Shown here piece after piece: positions 1 through 64,000 of a stretch of 64,000 bases of DNA. The translations under genes and the position numbers were made by a program. The DNA comes from Dillenia suffruticosa. Taxonomy: Eukaryota; Streptophyta; Magnoliopsida; Dilleniales; Dilleniaceae. Within the stretch, counting starts at the first letter, position 1. Every line of letters begins with the position of its first letter. Under the pieces are notes generated by a model, which searched no databases, was not told the DNA's origin, and saw only the letters and a program-made list of their open reading frames with translations. The stretch is from the NCBI GenBank assembly GCA_033439265.1, contig JAVTVX010000027.1, forward strand, positions 945,001-1,009,000, read 5' to 3'.

Positions 1-3906
<3,906 letters not shown>

Positions 3907-4081
3907 TATTAGAGAAAAAAGGTTAAAAGCTTTTGTCTCCTCTGATCATGAGAAACGAGAAAATTTACTATAAATAGTTGGCAATGAAAGAGAGAGATAG
4001 AGAGAGAAACAGAGGAGAGAGAAAAATTAGGAAAGTATGGAGTAGATAGGAGGAAGAAGGAAAGAAAGTGGGGCGATGGTG

Positions 4082-4108
4082 GTGGTGGTGGTGACGGTCA
4101 AAAGAAAC

Positions 4109-4149
<41 letters not shown>
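4082..4149. repeat. GGT and (GA)n repeats in the CPK 5' leader/core promoter
   Basis: GGT triplets are followed by about 19 GA dinucleotides at 4112-4149, some 200-245 bp upstream of the kinase start codon. On the transcribed (minus) strand this is a CT pyrimidine patch, a common feature of plant 5' leaders. Confidence 0.9.
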
Positions 4150-4150
<1 letters not shown>

Positions 4151-4204
4151 CAGGGGGGTAGGGGGAGGGAAGAGAACGCTGCAGAAGCTCCCCCGCGTTT
4201 TCAT

Positions 4205-7200
4205 TATTTTGGACGCAATGGTTTTCTCTTCTTTTAATTAACAAAAGGAAAATTAATTAGTTTAATTAGGTTTTAATTTCTGATTATTGTTTCAACTTTT
4301 GTTGTATTTTATTAAATAATTATTATTTTTTTCCAATTTTTCCTTTTTTAGGTTTTAATTTTGTTTTTTTCGTTTTTCTTTTTGGTTTTTTTACCTCCCT
4401 CGTTCTTATACTTGAGAAGAAAACTTCTGCGGCACGTGCACTGCACCGCCCCTATTTGGCATCTGATTTTCCTTTGTCAAAAAAAGGAAAAAAAACTATA
4501 TTGATAATTAATTCAAAAATTTTTTAACATTAATATTTCCTTTTTTAAATATTCTCAAAACACTTTAATATATTAAATTAATTAATATTTACACAAAATT
4601 CATTATATTTTATATTTAATCATTTTAGATTTTTATTATAAAATATGAATATTTTATTATTTTGATAAAATAATTAATATTTATATAAATATTTTTATAT
4701 TTTTCATACCTACACGTTTGTTTCATTTCTATTTTCTATATTTTTATAAAATATCATTTTTCATTATCATTTCATATTAGTTTCTATTTCCCCATTTTTG
4801 TATGTAATTAGGACTAATCAAAATAGTCTTTTTTTTGTCACAATTATTGTAAAAATCAAACTCAAAATGTCAAATAATAATAATAATAATAATGTGATTC
4901 CTCATTAATTGTGAAATTAGTAATGAAATTATTTATGCGATAAATACATCTGTTTGAAAATTTAATATTAAATTCAGTTAAAATTATTTTTAAAAGAATT
5001 ATTGATTAATGATTTGTAATCTTTAAAAAAAAATCAGATATATTATTATGATTAAATTGAGGTTTCTCAACTGGGCCTCGGCCTTAAGTGGCTCAATGAT
5101 ACTTTGGTCATCCTTTTTACGTAATATTTTTATTTCGAGGGTGTGCCAATTAGTCATAGATAAGGTTATAAATTAATGAGGGGCAGGTATGTGGGACAGG
5201 GTATATTTGTTTGACGAGTACAAGGCGGACCATTTGACACAAGGGGACTGTGATGTGGATATACTGCGAAGCTGACTAGAGGAGAACATTTCATTCCAAT
5301 GGGTATGATTGATGGGTTTTTTTTTTTTTTTAACGATATCTCAAATTATATTTTAATTAATTTGATTTAAATATTTATAAAAATTCTATTTAAAAAAATA
5401 ATTTACTTAATATATATATTTATATATATTTTTTTAAAATTTCAACTTAAGATTTGATTAATATATTTAATATTTTATTTTACTAAATTGATAAACCATT
5501 TCAATTTTTTCTCTCAATAGATGACTTTCCTTGCGCTTGCAAAATTGGCTAATCTTAATCAACAGATCATACTAAGGACCCCTACAAAATTAGGATTACT
5601 TCAATTAAGATTAGATATAAATATAACTCTTAAATATAAAATTTTGTCAATATTATTGAGAAATTTAACATTTGATGGATGGAGGTTAGGGTTAGAACCC
5701 TCTTGAGAGACTCTAACCTCTACCATAAGTATTTGGTTGCCGTTGTGTGTTGTTCGTGTAGTTTTTTTTTCTCTCTCGCATAGGGCGTAAATCTTTATGT
5801 CCGACTTATTTAGAAACTAATTTTAAAAAACTTAATTCAAAACTTTTAAGAAAAAAATAATGGTGTTGATTGAGTTGTAACTCCTTACATTTAAGAATCA
5901 AGTATACCGAATGCTTTTGATGTATTAAAATCTGAGTCTTAAATCGAATGATTCCAAGAATTTGGAATATTGGACAAGAAAGAATTTTATGTGTCGTGAA
6001 CGAAAATATTATTTTATCTATAAAGCCATTTTGTGTATGGTTTCTTGATCCTATAGCTTAGTATGAGCTGGTATTCCTTAAAAGTTTAGGGTGCAACTTT
6101 TGAGTAATTTAAAAATATGGGGTGGGACTAAGTTCTTGTCCATAGACTACTATGCCTTTTGTTTGATACATGAACCTTTAGTCATGGAAAATTTTTGTTC
6201 CCTAAAGAAATTCCAAAAACATTTATTTTTGTTACATGCCTTCGTGTTCGATTTACCTTATGAGAAATTATGTATTTTTAATTTAAAAATGTCTAAAATT
6301 AGATTATTGTGTCTGATTTGTACAAGTAAGGGGCGTTTGATTTACACTTGAAAATCAGAATTATATTTAAACTTAAAGATTTTAAGAATAAATTTGAATT
6401 TCTTAGGTGCATTAATCATACTTTTGTGGATCCAAGCATTTCTCACATTAAATCATCATGACAACAACAATTTGATTTTTTTTATCCAACACTATATATT
6501 TGTACCTCAACTTGATAAATTTTAAAATCAACGGCCAAATAAATCAAAATTTATGTAGAAATTTATATCGATATATTTTTAAAAAATTTTAATCAAATGA
6601 TCGATATCAAAAATCAATTAAAATATTTTATTAGAAGCTATCACCTAAAATTTAATTCATTTTATCTTTGATTCGCTTGATCTTAATAGTGTTACTCATA
6701 TGAGATTAGATATAAATGTACGTATATGATCTTGTTAGAAAAGTCACATTTTCTTTTAAAATCTTTTATATAAATATAGAGAGTAAAAATAATAATAATA
6801 ATAAATCCTTCTTCTTTTTTTCGTTTAACAGAAGAATGATAAATTTAAAATTATATAATAAAAGTAATCCGATTTCATATCATCAATAAAAAATCAGAAT
6901 CATTACTATAATATAAATCCATTCTAATAAAGAAAATTAATGCCCATCATCAGCTCCATTAAAAAAACTATATACTTATATATATATATATATATATATA
7001 CCATCGGTCGGTATCCGGATTACTTCGATTAATCTGACCAAGCATTATGGGGCCTGTTATGAGGTTGATACTCTCAATTTCTGTCTTTTTATTTCTAAAA
7101 TTTAAATTATGAGGATCTAGTGTCCTATTATTACATATACATAAGATTGGTATACTTATCATTATATATTTGCGTTTTTATTTTATATCTTCCGGTATCC

Positions 7201-9468
7201 GATGCTTAGTCCCATATATATTTGTTCATGCAATAAGATGCACCGGATGTATCAGCAAAACTAATTGCCAACGATGGTGTTTGGTATAAGTGTATTCAAT
7301 TTCAGCCCTTGCCATGGGGTGCAATTTGTTCCATGTCCGTGACAGCCAGACTTGACCCACAGCCAGTCAGTCTCCAGCAACAAGTTAACTTCGATTTAGG
7401 GACAGAAAAATTCAATGCACGAGTTGAAAAAAAGATGAGAAAAAATGGGGCTTAGGCTAGGGTTTTGTTTAGTCAACAAGTTGACCCGGTCTCTTTAGAC
7501 CAGGCTTAGGTTGATGTGACAATTTCTACTCTATTACCTGCTTCTTCTTCCAAAACCCTAATCCATTTCCCCCAAATATCGCATATTCTTTTTAGGAAAT
7601 TTTCCAACCATTGGATATACCGAATAGGTTGGTACCAAAACCTAAATGGTCAAGACTAAAATTTTAATAAATTCATAGATTTGAAATATATAATTTTTTT
7701 TATTTGACTATTTACTTTTTAAAATCTGATGCATATTTTGTGTTTTACAAGTATTATGTATAATTATTATCGATTAATGATTATCTTAGATCGGTGGTTT
7801 AGTTCAATTTGGTTTAGGGCTTTCTAATTATTTTTTTATTTTAGTTAAAAATATTTATATAAAATAAGTTAAAATAGATATATATATCAGGGGAGTTAGA
7901 TTTTCTACACCAAAGCTAAACTTTCAAAAATGGGGATGTCATTGGTTTTTTTATATAAGAAAATGGGAATTGCATCGGTGTTGTTCTTTTATTTTTATTT
8001 TTTTCAATAAGAGCCATGTAGATCAATAGAATCAGTAATCATTCTTATACAACTATTAAATAAATTAAAATTATTATAAAATTATAATTATCAAATATAA
8101 TAATTATAAAATTATATCATATGCTAATATATGAGTTTTAATCTAAACCGCCGTTATAAAAAAAAAAGTATGACTTTGGCTAAAATGGAAGGGTTATGGG
8201 GTTGAATTCAAATTTAATATTTCTCATTGTATTACTTGAAAAAAAATATATAGGAAAAAATGCCATAAATAAAATAAATAAGGAAATTCGAGGGAAAGGG
8301 TGTCTGATAAATGGAAACACTGAGAATGGGTAATGTGTAATAGAAAAAATGAGTTGACTTGACCAATGAATCCAATTCCATCTGAGCAATTATTTGGTTT
8401 ATAAATTTCAACATGTAATAAATTAAATTAAATTATTTTTATTTTTTATTTATTTTATTTATAATATTTTCAACTTAATAAAAATATTTTATAAAAAAAT
8501 ATATAAATTTTTATGATTACAAATCAAAGATTTCATTCCAAAAAAATTAAAATTATTATATCAATATTTTTTGTAATAAAAACTCCATTAATGTCGGTTT
8601 AGCCTAACCTTACCATCTCAAAGGAGCTCTTAACTATTCATATATACCGGATCGAGTCATGATTTTCAATTTAATTATTATTAATATACATCGTTTAAAT
8701 AAAATCCGTCATTTAAATTTTAATAATTATTTTTAAGAAATTTAAAACTTGTGAGATAATTTCATAGGTTTACTTGGTAAATACCCTAATTTTTTCCTTT
8801 TATTTTTTTTTCATTTTTCCTTTTTTTGGGCTTACATAAGATTTTCGGGCTTTTTTTTATATCTTGTTTTAATATTTCTTGTTTCTTCTTATGGTCCCTC
8901 GTTTTCACCGATGATCAAACCAAAGAGACAAGAAATGAACATATCTAGTACGTAACTAAGATTCGAGATCTTCTCGCATTGTTTTACATTACATTTTTAA
9001 AATTAAAAAAAAAAAAAGAAATTTCCCTCCGATGTTCATTTAAAATAATGAATAAATTCATAAGTATTTGATTAGTAATATTGTAGACACCAACTCCTAG
9101 CATAATATACTATTTCTTGACATTTTATATTATAAATTTTTTAAATAAAACTATAAAATATTTTATCCGATTTGATTTTCTAATATGAAAAAACAAAATT
9201 TGAAACCATCCAACAAAAATTATTCATATTGAGTTAAGGGGGGAAAAAAAACCATTTGGTTAAGAAGATTAGGAATAAAAAATCAGATTGAAATTTAGGT
9301 GATTTATTTGAATTAATAGAACGGTAATAAAATTTAAGAATGAAAACTCTAAATTATACAATTTCTGAAATTCAAGTCCGTATATAAATTTTTAAAATTT
9401 TTTAATCTTATTGCTAATTTCGATTTTCAAGCGTGGACCACCCTTGATTATATTTAAGTTTGGAGCCA
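4205..9468. other. AT-rich spacer
   Basis: No coding pattern, RNA gene or complete mobile element recognised. It holds poly-A/T runs, an AATA run near 4880, a (TA)n run at about 6970-7000, and stretches resembling eroded SINE tails, for example near 5325-5500. Confidence 0.6.
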
Positions 9469-10237
9469 TAATTGCTTGAGGTGAGCAAAAAAATTCGAGT
9501 ATCCAAATATCTGAGGTATTCGATTTGAATCTGATATGAAACGGATCGGATCAATTCGGATAGTAATTTTTCCAAATACGGATATGGATCGGTATATTCA
9601 ATATTTGCGAATATTCAATCTAATCCAAAAGGTAAGGGTAAATAAGTCATTACAATAAATTATGATCGATCAGTTGTAAAAACCAGCCAACTGAGTAGCT
9701 TTAACAAGTTGCTCGGTCGATCAGCTACAAAGACTAGCTACCGAACAGCTTTAACAAGCCACCCGGTTGACCGATACAAGTACCAGCTGACTGAGCAGCA
9801 ATGCAAAGAAGTATGCGACGAATCAAGCGAGGAATCAATTGGCTGCCCACCTAATCAGCGCTGGCTACCCACCTAGTCAGCTGGCTGTTGAATTATTCAG
9901 ACGACTGCCCATTTCTCTCATTCGAGTGAATGGTCAATTAATCGACCTTTTTTTAATGTGTTGTTATATCTTTCAGATGAAATGTATTATATTGTATGTT
10001 TTAATATTGTTTTAATTTAGTTAGATAATTAAATTTTAATTATTAGATTGAGTTTAATTTTGATAAAAAATGGTATTTAAGTTTGTTTTTTCATATGCGG
10101 ATACATATTTTTGGATATTTGATCCATCAAATACTATTTTATATGAATAAAGATTCGGATCGTAAAATTTAATACACGGATCAAATAATGGATATTCCTA
10201 TCGAACACCCGGCCCGTGTTCACCCCTGTTAATTGCT
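9469..10237. mobile_element. Non-autonomous hAT-like transposon, 753 bp, with 8-bp target-site duplication
   Basis: An exact 8-bp duplication TAATTGCT lies at 9469-9476 and 10230-10237. The element between them (9477-10229) starts TGAGGTGAGCA and ends TGTTCACCCCTGT. Read inward, the ends share GGTGA-CA type imperfect terminal inverted repeats. An 8-bp duplication with GGGTG-type ends is typical of hAT transposons. Subterminal regions are rich in GGATAT/GGATC motifs on opposite strands, plausible transposase-binding repeats. The interior (about 9665-9810) holds degenerate tandem units of about 51 bp. No transposase is encoded, so movement would have depended on an enzyme made elsewhere. Confidence 0.75.
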
Positions 10238-13200
10238 CTACCGCGTTGTACCTTACCCAATGCTGGAAACAGAGTATATCTGTTTCCACACGTGGGTGCA
10301 CCAAAAACTCATTTTTCACGATGGAAAAATGAATATCAACTGCTTTCATTTTAGGATTGTGAGACACTCTTATCTAATTCTAAAAGTTGCAAACTTTTCC
10401 AAATTCAAACAATAAAGAATCAAAACGGGAGAAGATGCTTTTTCAACTCTCCCTACCCTTTTTTTGGCAAATTTGAACACTTTAGGCTCCATTATCATTT
10501 GCCCTAGTAAGCTAAGTTCAAGTATATGCATTTAGAAAAATAAGTTTGTTGGATTTCATTTCACACTGATGAAACAAATCAAAGTGATCTTCTTTACCTC
10601 ACACTAATAGGAAGGTTCCCCCCCCCCCCCCCCAAGGGGGCCATAGCCCGACAAGGTAAGCAAAATTAGGGGCGTTGATTTTAGTGTTTAGGACTGATTG
10701 GAAGCCTGTCCGTACATAATCTTGTACTCACACTGAGTTGAGACCTTTACATTCTTGATAAATAGACTCAGATCGTAGTTGTTCTATATTTTTCCAATAC
10801 GAAAAATTCTAAATACATTTTATAATGACTAAAATGTTGAATATCCATTTTACCACTCTTCCATTCGATACGATATTAATGGGGTTGTTGGAGGGCCAAT
10901 TCCAAATAAAAACCTAATTAAAAGAATCGTGTTAATGCTCTGATTATAATTTGATTTTACAATTGAAATTATCAAACCATTAATTTAGTTTTGACCAATA
11001 ATTTTTTTAATTGAAAATCAAAATTATTAAATAATTATAAAAACTATAAAAATCCTGAAGAAACAATAAAAAAAATAATAATAAAAAAAATTTACGCATA
11101 GAAACAAAAATTTAATTAAAATCAAAACCATCATCGAGTTTCTCACTCCAACCAAACAAAACAGATTCCGGTGACAACAGGACACTCATGACTCACACAC
11201 CACGAGTCCGGTGAAGGTAATCTCTAAATCCCAACATGCAAAATGGTAACTTTCCCTCTGTTTTTCTGCGGGGGTGGTTAAGTGATTCGTTTTTGGGAAC
11301 ACAGTGCAGCAGGGGAACACATGTCGCCCGAATTATTAAATTTTCATAAAGTTTGGATAAATGTGAACGCGATGGGGTCACTTGTCAACTTTATAACATA
11401 AAAAATAATAATAAATTAAGTGAAAACGTGTAAGAAAGTACTAATGTGGATCAATGATACCCGCTCCTTGGGAAATGTTCTGGGGACCAATAATAACGTA
11501 ACATGTGAATATCATTCCAATTTGAACACTATTATCACGGGGCAGCGGAGGCCCACGCAAGGAGCACCGATTATTTTTTGTCCCACCGACTGCTGTTACA
11601 TTAAATAATTTATTTATTTTGATTAATTCGATTTAAATTAATTATTGAATTTATTAGAAAATAAATTCTCTCGATATCTGTTTTTTTTTTACTCTCAAGA
11701 TTCAAATCAAAAAATTTAATTAAATAAACTAATGCTATTAGCACTTAATTAATAAGATGTTGATATGAAGTTCTTTTAGATTCAGTAATCGAATATTCTA
11801 CTTCCTTAATTAGAAATTTTAAATTTGAATTTTGAAAATGAGAAAAAATGATTTGAGAAAACTAACCCCTAAAGTGGGTTTTATAATAGTCGAACCGAAT
11901 TAATCAGATAAATTTTGAATAATGATAATAAAAAAAAATAAGACGTTGATCAAGAAATACCAATTAATGCCTGTTAGATGAGCATGAGACGATCTTATGG
12001 AATAATATAGAATTTTGAATTCTTATTTTGTATATTATGTTTATTTATGGGGAATTAGGTGGTATGAAATTTATGTTGATCGTGAGCTCAGAAATGAAGC
12101 TTCACCCTTTGCAAAAGAAGGCATGGGTGATGTGATGAGACTTTTGATTTGGGAAGGCCCGACACTCTTTTGCCTTTTGTCGAGGTCTTTCAGCGGCGAT
12201 CAGATTAGGGTGGGTCTAAATATTTTGGACATGGCATCTTTGAACGCCGGCAACTTTTCATGCTTTTCACATTTTTTAATTAATTTCTTTTCTTTCAGTA
12301 ACCAAAACTTCTTTTCTTTTTTGGTCTCTTCCAAAAGGGCTTACACATTGCTTGGTAGTCCATTCTAACTTGGCTATATATCTTTCTCTCCCATCCTTTT
12401 CTTTCATTTACCTCTTAAAATAAATACCCTTTTCAAATTTGAACTTTTAAAATAAATACCCATTTTATAAAATTTAGTTTGATCAATAATTTTGTCAAAA
12501 CCTATATAAAGTTTTATATTGTATTGAAAGAGGAGATTTGCTTTAAAAGACATATGCTCCCGAACCCCTTCAATTGCATGTATCAAATGCGAAAATGAAA
12601 TATTATCCGATTTGAGAGATTAGAAAAACTAATTTAAAAAACTGACTATACCAATCATATTAAAGTAAATCATTATTAACCCCTCATACTTGGTATTGCT
12701 AGATCTATTAAATTTGTTTTGGTAGTCAATAAGAATCGAAAACTAGGATGAGATAATAATTAATAATAATAATAATCTATATTATAATAAATAAGAACCA
12801 CTTATCATAAAATAAAAAAGAAATTCTCTATTCGCATGAACTTAACACCCTTGGCTAGTAAAGCATGTGTAAAGCCTTCTTTTTTTTTTCCCCCCAAAAA
12901 AGTGATTAGTATAATTATAATTTTGATATTTTTTATTAGAATTATAAATTTTTATATGGGTATCTAACCTTTCTTTTAATGGGCAAGTTAGGGAAACAAA
13001 TTAAGCCTTGCGCCCGTGACTTTAATCACATAATGATTAAAACTTTCATCGTGTGTTATTATTATTTTTTTGTTTGGGGGGGGGGGGGTGTTCACGAGAT
13101 GCTAAAGGAAATTATATATTTGCTAGCAACTTTTTAAGGATCCCATCGACCCATGGGGCTTTAGGGCTGGTAAGTTTTGAGCAATATCACTCTGCATGTA

Positions 13201-14058
13201 TTATAATAAATAAAAAGAAGTTAATAAGTTATAGTTCAACTGATATTATTTCTCCTTCATTTTGTAAAGTTCTGGAGTTTAAATCTCCCTATTTATTAAA
13301 ATAAATAAATAAATAAATTGGGATCAGTCAGTAGAAATAATAAAAATTTTTAAAAATTTTGAAAAAGTGTTTAAATTGTAATGATATCATGATCGGGAGA
13401 TATATAAGGAGAGAATATAAGTAAAAAAATAAAATAAAATTGAGCAATATTATTTTCCACCTAAGTATAATTTAGAATATAACATAATTGTGCATTAGTG
13501 TTTCAAGACTTCACAAAATGAAAATTATAGAGTTAAAAAAATTTTAAAAAAAATATCTTAATTTAGGATCAGTCTCAAATTATTTGTAGTTCAGGGGATT
13601 AATCTGATTACGCTATCATCACATAAGATAGTCAAACTCTATTGATTAGAAATAGTTTAGAAGAGACACAAATATAGCATATACATGGCATTCACACGAC
13701 TGGCCAAGCTCTATCGATTGAAAATGGTTTGAAACATAGGACTCGGTTCAAGAAGTTCTAGGAGCTTAAACAAAATCTAGGGGTGGCTATTAAATTTCAC
13801 CAGATGGGCTGCAAATAACATGTAGGCAATAATAGATTTATTTGAATCTATTAATAAACTCAGTATTAAGAGAACTGGTACACCCACAACTTCATTCGAC
13901 AAGAGTTACTAATTTATGTTGTTCCCAAGTACTCATCAAACAACACTGATGATGCATCAGATGGAAAACCAAGACTCCCCGCAAAACAAAGGCTATAGCA
14001 TGATAATAAGCCAACTTGCATACAAAAAAATAAGGAGTAATGTCACTGGTTAAGTCTT
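10238..14058. other. AT-rich spacer downstream of F3H
   Basis: No gene recognised. It contains a C17 homopolymer (10618-10634), a G13 run (13076-13088) and many A/T runs. A 117-codon open frame at 12015-12368 matches no family I know and has a low-complexity Phe/Ser-rich end. Confidence 0.55.
10618..10634. repeat. C17 homopolymer
   Basis: Seventeen consecutive C on the + strand, soon followed by a short G run. Such tracts are error-prone in sequencing, so the length is uncertain. Confidence 0.85.
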
Positions 14059-15656
14059 CTAAACAAGAATTTCCTCAATAGGTTTGGCCTCCAACTTAGC
14101 CTTCTCCAAATCCTCCACCTGCTTCTCCTTAGCCAACTTCTTAAGCCTGGCAAGCTCAAGATCCTTGCTCATCTTCCTCCTATACATCTCGGCGAACGTG
14201 ATTGGCTCATCGAGTACCGGTTTCTCTCCCTCCCTGATTGACAATGGGTAGACAACGGCTTCTGGGGCTGGATTTTGGAATGTGGCAATTGACAATCTGC
14301 TGAAGTTGGAGTTCACCACAGCTTGATGGTCTGCATTCTTGAACCTCCCGTTGCTCAGAAACTGCCCACCCAACAAAAAATTTGGTCAGCATTCAATTTT
14401 CTAATCAATGATCAACCATGGTTCCTGTTCGGTTCAAACTAAGAATCTCCTATTTTAACACTATTCTTGCTCCAAAAGCTCAAACTTATAGACTTACGTG
14501 GCCATGATCACCAAGGTTGACAACAAAAGCACCCTCAACAGGCTGAACAGTGATCCAAGTCTTGCCACCATCATTGGTCGCCTGCAAACCCCCGACTTGA
14601 TCCTGAAGCAAAAGGGTAATAGTGCCTGGGTCTGTGTGCCTCTTGAGGCCCAAAGTGAGGTCGGGCTGGGGGCATTTTGGGTAATAGTTGACAACAACCT
14701 TTTGGTCCATGTCAACGCAGGCCTTAGTTAGGGCCTCCTTCTCAAGGCCCATTGCCTCAGAGAGGACCTCAAGCAGCTTGCACGCCAGGCCCATTAGCTT
14801 CTCCCCGTATTCCTCAGTCACAGCTATCCACCCTTCCGGCTTGTCTGGCCATCTTGAGTAGTCACGAGTTCTTAGTGGGTATGAGAAGTACGTCACTATC
14901 TCACGCCAATCTTGTACTGCTTCTCCCTAATTAATCAAAAAAATAATAATAAATTTAGCACTGAAAGATTATATTTATGACTTAATCGAGATGCTCGATA
15001 TAGGGCTTTCTTCGAAAAATAGTAATTTTCCCTATTCACTATTGTTTGCAGATTTTTTTTTTAAAATGAATTAATTGAAATTGACCAATTCTCCCAAAAG
15101 TTTCCAATAATAATTTGACTTCAAATGTTTGTTTTATGATTTCTTTTTTTTTTTTTTGTGGCTTAGGGCTCATGATGGAACCTAATATTTGATGATGGGT
15201 AGATCAAATTGTCCTTAAAAATGATCCATTTCGTGAAAATTCAAGTCTTTCTAGAAGTGCGTTTTCTTTTCTTTAAAAAAAAGAAAAACATTGTACCTGA
15301 AGATGACTGGAGACGATGAAACCCCCTTTTTTGCCACCGGACATGTCAAACCTTAATTTCTCTTCCGGAGGAAGCGCAAAGAACTCACGGGCAAGACGAG
15401 TCATTTCAGAAATGAGTTTTGAATCAACCCCATGATCAACAACCTGAAAAATTCCCCAATTCTCACAAGCTTCAACGATCTTCTTACATATCTCTGTTCT
15501 TCTGCCATCGATTTCGTCGATTCCATCGAGGGAAATCACAGGAATTTCGTTGCTGAACTCGTTGTATGGAACCTTAGGACGCTCGTCCTCGTCACGAACG
15601 AAGCTTGCTTGAAGGATTTTTTCCTCTGCTAATGCTGTTAGTGTTGAAGGAGCCAT
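14059..15656 (-). CDS. F3H: Flavanone 3-hydroxylase (naringenin 3-dioxygenase)
   Basis: 2-Oxoglutarate/Fe(II)-dependent dioxygenase that converts naringenin to dihydrokaempferol, the branch to flavonols, anthocyanins and proanthocyanidins; cytosolic, ER-associated. Exons: 15297-15656, 14498-14926 and 14059-14361. They join in phase 0 into a 363-residue protein, normal for F3H. The start [13 protein letters not shown] fits the family. Visible motifs: DIOX_N region including [10 protein letters not shown], then [14 protein letters not shown] across the first junction; iron ligands HTD (His217, Asp219) and His275 in NADHQAVVN; 2-oxoglutarate motif RLS (Arg285, Ser287). The C-terminus is Lys/Glu-rich and ends EEILV. 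No disruption is seen. FLS and ANS are related, but the sequence is clearly F3H-like throughout. Confidence 0.97.
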
Positions 15657-15756
15657 AAGTGCTCTGTTTTCTTTTCTCTATGCCCTGTTTTAGGTTGCTC
15701 TGTTCAAATGGAAGAATGATTCTTTTTCCTTGGATGGGTTATGTTGGGGGTAGCAT

Positions 15757-15840
15757 GCTTTATAGTGAGGTGATGTAGCGTAGGGGAGTTGAATGCGCGG
15801 CAGTTCCACCTACATCTCCTACGTGGCAAACTACCCACCT
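15757..15840 (-). promoter_or_regulatory. F3H core promoter and light/MYB regulatory unit
   Basis: On the minus strand a TATA box (CTATAAAG, about 15758-15766) lies about 105 bp upstream of the start codon. Further upstream are an ACGT element reading GCCACGTAG on the minus strand (15819-15827) and flanking AC-rich MYB-type sites on the + strand, CCACCTAC (about 15807-15814) and CTACCCACC (about 15831-15839). This pairing resembles the ACE/MRE light-responsive unit of flavonoid genes. Binding by HY5-type bZIP or R2R3-MYB factors is inferred. Confidence 0.6.
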
Positions 15841-17494
15841 CGCTCTCTCTTGTGGAAATTATGAAGCGTAGATAGGGACATCATGTGCAGAGCTACATTT
15901 TTTGTTTTTTTTTTTTATCATTTTTGGACTTTAGAACCCTTTTCATGAGCCCATACAAAACCTACAATTTTTAATTATAAAAAATATTTGATAGTTTTAA
16001 GATAACATGTTATCATGTACCTTGAATTACTGAGATTTTATCATATGTTAAAAAGGTTTCCATTCAATTGTTCATCAAAATTTAAATTTCCCTTTCCTCT
16101 AAAAAAATTTATCCAAATATTTTATATACTTACTTAAATTTGACCCATAGTTTATTTCTCTTGATCAATTCCGCCATGATCGATCCCAATTTCAGATAAA
16201 GAAAGAAGATTACGTTAAATAGTTAATATAAAAATAAATCAAAAATTTATGAGAATGCATCAACACATATTAATTAAATTTGGACCACATCATTAGTATA
16301 TTTTGATTAATACAAATAAATATTTTGGATTAAAAATTATAATAATATCAGATAAATCAAATAAATCAGAAATTAAATCTTATATGACAATATATATCAA
16401 CACGTATCGATTGAATCTTAATTAAATAAATCAATATATTTTTATCGATTCAAATGAGTATTTAACTAAAAATTTATCAAAAAATAGTGATACATGCAAA
16501 TTTTGGTGATCGATCCAGTATTAAATTCAACATTATGTAAAATTTTATTCATGTCATGTATCTAATATCAGTCAGAGACAATCAAGAAAACCGTGGGCTT
16601 AGAAGAGAAGTATTTCCATTAAATTATCAAAATTCTGTGAGCAGAGAGATTGAAGCAACGAATATTGATGACAGAAGAGTGGGATACTTCAAACTTGGTG
16701 CCCACGATTAGGACAGCCAAAGTCATGGCACATGATTTTTCACCTACTTAAGGACTGCAGCTGCCTACCTAACCCCATCTGCAATTTTTGGTTGTTTAAT
16801 GTATATTTCTTAGTTATCCTTTTTAGTATAAAATAAAGACTTAGATTGTCTTATTTGGGACTTACCCTTCTCCTCGTCAAGGCCTTGCTTTTACTAAAGT
16901 TTGACTTGCCTCAATCTGGACCCTTTTTCAATAGGACTATTTCCACGGAAAGAGATGTACAGTAAATAAATTAAATAACTATTAGGAATTGTTTTGTAGA
17001 GACATTCCCGTCATAAAAAAACTCTTATTCAAGTGTTTAGTAAAATCTCGTATTCAAATCTATGAGAATGCATATATTTTCATTATTTCTATATATAAAA
17101 AAAAAGGAAAAAAATCACCATTGGGAATTAAATATGTTCTAATTTAGTTTAATTTTGTCTTTATTAATATTTTTCAATTAAAATAACAAGTATTTGAAAA
17201 GAAAACTAAAGTTTCATAGAAATCGTATTTCTAAATAAAAAATTATAATTATTATCGTATTTACAATTTTATCTGAATTTAATATTAATTTTTTTGAACA
17301 GATTAAAACTGCTTTCAAATATTAACCCTTATAGTTTTTTTTTTCTCAAAAGAAAGGAAAAAAATTACTTAAATTTAAATTTGAGAGTAGTCGAATATCT
17401 TACAAAACAAGTCCTAATAATAATAATCTTAGAGTTCATATACTAGGAAAGTCAAAACATCAGCAAGCGGACGTGCATAAAGCAACCTAAATAT

Positions 17495-17529
<35 letters not shown>

Positions 17530-18579
17530 CAAAGAAATACAAAGCATCGAATCAAAAAATGAAAGAGGAAAATAAAAAGACTGTGTCGCTTAGGGTCGTC
17601 CCTGAGGGACTGAAGCAACCCAATATTGAGGCGATGGTTGGGAAGCAAAATGCGAGGTGATAGCTGAAGGAGAACATTATCTTGGGAGGTAAGACTTTAT
17701 TATTTTGGTCGATGCATTATTTGTTTGGGTTATCTTACTCATGAGATGTGACGTGTGACCATAAATAAAATATATACATCCCTTCTTTGGGGGTTTTTGC
17801 TGCGTGTATCAGATTTGTCATGAATGGTTCTTCAAAAACAATAAAATTTTTTATTTTCAATCTTTCACTTTTCAGTTCGATCCCATTTTATTATATCTTA
17901 TTATAAAAAAAAAAAAATTCCTCATAAATGGATTCATTTGAGATGATTTTGCCCTGGGACTATTTTGCATCGTACAAATTATCCAAGGAATGTGGACATT
18001 TTATAAAAGAAGTGCACGTTAGATTATTTAACTAAAATTTTGAATTCAACTTGTAATTTAAATATGAAACAAATTATATTGGGAGAGTAATCTCTTAAAT
18101 GGGTCACTATGACTTTCGAACTAAATTAATCAAAATATAATTCTGAATACCGATTGATATAATAAAAAAACAAAGAGATCTTTCAAAAGTGGGTCTGACA
18201 ATGGATCTGTCTAAATTAATCGAGTCGAAATCTCAGATATTATGACCAAGCTAAAGATCAAAAAAAAAAAAGAGATGGTCCAAAGTCCACGGTGGGCTTT
18301 AATTCTTTTTTTTACCGTTATATAATCACTAAACTGTCCCCTTGACGACGACGGGCTTTACTTTCTTCCTCAAGCATTTCCAAACTCGAAAAAAAGCCCA
18401 AGAAACCCGTGGATGTGGGTTTACAACAAATGGAAGGATTTTGACAATTGAACTAATGGGGATACATTAAGAAAGTAAAGGAAAGATAATACCAAGAATC
18501 AAGTGGTAGACCATTAAAGTAAATGAGAACACCGAAGGAGAAATAATACATTAAGGAGTGCTGCCAATGCTCCTTGATG
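15841..18579. other. AT-rich spacer upstream of F3H
   Basis: No gene recognised. It includes an (AT)n run at about 17497-17524 and several A/T homopolymers. Confidence 0.55.
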
Positions 18580-19260
18580 CTTCTTGAGAGGCGAAGAAAG
18601 TGTGGGCTCGGGCCAAGCGGGTTCACGGCAGGCTTTCTTGGGTCACAATGAAAATATATAATTTCAAATTTATATGGTGATCTCTCTCTCTCTCTCTTCG
18701 AATCACAGAGAGAGAGAGAGAGAGAGGAAAAGACTTTTTGATCTGGGGACGAAAAAAAAATTAATTTCAAATTTATATATTTGGCTTAAAGTCGAGTTTA
18801 TATTTATTATCAAAAATTTCAAAATGTTTAAGTTAGATGAAAAATAACAAATTAATAATGAAAATATTGAACCTAGAAATTTCTTGGGAGGCGATCCCAG
18901 GTAAGTGTTGGGTTGGGCCGAGTGGGTTTCTGACCGGCTTTTTTGAGTCGAAATAAAAATTTATGATTTTAAAATTATAAATTTGGTCTGAAAATTGAGT
19001 TTATATTCATTATCCAAAATTTTAAAATATTTTAATTAGATATTCAAAAACAGAATATCGAACCAAGAAACTTCTTGAGAGGTGAACCAAGGTACCACCT
19101 GTGTGGGCTTGAGTCAGAGAGGGTTCGTGGCTGTATTTGTTGGGTCGAAAAAAAAATATATAAATGACAAAATTATAAATTAACTTGAAAACTAAGTTTA
19201 TATTCATTAACCAAAATTTCAAAATGTTTAAATTAAATGAAAAATAAAAAATTTCATAAA
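18580..19260. repeat. Diverged tandem array (three units of about 195 bp) with an internal CT/GA hairpin
   Basis: Three units start at the shared motif TTCTTGRGAGG (about 18581, 18881 and 19072). Each continues through a GC-richer block related to GTGTGGGCTYGRGYC and an AT block containing ATTTCAAAATGTTTAA. Unit 1 is about 105 bp longer. Its extra DNA lies between two copies of AATTTCAAATTTATA and holds a CT run (about 18681-18697) followed by a GA run (about 18707-18726), which are complementary and can fold into a hairpin. Confidence 0.75.
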
Positions 19261-20880
19261 TAAGAAAATAGTGACGATCTTCTAAAGATAGAAATACAAT
19301 ATAGTCTACTCAATTTATGATATTATATATATATATATATATATATATTTTAAATTATCAGTATTCGATAATCATATTGAATACGATTAAATCTAATTCA
19401 AATCAGGTTGAGTTTTAAAAAAAATACTCTTCCCGTCTATTTTTTTTGTATAGGAGATTTAAACCCGAAATCTTATTTAAAAGATAACAGTACCCACCTG
19501 CTTAATCAGTTAGGTATCGCTATGATCTTGTAGCTATAATAAGTCTATCTTCCTAATAATTGCATGGTGTCAATTTTAGTAGGTTTGAAATTGAAATATC
19601 TTAATCCCCAATATAATGTAGTAAATTTTAATCAATTGTTATGCCAAAAAAAAGGGTTATTTTATTAAAATGAGTCACAACTAATCAGAGCTAAACATAT
19701 TTATTTTAATAATTAAAAAAAATCAATTTTAGTAACTTAATTCACCAAGGTAGGTAGAAACCATTTAAAGAATATTGGTTCAATGTTTTTTGTTTGTTTC
19801 TTCATCTTATGAATAATTAAAAAAAAAAAAGATTAGGAAACAAAATATTTATTTTTAGTTGATTTAAATAATTATTAAAACCTTTTCCTACAGCAAAGAT
19901 TCTGAATTTGAATTTTGCGAATTTGGATTTTGCTCTTTTACATAGCCAAGTAAAAAAAAAAAAAGGATTTATTTATTTATTTTTATTTTTTTAATAGTGG
20001 CCTAAAATAAATCCTCTTATGAAGCAAATTAAAAAAAAAAAGGATATTAATTTTTCCCCTTTTTATAATGATATCTTATGTTGGGCTAAAATAATTTTCA
20101 TCTAATTGGACAATTAATGTGGGCTATATCTAAACTTTGCCTAATATAGATCAATCATATAAATGTTAATTAATTATTCAAATAAACAAAAAATTTCCCA
20201 TAATAAAGGGATGAATTCTGGTTTTGTCCCCTTCCCATTGCCAAGTAAAGAATTCAAAAAAAAAAAAAAAAAGATTCAAAATTTCAATTTTCCCTGATTT
20301 TTCATAATTATATCTTAAATTGGCCTAAATAATTTCTAATTTTCAACTAATTGCACATTTAATGACTTAAAACCCCCTATCTATCTATAATAAGAATTTT
20401 GATTACGAGTTTTATTACCTTCCCTCCACCGATCAAAACGAGCAAAACCTATTTTTTCTCCTAAATTTTAAAATTTATATCTTACGATAATAAGTTTAAA
20501 AAATTCTAATTTTTAACTATTTGCACATCTGATGGGTTATATCTAAACTTTGATGACAATGAAATCATTCGATATATTTATATCAAATAATATTTATGCC
20601 AAAGGGGAAAAAAAAAACAGAACAAGATCAAATATTTACCATTTTCCCTAACTTTTCTTTAGTCTCTATTTTAACTTATAGAGGCCTTAAATAAATCTAT
20701 AATTTTGAAGTAATCTCACATTTAATGGATGGGGTTATATCTAAACTTTCCCTAATATTAATTTAATCATGATATATATTTTAAATGTTAATTAATTATT
20801 ATTAATTAGCATCTTTAGGAGGTCCATTGAATCATTTATTGCACCTTTTTTAGCCGACGTGGCACACTGAATTGATATTT
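19261..20880. other. AT-rich spacer
   Basis: No coding pattern. It has an (AT)n run at about 19321-19349, a possible eroded SINE head near 19440-19540, and several poly-A tracts. Confidence 0.5.
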
Positions 20881-20891
20881 CAAATCTCTAT

Positions 20892-20988
20892 TACAACGGC
20901 TAGTTTTTCTTTTTAGATGGGCTCAACTTGGACACGCTCTAACGGTCATATTTTCTCCCAAATCCCCGTTTCCAAGTTCTTTATAAAC
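20892..20988 (+). promoter_or_regulatory. Promoter with two mitosis-specific activator (MSA) elements and a TATA box
   Basis: TCTAACGGTCA at 20938-20948 matches the MSA consensus YCYAACGGYYA at all positions. TACAACGGCTA at 20892-20902 matches at 10 of 11. A TATA box (TTTATAAAC) lies at 20980-20988, 32 bp past the perfect element and about 140 bp before the start codon at 21130. MSA elements bind three-repeat MYB (MYB3R) factors and drive G2/M expression in plants, so the downstream gene is predicted to peak at mitosis. Confidence 0.7.
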
Positions 20989-21129
20989 CCCCCATCTCTC
21001 TCTACCAACACCTACTGCTCTCTCTCAAAGTTGGATTCTTCGCCGGTCGGAGTTCTTAATTTTCCGGCAACAACAACTCTTCTCCTGTGAAGTTTCTGTT
21101 TGATTCTTTTAAGATTTTCAACGTTTTCA

Positions 21130-22725
21130 ATGGAGACTCCATCATCTACAAGAAGAGTCACAAGAACTCAAACCTTAGCTGATTTGAACAAGAACAATAA
21201 CAACATACCCATTTCAAGTAAGGGGCTTCTTCCATTTTCTTTTCGTTTGATTTCATGTTTTTGAGGTTTGAAACCTAGCAAACAAAGAAAGATTTTTTGG
21301 GTTACAAAACAATCAAAGATCTTTTACTCTAAGAAGGCCTTTGGATTGGATTTAGGGGGTCTGATTGAAAATTTTTCTTCTGCTTTTATTTGCTGCAGAG
21401 AAATCTGAAGAATCTGCAAAGAGTGCATCAAAATCAAGGCAGAGAACAGGAAAACAACAAGCTTTGATCGATATAACCAATGATTCCCCAATTGTGGGTC
21501 TTGCAACAGGAAGCTTGGAAACCCCATCATCAATGGCGAAACTCCGGCTAACACCCGGTTCCGGTGAGGCGCTGTTGAGGGGTCAAGTGAAGGCTCTACT
21601 GCAAAAAGTTGAAGAAGAGGCAGAGCTCTCTAAACTCTCGCTTGAGAGCCGTCAATTTCTCCCCAAAATTCAAGGGCTCGCTAATTCCCCAATTGGGATT
21701 CTTGCTCCAACTCCTGCAAACACACCCCACATCTTGAATCTCTCTGCTGATTCAAATTCCAATGGGAATTTTCCTGTTCAAATTGATGTAAAACCCACTC
21801 CAATCCAAGAACAACTAGTCAAGATTTCTGAGGTTAGTTCTTCAATCTTTCTCAATTTGATTGATTTTGTTATAGCAGAATTCAATTTATATTTGGGAAT
21901 TTTTATTGTTTGATTTAAGATATGATTGTTTTGGGAAATTTGATTGATTTCTGACGTTTGTTCTTCATTCTATGCCATTTTGAATGATTTTGTTATACCA
22001 GAATATAATCCAATTTTGGGAATTTTATTTGGGTTTCGTTTTTCGTTTGACTTAGGTGCAATTAAGGTTTCAATTTGAATTGTCAATTTAATTTGCAGTT
22101 GGTGGGAGATTCATTGTTTTTGTTTTTTGGTTTATGTGTAATTAATGATGTTCTCATTTAATGTTTTGTGCAGGTGGTGGTGAGTGATATCCCTGACGTG
22201 AAGAAGAATGATTCTTGGATAACAAGGTCTCTGCTGTTGGATTTCTCTGAGAAATCAGATTCCTCTGATTCGTCAGATTGTTCATCTGTAGTTACAGATG
22301 TTGTAGACAAATTATCATCACCTGCAGATGATGATGATGCTTCTATATGGTCTATTCAGGTCAATGCAAGCACTAAAGATGATGAAGACATCGAAGAGAT
22401 GGGAGAAGAAGATGAAGAAGAAGAAGAAGAAGAAGATTATGGCGATGAAGATGATGAAGGAGGATTGGTTGATGAACTGTGTGAAGGAATGAATAAGATG
22501 AATGTGAATGAGAAGCCGATGATGCCGAAATTCATGGGAATACACAAAAGATTTGTTTACAACAACGAGGATGAGCTTGTTGGGGAAGAGGTAGTAGTGG
22601 GTGAAGAAGAACAGAGTAAGGAAACAGAGGAATCTGTTTTGCATTTGAAGGGATTGCCTACACCAAAGGGAAAGCATCTTCGCTTTCAAGAGGAAGATGA
22701 AGAAGAAGAAGAAGAAGAAGATTAA
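21130..22725 (+). CDS. Conserved plant acidic protein, predicted mitotic expression; function unknown
   Basis: Exons 21130-21217, 21399-21832 and 22174-22725 give a 357-residue protein with GT-AG introns. The N-terminus METPSSTRRVTR is basic. Residues about 44-53 read ALIDITNDSP, and about 67-100 hold a conserved-looking LTPGSGEALLRGQ segment followed by a helical stretch with VKALLQKVEEEAEL. Ser/Asp clusters follow, then a long Glu/Asp tract and an extremely acidic C-terminus ending EEEEEED. There is no transmembrane segment or known enzymatic motif. I believe a family member in Arabidopsis is labelled a hydroxyproline-rich-like protein near At3g02120, but I am not sure. The MSA elements upstream suggest a role in cell division. 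The ALIDITN phrase is loosely like securin-type or other mitotic-substrate proteins, which is only a hint. Confidence 0.85.
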
Positions 22726-24170
22726 TTTGAGATTTGCAGTTTAATCTCTGTTTTTGTTTTAAGCTCTGAGGTGCTTTCTCAGTGTCCTGAGAAATTTGCT
22801 TTGCTTTGTTTTCTTTTTTTTTTTTTTTTTTTGATGTTGTTTATTTTTCGGTCTGTTTTTCTGTCGAACATTGATGGGTAATGCTACAACCACAAACCAA
22901 GTGGTTGATTCTTCTACAGATGAATGATAAATATTTTTTTAATCATAGTTTTGCTCAAATTATATTATTATTATTCAATATTGTTTCTTATTATCATTGT
23001 TGGAGCAGAGAAACGTGTGTTTGTAAAATTCTTAATCACAATTGAGATTTTGAGAACTAAGATAAAATGGGCGACAACCCCTTCTCCCCTTTCTAAAAGG
23101 GAGAAGCAAAAGAGAAAGGAAATAAAAAATATGGACAAAGTACGAAAATTGTAATAATAAATAAAAATATCATATATTTGAGAAAATATTATATTAAGAT
23201 TTCTTTTTATGTAAAAATGTATATAAAATACCCCCGTTTTGTAAATTTGACACACAAGGGAATAAAAAATTCATCTTTTTCTCCCTCTCTATTTTCTTGC
23301 CGATGAAAAATAAGTTTTCTTTGATATGAATTTTCTATAACTTTTATTTATTACTTTCATATAGAGATTTTATTGAATATTATGATTTTTTCAAAATATG
23401 CTCTATGATTATAATTAAGTCTAATTTTCTATATAAAAAAAAAACTATTATAATTTTATTGTGTTCATTGTTTTCTTGGTATAATAATCTTATTATCGAT
23501 TAAATATATAGACAAAAAACCAGATTTTGCGGGTTATAGGTTCAAAGGTCTTTTAGAAGACATAAATTTGGTGTAATAATACCATGTATTTAATTAATAA
23601 GTTTTTATTAAAAATATATTTATTTATTCACTTGTTATAGTTGATAATATTGTACATTGCGAAATTCGAATATGTGACTCTTAATATTATAGAAAATAAT
23701 TATTTATTATGCGTGTTAGATCTTGAAATGAATCTAAATGCAATGGATAGACACTATTAAAATAATTTAAATAAATAATAATGATAGAAAAGTATAACCA
23801 TTTAAAGATAATTGTTCTTATGATCAACTACATTTGAGCATACAAAATCTTAATTTTATAGAGAAAATATTTTTAGAAAAAATATGTTAGAAAATTCTTC
23901 ACTTTTCATATATCAAATTTGCTTCTATAGTAATGTTGGAAAAAGGGATTCAATAATATTCTAAATTGATGTCCCATTGTGGTTGAATAAAATATTATTG
24001 ATGAAAAATCATAAAACTCGATCCAGTGATCTTAGTCCATTTTCTAAAGCAAATGTGATTAAATATTGTTATGAATATGAAAAATATCATAATTGTAATG
24101 ATTGTCATGATTATGCAAATTTAGTAAACCACCAGAAGTGGTCATGTACTTATACAACCGTATTTCTTAA
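22726..24170. other. 3' region of the acidic-protein gene and AT-rich spacer
   Basis: A T-rich tract near 22812-22832 probably lies in the 3' UTR. The rest is AT-rich without a clear gene. The part closest to 24170 may be decayed 5' sequence of the copia element that follows. Confidence 0.5.
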
Positions 24171-24449
24171 GATGCACTAGATGATAAGTCTCCATTAGAG
24201 ACAATTAGAAATAGCAAAACAAACCTTATACATTTTAAAACATTTAAGTGCGTTTGCTATATAAAAAGAGAGCGGTGCATATTTTTAATATATGACCCTA
24301 GAAAAGATGGATATATTTGCTATAATCCTAAAACTAACATGGTATACATGTCAAAGGATATGAAATTTGTCAAAAATAAGTATTATTTTGCAAAATTATG
24401 TGATAAAACACCACTGAATCTATCTATGGAAGCTCCAATTAAGGAGTAA
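24171..24449 (+). pseudogene. Ty1/copia polyprotein fragment (end of integrase), decayed
   Basis: One frame reads DALDDKSPLE, then HFKTFKCVCYIK, then CIFLIYDPRKDGYICYNP, then MVYMSKDMKF, ending in a stop at 24447-24449. This is the pattern after the integrase core of plant copia polyproteins (HLRVFGC-CY, K-CIFLGY, KGYKCY-P, VYVSRDV-F). Expected Gly-Cys and the usual upstream integrase core are altered or missing, and no reverse transcriptase follows, so it is a broken remnant. Confidence 0.75.
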
Positions 24450-24637
24450 GGGGGAGAACAAGAATGCCATGTGCATGTAGCATGTCACGTCCAAGTCATT
24501 GAGGGGAAGCCAAAAGACAAGGCCAAAAAAGGAAGAAAAAGATAAGAAAAAAAAAAGGCAAAGGAAGCTCAACCATCCGACTCTACTTTTGCAAGTCATG
24601 ACTCCATAGAATTCCACTCGTCAGACTTGAGGGGGAG

Positions 24638-25439
24638 TGTTGAAAGTGGCGATAAAATATTCAACAAAGCATATGAATGGATGCTTTTCGAGTACATTGC
24701 CCTAATTCGTCAAACCTTACGTAACAAATGCACATCAAAAGTTCAAGGAAAGGAAGAAAGGAAGGGCCCAAAATGAAGCTATCAAGACTCAAGAAACTGT
24801 CCAAAAATGGGCAGAATGTAGAAGCAATTAGAAGCTCAAAAAGAGGCCTTAAATGGGTTGGTCAATGAGGGTTTTTTAGTCCACATAAAGAAACATCAAA
24901 ACACATTAAAAGGGCTCAAGAAAATCTCATTCACGACCCAAGAAGAAACCCAAACAATGCATGGACAGAATGGGTAGAATTTATAACGTCTCGTGTTTGT
25001 GTCTACCAATTAGTTTTTGTCTTTATCAGCCAGTTGGATATAGATGGTTGGATAAAAAAATAAATAAATAAATGGTGTTGGGAACCACAACTTACAACAT
25101 TCCAACTTAAACATTTGCCCCGTTGGACTTAGGGCATAAGCTAAGCAACCAGCCCGACACACATGCCCATAAACCCATTTTTAGACAAGGTCTGCCTCAA
25201 AAACCAGAGTCCAGAGGTACTTTGGTTTATACAAAGCCCACATGAATACGAGAAAGCCCAAACGATTTAGCGTACCAACTGTTTACCCATCAGTAAGAAA
25301 TCTCTATTATTCTCCCGAGGAAATTGTAAACCTTTTTGAACAATAATATTACTAATATTATTTTCTTTAATACGGGAAAAAATTAAAATAAAAGTCTATT
25401 GAAGGTTTTAAATACTAACACCTTTTTATTTCTTCAACA
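24638..25439 (+). mobile_element. Copia 3' LTR, about 802 bp
   Basis: A polypurine tract GAGGGGGAG just upstream (about 24629-24637) is followed by TGTTGAA at 24638. The sequence ends TTCAACA at 25433-25439, an exact 7-bp inverted repeat with TG...CA termini. It follows the copia integrase remnant in the same orientation. No intact 5' LTR is seen. A block ending the LTR plus flank (about 25421-25465) is repeated at about 25561-25602, indicating a later local duplication. Confidence 0.65.
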
Positions 25440-25609
25440 ACATTGCCGACTTTTATTCCAATTTTGCTTGACCAAATGCACGGGATTTAGAGGGGGAGGG
25501 TCGTTGGGACTGTAAAGTGGTGTTTGCTTTATGGAAAATATCAAAATCTCTCTCTCTCTCTTTTTTTATTTCTTCAACAACATTGCCTACTTATTCCAAT
25601 TTTCAACAA

Positions 25610-25822
25610 TTTTCTTTTTTTTTTTTTTTTTTTTTGTGTTTGATCGTTACTATTCGAAATCATACTCTGATTAATTCGTTTTAAACTACGGTTGGACTCA
25701 AATTAGGAGAAATTCTCGCAGCATATGTTTGTTTATTTTTCATAACTCGAATCCGAGATTATGATTAAGCGATTCTAATGTTTTTTTTCATTAGACAAAC
25801 TGTCCGTTAGTTAAGATATCAT
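25610..25822 (-). mobile_element. tRNA-derived SINE, diverged copy
   Basis: On the minus strand it begins near an A-box-like head close to TTTGTCTAATG, has a B-box-like GGATTCGAG (about 25744-25752), and ends in a long poly-A (poly-T at about 25616-25635 on +). The body resembles the copy at 43797-43987, including the ATACTCTGATTAAT block. Confidence 0.5.
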
Positions 25823-26068
25823 GATTATGCTATAGCATCTCCATAATGTTTTACTACACGTATTTCATAGGTCTTTTTTTTCTTTGATCAAATTATATAG
25901 GAATGATAATAGACTAATTGTTAGATTGCGAATTTTAACTATTTAAGTTTTTTTTTTTTAAAGAATTTTAATAATAAAATTTTAAATATTTAACTGATAA
26001 TTAAAATTCAGAACTACCCAGCGTCCCCCACAATCTTTGCTCTACTATCATTTTCAATTCTGTTATAG

Positions 26069-26069
<1 letters not shown>

Positions 26070-26101
<32 letters not shown>
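26070..26101. repeat. (CT)n microsatellite
   Basis: About 16 CT dinucleotides roughly 290 bp upstream of the WEB gene start, on its sense strand. Confidence 0.9.
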
Positions 26102-26103
<2 letters not shown>

Positions 26104-26388
26104 ATATAACTTGATAATTAAGGGCAACAACCAGCATCAGCGTCAAAAAACAGAATTCCAGTGAAGTGGACGCGAAGAAAACCAAAGGCCTCCATGATAA
26201 TTTCGCACCAAGTGAAATCAACTCCTCCACAGCCACCACATACCACCTACCTTGCACAAATTGCTCACCTTCGAGACACATATCTCTTCCTATGACATAT
26301 TTAAGTTATTATCATGTCTGTCCCTCCAGCATTCAATGCACTAATCAAAATCTCTCTCTCTCTAAGTTTTGGACAAGACAAGAATAGC

Positions 26389-27425
26389 ATGGAGAGAGAA
26401 GAGGGTGTGGTGGTGATGGGAAGGGTAGAAATTGACTCAAGGGCGCCATTTAAGTCCGTCAAAGAGGCTGTGATGTTGTTTGGAGAAAGAGTTCTTGCTA
26501 GTGAAATCTATGCTAACAAGCTCAAAGAGGTTCATCTCTTTCTCTCTTTCTCTCTCATGGCCCTCTAATTATTAATGAAACAAAAATGTAATTTGTATTG
26601 GATTTTGTTTAGTCGATTGAATTAGTAAATTAATAATTTATTTTTGCATGATAATACTGGTTTGATGCTATATAAAGCATCATAAATAAATAAAGTTGTG
26701 GGCAAAACATACTATTTTTTAAACAAAAATTATTTAAAAAATTTTCTCTTTTCTAATACAAATTAACTAACGAGTCATTCAATCTGTCAAAAACTCGTTA
26801 TGATAAATTTAAACATAATAAATAGTATTTCTAATTTTTAGTTGTTATGTTTTTAAATTATAATATAAGCGAGAATTTAATAATTACCGACATATTTTTC
26901 TATAGAAAATAAATAAATATAAACATGTGACATGTATGCTAGATACATAATTCAATTGAAAGTGGACAAGGGTTCAAGAAGTTTGGAGCAATGAAAGCAG
27001 AGCTAGAAGAAGCAAAACAAAGTCTTCAAAAAGCAGAAGAAGAAGGTGAAGCTATGGCAAATTGCATCAAAACCCTTAAAGAAGAGCTTGAACAAACCAA
27101 AAGAGAACTCCACCAATTAAAAGCCAAGGAGCCTAAAAACCAACCCATCAATCCTGATGTTGAAGACTTCAAGTTCATGGAAAATGCAAGAGAAATTGTG
27201 GTCAATGAACATACAGAGGAATTTGGATTTCAGAGGAAGAAGTATGTGAAATTTGCAAGCCCTCCTTCACTGGCTCAAGTCATTGTGAGCAAGGATTTGG
27301 ATGAAGGGCAAGAAATTCCTGCAGCGACTAAAAAGAAGATAAAGAAGGCGGCAGTGGTTTCTGTGATTGGTGCAATGTTCTTGAAGAAAAAAGGAAGGCA
27401 AGAAAATGAGCCACCAAGAGAATGA
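26389..27425 (+). CDS. WEB-family coiled-coil protein (At1g75720/At2g17940-like)
   Basis: Two exons: 26389-26529 and 26943-27425, joined in phase 0 into about 207 residues. Exon 1 reads MEREEGVVVMGRVEIDSRAPFKSVKEAVMLFGE in continuous sequence, the typical start of small WEB (DUF827) proteins. Exon 2 carries a long coiled coil (about residues 60-110) with AELEEAKQSLQKAEEEGEAM and LKEELEQTKRELHQLK, then a basic tail with KKKIKKAA. WEB1, the founding member, works with PMI2 in light-driven chloroplast movement; the function of this short subgroup is unknown. The exon 2 acceptor (AG at 26941-26942) is chosen for phase and has a poor pyrimidine tract, so the junction is less certain than the frame. 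Confidence 0.88.
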
Positions 27426-29703
27426 TATGCAACGTTTTCCAATTATGGAGGTCCTATAACAGACTCTCATCACTTCAAATGTGTGGCCACCAACCAGGCA
27501 AACCCATTCATTTCAGAGAGTGAAGGAAGCCCGCCGAGACAGTCAACTTTCCTTAGTCATATACTAATGATCATTTGTCAACAAGGTTCTTGTTTTTGTT
27601 TACTATTTTTTTTTTTTTGCAATGTTCATTAAATTTGTTTCTAGGTTATATCTGGGGATATTTTTTTTTCTTATAAAAAGTATCAAGAAGCGTTACTATC
27701 CTCCTTAGGCATTACTATACGGTGTATCATGGTATATTTTGTTGTCAAATTTGAATTTGTTTTATCATAAAGTTTCATATATATATTTTTTTACTTAGCC
27801 ACCGATATTTAAAAATTTGACTAATTTAGTTTGAGAAATTGTGAAACTTAATTTATAAATTTATTCTTACAACGTGTGTTTTTTTATATTTAATACTTGA
27901 AATCGAGGTTTTGATTAAATAAGTGTAATTTCTTACTATTGATAAAAGTTTTAATTACTTTAGACCTTCACCCGATATTTTGTTTGATGTATTTCATCAA
28001 ATAATCTGTTAGGTTTGGAGGGAAAAAAAAATCACAACAGGCTAATTCAGCGCGGGACCAAAGCAAGGACTGGCCCTATTTTAATCATACCAAACTCGGC
28101 TCGGGCCTTCGCGGCCCAAAACCTGCCCAGACAATGAGCTCCATCGTCCTAGGAACTGCAATTGTAACTAAGCCAGAATTATGAAGAAACAACCAATCCC
28201 AAGATCAGAACCAACTTGCGGTCCTTCTGTTTTTTCCCTGTTCTAGATTTTAACTCAAATCTCTCAACGTCACCGTCGAAGATCTCAGTCTGGTCGAAGA
28301 GGACGGAGACCATCTTAATCTTCTTCAATTGATTTCCTTGCATTCAAGCGTCGAAGGACCCTAAATTCTTGAAGGAGACGGTACATTTTGAGGGGTGGGG
28401 ATTTGGTTTTGAAACCGGACCGTAGAAACCTGAACCAGGGGAGAACCGTTTCGAACCCAGACCATAGCTGGCAGGCCTTCGCGGTTCCAGGACGGTTCGC
28501 GCAACTAGACGCTTCGTTTTTGTGTGTTGCCAGGGTTTTGGGCCTGGACCTGTAATCATGTATAATTGGATTGCAGAGAGTCCAGTCCAAAAAGAAAGCG
28601 CTTTGTAATTTTCAGATAATTTTAGTTTTGTATCCAAACGAAACCTCTTTTGTCGTTTCTGCTACTAAATTGAAGGCGAAGACACCACGCGTCTAATTCT
28701 TATTGGCTATCATAGTCAACGAAATTGCAATCCCCATTTTTAAGGCACAAAATATAGCAAACAGACAGACCAACAGCAAATCGGATTAAGTGCAGTGCAT
28801 GGGTCAGACTCACCCTCACGAGCCATAACTTAGTGTTCAACGGCTCCTCTCACACGTAACCCTTATTTTAGTCTCTCATTTTTTTTTTTATTTATCAGTA
28901 TCCAAAATCATTTTCTGATCGATCCGATTTGAATATTTATGAACCCTTATTTAGAAAAATAATTTTTTCAGTAGAATTTTTTTATTATTAAATTTAAAAT
29001 TTAAAATTTAATTGAAACATGTAACGTCTCTTTCTATTGGACGGATTGCCGATCAGTCTCTCTTCCCCTTGCCATAATAGCATGACAATAAGGGCTTAAT
29101 TTTTTCATGGTCGGTTGAATTGAATAGAGAGTGGCGAAGACCCATGAACTATGAGAGGATGTCATTAAAAAAAGATACAGCCCATGCACATGAAACCATG
29201 TGAAAACTCCCACCACTCAAGACAAAAAACTCTTTACCAGCATTAGTAAGCACCAATCCTCTCAACCATACGTTCATAGCAACTAGCTAGGTTTGCATTT
29301 GCATCCTATTATGAAGGCTTCAAATTGCTAAATACCTATTGCCGGTTGAGTTTTGATGAAGTGATCAATCAATCAATCAGAAAAAAAAAATCAATTCTAT
29401 TAAAATAAAGATGGTGCAATTTCATTTTGGTCTTCGTTGAAAATTTGTTGGATTTTGAAAGAGTCAAGCATGATTTATAAATTATTGCACATATCAGATT
29501 TAAAATATTTAAAAGAAATAAAAAAATTACAGAAATTTCTATTGTTATGAATCCAGCCAGGCCAAGTTATGGCACTCACATATGTAGTCCAAGCAAATAT
29601 ATATTTATGTTTTGAGTCATAGATTCTCTCTCCATGCAATAGAAACAAAACCCTTTTCTCCTCCTAAAGGTCATCAACAAAAGCGCACACAAAAACAGGA
29701 TAC
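27426..29703. other. Spacer with a GC-richer island of unknown origin
   Basis: Most is AT-rich. The segment at about 28050-28690 is GC-richer and holds two overlapping minus-strand open frames (28315-28590 and 28344-28637) with no recognisable domain. A partial SINE-like tail lies near 28879-28980. No functional gene can be supported. Confidence 0.45.
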
Positions 29704-30081
29704 ATGGAGAAACCAAAAGGAAGAAGAAGAAACACAATGAAGAGCCATCTATGCATTCCAAGGCTAGTTAGAAGCAGCACCTGCACTCCATCCAACAAGT
29801 TGTCCTTGCTCGAGCGGTTTCGCCAGGCTGTTTTCCGGTTGATCATGTGGTCCGCCCTCTCTAAGGCCACCCACCAAAGCAACCCCACTAAATCTCCATC
29901 AAAGGATGTCAAGTGCAGGTCTTGTTATGCACCTGATCCTCACCACAATGAAGCTGTGGCTGATTGCATCGAGTTCATCAAGAAATCGGCTTCATCGGAC
30001 GATGGTCGTGATTCTACCTCTAGTAGCTCCACTGATGCCACTCCTCATCATGAGATGGTGATACCTGTGCCTGTAATGTGA
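29704..30081 (+). CDS. Small plant-specific protein of unknown function
   Basis: Intronless frame of 125 residues from MEKPKGRRRN to a stop at 30079-30081. A basic N-terminus is followed by LLERFRQAVFRLIMWSALSK (about 35-54), which is amphipathic and may bind membrane. A central CYAPDPHHNEAVADCIEFIK segment (about 75-94) looks like the conserved core of short plant proteins sometimes labelled Josephin-like, though no Josephin protease domain is present. The C-terminus is Ser/Asp-rich. A second Met at residue 12 could be the start. A TATA-like AAATATATATTTA lies about 105 bp upstream and a CT run follows the stop. Function is not known to me. Confidence 0.7.
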   Translation: MEKPKGRRRNTMKSHLCIPRLVRSSTCTPSNKLSLLERFRQAVFRLIMWSALSKATHQSNPTKSPSKDVKCRSCYAPDPHHNEAVADCIEFIKKSASSDDGRDSTSSSSTDATPHHEMVIPVPVM

Positions 30082-31595
30082 ATCTTGTTCATTAAACTTA
30101 CTCTATCTCTCTCTCTCTCTCTCTGATTTCTTGGTTTGATGGGGTGTTTTTAATTTTTCTCCTCCTTTTTTTGGGGGGGTCAAGATGTGAGATGTAAAAT
30201 TGCATAGTGATCACATGTATTGAAGTTATAGATTTTTTTTTTGGGGTTTAATTCCTTTTCTTGGTGATCATTTTCAAGAGTCGAATCAATCATATTGCCA
30301 AATCAATCATTTTGGCGATTACAATTTTTTTTTTTTTTAAATTTTAATGAGAGAAAAGGAATCAAGCCTAGCTCATTTGGATTAGTCTAAATTAAGTTTA
30401 CTCAATATTAAGTTGATCTTTCAATATAAGAATTAAATTTAAAGAATTATAGAAATTCTTTTCGTGGTTTTTTTTTTCTTGGTGATCATTTTAAAGGATC
30501 GAGTGATCGTATTTCAAATTTCATAATTTTAACTATTATTATTGTTTTTTCTGGGGTTTGCAAAAAAATTAAAAAAGAATTGAACTCTTAACCTAAACTC
30601 GTTTGGAAAATCCAAAATTAGGTTTAATTGAAATTAGATAGAGTTTTCAGCATAAAAGTTCATTAATATAATGATTTTAGTCCTTTTTATAAAAAAAATA
30701 ATTTTATGACTTTATTTGAAAAATATTATAAATAAACCAATAAAACAAAAATAAATACAAATTAAGCTTATCTTAAGTGAGCCCTAATCTTCATGGTCTT
30801 TGTATTACTTGCTATTATTATTAATTTTTTTTTCCTTTTTAATCAACAAGGGGGGAAGACTTTCAAACAAAGAAATATTTTAGTAAGAGTACTTTGTGGC
30901 AGCACTTGCTAGAAATCATAAAAGGCACATTGGCGGAATCTTTGAACACATGCTACGAAGCTAATTCTCTTGAACATAATGGGCATCTAATGATGATTAT
31001 GGAGATTAGATGAGTTGTGTTTGTTCCCATATGTGCTTAGTTTTAATCCTTCAATGATTAATACTCCATGATTAGTCAAGCCTAGCAACCTACTCACTGA
31101 ACCCATTTACTAATCTTAATTATACCCGGTTTCATTTTTTATTTTAATCGCTCCAAAATATTTTTGTAGTGTAATTTCATCTTCGAGTGATAAAAAAAAC
31201 TCTCAAATTTAAGTTTTGTATATAAAGAAAATAAGTGTAAAAAGAAATTTATTCTAAGGGTACTATAATATCCGAACTCGACCCAAATGTCACAATATCC
31301 CTATTTGCGACTAAATCTTTGTTATCTTTTTATAAATAACCTATTATATATAAATAGTTACTTTATATAAAAATAAATTAATTATTTTAAAAGAAAATAA
31401 GGCTATACATGTCTCAACAAAGAAAAGGCAAAGAGAAAAAGTAGTTTCAGCTTGCCATAGGCCAGGCTAAAGCGTCTATTCAGCTTCAGGTTCCGCAAAT
31501 TGCTTGTTAATGGGTTGTTCGGGGCTTTCATGAAAAAAATAATAAGAAATAAAAAAGACACCGACCAAAACGCGTCGGCCTCCTTTTTTTAAAGT
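30082..31595. other. AT-rich spacer
   Basis: No gene recognised. A short block near 31265-31310 (TATCCGAACTCGACCC..., with AATATCCC) resembles one near 50455-50510 and may be the end of a shared eroded transposon. Confidence 0.45.
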
Positions 31596-31610
31596 AAAAC
31601 GCCGCGTTTT
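31596..31610. promoter_or_regulatory. GC palindrome in SWD2-like gene promoter
   Basis: AAAACGCCGCGTTTT is a near-perfect inverted repeat (one central mismatch) about 115 bp upstream of the start codon. CGCG also occurs at 31571-31574 and an E2F-like TTTCCGC follows at about 31612-31618. A role in housekeeping or cell-cycle expression is inferred only. Confidence 0.35.
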
Positions 31611-31723
31611 ATTTCCGCTCAGCCATCATGCTCTTCCCCCACTCCCCAAGAAAAAAAAATTAGAAATATTCCCCGGGTTGTTGTGATTTGCTTTCTCCAA
31701 AGTTTCGCGATAGCAGAGAAAAA

Positions 31724-34700
31724 ATGGCGGGTAAGTGAGAAGCCTTGAAGTTCGACTCCTTCGATTTTGATGTTGTCGATCTGATGGGGTTAGGTAATTC
31801 TGCAGGTGGACAATCAGAGAGAGAAGAAAAGGTTTCTTTAGAACTCAATGAAGAAATTCTTCAAAGCATGGAAGTCGGCATGGCTTTCCGAGACTACGTA
31901 CTCTCTCTCTCTCTCTCTCTCTCTCCGAATTCCTTGAGATTCTGAATTGCGTCTGAAACCCTAACAATTCTAGGGCTTTTAAGCAGTGCTTATTTTTTTT
32001 TTTTTTTTGAAAATTTTCAACTGAAACCCCAATGATTCTTGAGACACTCTATTAGCGTTTCTTGATATTCTGAATAGCGTCTGCAACCCTAACAAATTTA
32101 GGGCTTTTAATTCACTGCCTTAATTTCTGAGAATAGTCAATTGAAGTCTGATAGAGTATTTTGCTATAGTTTGCTCAGAAATTTTAGGGCTTTTTCATCG
32201 AAATAAGTATGTGGGAATGATCGAAATCACACTGTGGATGTCGAATTTTTGAATTTGTGTTGGCTGCATCTTTTTGCTTCCTTTTGAAAATGGGTTTCTG
32301 GTTTCTTGTTCTTTCCCTTGACTTCTTTTTCTTTTGGTATTTAGTTGAAGCTGTGCTTAATCTATCACAATTTAAATAATTCCAGGGAGACCTAATGGAT
32401 CGAATCCTACATGGAATTTCATCTCAACCTCTTTAATTTTTTTTTTCCTTGGTTTGGAAGGTATTTCAGCAAATTCACAATTACTCAACTTTGAAACGTA
32501 TTGATTTTTTTGCTAATATGGACTGCCATATAGGATTTGGTCCATATAGCATTACTCCACAATCTATGGGAAGTATTTTGGGAGGCCGCTAGAGAATATT
32601 CTCCGGGGTTTATATTTGAAGACGAAAACATGTTCAAATCATATACCATGATATTTGCTGTCTAGCTGAAAATTGGGTAAAAGTGCTTATTCTCTATTAG
32701 CATGATCATTTAGCTCTTGTGATAGTTTATCATTGATTTCTGTGTTCTGTGGGGGTTTTCTTCACTGTACTCTTGTTGATATGTTGGACTGTTGTTTTCA
32801 GAGTGGTAGAATAACTTCAATGGATTTCCATAAGCAATCAAATTATCTGGTGACTGCCAGTGATGACGAATCGATTCGTTTATATGATATCGCCAGTGCA
32901 ACGTATGCTTCTTCTTTTTTTTTTCCCTTCGAATAGGTGCTGATTGTTCTTCTTTGTCAAATTACAAAAAACATCATCATTTTGGTTGTTTCTTTGCCAG
33001 ATGTTTGAAGACAATCAATAGTAAAAAGTATGGAGTGGAACTGGTTTGCTTTACCTCTCATCCTACAACAGTTATATACTCCTCAAAAAATGGCTGGGAT
33101 GGTAAGTTGTATGGCAGTTCTTGCATAGCTACAGTTTGTTAGAGCCTTATAGTTGTATGATATTTTGTTTCAGAATCTCTGCGGCTTCTCTCATTGCATG
33201 ATAATAAGTACTTGCGATATTTTAAAGGTCACCATGACAGGTACATGCTTGGACTCTCCTGACGCATTGGTTGTAACTAAGCTATTGGAATTTTGACAAT
33301 AACATTTTCCTGTCAATTTTTACACTAGGGTGGTTTCTCTTAGCTTGTGCTTGTGGAATGAGTGTTTCATTTCTGGCTCTCTTGATAGAACTGTTCTATT
33401 ATGGGATCAAAGAGCTGAGAAATGTCAGGTGTGCAATTTTGGCATTATGCTGCTTTTTTTGTATAATTTTTTATTTTCCTTTTTTTTTCCCTCAAATGGA
33501 TCTGTGGACTTATTATCTTCCCCATTTTAGGGCCTTATACGAGTACAAGGCAGACCTGCTACAGCTTATGATGATCAGGGGTTGGTGTTTGCTGTCGCAT
33601 TTGGAGGAAATATAAGAATGTTTGATGCTCGCAAGTATGAGAGGGTAAGATTCCAGTTGTACATAAATATTGCTAAACAATTAACAGTATCCTTGTATAA
33701 AGGTGGTCAATGGTCATAAGCATGAAAATTTCATAGTCCTCTGAATTCTTGTAGTGCAAGTGACAGTTTGCAGGCATTAACTTGTGAATATTTGTTGCTT
33801 GAAGGGTCCATTTGAGATCTTTGCCACCGGAGGAGATATGTCCGATTCAAATGTTGTTAAGTTCAGCAATGATGGAAGACTAATGCTTCTAACGACTATG
33901 GATGGACATATTCATGTCCTTGATTCCTTCCGTGGCACACTGGTATGCTGCTTTCTTAACCTTAATTGCCATTTCATCTGCTTTTAGTTTGTATCTGGCT
34001 AGTTGCCTGCTCGTTGCCACAAATAACAACAAAAATTGGTTTTTTTTTTTATTTATTTAACTTTAAGATTATAATGATGAAATTAAGACGTAATCTGTTC
34101 AGAAACCCGTGGAACATCAATGTCATATTCACAATCATATTTTTCAGTTTTTATTGGATAAGAAACAAACTTTAACTACAATAAAATTGTTAGCATAAGA
34201 ATAAATTAGTGAAATATGTTAAAGTGGAGTCTAGATAACCTATAGAGACAAGGAAAAGAGCTAGAAAGGGGCAAGGCCCCAATACACGGATCCTCCCAAA
34301 AAAACACACGGTAACCATCCCTAACATGGACACCAAGGAGAAAAAGGGTTATATGATTTCCAAAGATTGTAATGTGAATTATCACAACATTGGCATCCCA
34401 TCCATTTTGACAGGGACCGTTCTTGCTCTTTATAACCTTATGCCATAGGGAATTGGGTTTTTAGGGGAATCTCCATAGCCATTTGCTTGCTATAGAGATG
34501 TTTTTGGAAAGACATTATGGTGACCCAACCCACCATTGGGTTTTAGTTTAAACATTTGACCCCAACTTACCAAGAACTGCTTTTTGACCCACCCACTGGT
34601 TGACAAAAGAAAGTCTTTCATCAACTTTTCAATTTTATTGTTATATTGAGTAATTGTTTCTCCTAAAAAGTGATACCTAATTCCAATAGTTAGATTGACT

Positions 34701-37463
34701 TTTAACTTTGCCAACGCACCCTAACTTTAAACAATTTGAAACCAGTCTCTTCACACCACACGTCAATCGCCAATGTCAGGATCGATTTTATATAATGTGT
34801 GCTTGCGTGCGTGCGTGCATGTGTGTAATAATGACTCTGAATTGTTGAATGGCTTGGGTTAATATCCTGTTTGATATGTTTCTTCTCTCCTTTAGGATAA
34901 TGATCGTTCTCCTCATATTCCTCACACTAGGGTTTTGATTGTTGATTCTTTTGGGGGTTCTTTTGTTCAAATATCTAACTAGTTTTTCTCAAAGTCCTTA
35001 TTTTCAATTAAGTAATTTTATTTTTAAGGCAAAAGTTCTTAGCAATGTTAAACTTTTATTTTGTTTATACTATTTGATAAAATTAATACCAATAATTTTC
35101 TTATAAAAAATGTGTTGAGAATAAGCATAACAAGAACTACAAATCATCCTCAAATGGTCCAGAATTTCAGGCCATCTCCAGGCCCAGAAAAGTGGACTGC
35201 ACAGCCCCAGAAGAGGGCCTGATTGGGCAGCCTGAAGCTGCCCAATCAGAGCCCAAAGAAAGGCCCCCAGGGGCCCATGGAAGGAGGGCTGAAGCCTCCC
35301 CAACGGCTAGTAAAACTAGCTGTTGGGAGCCCTCCAACGGCCAGAAGAGATGGCCATTGGAGGGCCATCTCTCTTCCTCCGTAAAGTCCCTCTTCTTCCT
35401 CTATAAAAAGCCTAGGATGTTGTCTTTGTAACTCATGATCAAAGCTTCAAAATATGTATGTCTCTTGCTCTTCCAATTCAATAAAAATCTGAGATTATTT
35501 TTCAGCATCATTTGCATTCTTTTTTTCACTTTTCAACAAAATGAGACCTTGTAAAGTTATCTCCGGAATGTTTTTGTCCTTTGTTGTACTAACTTTGAAA
35601 CTTGAGATCATTTATTTTTATATTGCTCTATTACAAAGGAGACAGACTTGAAATCTGTTGGGCTTTGCCTGCGTAGGTTTGAACCCGTTGTTGATGCTGC
35701 AACTTTTTGGTCTCTCAAACGGCCAACTCTAAAATTTGAGATTAATGCTTAATTTGTTGTTGTTGTTATTGTCTATTATGAAGGAGATGTGGAACTATCT
35801 TTTTCTACCAAAGAGACTGTCTGATTTATTCCTTAAAAATATTGGAGGTTTTGGAGGGAAAAAAGATACATGGTTACTGTGGAAATGCAGGCTTTAGCCA
35901 TCCCATGCTGTACTTGGAGAGAGCAAAATGCTTGAATTTTCTGTAATCAAACTCTTGAATCTTCTTTCTTATGGGGGAAAAAAATAGTCTTCTATACTTT
36001 TTTATAGGGTCACATCTTGGAAATTTATGATGATTATCATGTGGAAGATTTGAAGAGGAATTCAACAGCAATTGTGATTTGTCAGTGTTGGTTTAACACT
36101 GTATTGTTCTTTATTACTTCCTGGGATTTCTTATTCTTGGAAGCTTTTGTACATTCTTTTTTCGTCTTATATATTCTTCTTATTCTATTGGAAAAAAAAA
36201 ACCCTGTTTGATATGTTATGATGTTTGCTGTGGCTCTAGTTATCGACATACAACGTCAAGCCAGTTTCAAGAGAGTCCACTTTGGAGGCATCTTTCAGCC
36301 CTGAGGGAATGTTTGTCGTATCAGGTGAATATAAATTTGCACCAGTATTTTGGGTTATATATTCTAGGTTCTGATATGGTTATATTCTTATGGAAAATTG
36401 GGAATGTTATTTGGTTGCACTTGGGATGTCTTTAGGTCATGTATAAAGTATTTCCTTCCTCAAGTTTGTCCTCGCAGCTGGTACACCATTGATGATAATG
36501 TGGTGTTCACAATTTCACTTTTAGTTCACATGTATATGCATGTAATTGAGAGCACATTCACGAAGCTGGTGGGTACTGGGCCACTCCATGGCATGTCTTT
36601 GGGCCATAAATTGTTCCAAAGAATGGAAATTGCATACTAGATTTGCTCTTTAGGACCAAGGCAAGATGTTTTGACACCCTAAAAAAGGGAGGATACACAT
36701 ACACATACACACGTTTATATATAGGGAAGAAAAGGAGATATATACACTGTTCATGGATGATACTTGTTGCATCAATTGCTGGTCAATTGTACTTACTGGT
36801 GTTTTCCCTCCTTAGGTTCAGGCGATGGTAGTGTTTATGCTTGGAGTGTTCGAAGTGGCAAAGAAGTACGACACATAACATTCCTATCCCCATTCTCTTG
36901 CTTTCTCAGTATTATTTTCGTTCTAACTTGTTTATCCAATAGATCGTCTTTTCATTTTATCTTTTATCTGCTTCCTTTTCTTCTTCATGTTGTATAAACA
37001 CTTTCTTTGCAGGAAAATTTTGAATTTGTGGAATATATGATTGCCTATAGTGCATATTTATTTTCTAGCCCAACAAATTATTTCGTTATTGAAGACATAT
37101 AGGACAAGCCTATAAATGAATATTCTAAAGCCATTTGAATATTCGTTTTTCATATTTCCAAGCCACCGTGGTTTGGTCTAGCAAAGTGCTGCTTAGGCAG
37201 AAATTTAATCTTATATTTTGCATGTAATTTCACTTTGCTGCCTCATTTCTATGTCTCTTTGTTGCTGATGTTGCTATTTTATGTCTCATAAGTCTTCCTA
37301 TACTGTTTTGTCTGGTCAGGTTGCAAGTTGGTTGAGTACTGAAAGTGATCCTCCAGTCATAAAATGGGCCCCAGGAAATCTAATGTTTGTAACTGGGTCC
37401 TCTGAACTTTCATTTTGGATTCCTGACTTATCAAAGTTGCCTGCTTATGTTGGAAGAAAATAA
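31724..37463 (+). CDS. APRF1/S2LA-like: SWD2/WDR82-type WD40 protein, COMPASS-like complex subunit
   Basis: WD40 propeller related to yeast Swd2 and human WDR82; plant members (APRF1/S2LA, ULCS1/S2LB) support H3K4 methylation and flowering-time control. Exons: 31724-31730, 31806-31897, 32802-32902, 33001-33101, 33174-33240, 33329-33428, 33531-33644, 33805-33942, 36240-36324, 36816-36865 and 37320-37463. They total 999 nt, 332 residues, the usual family length, with GT-AG junctions. Markers: ELNEEILQSMEVG near the N-terminus; WD repeats with SDDESIRLYD, GSLDRTVLLWDQR, GGNIRMFDARKY, DGHIHVLDSFRG and SGDGSVYAWSVRSG; C-terminus IPDLSKLPAYVGRK. The first coding exon is only 7 nt and its intron 75 nt. 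If that intron is kept, translation from 31724 stops after four codons, but an in-frame ATG at 31784 could serve. Intron 8 (2.3 kb) contains two mobile-element insertions. Confidence 0.95.
34215..34714 (-). mobile_element. LINE fragment (end of reverse-transcriptase ORF, zf-RVT region), decayed
   Basis: Minus-strand frames read IEKLMKDFLLS, then LVSWGQMFKLKPNGGLG, then after a stop WLWRFP, NSLWHKVIKSKNG, and GYRVFFWEDP. These follow the order in plant LINE ORF2 C-termini (KIEKLMRDFLWSG, LGGLGIGN, KWLWRF, LWHKVIKSKYG, RFWEDLW). Stops and frame changes show it is dead. It is antisense to the host gene, inside intron 8. Confidence 0.7.
35113..35538 (+). mobile_element. Solo LTR, 426 bp, with 5-bp target-site duplication
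   Basis: Begins TGTTGAG, ends TTTCAACA, and is flanked on both sides by AAATG (35108-35112 and 35539-35543), the 5-bp duplication expected for LTR retrotransposons. Inside are a TATA box (CTATAAAAAG at about 35401-35410) and a polyadenylation signal-like AATAAAA (about 35480). Interior GC-rich segments include a long inverted repeat around TTGGGCAGCCTGAAGCTGCCCAA (about 35224-35245). It lies in intron 8 of the SWD2-like gene, in sense orientation, without an internal domain. Confidence 0.88.
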
Positions 37464-39321
37464 AATACATGTTTACAAGCTCTCCAAAAATTATATGTTC
37501 AGACATTAAGTGGTTCAAGTTTTTATGTGCTCCATGATATGGGAAGGGCTAAGGGAGTGGTTTTCTCTTCATTTCATTCATCTGTTCCAGTATTCTGCCT
37601 TTTGGGGTAAGAAAGAATGCCAAGAATGACATCACCTTGTATCTTATGGTAATTCTTCCCACATTGATGAGTTCCTTCTGCAAATTTTTCTACTGCTTCA
37701 TCGTGGTTGATTGAAGTTCTCTAATTTAAGAATATCTGTTCCTTTTAGACAACATACAAACATGTATATATTATTGTGGCATTAGGATTAGAGAAGTATA
37801 CCAAGAACTTTCTTGAAATATGTGTAACTAATGAAGGTATGGAGGTAGCGTTCTTTGTTGGACTTGTTCATGCATGTGCTAGTAGAAAAGACTTGATTGG
37901 ATCCCAATACTTTGGTCTACCAAAGAATTCATTCTGATTGTTATTAGTCTGTATATTAGTTTGATCAACTTTCAACAGTGAATTGAAGACCCTAATGCTG
38001 TTCTTTTCCTTGTTTAATTGGCAGGATTCCTGTTAACAAGAGACCTTCAGTTTTCTTGTGATTAAGTCTTGTAAATTCAAAGGTGCTCATTTTCAATTAT
38101 TGAAAAGAAATATATGCTGCATTATCTGTTTTTCGGTAGTTTTTGTCTGTTATGTTGCAGTGTGCACCAAATCAGCTAGTTCATGTAGGACACTGAATGG
38201 CAGCCTTATCTGTACTATCACTCTGGATTTTACATAAAAGCCAGGGCTACATTTTGAAATAGCTTTGGGATAAATTTCTTGGAGATGCAGTGTTTAAAGA
38301 TGATATTTTTTGTTGCTGTCTTATCTTTAATGCACTAAAAATCATAATTTTTTGTGGTCCTCTGTAATTGTGAACATGATTGATTGATGTAAATATCTTC
38401 CAAATTGAAATCCTTCAACAACATTTAAATTTTGGCGAGTAAAATCAACATATATATAATTTATTTCTTGCATTTTGAACTGGTCCTGTCCATAGTGTCT
38501 ATAGCTTCAGTTTTTACTACAGAAGTTTCTCTTTGGTAGTGCTTCAAACCATATTTCATGTCTTATAAACAGGCGTTGTCATGATCTGTGGTTTTGTGGA
38601 CTTCCTGAAATTATGAGATGTCACTTTCAATCATGCTGTGCTGTGTTGATAGATACGGTTGCCAACTTTTACATTTTCTTGCATAGCTATACAAGGTAAA
38701 AAATTCTAGCTGCTTAATAATTGCCTGTTGAAAACTCTTAGGAGCGTTTATGGTAGTTGACTAGGTAAGACTATCCTTTGAGGGTGACATTGATGCGATC
38801 TACTGACTGCAGTTTAGTGAACATATACTACTGTTTTTTCCCAACCTGGTCAAGGTCAAGAGTTGATGAGCCTACATTTAAGATTGTTGATTTTTTTTTT
38901 TAATATTTATCCCATCCCTCACCGCATCCAATAACTTGTATAAATTTACAGGGTATCTGCACAATTCCTATTGATGTGGTTTCTGATTGAACAGTTATCA
39001 GTGCCAGAGCCAGGTGGATGTCAGTATTACTAGGGGTAAATTTAGGAGATCCACTCATCCATGGTCAATTATTACATAGCACAGAGCCAAAATTTCTAGA
39101 CTGACAACAATTTTGCGTCCCTGTGATTAGAAGAATCAACAGTACAGCTTACAACAGAGAGTAGGGCAATAATCTTAACCTCTGGACCTAAACCTTCTCA
39201 CTAAAGTATGTTGCCTCTATGTGAGATGAATATATTTTATCAGTGGCACTGCTTGAAATATGATTGATGTGATTCATCATCTTGACCGAGTTAACCACCC
39301 AAAAATGAAACTTTAGAACCA
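37464..39321. other. Convergent 3' region between SWD2-like and C2H2 genes
   Basis: Contains the 3' UTRs of both convergent genes. No further coding exon or RNA gene was recognised. Confidence 0.55.
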
Positions 39322-41548
39322 TTACTCAAGGGTTCGGTAGATCACAACAAAGCAGGGAAGAACAGCTCTAGGATTGAATACGAATAATTCTTCGAGATTC
39401 GAATAGACTCCAGGATTTGATGCGACTGAATCATAAGCACCAACGTGGTCGCTCCCTTCCTCTGTTGGACCCTCATTAGTCATACTCTTCACTCTTCCTG
39501 CTATCACACGGCACACCAACATTGCTCTCCTCCCTTCCTTATGTCCCAAGCAGTCATGGGCTCTTCCACTGCTGGCACATGTATGCACTCCCTTCAACTC
39601 CTGCGAATTTCCTTGGAATCCATTCCTGATGATGGTGCAGACTTCACAGCCAGGAAAGGAGCTGCACAGGCTTGATGAACATGAACCAAGTTCGCAGCTT
39701 ATGGTTGTGCAGTGAAATCTAAGTAGCTCATTGCCATCAGCAGCACACCTAGGATTTTTCTTAGTATTATTGTTTGCACGTGATCTGATTGCTTCGCGAC
39801 ATTCCTCAAATTGTTGGATCCTATACCGAGTATTGTGGACTTTTAGTATCCGTTCAATCTTGCAGATTGGGTTGTCTTGCCTGAGCCAGCTTGATTTGAA
39901 GATTATTTCCACTATGTTTCGTCCTGAATCTTCAGGTCCCAGCTCTAACACTGTTATAATTGGCAGAATGTTGGGATATAACTGATGGTAAATATTCTGC
40001 TCAACTGTGGTGAAAATGTAGAATTTTCTTTTAAAGGTGTAAATTCTGTTCTTAATTAGAGTTACAATGTACAACTTCCATAGAGTTATGTTAGTGGCAC
40101 ATGCTTTCCTGCAATAGTAAATTGTGTGCATAACCAGGAATTACAGTGTATAATTCCCTTTGAAGCATGCAACTAGCACATGCCAATGACTATATATACC
40201 TGTATATATATTATTATAAAAATCAGATTGCATTATCTGAGTAATTTGACAAACCCTTACATGCATTTTCTCTAGGGTAAAAAATTTAGGATCACCATTT
40301 GACTGTTCAGTGAATATTTTCATCCTCGTGCACTAGTCCCTGGTATTTTTTATTTCTTCTGGATGTGGATAAGCTTTGAGAATATTGATGATATAAACAT
40401 GGTTCTGGATTATTCGAACTGATATCAGGTTGGATTGGACTTTTTTTGGGTTGGTGTAATTAGTGGAGAAGATATATAGTGGTGGTTTGAAGGAAATTAG
40501 CTAAATCTTACTTCTGAATGGTATCTTGAGAGGCAAATGTTGATTAAAGAAAAAAAAAATTGGAAACATGAATTAAGAGTAATCTGCAGCTTTTCATCAT
40601 CTCTGTTTAGTGATTCCATCTGTGGAGGAAGCCATCATGTTGGTGACAGACTATAATGCTTCCTATGTGCCAAACTGGGCTATAGAACCTAAAAGTTAAA
40701 TGGAGGTCTCATTTCCATGCTAGCAAGTGTGGTTGCAGTGGCAAAATTATAAAGCATACAAAATAATTCCGGCTCCAGGATCTTCCCCAACCAAAATCCC
40801 TCTTCTAAGAGAAGCAGGCTTATTATTGTTGACAATAGGAATATGGAAAAGGAATCATGCAAAAATTGAGCTTTAGGAGAGAAATTATACCAGCATGCTT
40901 TGCAGTTTGGTGTATTTCTAAGCTTTCAGCTTTCGCGAACACTTCACCACACTCTAAACATGTATAGATGGCTGTTCTTGCGGTAGGGTATCTATTTTTT
41001 TTAATTTCAACTGTTAATTCTCCTTCCATTCATTCAAACCTTCCCAGAAATACATCACACTCTTAAAGAGAAAAAGAGCTTAGGGTCAGAGCCTACCTGC
41101 TTGGATCAATGACCATATGACACTCATAACATCCAGATAGCTTCCTTAATTGCATCCTTCTTGAAGCTGACATTGCTTCATTAGAATTGGATTTGGTGAA
41201 TGGGATTGTTGATCGAGTTGACGACTTGGTTGTTCCTCTCCGACTGAGTGGTTGAGTTTCTGTACTTTGAGTACTACTCTCTGATGAATAGTCTGTTCGT
41301 CGAACCACTTTGGTCCTCTTATTTGATATGTCTTTGAAACTACAGAGAGATGAACAAGAAGACTTTAACTTGGAGTAGGAAGCAATATTCTTTGTGGGAT
41401 CATACACTTGTGGCCTTCCAATATATTGACAGCTTAGGATGTTCTTGATTTTGTCCCATGAAGATTGCTGCTCTTGCAGCACCCTCTTCCGTCTAGGGAC
41501 ATACTGTCTCGAAGCTGAGGTTCCCGGTGAGATACTTGATGGTGCCAT
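39322..41548 (-). CDS. C2H2-type zinc-finger protein (At5g54630/At2g29660/At1g75710 family)
   Basis: Three exons: 41097-41548, 40891-40991 and 39322-39950, total 1182 nt, 393 residues. The N-terminus is Ser/Arg-rich with WDKIKNILSCQ. LRKLSGCYECHMVIDPSR (about 134-151) crosses the first junction. One C2H2 finger follows: CLECGEVFAKAESLEIHQTAKH, with Cys162, Cys165, His178 and His183 (spacing C-x2-C-x12-H-x4-H). The long conserved domain contains LELGPEDSGRNIVEIIFKSSW, KIERILKVHN, NPRCAADGNELLRFHCTT, and a C-terminal SNLEELFVFNPRAVLPCFVVIY. The family is plant-specific and its function poorly known; nuclear action is assumed from the finger. An unusual CT run (minus strand) directly precedes the start codon. 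Confidence 0.93.
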
Positions 41549-42420
41549 GTGAGAGAGAGAGAGAGAGAGAGTAGATGGTTCTAAGGGAAGCGAGGTGTGA
41601 ATGAGTTCTTTATGAGGAGATGGAGAGAGAAATCTATGTGGGTGGTGTGTCTTTGTCTTCTGTGTTTGTTTAATGCTTAAATTGAGACTTCTGAATTTAA
41701 TGTGATTATGAAACAGTTTTCGCTGGTATGACTTTTGTCACCACATGAATTCCTCAGTTTGTGTCGACTCTTCTTTGTAAAAACCCGGTCAGGCCTTAAT
41801 ACCCAAAGCAACATATTTTTCTCCTCTTTCATTATACCATTCAGATGAGCATCTTTCTAAATTTGTGTTAGGGGCATCATAGGTATAGGTCAGGACAACC
41901 ACTGTTGGGACACGTACGGCAGTTTTCCTTGTCTTTTATTTAGGATTTTGGCAACTTATGCTTTCATGTACTGGATTTCTTGGATGTGTAACATAGTGGT
42001 CCATATCTAAAGCCCTACCAACTAAATTCCTAGCAACTGTAAATTGCTCGCTCTTTTACTCTGGAAGACTGTAGATTCTTGGACCTATGGACCTTTATCC
42101 TCCCATGCACGGATTTTCCAAAGAAGGTTAGTTTCTACTGTCATAATCGCTTTTTTTTTTGCTGGATGAACTTTAGAAGCTTACAAGATAATTATATAGC
42201 GCATAATTTTCTCTTACTATATGCTGCATATGATAAATTTCAATTTATTTCAACGCACCGATTTAGAGTAGGGCAATATGGGTATTTCTTACTTGCCAGG
42301 GTTGGAAGTAGTCTTGCATATGGTTTAAACCTACCCTTTAATTAGACCCTTCTTATCTGTTCACGCCCTCAAAACCTTAAACTCTTGGTCTTGAATTGTT
42401 TGTTTAGTTTAGTTTAAGGT
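41549..42420. other. Upstream region of C2H2 gene
   Basis: GA repeat at about 41551-41571 (CT on the transcribed strand) immediately before the start codon, then spacer without recognised genes. Confidence 0.5.
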
Positions 42421-42697
42421 ATTTTTTTTTTTCGTTTGGTATTCGATATTATATTTCGACTAATCATGTTGGACTCTCTTTAGGGAGAGCTTTTCAAACA
42501 TAGTTCTTTAGATATTCAAAATTCAAATTTGAATCATTTTTTTTTACTATACTAATCGATATTCGGAGTTATGTTCCAATTAATTCGGTTCGGGACATGT
42601 AGTGATCCATTTAAGAGAGTTACCCTCTCAACATAGTTTTTTTCATATTCAAGCCACGAGTTGAACCTAAGACCATGGTTAAGGGATCTAGCAAGTT
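42421..42697 (-). mobile_element. Two adjacent partial SINE copies
   Basis: Copy one (about 42421-42536) has a T-run then ATTCGATATTATATTTCGACTAAT. Copy two (42537-42697) has a T-run, ATTCGGAGTTATGTTCCAAT, and a B-box-like GGTTCAACTC on the minus strand (about 42656-42665). Both resemble the copy at 43797-43987. Heads are truncated. Confidence 0.5.
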
Positions 42698-43796
42698 GAA
42701 TCTGAATTTTAATTAAAAGATTTAATATATTTTTAAATAAGGTGGTTGAGGGTTATTCAATCGGTGATTGAGGGTTATTCAATTAAATGTTAGTTCAAAT
42801 GGGTGTGAACCAGGCTGAACTTTTTTTAAATAAGGAAAAAAAAAATGCATTGAATTGCCTAAAATGCCCCTCAAACTTCCAGTTTACCCCTAGCTTCAGA
42901 GGCATTTCTGTCATTTTCCATCAAAACTAGTTGTTACTATTTTTTCAGGGAATTTTCAACGGTTGAAACCGTAAAGGAACTGGCCCATTGACCATGCCGG
43001 TGGTCAGGTCTGGTTGTAAGTATGTCATTGATGTAGAAAGCTGATGAATTACTCTGAAAAAAAGTTGGACATGACTGTGGCTTGTTAACTACTTGATAAT
43101 TATCAGAGCATATATTATGGTTGGAAATTTGGTATTACTACTTGATAATTAGTGTGGAGTCCGTGACTGACGAGGATGATGATGATTGAACAGTGCGTTT
43201 TTCTTTTTCTATTTGTCCTCAATCAGAAATGCCCATCCTGGTTGTGCATGTTTTGTTGCCTCTGGTCTTTTCCTGACCCACTTGCGATTTAAATTTCACC
43301 ACAGGGCTAGGCTATCTCGGTGACGTCGGAAGCGTGATTAGAGTGCAACAAAGACCTGGCTTGATAAGGAATACCGGTAGAGAGGGATTTTCTTTATATG
43401 TGACCTCTAGATGTGAGTATTGCTTTTGATCTAATTCAGCTATGACAATATTAAGTAATGGGGATTATTATTCTGTTACAAAAAAAAAAAATGGGGATTA
43501 TTATTCAAAGCCAGAGGATTTCCATCGGCCAACATTTCACGTTCATTGAAAGAGACTTTGTATTTTTTTTTTTTTTTTGGTGAAGAAAGAGACTTGTATT
43601 GGTGTTTGAAGAAGACAATGTTGAGGGTTGACCCTCATTATGTGGGCCAGGTCCATTTAGGCTGTCTAATGTTAAAAAGGACATGTGCCCACTTAATTTT
43701 ATTTCTAAATTGGGGCCTGGACTGGATTTGACTTTCATGCTCCTTTAAGGTAAGCCCTTTCAAGGCAGGCCTTAGCCCAAGAATACCTAAGCCCAC

Positions 43797-43987
43797 TAGT
43801 TTTTTTTTTTTTTTTTTCCACCATGAATATCTGGAGTTATACTCTGACTAATCTAGTTTTAACATCTATAAGAACCCTGTTTAGAAGGCGGCTCTCCTAA
43901 TGTGATATTTTTCATTCACAAGTTTTAAATTTAAAACTTGTTTAAGAAATCTAGTACCATATCTTACCAGACTGCCTGTCTGTTGGT
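43797..43987 (-). mobile_element. tRNA-derived SINE, near full length, with target-site duplication
   Basis: Flanked by TAAGCCCAC at 43788-43796 and 43988-43996. On the minus strand the head has an A-box-like TGGTAAGATATGG, the B-box region is eroded, and the 3' end is poly-A (T-run at about 43800-43817 on +). The body contains ATACTCTGACTAAT and GGCGGCTCTCCTAATG blocks shared with the other copies in this window. Confidence 0.65.
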
Positions 43988-44041
43988 TAAGCCCACCGGT
44001 TCTAAACTAGTTGATTCTGCCCTTTTCAGTCAGACGTGCTT

Positions 44042-44086
44042 CTATATATATATATATATATATATCTATATATGTATGTATGTATG

Positions 44087-44119
<33 letters not shown>

Positions 44120-44124
44120 ATAAT
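44042..44124. repeat. Compound (TA)n / (TATG)n microsatellite
   Basis: TA runs interrupted by TATG tetramers; no function inferred. Confidence 0.9.
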
Positions 44125-44418
44125 TTGATAGTCCTTGGCCTTATGTTGTGACTTGTGAGTTAAGAACCATACTTCTTTTTTTTTTTTATTATTATTAGCA
44201 AAAGAAAAAAAAATTTCTAAAAGGTGAGGTCATCTCTTTGAATAGGTTGTTAACAAAATACTACCGAGCATGATGGTCTTTCTCTTATCTGTTTATTGCA
44301 GGTTTCTTAGTAGAAAGACTTTTAGAGTTGTTGTATTTATTACAGTTTCTATTAGTAGTAAGATTATCAAAGCATAAATAAGCCCTGAAATGAAACACAC
44401 TACAAAACTATACTTGCT

Positions 44419-44421
<3 letters not shown>

Positions 44422-44485
<64 letters not shown>
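44422..44485. repeat. (CT)n(AT)n microsatellite
   Basis: About 22 CT units followed by about 9 AT units. A G-run follows at about 44565-44578. Confidence 0.9.
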
Positions 44486-44498
<13 letters not shown>

Positions 44499-44741
44499 GA
44501 AATAGAAAGCCAACAGCCCTTGCCCTTTCACAAGATTTAGACAAATACCTGTAAACACAAGAGAGGGGGGGGGGGGGGCAAAGCGTGATGCACATGACGC
44601 CTCATTTTTTCTAGTAAGAGACGTTGCGTACTAGAAACCTCAAAAAGCTTTGCAAGATATCCTTGGATCTACATCTGTATCTTTGTGTATCTTTGTTGTA
44701 AAGCCACTAGGAAAATTAATAAGCATTGTCTATGATGCACT

Positions 44742-44744
<3 letters not shown>

Positions 44745-44791
<47 letters not shown>
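44745..44791. repeat. (CT)n microsatellite
   Basis: About 23 CT dinucleotides in intergenic DNA. Confidence 0.9.
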
Positions 44792-44796
<5 letters not shown>

Positions 44797-45691
44797 CACT
44801 ATCAATGCACGCCCTAAAATGACATTAGGGTCATACCAAGGCCATAAAGTGTGAATAAATGTCAAACCAAATAAAGAAATGCATCCATCCAAAATCTTGT
44901 TGATCGGGACGCTTTTTCAATTGCTAAGCTTTTTTCTAAGAGACTCTGCCTTGCAGGCGTCACTCCTCCCCTCCCCCACTAATCTAGACCGTCCATTTGA
45001 ATCTAGATCACGTCACTGGACCCCATGTCACCATCACACTTGATGGCTTATTCTCCACCCTTGGATGCGATCAAATGATCTTGATCTTGATCTTGTAATA
45101 GCCGTGAGAATTTGGGTTACCATTCCGATTCGAAACTTTATAAATATAAAATATTAGTCTCGAGTATAAAACACTGTTCGGAGAATCTTAACTTTTATCT
45201 ACTTTTCTTAACTTACCCTTGTTTATTTTGTTTTACTATAATACTTTTTAATTATCATAAAAACATAAATTTTTAAAAATAAAAACTAAAATTTGGTTAT
45301 TATTTTATTTATAATTTAATGCAAAAGACGATTTAATTTTATTCAAATTTAACCCCAACTTAACAAATAAATTCATTTAGATAGCCTTTGATTTGGGATA
45401 TAAGGCAGACAAGACAAGATGATAGTGGACATGACAAGAATTTTAAAAATATATGAGAGCAAAATCCATAAAATTTTTCATTAAATTTTCATCTTCTTCC
45501 TCTGTTTCCCATATTTCCTCAAAAAGAAATATAGAAATTTAGCTCATTTTTACCTCCATTCTAAAATTTAAATCAGATTATATATTTGTAATCTAGTGCT
45601 TGTGAAGCTGAAAAGACATTATCTCTCTTGGCCTAGGGTTATAATAGACTCATCCTTCACTAGTCGTGAGACCCACTTGGCCGCAACCTCC

Positions 45692-45776
45692 TCTCTTCTT
45701 CTTCTTCTTCTTCTTCTTCTTCTTCTTCTTCTTCTTCTTCTTCTTCTTCTTCTTCTTCTTCTTCTTCTTCTTCTTC
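45692..45776. repeat. (TTC)n microsatellite, about 27 units
   Basis: Long pure TTC run followed immediately by another partial SINE head on the minus strand (about 45785-45889), recognisable by ACCAACTGTCCGTTG. Confidence 0.9.
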
Positions 45777-46432
45777 AAATTCAGTTCAAAATATAATTTT
45801 TTTCATACTCAATCAAAAACTTGATTAAGAGATTTAACACTATATCTCACTAGACCAACTGTCCGTTGATTCTTATTCTTCTTGGTATTAATTCCCCTCA
45901 ATAAATCGATATTCAAAATTATATTTCGATTAGTTTAATTTAAATTATACTTAGATCTTTTATAATAAGAGTTATTTTAATATAAATTTTTTTATTTTTA
46001 AAACTAAAAATTAAATATTAATTAAAAATTTTAATATCTTTTCGTTTCTTTCGTATTAATTGTTCGGGTAATTAAAGGTGTTATTTTACCGATGAAAAAA
46101 AAGAAAAAGAAAAAAATTGAAAGGACAGGAAGGTAATTTGGTGTGATACGGGTGCTTTTGAAGGTTCAAACTTCAAAATATACGCTTTTGCTCTCCCTTG
46201 TCTATCATAAGGGTCAGGGAAATGCTTTTGTTTTTCTATTTTTTCTCAATTTCTCAATTTCTTCTTTTATGTTGGGGGAACTGTAAGTCACTTTTTTTCT
46301 TCCATATCATTGGCAAATCTTTCAACATTTTCGTCTTATCGAAGCAGATCCCCTTTTACTGGTATCTTTGTCGTCAAAATAATAATAATAATAATAAATA
46401 AACAAACAAATAAATAAATAATTGACATTTAT

Positions 46433-46757
46433 TATTAGGAATTTTTTTAAAATTTGAGATGACCCATTTTTACACTCCAATTAGCATTTTTCATTTTTCA
46501 TTTAGTTATCTTTTCAAATTTTATATTTTTATATAGTAATCCGATCGATTAGAATAGATAATTTTATTTAATAGTATTGTTTAAATCATAAAAAAAATCG
46601 AATTAAACATCAAAAGGCTTTCTTTTATTAGTAATTTTCTTAAAATTTGAGATAACCCATTTTGCACTCTAATTGGCCAATTTTTTGTCATATATTATTT
46701 TATACAATCACATCATATTTTTACACAATGATCTGATCAATTAGAATGTTCCATTTT
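46433..46757. repeat. Diverged direct repeat, period about 195 bp
   Basis: AAAATTTGAGATGACCCATTTTTACACTCCAATT (split here as AAAATTTGAGATGACCC and ACACTCCAATT) at about 46450 recurs as AAAATTTGAGATAACCC and GCACTCTAATTGG at about 46644. ATCCGATCGATTAGAATAG near 46540 recurs as ATCTGATCAATTAGAATG near 46731. Origin unknown. Confidence 0.6.
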
Positions 46758-47251
46758 GTTTATTATTATTCTCTTGCAAATACTCTCCGTGGGTTGATTT
46801 TGTTTTTTTTTTAAATTATAGTATTAAGTAAATATATTGATTTTAATTAAATTCGTTTTGAGTCCATTAAGTTGGAGAAGCAAAACTCTCCTTCAAATTC
46901 GAGAGATTCGGTTAATCAAGGGTTGGTCATTATGGTTGCTTGATGATGCACCTCTAGGAGGCGTAGCCTATGAGTTCCATTTCTTATCTTGAAGACATAA
47001 AGGCAGTTTTCCTACACAAGCCCATCTAAAAAGAGGGAGAGAAAGAGGGGGATACAAAATCTGTCGATTTCCTTTACTGAATTCTGATTATGCTTTAAAA
47101 ATTAAGTTGGCTCTCTAGCTATGGATTGGACTAGCTTACACAATGGATTAGAAGCCACTCTAAGTCTATCATGTTGAAAACTGACTAAACTGGACTATGT
47201 CCAAACTTGATTTTGATGTGCCCATGCCATTGTGCACCATTTCTTTCAAGT

Positions 47252-47296
<45 letters not shown>

Positions 47297-47721
47297 TATA
47301 CTTTTTGTCTTAATCTAATACTAATTTATAACGTATAAAGTCACCTACCCTTTGAGCATAATGCGTATTAGTAGGAGTTGTCTACTCATATGAGATTCAA
47401 GACTGACTAGCGTTTCGAGCGAACTTTTTGTTCCTCAGTCACTGCCTTCTTATCTTCGAAATACATGCAAATAATGCGAAAAATATACAAACACTAAGAA
47501 AAAGTTTTATATTAGATCATCATTCCTAGAACATTCTACTAATGACAAACAAAGTTAAGATTAGAAGTCCATCACAAGTTACAAAGCATTTTTCAAGTAC
47601 CATGGACAGAACCTCACATAACAAACCGGGCTAGAAGACACATAAGCACTTCATAACATCAAAATGAGATTAACCATGATGGAATGAGAATAGCATAACA
47701 TGATTATCAGATAGGATTTGA

Positions 47722-49031
47722 TTAATCCGAAGACCTTCCGATGTAGGAGTTGAGTGTAAGTTCAAGTGATGCTCTAGAAGAACTTCCGGTGGTGTACTCA
47801 TCAGATTGATACCAGCCAGAATGGTAGTGATGACCATATTCATGATGCTTAATGTTGCAAAAACCATTGATGTGATCATCACCATGCATGGGGAATAGTG
47901 GGAGAGTTTCAAGCTCTGGTGCTCTTTCTTCATCTTCTTCTTCATCATCTTCATCTTCTACATCTTCGTCTACTTCATTTTCTCCTTCAACGGATAATTT
48001 TCTCTTGTCGTAAAGATTATTGCATGATGAAGTGTGGGGATCAACACTTGTCCACCCAAAGTTGTGGCTTGTAGAACAATCCTGGAATACAAGATATATA
48101 TGATTTCGTGGGACAAAGGTTTTTTGGCAAAATAGAAGATGGGTCTGCACACACTTTTCTTCCTCTTTTTCGGATAATAATTTAGTAAAAAGGCCATTTT
48201 GTTGCATAGAAGTTAGATTCAAAAGGGGGTTACTATGTGGTATAACAATATCTGCTGCTTTTCTTGTCACTCCTTTTCTATACAACAAAGAAGTAATGAA
48301 TCTACTTTTTCCTAACATGTGCCAATATATAAATCCCTCTTTTTGTGTTTTTGTATATTATTAGGTAATTAGTACTTACTTTGAAGCTTTTCTCCATAGT
48401 CATTGATCCATATCCAAGGGCACCAACCATCTGCCCTAAACCAACAACCCCTGTTGAAGTACATGGAGAAGAAATTCCTGCAAAAGAAAACATCAAAAAG
48501 TTCCCTTTTGAGAGAAGAGAGAGAAACCCCAGAAAGAAATTCTCAAAAAAATCTTACATAGATCCATCAAAAGTACTAACCAGAGGTGATAGTACCAGGG
48601 GGGTACTTGTTGTGAAATGATTCTTGAGCACTTGTTTTCCAAACAACACAAGACGGTGGTAGTGGTGGTGTTTGATGCATGTGATGATCAGGATTGAGAT
48701 TAGGACTAGGATTAGGATTAGGAGTGTGAATGAATCTCTTCTTTTGCCTCTCACGAGCTTTGTGGTTCTGAAACCAATAAAAGACATTCTTGCCCTCGAT
48801 TTTGCCATACTGTCTCAACCTAGCAGAGATCCTCTGAATTTGTTCAGCACTTGGAGACCTAATCCCACTGTTGTAGTATAAATCTTTTAGTATTCTTATT
48901 TGGTCAGATGTTGGTGTCCACCTTGTATTGCTTTGCCTACATAAACTACTACTTAAACTAGCAGTGTTTGCTTTCCCACTCCCTCCACTCATCATCTGAT
49001 CTTCATTTTGATGCTGTTGTTGAGTTTCCAT
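47722..49031 (-). CDS. WUS: WUSCHEL homeodomain transcription factor
   Basis: Stem-cell organiser of shoot and floral meristems; represses or activates target genes and moves between cells. Exons 48581-49031, 48380-48477 and 47722-48081 give 302 residues, close to Arabidopsis WUS (292). The WOX-type homeodomain spans about 36-100 and contains [18 protein letters not shown] and [19 protein letters not shown]. An acidic stretch (about 216-236) is followed by the WUS box TLPLFPMH (242-249) and a C-terminal EAR-like LELTLN (289-294). All three are the hallmark set for WUS; WOX1/6 lack this order. [12 protein letters not shown] at the exon 2 end also fits WUS. The frame stays open upstream of METQQQ to about 49256, but the family start is METQQQ. 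Confidence 0.96.
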
Positions 49032-49094
49032 TTTAACAGAGTGAAAAAAGAAGAAGAAAACAAAGGGAAGAATAAAATCGAATTCACCCACTTG

Positions 49095-49367
49095 AGAGAG
49101 AGAGAGAGAGAGATGAGGGGATCTGTTTGAGATGTTATATTTAGAGAGAAGAGAAGAAGAGGGGAGGGTCACATGGGAGAGGATATCAATGACATCTGAG
49201 AGAGAAGGACTGAAGTTGACAGAGATAAGAGGTTCATAAAAAAAAGGTAGGGACAAACGAGGGTATAGAAAGGAAGGTTTTCAGAGGAATTGCTTGGATC
49301 AAAAGGAATGACAAAATGCATATGTAAAGAGGCTTGAATGAGAGGGAGGGAGAGGGGGAGAGGGAGG

Positions 49368-49420
<53 letters not shown>
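49095..49420 (-). promoter_or_regulatory. WUS 5' leader/core promoter with TATA-like box and (GA)n tracts
   Basis: A TATA-like TAAATATAAC on the minus strand (about 49134-49143) lies about 105 bp before the start codon. A short GA run (about 49095-49112) sits between them, and a much longer one (about 49370-49420) further up; both are CT-rich on the transcribed strand. GAGA-type repeats are bound by BPC proteins in plants, which are known regulators of meristem genes; binding here is inferred. Confidence 0.45.
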
Positions 49421-49421
<1 letters not shown>

Positions 49422-52400
49422 ATGCACAGGCATAATATAATGATGAAGATGACATAAGATGGATGTTGAGAGGACAAAGGAGGGTTTTTATTTTCTCTTC
49501 TTATTCTCCTTTCTTCTTCTAGAATGAATGAATGAATGAATGCAATGAGAACGATGCTTTCATGATTTTTTTTGTATATTTTTATGACTGTTCACATTTA
49601 GTATAAATTAATTTTACTAAATAGGAGCTAGGAGACTAATGCACAGACTATATGAAATATTCGTTTTTGTACTTGCCTAAGAATATAAAAGCACGACGGA
49701 GAGAGAGAGAGAGAGAAAGTACTGTGCCATCAACATAGAAGTGTTCCTTCTCCTTCTGTGGGTCTCCCTATTGAAATAACCTTCTTCTATTTTCCTATTC
49801 ATAGGCTGCAATGGAAGCATGCAGAAGATTTTCCAGTTGTGATCATTAAGATTTAAAAAAATTTGTGAAATTACCCATCATTTTGTTACAATCCATGAGG
49901 AGGGATTGATTGATCACCACAAAGTTGCAAGCATTTAATTTGGTTTTCTATGTTTTCTCCTTAGGGAATCCTTTTTCTCAGTACTAAATAGCTCGAGAAG
50001 CTTGGTCCTAAAAAAGCAAGACATTTTTCTTTGTCATTAAATTTGAAGTGTTAAAAAGTTATCCATTAGCAATTTTTTTTCTCCAAAAAATCCTAAAATA
50101 GACCCATATGTTCTCCATTATTCATAAAGTCAGGCTTGGCTATTTTTGAATTTTCTTCCATATTACAGAGTCATAGGTTTTTGAAACGATTTCCTCCTAC
50201 CCACTGTGATACTATCCGGTCAAAACTTGATTCGATCTTGGTCAAACTAAGCTTGAGATCGAGCTCGAGCCCAATTGTGTCGAGCTTGAAGTCTATATTT
50301 TTTTTAAATAATTTTTATATATGAAATTACGTTTATAGGTATATTTTTTTTAAATATATTATCTAAAATCGATTAATTAAGTGACACTATTCGATTACAC
50401 TTCGACCTCGAACTCGAGCCCACCTATCCAACACTCAAGTTGAGGTTAGATATTGATATTATCCGATTCGACCTGAGTATCATGATATCCCTACTTCTAC
50501 CTAATATAGTTTTTCAAGAATTGTTTTTTTTTTAAATAGAAAAGAAGTAAAGGAAAAATCATAGCTAATGAGGTGCCAACAAAATGTTTATTTTATTTCG
50601 TGTTTTATTATTGTTATTTGCAGTGGCAAAGCTGCCAGCAATATAATCTAAAGTTTTGCAAAATCCGAGGCTAAGAAACTTTGGAAAATAGAAATATTCA
50701 AGTTCTCCTTGAATTCAACCTGTAACAGTCTCATTCCTCTTTTCTCATACAAATTTCTGACTCGTGCAGTCTTCTCTCACTCACTCTCTCTCTCTATCAA
50801 CTTTTTGGATTGTGTTATTTGTTTGATTTTGACACTACCATCATGAGATTTCCTTTCCTTATCATGCATTTACATTGCCTCTCTCTCTCTCTCTCTCTCT
50901 CTCTGGGACAGATGGTGGTGGGATTTAAAAATGAATAAATTTTGCTCAATGCAATAGTCACTAGTCTTTCAGTTTCTTTCTGTTGATGAAGTTAAATAAA
51001 GTTAAAGTGAGACTTTGATTAGGCTGAGTGCAAAGGGTCTATGTGTCCCTCCCCTCCCTATCTATCTCTTATCTAAAATCCTGAGGGGGCTGAGTTGCTT
51101 ACCTCATTAGAGAGACTCCCTAGACCCGTTCAGCCGCAGCGGTACACACCCTTTCCTTCGGGTAATCATCCTTTTCATGTTTTATTTCCCTTCCATATCT
51201 CTCAAGATATCATTCCATATCTCTCTCTCTCTCCTTCTCTCTCTCTTCTCTTGCTTGCTAGTCTTCTATCGGGTCTTTTTACTTTTTTTATTTCTCTCTC
51301 ATTAACTCTTAGAAAAAGACTAGCCAGCCCAAAAAGAGCAAGACTTAGCTTCAGGGTTTTCCCTCTCTGTTTTGATAAAAATTTGTTTCTCCATAGGTGA
51401 CGTTTAATGTGAGGAGATCAAAGTTGCTTAAAATAGATCACTTCTCATGTATTATTTTTATGCAAAATACTCAAAACTTCAACTTCAATTTATGCGGTGC
51501 ATGCTGTTGTGGGGTATCTTTATTTTCCTTTCAGTCTAGGTACTAGGGATTTAGTGTCATTTAGGGTGGACCCCCAGCTCATGATTCGGTGCAATCGGGG
51601 CCTTTTAGGTTGTACATCTGAACAAGGTTTTGGACCACAATCCGGTTCTCTCTTAGTTTTATAAACCCTTATTCCTTTATTGATATTTAAAATTATAATT
51701 TAATTCATTCGACTCAAATTATTATCAGATCTTTTATAAAAATAAATCTTTTTCGATATTATTATCTTCATTTTCAATATTAAGATTTGGGTGACTTACT
51801 CCTGTTAAACGCTCATGTTGACCGTCTGAAATTCTGAGCTTAGCTAATCTCATATTAATTGAATTCTATTTTATTTTATTTTACAAACACTACTTTGTAC
51901 ATTAAATAAAAATTTTTAGTAAAAAAATGTAAAATTTTGCAAACATAAATCAATTTTTATTATAAAATGTATTTAAATTGTGATTATATTGAAATATTTG
52001 TTTACATTAAAATTTCAAAAATCTAACATCTATTATCAATTGAATTTGATCTAAACTTTTTCGAATAGAGATAATTAAATATCCATATCATCAGAAAATA
52101 TAATTTGCATTTAAATTTCGATATGGTAATTGCCTTTTTCTTCTATTTTTTTGTGTAGCTTTACATTAGTGTAAAAAATAATACGTGTAATGAAAATTGG
52201 AAGTGTCATAAAATTTTTTTTGGAGTCTTTGGAGTTGATCCACCACTCAGTATCTGAAACTTTACCTTAACTAATACAGATCAAGCTGTCTGAGATCCCT
52301 CTTTGAGGATAAAGCTCTTCCAACATACTCTGCTCTAGTTGAAGGGCTCGAATTCAAGATCATTCATTAAAAAGTCTAACGACCTATCAACCATATCGAC

Positions 52401-53242
52401 TAACCATGGAAGGGTGCCACAATGGGGCATATTAATACAGAACAAGAGGTTGGACCGCAACAATGGTGCTGACATGCTTCTTATATTCTACCACGAGAAG
52501 AGAGGGGGAGAGAGAGAGAGAGAGAGAGAGAGAATAATTGCTATTTTCCCATCCTCAACCCACCCACAAGATATTTTATGATCAAGTTGTCCAAATACAC
52601 CAGGACTACCAGTATTGACCTGTAAAATCAAATTCTACTAATACCAGAATTGAGAGATTTATAAGTTTGAAAAAAAAAAAAAAAAGGAACACCTCTGCTT
52701 TACTCAAACCACCATATCACCATGAAAAGGAAATATAATAAAACACGATACTACCATGAACACTCATTAGCCATGAGAGGTAGCATTTGGGCCAAGGCCA
52801 TCAGCTTTCAAAGAAAAAACTGCACTGGCCGCAGAAATATATGAGTATAAAATCTTTTCTCATATTGTATTATTAAAGCCAGAAATAGAAAAAATATGAA
52901 AGGCATACAATCTTGCATCTCTGGTATAATTCAAAATTTCGGATTTAATCAAACAAATTCACCATAAGACAAGAAGTGGCATACATGTACCAAAATTATG
53001 GACAATGAATAACTCAGTTCCTTTGTAGAGTAAAGATCACGAGGAACATATAAAATAATGATAAAAAGCTCTTGAATAGACTACTAGAAAATCGACTTCG
53101 ACTTGAGAGTTTTCATCCCTTCCCACAGATAATTTGAGGCATCCGTAAACCACGTGGTACAAACCATTAGCCTATGCGAACGCCATTGCAAGCATTCATC
53201 CACCAATCAAGTCCATGATTCAGATTGTTCTTACTGCACTGC
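49421..53242. other. Spacer upstream of WUS
   Basis: No gene recognised. It holds a GAAT repeat near 49521, an inverted GAGCTCGAG/CTCGAGCTC-type block at about 50230-50510 that may be an eroded hAT-like element, CT runs near 50880-50903 and a GA run near 52505-52534. Confidence 0.45.
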
Positions 53243-56200
53243 TCAATCATTCAAACTCACTCTAACCCTCCGTCTATTAGCTGGTCCCCTTTCTATCCGC
53301 AGACCAGGCTCTGACCTAAAACCAACTTTCTCAGCAGAATTCCTTGAAGCTGCTGAACCCTCTCGGAGTGGCCTAAGTGCTCGTTTGCTTACACGGCGCT
53401 GGGTTTTTGGAGAATTCAACTTCTTTGACTTGTACTGATCATAGGCCAAGGGTTCAAGCCCTTGTAAATCAGGCTCCGGAGCATAATCAACAGGTCGTTT
53501 GGCTTCCTCCATTCTTCTAAATGTAATTGAAATCCTGAATGTATAAAGGAAGATTAGTTCACCTTTTACAATACAGCAATTTCTCCCAGCAAATTAAAGC
53601 ACCTAGCACAATGTTTGACAACATTTACCTTTTAGTTGGAACTGCAGGAGCACAATGCTTAGCCACATCAGCTCCATTCTCATTTAAGACAAGAACAGAC
53701 CTAGAGAAAGTTATAAGTTATTTAATAGGTGTTTTCTATATACTAAAGAAAACTACAAATTTATGCATTTATTCATCCACATACATAAGGCCTAAAGCAG
53801 GGAAAAAAAACCCTTACCCAACAGGCAATGGAATTGCAGCAGGTCCTGAAAACTACCCATCACTGACAGGCTTCAAGTTTGTTCCGAAGACTATATTACA
53901 TTCACTGAGGAATGAGACCGTGCAGAAAGGACGGACACAATCATGATTGTCAATATGAGGTGGTATACAATCTCCCTCTTCACATATGTTGACTACACAA
54001 CTATCGGGTACACATGCGGGAGGAGGAACATGCCATCTAACTAGCCTCCTGATAATCACCTTGAAAAGATGTGGAATAGGATCAACATTTTCATTCTTCA
54101 GGATACCAGGTTGGTTACCATGTTTATCCTGTCAAGGAATATTAAAATCATGGGCTTCAATTTTCTCATAAGTATATTGTTTTTCACAGTTCTCAAAGAT
54201 ATCACAAAACTATCAAAATTGGCACATCTCTACTTCAGCATGACTCAAGAATAAAATCAGTGGAACGAATTAAGAGAGCTGTACCGTTGCATAGATATAG
54301 CAGCAACCAAATTGAATTGTCACATGACCTTTTCCTCTCTTCCCCTTTGGAGGTGCACTATATGTACGTTCTGGAAGGAAAAACCAAACAAATTACCCAA
54401 ATCATAAAATTCAAAAAATAAATTGTTCAAAAATTACATGATAGAATGTATAAATACAATGATAAGCAGTCAATTTAAAACAATTCCAGGTGTCATTAAA
54501 CCATGGTTCAAAAATTACACAATATAATATATAAATACAATGATCCACAACATTCTTAAGAATACCACTTATCAGGTTAGACCTAAAACAGTTAACATGA
54601 TGGAAGGATATTCAATTAATATTTAATTGCCTCATTTTTATGAGAACTTTTGTGGTGCCCTGCACCTTAAGCAATGGATTTCTTGCACATCAAGGGCTCC
54701 TTTATACTCTAATCAGATTGTTAGGGTTCACCTGGTGCACAAAGTGCTCCCCGACTTAGTACAGGGTAGGGAGAGAGTGGGCATATATGTACGTAGTCTT
54801 CCCCTTGCATTTTTGTAGAGAGACTGTTTCCACGCCTCGAACCCATGACCTCAAGGTCACCAAAGGAGTACTCTAATCAGATTGTTGCCTTGTTTAAATG
54901 CTGGTACCACACTGTGGTCACCTCAGACCATAAGATCATACATATGGTCAGGGTAACCAGAACTTTGAAACAAAGTGACATCTGAGAGCTAATTAAGGGG
55001 GCACTTGTTTACCTGAATATCTTTTTTGGTTGTGCAAAGAACTATTCACATATTAAGAAATGAAACTGCACAAGGAGCACTTTCATATAAAGATTATCAT
55101 GATTGCACTGGGGAAAATTCATATCATATTTCTAAGTATGGATTTCAGTTGCTAAATATGTATCAAAGTATTGTCTATTTCTAATTAGATTGACAAGCAC
55201 AAATGCAATTGCATATCACACACATATTTGACCATTCCAATGAAATGTGGAATGACAATAGGAGAATAGAGAAAGAAGCAGGGGAAGAAGAGAGAGATTA
55301 AAACAGAAATGAGAGAGAAAGATAGGGAGAGGAACACTTCAAAAGTTGGCAGGCACAATCAACACTCTTGTGCACATGTAAGATGGCACAAAAGAAAGAT
55401 AGGGAGAGGAACACTCCAAAAGTTGGCAGGCACAATCAACACTCTTGTGTACATGTAAGATGGCACAAAAACAAGTCACTTGGATGAATATGTCTAAACT
55501 ATCAGATTGAGGTCTGTACTCCATTTCTCAGACTTCAATTGTAATGAAAGTGTTGCTCACAAGCCCATGTGAAGTTAACAGACATAAAAACTCTTATAAC
55601 ATGAAAAGAGGTAAGGCAAACACAAATAAGCATGCCAAACAAACATATATCAAGGAACATTAGAATCAAATGATATACCTCTCAGTTCGCCTTTTGTTCC
55701 CATCTCCTGGAGAGCATAAACATAATCAACAATCCGCTTCTGCTCTGCAGAACTGAAAATGTTTGTGTGCAATTCAAGCCCCTCCAGAATGTTAACAATC
55801 CTTCCATCAACTCTCTCCAGACAAACAAAATTCTTCTTCCTCCTCACATTCATAAAACGAATATACTCCCTCTGTTCTCTTGGCAATTCTACCTTTGGCT
55901 TGATGCTTGCTCCAACTCCCTGCCCACCCTTTTGCAATGGAGTCTGCCCATCAACCAACAACCGGTTGTTTGATTTGTTCACTTCCTCCTCTTCTTCCTG
56001 GTCTTGCTCTAGCTCATCTTCCTTTGCCATGTCAGCCCATGACATTCGAACACTTGGAGAGTCAACCAATTGTGAATCAGGTGGTACATCACGCACAGTA
56101 GTCTGTTCATACCACCCATTGTAACCATCTTTCCAGCTATCTTTCCAACTACCGATTGAATTGGTGTCTGCTCCATCATCTTTCCAACTTCCACCTGTTC

Positions 56201-57203
56201 TCACCGGATTGTGATGGTCCTATATCGACCTCAATTGCTACAAAATCACAGCAAAATAACCATTCCAGTAAGAACAGAAGTTAAAGGGAATCACCATCAC
56301 TTAAAAAAGAAAAGAAAAGAACAGAAAAGAAAAACCCAACCGCCTCCCCAAAGGGAACATTGACTTCAGTAAGAAGATAAGAACAAACATCAATGTCATA
56401 ATTAAACAAAGAAAAAATCTAATAAGTCCTAAAATTAACATTAACATCATTGACAAACCCTAATAAGAATCAGCAATAATGGTCCTATTACAACGGCAAA
56501 ATCTATTCCAGTAAGAACATATGTTAAGAAGGAATCACCGCAACCCTAAACTTAACATAAATATCGTAAAAAACTCCAATCTTAAACAGAAATGGCCAAA
56601 AATCGTAACAATCACCCCCTAGAGAAAAGATCATTGACTTCAATAAGAACATAAGAACAAACATGTAAACCATGATTAAATTAAGAACCAATCAAATAAA
56701 TCCTGAAGTTGATATTAACGTAATTGACAAACCCTAATAAGAAATCAGCAAACAGGGAAAATCATAAATTCTTCTTTTCAGAGAAAGAAAAAAAAAATCT
56801 TCTAAAAGCTTGACTTCATCAACAAGACATATCTAAAACCCAAAAAGAAAACCTTAAAAATCATTAAAAAAAAAAAACTTATCCGAATCAGAAAATCCCA
56901 GAAATAAGTCATAGATTATTATTCAAATAAAAAACAATAGAAAATCTCTAAATACACAAATAAATTCTACGAACCCTAAACAAATAACAAAATAAGAAAC
57001 CATAGAATGAGGGGAAAGAGAGAGAGAGTACCAGGATCGAGAGATCGAATAGAATTGGAGAGATTACAAGTGCAGCTAGTGCAGAGACCTCTGGAGAGAA
57101 AAGGGAACCAAGTGGAGAGAGACTCCGACGCGATTTGGAGCTCTGAATCACTGTACTTGTGAAGAAACGGGTCTTCTTCTCTTCTGGATCGTAGATCGTT
57201 CAT
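53243..57203 (-). CDS. ALKBH9B-like: ALKBH9-type RNA N6-methyladenosine demethylase with an in-frame stop
   Basis: 2OG/Fe(II) dioxygenase of the AlkB family; Arabidopsis ALKBH9B removes m6A from RNA. Exons: 57032-57203, 55679-56194, 54285-54370, 53818-54128, 53629-53700, 53243-53534; 483 codons in total. N-terminus: DPFLHKYSDSELQIASE, then repeated GSWKD motifs and a Glu-rich stretch. Core: HVTIQFGCCYIYAT, iron ligands HID (about His316, Asp318), SECNIVFGTNLKP, VLNENGADVAKH (about His377), TKRISITFRR for 2OG. The C-terminus is basic. Codon 350 (53853-53855) is TAG where relatives have Glu (DG*FSGP). Product made from this frame would lack the distal His and Arg and be inactive. The same TAG lies in a GT that could serve as an alternative donor 39 nt upstream of the usual one, phase preserved. 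The exon 1-2 acceptor (AG at 56195-56196) was picked for phase and is weak. Confidence 0.88.
54424..54545. repeat. Diverged direct repeat in ALKBH9 intron
   Basis: GTTCAAAAATTACATGATAG near 54424 recurs as GTTCAAAAATTACACAATAT near 54507, each followed by TATAAATACAATGAT. Confidence 0.7.
54705..54886 (-). mobile_element. Au-type SINE, 146 bp body, with 18-bp target-site duplication
   Basis: TACTCTAATCAGATTGTT occurs identically at 54705-54722 and 54869-54886. The body (54723-54868) reads on the minus strand GGTGACCTTGAGGTCATGGG, TTCGAGGCGTGGAAACAG, ATGCAAGGGGAAGACTACGTAC and GTGCACCAGGTG in order, the layout of Au SINEs, with the B-box GGGTTCGAGGC. The A-box end seems truncated relative to full Au elements. 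Inserted in sense in the second intron of the ALKBH9-like gene. Confidence 0.85.
55320..55473. repeat. 77-bp tandem duplication in ALKBH9 intron
   Basis: Two copies, 55320-55396 and 55397-55473, nearly identical, each beginning AGATAGGGAGAGGAACACT. Located in the same intron as the Au SINE. Confidence 0.9.
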
Positions 57204-57230
57204 CGCTGTTTGAAGAATCGAAACTTAGTA

Positions 57231-57269
<39 letters not shown>

Positions 57270-59170
57270 TGTGTTGTGCGGTTGTGCTCTCGGTTACATC
57301 GGGTGTGGCATAGATGGGATTTAGGAACTTAGGAGGGGTGAGTTTTGGGAAGGCGAAAGGTTTTTTTTTTTTCGGTTCGTGGCGGTTTTGGAATTTTTGA
57401 ATTGCGAACTTAATCCGGATCTGCGAGTTTCTAAATTTTTTTGGGGGGGGGGGGGGGGGGGTAAAGACGGAATTCTAGAATTAAAATTTTAGACTACAAA
57501 CATGTCAAAATTAGAAACTATCTTAAATTTTTAGAAAATTTTTGAAAATCTTATTGTTGGCTCCAGATAAAATTACCATTTTGTCTTCACGGTTCTCTTG
57601 TCTCCTCTCTTTCGCTCTAACTTCTTAACTCAGCTCTGAATTAATCGATTAATCAATCAATAAATTAATCATTTATTACTTTTTTCTTTTTATCTATTGA
57701 TCCAATCATATATTTATTTTCATTCTTAATTTTTATTTTCTAGTTTTTAACTATTGTTTATTGTTTATCTCTCTTGATGCCAAACACTATTTCTATTCTT
57801 CTTCGTTTCTCTGTTATCGAAAATTAGTTTAGTAAAATATGAGATTAAATTATTTAACTAAGATTATGAGTTTTATTCGTGTTTTAGGTATGAAAAAAAT
57901 TACGTTGAAATAATAGTCTCCTTAGATGGGTTACTATAAATTCTGGACCAAATTTATCAGAATCTATTCTAAATACTAAATATAGTACTAAAAAAAAATC
58001 TTCTTACGAAATAAAATGATATAATTGAACTCAATTCAAACTTTCAAACTAAAATGTCTTTTTTTTCAAACTCTCGTCGACTCAAATATTATTTATTTGT
58101 TATATAAAAATCATAAAAATTAAAAAATATTTATATTTATGGAAATTTGAATACTAACTTTTAAAAAATAACATTTGAATAAAAATTGTTTAAAAGTTGA
58201 AATGGAGCTAACTCAAATATTGTATCCTTTTCTCTCCCTCGCTCTTTATTTTTTTTGATACCATATTTTGGACATTGCCTGATATCTGAGGTTTTACCTG
58301 ATTAATTCAAATTGGGAAACGTTCTATACACATGAGGATCCGATACTTCCAACGAGAGTCGAATCTCGATCATATTTGAAGAAACTCAATTCCATATCCA
58401 ATTAAATCAAAACATGTTGATTCCCGACACTTTATTTATTTTTTTATTGGTGGATGTTCCCCCGCTCTTTATGTGGCCAAGAATAAATGCCATGCTCTTT
58501 GCTCTCGTTTCTTCCACCAAGATGGAATATGCGACATGCGGGCTTTAATAATATATTTATCTCAAACCACCCAAACCGTTTTTGGGCATTTGTTTGTTTC
58601 ATTTATTTAATATTAGGATTATTATAATTTACAGTTTAATTGTTTGTAATGATTACAAAGAAAATAAGAAGAAAATGGCTCAACTTCCCCTTAATTTTCA
58701 GCTTTGAAATAAAAATATGCTATTTTAGATTAATTTAAATATGTATTTCATTTTAGATCATTTGTATAATATTTATTTAATTAGTTAAAGTTGTAAAGAA
58801 GGAAAGTCACATGTTTCCGGGGAACTGCGTGCTACATTGGTGTGTCATGGGATGGACCAGGACTTTTCACAGACCCACAGCTTCGTTATTGTCAATTACC
58901 TACCTAAGGCGAAGGGCCTACCTAAAAGTGAAATTCCAAAAGTAGGGCAGGGCCCAAAGGATTATTTATCAATGGCTTTATATCAAATATGGTCAAAAAC
59001 TATGGTAGTTTTTTTATGGGTATGGTTTGCCAATGACTTAATTACGATCTAATTGAGCAATAATCTCAAAAAGGCCATAAATCTGAGTAAGAGATGAGAA
59101 ACTGTACCAAAAAATGAATAAATAAATAGAAGAGATAAGAAACACAACCCCATCCACGCGACCAAGGCAG
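57204..59170. other. Promoter of ALKBH9 and spacer
   Basis: GA repeats at about 57229-57269 lie just upstream of the start codon (CT on the transcribed strand). A G19 run lies at 57443-57461. The rest is AT-rich. An open frame at 58837-59052 matches nothing known. Confidence 0.5.
57443..57461. repeat. G19 homopolymer
   Basis: About 19 consecutive G on the + strand, 240 bp upstream of the ALKBH9 start; length uncertain in any read technology. Confidence 0.85.
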
Positions 59171-59179
59171 GGCTAATGC

Positions 59180-59756
59180 ATTTCCTCATCATAAAGCCCT
59201 TCATTACAGCTCACTTCCGGCGTCTCAAAGCCACTCCCATCAGAAAGCAACAGGTGGTGGCAGCAACGGTGACAAAGAAGGCAATACTCAACCACCACCA
59301 CCACCGACCATTACCCCACCGGACACAGTGAATACTTGGTTTCGAAGAGGGTCAAGAAGGATGAGAGAGCAGCAAGAGTTGGAAGGTGGGAGTAAGAGTA
59401 CAAGCAGCAAAGGCAACAACCCCTGCTCTGCCCCGATAGCATGACCATTGGTGAGAAGGTTGTGAACTCTTATGTGGGAGAAAAAGGGTTGCTTTTTTGG
59501 CTGAACAAGTTTGCCTATGCCTCTATTTTCATTGTGATTGGAGGTTGGATACTTTTCAGATTTGTTGGCCCTTCTCTTCTACCAGCTTGATACTCCTCTC
59601 TCTCCTACCTCCATGTCCAAGTATTCTACTATATTTCACTTTGAAATATTTACACATAACACCAAAGTAGCAGTGAAGAAGGTGACCACATCTTGGGGAG
59701 AGGATGGAACACCTTTGAATTATCAACTTCAATTTGGCTTGTACACTCCTGAGTGA
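59180..59756 (+). pseudogene. Intronless, frameshifted copy of a small plastid/membrane-type protein gene
   Basis: Pieces in different frames follow in order without introns. 59180 on: MHFLIIKPFITAHFRRLKAT, transit-peptide-like, ending in a stop near 59333. Next frame: TVNTWFRRGSRRM, with a stop near 59439. At 59441-59590: GEKVVNSYVGEKGLLFW, a hydrophobic segment YASIFIVIGGWILF, then RFVGPSL and a stop. Another frame continues YQLDTPLSPTSM at about 59579. I recognise FRFVGP...LYQLD-PLSPTS as the end of a small plant membrane protein but cannot name it. At least three frame breaks and no introns suggest a processed pseudogene. Confidence 0.6.
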
Positions 59757-60208
59757 CACTATGCCATAAATAATTCCGGTAAAATTATCCCTCTTTCTTC
59801 TCAACTTAGAATTCCCAGATCCCTGCAGCATTTACCATGAGAGAGCAATAGAGAGTCAATGTTCTGGGATTCAATATTCTTCACCATGACAGAATAGACA
59901 AGAGCCTGTAAAATCAAACAAACTTATGAAAATATGCGAACCCACATATAGTTTTTGGTAACATGGCTATTAACAAAAACCAACTCAAGAAAATCATCAG
60001 AAACCAAGCTCACAACCCTAAGCCATACTCCCTTGTACACCGGAATGTAGTATACATCAAGATGTGGTTTTTAGGATACAACTTGCACTCTCAAATGAAG
60101 ATCTAATCAAGGAATGAAAAAAGAGCCCATAAAATATCCTGAACAGAATCTCAAGAATTACCAGTAAAACCTACAACAAATCCCAATATACCCATGAAAA
60201 TTTTTGAA
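59757..60208. other. Convergent 3' region
   Basis: Probable 3' UTR of the RanBP2-type gene; nothing else recognised. Confidence 0.5.
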
Positions 60209-63200
60209 CTACGCAACATTGACTGGCTGAGCAAGAGCGTCTCTTTGGGTTTTACACCTGCAGAAGCCGATTTTATGACATCATTATTGCAAAGATAACC
60301 ACAGGTCGACATCTGTTTTTATTACAAAGATCAGGAAAATAAATAAATAAATAAACAGGGTTAATTGTGCACAAACCTATTGCATTGCTCCCTAGATGCA
60401 AAATTGTGGTTGTTGCAATTTGTGCACATCCAATCTCCATTACGCCATTGCTTGGCACTGCTTGGCAAAAGGGTAAAAGGTATGACAAATATTAGTCACA
60501 AAAGCTATCATTTAACTATCAAGCTGCAGTACATACCGTACTCAAATCACTAACCGGACTCATTTTCAGTACTAACCCATGCATTCTGATTATTATATTT
60601 CCCACCCGTGTGGTTATATCATATTGTATACACCCCCCCCCAAATAATTAAAATTGCATAATGTGAATGGTGATGCTTGATTTTCAACTGATAAGGTTAT
60701 TACCAAGTAAATGGTAGGATGATAGTATTATAATATACCTCCACAGATCCCTCTGATCGAGGGGTGGCGACAAGGAGATAAAAAATGACTATAGTCAAGC
60801 TTATCAGTGGACAAGATGACATGACTGTGAGAGCCCAATTATAAGTTCAATGTTTGCAAAACAAGATGGCATAATGTGCACCTTACCCTTTCCCAACGAG
60901 AGTTGGTGGCGTTGACACCTGTGGCAACTGCATGATCATTTGCAAATTTGGTGCTATAGCAGAGCTTCCAGATGGATATGAGGCACAAATCCCAACCTTC
61001 TGATCACCACCATATTCTGCTGTTGGCTCTAAAGCGACAAGCGACTGCTGCGGTCCATTTGACTTTTTGTTTGGAAATGTAGAGTTACTATAACAATCAT
61101 GTTAATCACATAATCAATCAAAGAATACCATTACTTACATATCCTGCATTTAGTCTCTTGTTATCCCACTCATGAAGCAAGTCATCTGATGCCAACCGCT
61201 TGGTCCCAAGAGCTAAACAACAGAGATTATGTGAGAGAGAGAGAGCAAGGACAGACCATCAGAGACCACAAGAATGAACTAATTCTAGCTCCAACCAACT
61301 GAATAAAAATATATCCCAAGGAAGTGGGTTCAAGATATTAAAGCAACTTGGCCAAGGTAGAGGATGAAGCCAAACTTGAGCTTACAAGTAAAATTACACT
61401 TGCTATGCTTTCATACTGTCCATGTTAGGACTACCATCAATCACAGAGGATGTCTACGAATTCACATAATGAGGTAAGACAACAGTAAATTTCAGAAGAA
61501 AGGAATAATGGGTGTACCTGGTGGTATAGAAGCATTACATCTTTTGCACTGCAAAGATAACAACAAATCACGGAAATTATAAGTCTTGTGACACATCTTG
61601 TGGACCATGGTTAAACTGATGTTATATTCATGGCACATCATTATACCTGTGCACGAGAGGAATAATTGTGGAAACCACAGTTGCAAATCCAGTCACCATT
61701 TCGCCATCCTTTTGGAACCATGAGAATCTGGCTTGCAGGATTTCCATGTGAAAGCCCAGGATTACTGTTTTCAATCAAAGGCCATGTGGGAGCTGACTGA
61801 ACTCCATATTTATCAGTCCCTCCTACAGACCAGTTAGAGCTCAAAGGAAGAAAAGGCTGCTGTATAGCAGTGTTGCCTATTAGTCCAACATTCATCTTCT
61901 GTTCGGGTCCTCCCAGTGCCCTGACAAAATAATGTGCATAAGATGGCAGAGAAAACCCTGTCATTGCAATTGCTGGTATTGCTGCCAGTTCCTTTGGTTG
62001 CCCGCACTTTTTGCACTTTTCTCGTGATGCATAATTGTTGTTAGTGCAACCTATTGTCCATTGCCATAGAAACCCAACCCAAAATGCAGCCATGTAGAGG
62101 AAAAGGAAGCCAGCCATGTAAACACACACCAACCAGCACAACCCAGAAGAAAATACACACACAGAACAAAACACAACACACTCAACGTATACATATAGTA
62201 AGTTCTGTATTTCAATAAAAAAAATGGTACGTCCCATATATGAATTTGGAAAGATGACAATAGTATATAAGCCAAAAAATTGACAGTAAACGTTTTGTAA
62301 TCAAACACAAATATCCTCCACATAGACCAGTAACTATGATGAAGACCCAAAAGGAGAGGTCCCATTAATGACTACTGTAGAAGGGTGCTGCAGGCCAAAA
62401 CTATTTACTAAACAACAATTATTAAGATGATGCAATTAACAAGAGGGTAGCCTCCTCTTATACCCCTTAAAATAGGAACTAGGTCCATACAGCCATGCAA
62501 TTAATATGGGGGGATCCTTGGTCCATACAGCTATGCCAAAGTTCTCACTATGTCTAGAACAACTCGAGTAGAGTTCAGACCCACGAAACATAGACATAGA
62601 CATCGGACATAGCACAGACAGAGTAAGATCACCGAGTAACAAAAGCTTTGCATTATTATAAATTACAAAATGTCATATCACATTGTGTCACACTCAATTC
62701 CGAAAGTGTCCTTGAAACATAGGTCTAATTAGTATACCCACTGGGTGCCATCCTTACAACCCAAGGGCAAGGTAGGTACAGCTACATCATTCGCAAAACC
62801 ACAAAAAGGGGAAAATGCAATCAGCTAAGCTTGTTGAGGAACCCCTGTCTCCCTCAAAAAATCTGACATTTCTTTGAGGTCCAAACTAAACATGATAGTG
62901 CTATGGTCTAACCACGGTACACGCGGTTTATGAAAACCAGCTGCATTCCCTTTTGCATATTTTCATGATACACTCATTTCTGAAAGTCTCCATGCAACAT
63001 AGATTTAAGAAAGTATACCCACTATGTGCCAAGGTAGCTATAACAACATCATTTGGAAAATCATGGAACGGGGGTTTTATGAAATGAACTAAGCTTGTCG
63101 GGAACACCGGTTTCCCTCAAAAAGTCATCACCCTAGCCCGACGTCCAAACGAAACATAAGAGAGCTACAGTCTAACCATGGTACACAATCATTTAGCTGC

Positions 63201-63649
63201 ATACCCTTTAGCATAGTGTCATAATATTCTGTTTGGGAGACACAATTCCACGCCATTAACCTAGTTAACAATCGACAATTTCACTACACGAATATCTCAA
63301 CACTAGATCCTTAAAACTCAAAAAAAAAAAAAAAAAGGAAAGAAAGGATCTCCCCAAATTAAGGTTTAAATTTAGACAAATGGGAAGAGAAAGCACACGT
63401 AATTGATTGGTCGGTCCGAGCATGAATTACAAGGAACCCTAACCATAGCAGATCAAGTGAAGAGAGACGAAGAAAGAGAGTACCAGTGCAGATCCAATCA
63501 CCAATACGAGAAAGCCATTTAGAATCGGAAGGGGTTTTAGTATCAACAAGAAGACGAGGTTGTTTGCATCTATTACAGAATGATCGAAACGCGTAGTTTC
63601 TGTTCCCACATCCACTGCACTCCCAGTCTCCTTCTCTTCCTTCTCCCAT
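60209..63649 (-). CDS. RanBP2-type zinc-finger protein with four fingers (At2g17975-like)
   Basis: RanBP2-type fingers bind single-stranded RNA (as in ZRANB2) or ubiquitin. Seven exons: 63484-63649, 61647-62050, 61518-61548, 61139-61212, 60887-61062, 60377-60457 and 60209-60257; 981 nt, 326 residues. Finger 1: GDWECSGCGNRNYAFRSFCN, Cys 11/14/25/28. Finger 2: GDWICTGC...CKKC, Cys 54/57/68/71, split by intron 1. Finger 3: GDWICNCGFHNY...CKRC, Cys 178/180/191/194, with only one residue between the first two Cys. Finger 4: GDWMCTNCNNHNFAS...CNRC, Cys 295/298/309/312. The links between fingers are Gly/Pro/Ser-rich. Also ALGTKRLASDDLLHEWDNKR (about 202-221). RNA-binding is an inference from the Asn and aromatic residues shared with ZRANB2. 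An AG run directly precedes the start codon. Confidence 0.93.
62674..63225. repeat. Diverged tandem duplication (about 285 bp period) in intron 1 of the RanBP2-type gene
   Basis: Motifs recur in the same order: GAAAGTGTCCTTGAAACATAG (as GAAAGTCTCCATGCAACATAG), AGTATACCCACT, AGCTAAGCTTGTTG/ACTAAGCTTGTCG, TCTAACCACGGTACAC/TCTAACCATGGTACAC. The two units are about 75-80% alike by eye. Origin unknown. Confidence 0.8.
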
Positions 63650-64000
63650 CTCTCTCTCTCTCTCTGAGCTCGATTTAGCACAGAGAGTAAAAGTAAAGAT
63701 TTAGAACACAGTCATGGAGTCCACCACCGAAGGGTGAGAGAGAGAGAGTGGACAAATAGTTAACAAGTGGTGGGGGCCGCGGGGGTGGGAGAGGGCTTCG
63801 AGGCGGATGCGCCTATACGGAAGGAATTCCCTCTTTTTTTTTTCCTTGGGAAAGGCCCTCTTAAGAAGGAAAATTATTCGAAAATCAAATAAAAAATAAA
63901 AATTATCCAAATCTCAAACCCAAGAATTGTAAAATAAAAATTTATATTACTCAAATTCAATAAGATTAAGGCTTTAAAATAAAATTTTAAAGTTTAATAA
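63650..64000. other. Promoter region of the RanBP2-type gene
   Basis: CT repeats on + at about 63649-63666 directly before the start codon, a GA run at 63736-63750, then AT-rich sequence to the window end. No neighbour gene visible. Confidence 0.5.

Follow-up and report, generated by a model that had tools for sequence, protein, structure and literature searches.

An ALKBH9-type RNA demethylase gene of Dillenia suffruticosa is very probably a recently decayed duplicate of an intact sister gene

A known counterpart of the gene analyzed here is human ALKBH5. In this enzyme, which PMC3985658 describes, residues ~238-251 take in the last part of the betaIV-V loop and what comes after it, which we infer to be strand V. 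The gene under study, termed A, lies on the minus strand of a window of 64,000 nucleotides (G000:C27:945001-1009000) in the 596-Mb genome of D. suffruticosa, which is contained in 37 contigs. It was compared with three further genes of the same genome, termed B (G000:C12), C (G000:C8) and D (G000:C21). A sequence profile built from B, C and D aligns with human ALKBH5 chains at a best E of 4.8e-18 (PDB 4npl, 4o61, 4nj4 and others), and its HxD motif, N-x-Y motif and distal His align with those of the human protein. Gene A is unlike ALKBH5 in that it has a Cys in the column of Tyr195 and a stop codon ahead of the distal His. Tyr195 was assigned in the profile alignment with the ALKBH5 chains by counting from His204/Asp206.

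A six-frame protein search of the whole genome with exon 4 of A, in which the TAG was read as Glu (E <= 0.01), returned at least five matches, namely A itself, three whole-exon copies and one partial copy on C17; this count covers the best-scored candidates, and more distant copies may exist. The three whole-exon copies contain no stops and share 88% (C12), 70% (C8) and 64% (C21, over residues 2-103) protein identity with A exon 4. On the DNA level, exon 4 yielded at least three matches: besides A itself, these were C21 and, with 90% identity across the full 311 bases, C12. Counting the other copies of what we take to be an ALKBH9 gene, as suggested in an earlier sequence-only reading of this window, thus revealed an intact paralog, B. 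Its exon 4 is located at 911565-911875 of C12 (L017), and its frame is open for 522 aa across six exons of 172, 624, 86, 311, 72 and 304 nt. A likewise possesses six exons, with splice sites matching those of B (Table 1). The C12 region is collinear with the window from about position 48 kb to 64 kb of the latter, introns included, and provides A with an intact homologous copy in collinear surroundings; the identity of A and B amounts to 89-93% in exons and 85-88% in introns. Such an ordered match that extends through the introns is as expected for a whole-genome or segmental duplicate.

We conclude that A, one duplicate of an ALKBH9-type (ALKBH5-like) RNA demethylase gene, has very probably turned into a pseudogene in recent times, while its sister B stayed intact. 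A whole-genome or large segmental duplication would have produced both genes, leaving A free to decay while B on C12 remained intact. A transcript of A, if made, would use the conserved splice sites, reach a stop in exon 2 and either be degraded or yield a short inactive product, and the loss of A probably came late.

Table 1. Position of the features of gene A within the window
Feature	Window positions	Strand	Basis
Exon 1, coding part, from ATG	57032..57203	-	matched to sister B
Exon 2, from acceptor common to A and B	55679..56237	-	comparison with B
Exon 3	54285..54370	-	comparison with copies
Exon 4, 2OG/Fe(II) oxygenase core, 311 nt	53818..54128	-	copies and weak PF13532 match
Exon 5, encodes distal His	53629..53700	-	comparison with copies
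Exon 6, coding part	53243..53534	-	comparison with copies
HID iron motif, intact	53949..53957	-	sequence and residue comparison
In-frame TAG; GAG in B, C and D	53853..53855	-	alignment of copies
GT of the cryptic donor as proposed; B, C and D read AG	53855..53856	-	alignment of copies
TGT (Cys); Tyr of N-x-Y in B, C and D; aligned with ALKBH5 Tyr195	53982..53984	-	
TGT (Cys); Phe (HDF) in B, C and D	53937..53939	-	residue comparison
Net 41-nt loss in exon 2, approximate place	56194..56198	-	exact breakpoints ambiguous
TGA reached after 77 aa with conserved acceptor	56176..56178	-	conceptual frame

Intron 2 of A (minus strand) also differs from that of its sister. Around 164 nt at window positions 54884-54705 are absent from B; CAATCTGATTAGAGTA, 16 nt long, occurs there as a direct repeat (54884-54869 and 54720-54705). 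This insert contains GGGTTCGAG, which resembles a tRNA B box, and looks SINE-like, presumably akin to Au-SINE. A tandem duplication of ~75 nt (TTTGTGCCATCTTACATGT...CCTATCTTTC) is apparent in the same intron at window ~55470-55315, of which B holds one unit only.

As far as the assembled DNA goes, the following is established: the collinearity with C12, the TAG, a loss within exon 2 that shifts the frame relative to the sister, and the Cys in place of a conserved Tyr. Exon 4 of A reads ...GTC AGT GAT GGG TAG TTT TCA GGA CCT..., and the in-frame TAG is located past the HID motif and ahead of the distal His of exon 5, just as the sequence-only reading had claimed. The alternative cut which that reading proposed past 53857, at the GT overlapping the stop, is likewise borne out: it ends in phase 2 like the normal donor past 53818 and removes 39 nt. 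The Glu it expected in relatives at the position of the TAG is present in 3/3 other full-length exon copies found in the genome. What did not hold is the origin of both stop and GT by one base change from GAG to TAG. B, C and D, the three full-length copies compared, read GGA GAG where A reads GGG TAG, with differences at the adjacent bases 53856 and 53855. Since a change of GAG to TAG alone would leave GGATAG without a GT, both base changes are required for the GT, and a one-base origin of the donor was rejected given GGA GAG in all three other full-length copies. Judged from these copies, two neighbouring base changes brought about the GT adjoining the TAG as a side effect. The matching frame is no additional coincidence, because any in-frame TAG after a G yields a phase-2 GT and thus automatically fits ahead of a phase-2 intron; ten single-base changes would make an in-frame TAG in B exon 4, and a G precedes the TAG in one of these.

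A further lesion lies upstream of the TAG in exon 2. It had been missed in the earlier reading, as had the Cys at the N-x-Y Tyr. Compared to B, exon 2 of A is short of a net 41 nt and, in frame, of another 24 nt; at the 3′ end, A is missing 12 nt as well. With the acceptor common to both genes (TTTTGTAG followed by CAATTG), the frame of A is shifted and runs into an early TGA. In the 40 nt from this acceptor to the gap, there are two differences between A and B, each in a third codon position, which fits a former coding role of this stretch in A. On this pattern, we provisionally rejected the alternative that the 41 nt might represent an insertion in B. An alternative acceptor in exon 2 of A (AACAG/GTGG, with AACAG ending at 56195 and the exon starting at 56194) would keep the frame. 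This is unremarkable because the frame is preserved by 6 of the 13 AG cuts in the exon's first 150 nt. The 20 nt ahead of it contain three T and six C, compared to 12 T and one C ahead of the conserved acceptor.

The disabling changes in A hence number more than one, namely the exon-2 frameshift and the TAG, accompanied by the exchange of Tyr to Cys: the 2-oxoglutarate (2OG)-binding motif N-x-Y reads N-I-C in A and N-I-Y in B, C and D. The residues of the HxD...H iron triad are all encoded in A, but not in one product, as the distal His lies past the TAG. When scored against the PF13532 profile, B reaches 46.9 bits (cut-off 31.2), and A exon 4 by itself, with the stop read through, stays under the cut-off with 22.3 bits. 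After exclusion of columns in which B, C or D has a gap or X, there are 26 protein sites at which A and B differ while C and D agree; the required agreement of C and D is a strict filter, D itself being broken. The change falls on the A side at ten of these sites, on the B side at six, and ten are undecided, which is a small surplus of protein changes in A. Those on the A side include the stop, Tyr to Cys, Phe to Cys, Trp to Gly, Asn to Ile and Gly to Glu. The sister B, in contrast, has GGA GAG, the N-x-Y Tyr, the Phe past HID and an exon 2 containing the 41 nt that A lacks.

We determined substitution rates between A and B by Nei-Gojobori counts over 493 codons, with stops and gaps left out. 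This gave a dS of 0.177, a dN of 0.078 and a dN/dS of 0.44 (0.63, 0.40, 0.54, 0.21, 1.45 and 0.76 for exons 1-6). As the ratio is below 1, constraint acted during much of the divergence, so that the inactivation came late or part of the signal is older. Two neighbouring genes, which we take to encode a RanBP2-type zinc-finger and a WUSCHEL-like protein, gave ratios of 0.18 (dS 0.11, dN 0.02; four exon pieces, 223 codons) and 0.32 (dS 0.127, dN 0.04; first part, 150 codons), respectively. The ratio of the ALKBH9 pair is higher than that of both neighbours pooled, as expected for decay, but the difference is non-significant (Fisher p = 0.10). Both duplicated regions have the WUSCHEL-like homeobox gene (window ~47700-49100, minus strand) next to the ALKBH9 copy, with an open frame over its first 150 comparable codons in each.

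Against a pseudogene we counted that the dN/dS of A and B is well under 1 (0.44 overall and 0.21 in exon 4) and that an in-frame cryptic acceptor (ahead of 56194) and donor (past 53857) exist; an in-frame mRNA from A is not impossible. In favor of a pseudogene we counted the close stop-free paralog, the collinear DNA, the exon-2 lesion and a second gene pair with a like outcome.

It appears unlikely that A is a null allele for which the species is still polymorphic, and not a fixed pseudogene: a recent loss agrees with the dN/dS being below 1, but the several lesions together suggest some age. Very unlikely is a rescue by splicing, in which the donor past 53857 would be used, the 39 nt and the stop skipped and a protein 13 residues short be produced. 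The GT is present and its phase fits, and the U1 duplex energy of this donor (-6.0) is at least as favorable as that of three of the other four donors of A (-4.1, -4.4 and -5.8; the fourth -6.8). However, the normal donor 39 nt further on reaches -9.7 and an in-exon GT at 54060 reaches -6.7, so that on this simple U1 measure the cryptic donor is weaker than its near competitor, yet not hopeless. The exon-2 frameshift would persist and demand a second cryptic site, and the 2OG-binding Tyr would still be replaced by Cys. The 13 residues lost would moreover align, by the profile alignment, with ~238-251 of ALKBH5, i.e. the loop end and the presumed strand V described above. Of the four options raised in the sequence-only reading, the null gene is the one supported, while the splicing rescue is not supported. 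The presence of an intact paralog elsewhere is one part of what that reading had itself named as refuting it.

Just as hard to credit is a truly intact gene whose apparent stop codon reflects a mistake in assembly or sequencing. A single assembly was examined, which leaves room for such an error, but the difference at two adjacent bases, the exon-2 loss of net 41 nt and the change of two conserved residues would each have to be erroneous. Since the two adjacent changes and the exon-2 loss are unexplained by a one-base error, sequence error alone was rejected. Even less probable is a joint use of the cryptic acceptor (ahead of 56194) and donor (past 53857), by which an in-frame protein without the 2OG-binding Tyr and a core stretch might provide the intact sister enzyme with a partner lacking activity or with an RNA decoy. 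Readthrough of the stop codon into a full-length protein, for which no supporting point was found, is barely conceivable and was rejected, because the context UAG UUU is unlike the CARYYA-type readthrough context and the frameshift in exon 2 lies upstream.

The decay of A beside an intact sister resembles the situation of the second pair, C and D. These genes match with 84% identity over 2.7 kb (blastn), with a dS of 0.201 and a ratio of 0.42 (248 codons). The frame of C (L019) is open across the first two exons. D (L020, G000:C21:919000-928000, minus strand, ATG at 6431) has lost 14 nt in exon 1 and 1 nt in exon 2, resulting in early stops, and a Pro replaces the Arg of HDFLRPFC. Like A, D is thus a disrupted duplicate whose partner has an open frame; unlike A, it carries other lesions, has no stop in exon 4 and has kept N-x-Y. 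By this comparison it looks as though one copy was kept and one broken in each of two ALKBH9-type pairs.

In titles and abstract beginnings of the papers listed on ALKBH9 splice forms, pseudogenes and duplication, we found no description of this case. Gene A offers no new mechanism but what looks like the ordinary decay of a spare gene. For annotation, it should not enter tallies of working ALKBH9 genes, nor should it be mended with an artificial intron. The locus is a clear example of an RNA-demethylase duplicate that was lost while its sister was kept, and the other ALKBH9-type pair behaves likewise. A like loss in both ALKBH9-type pairs would fit a return to single dosage.
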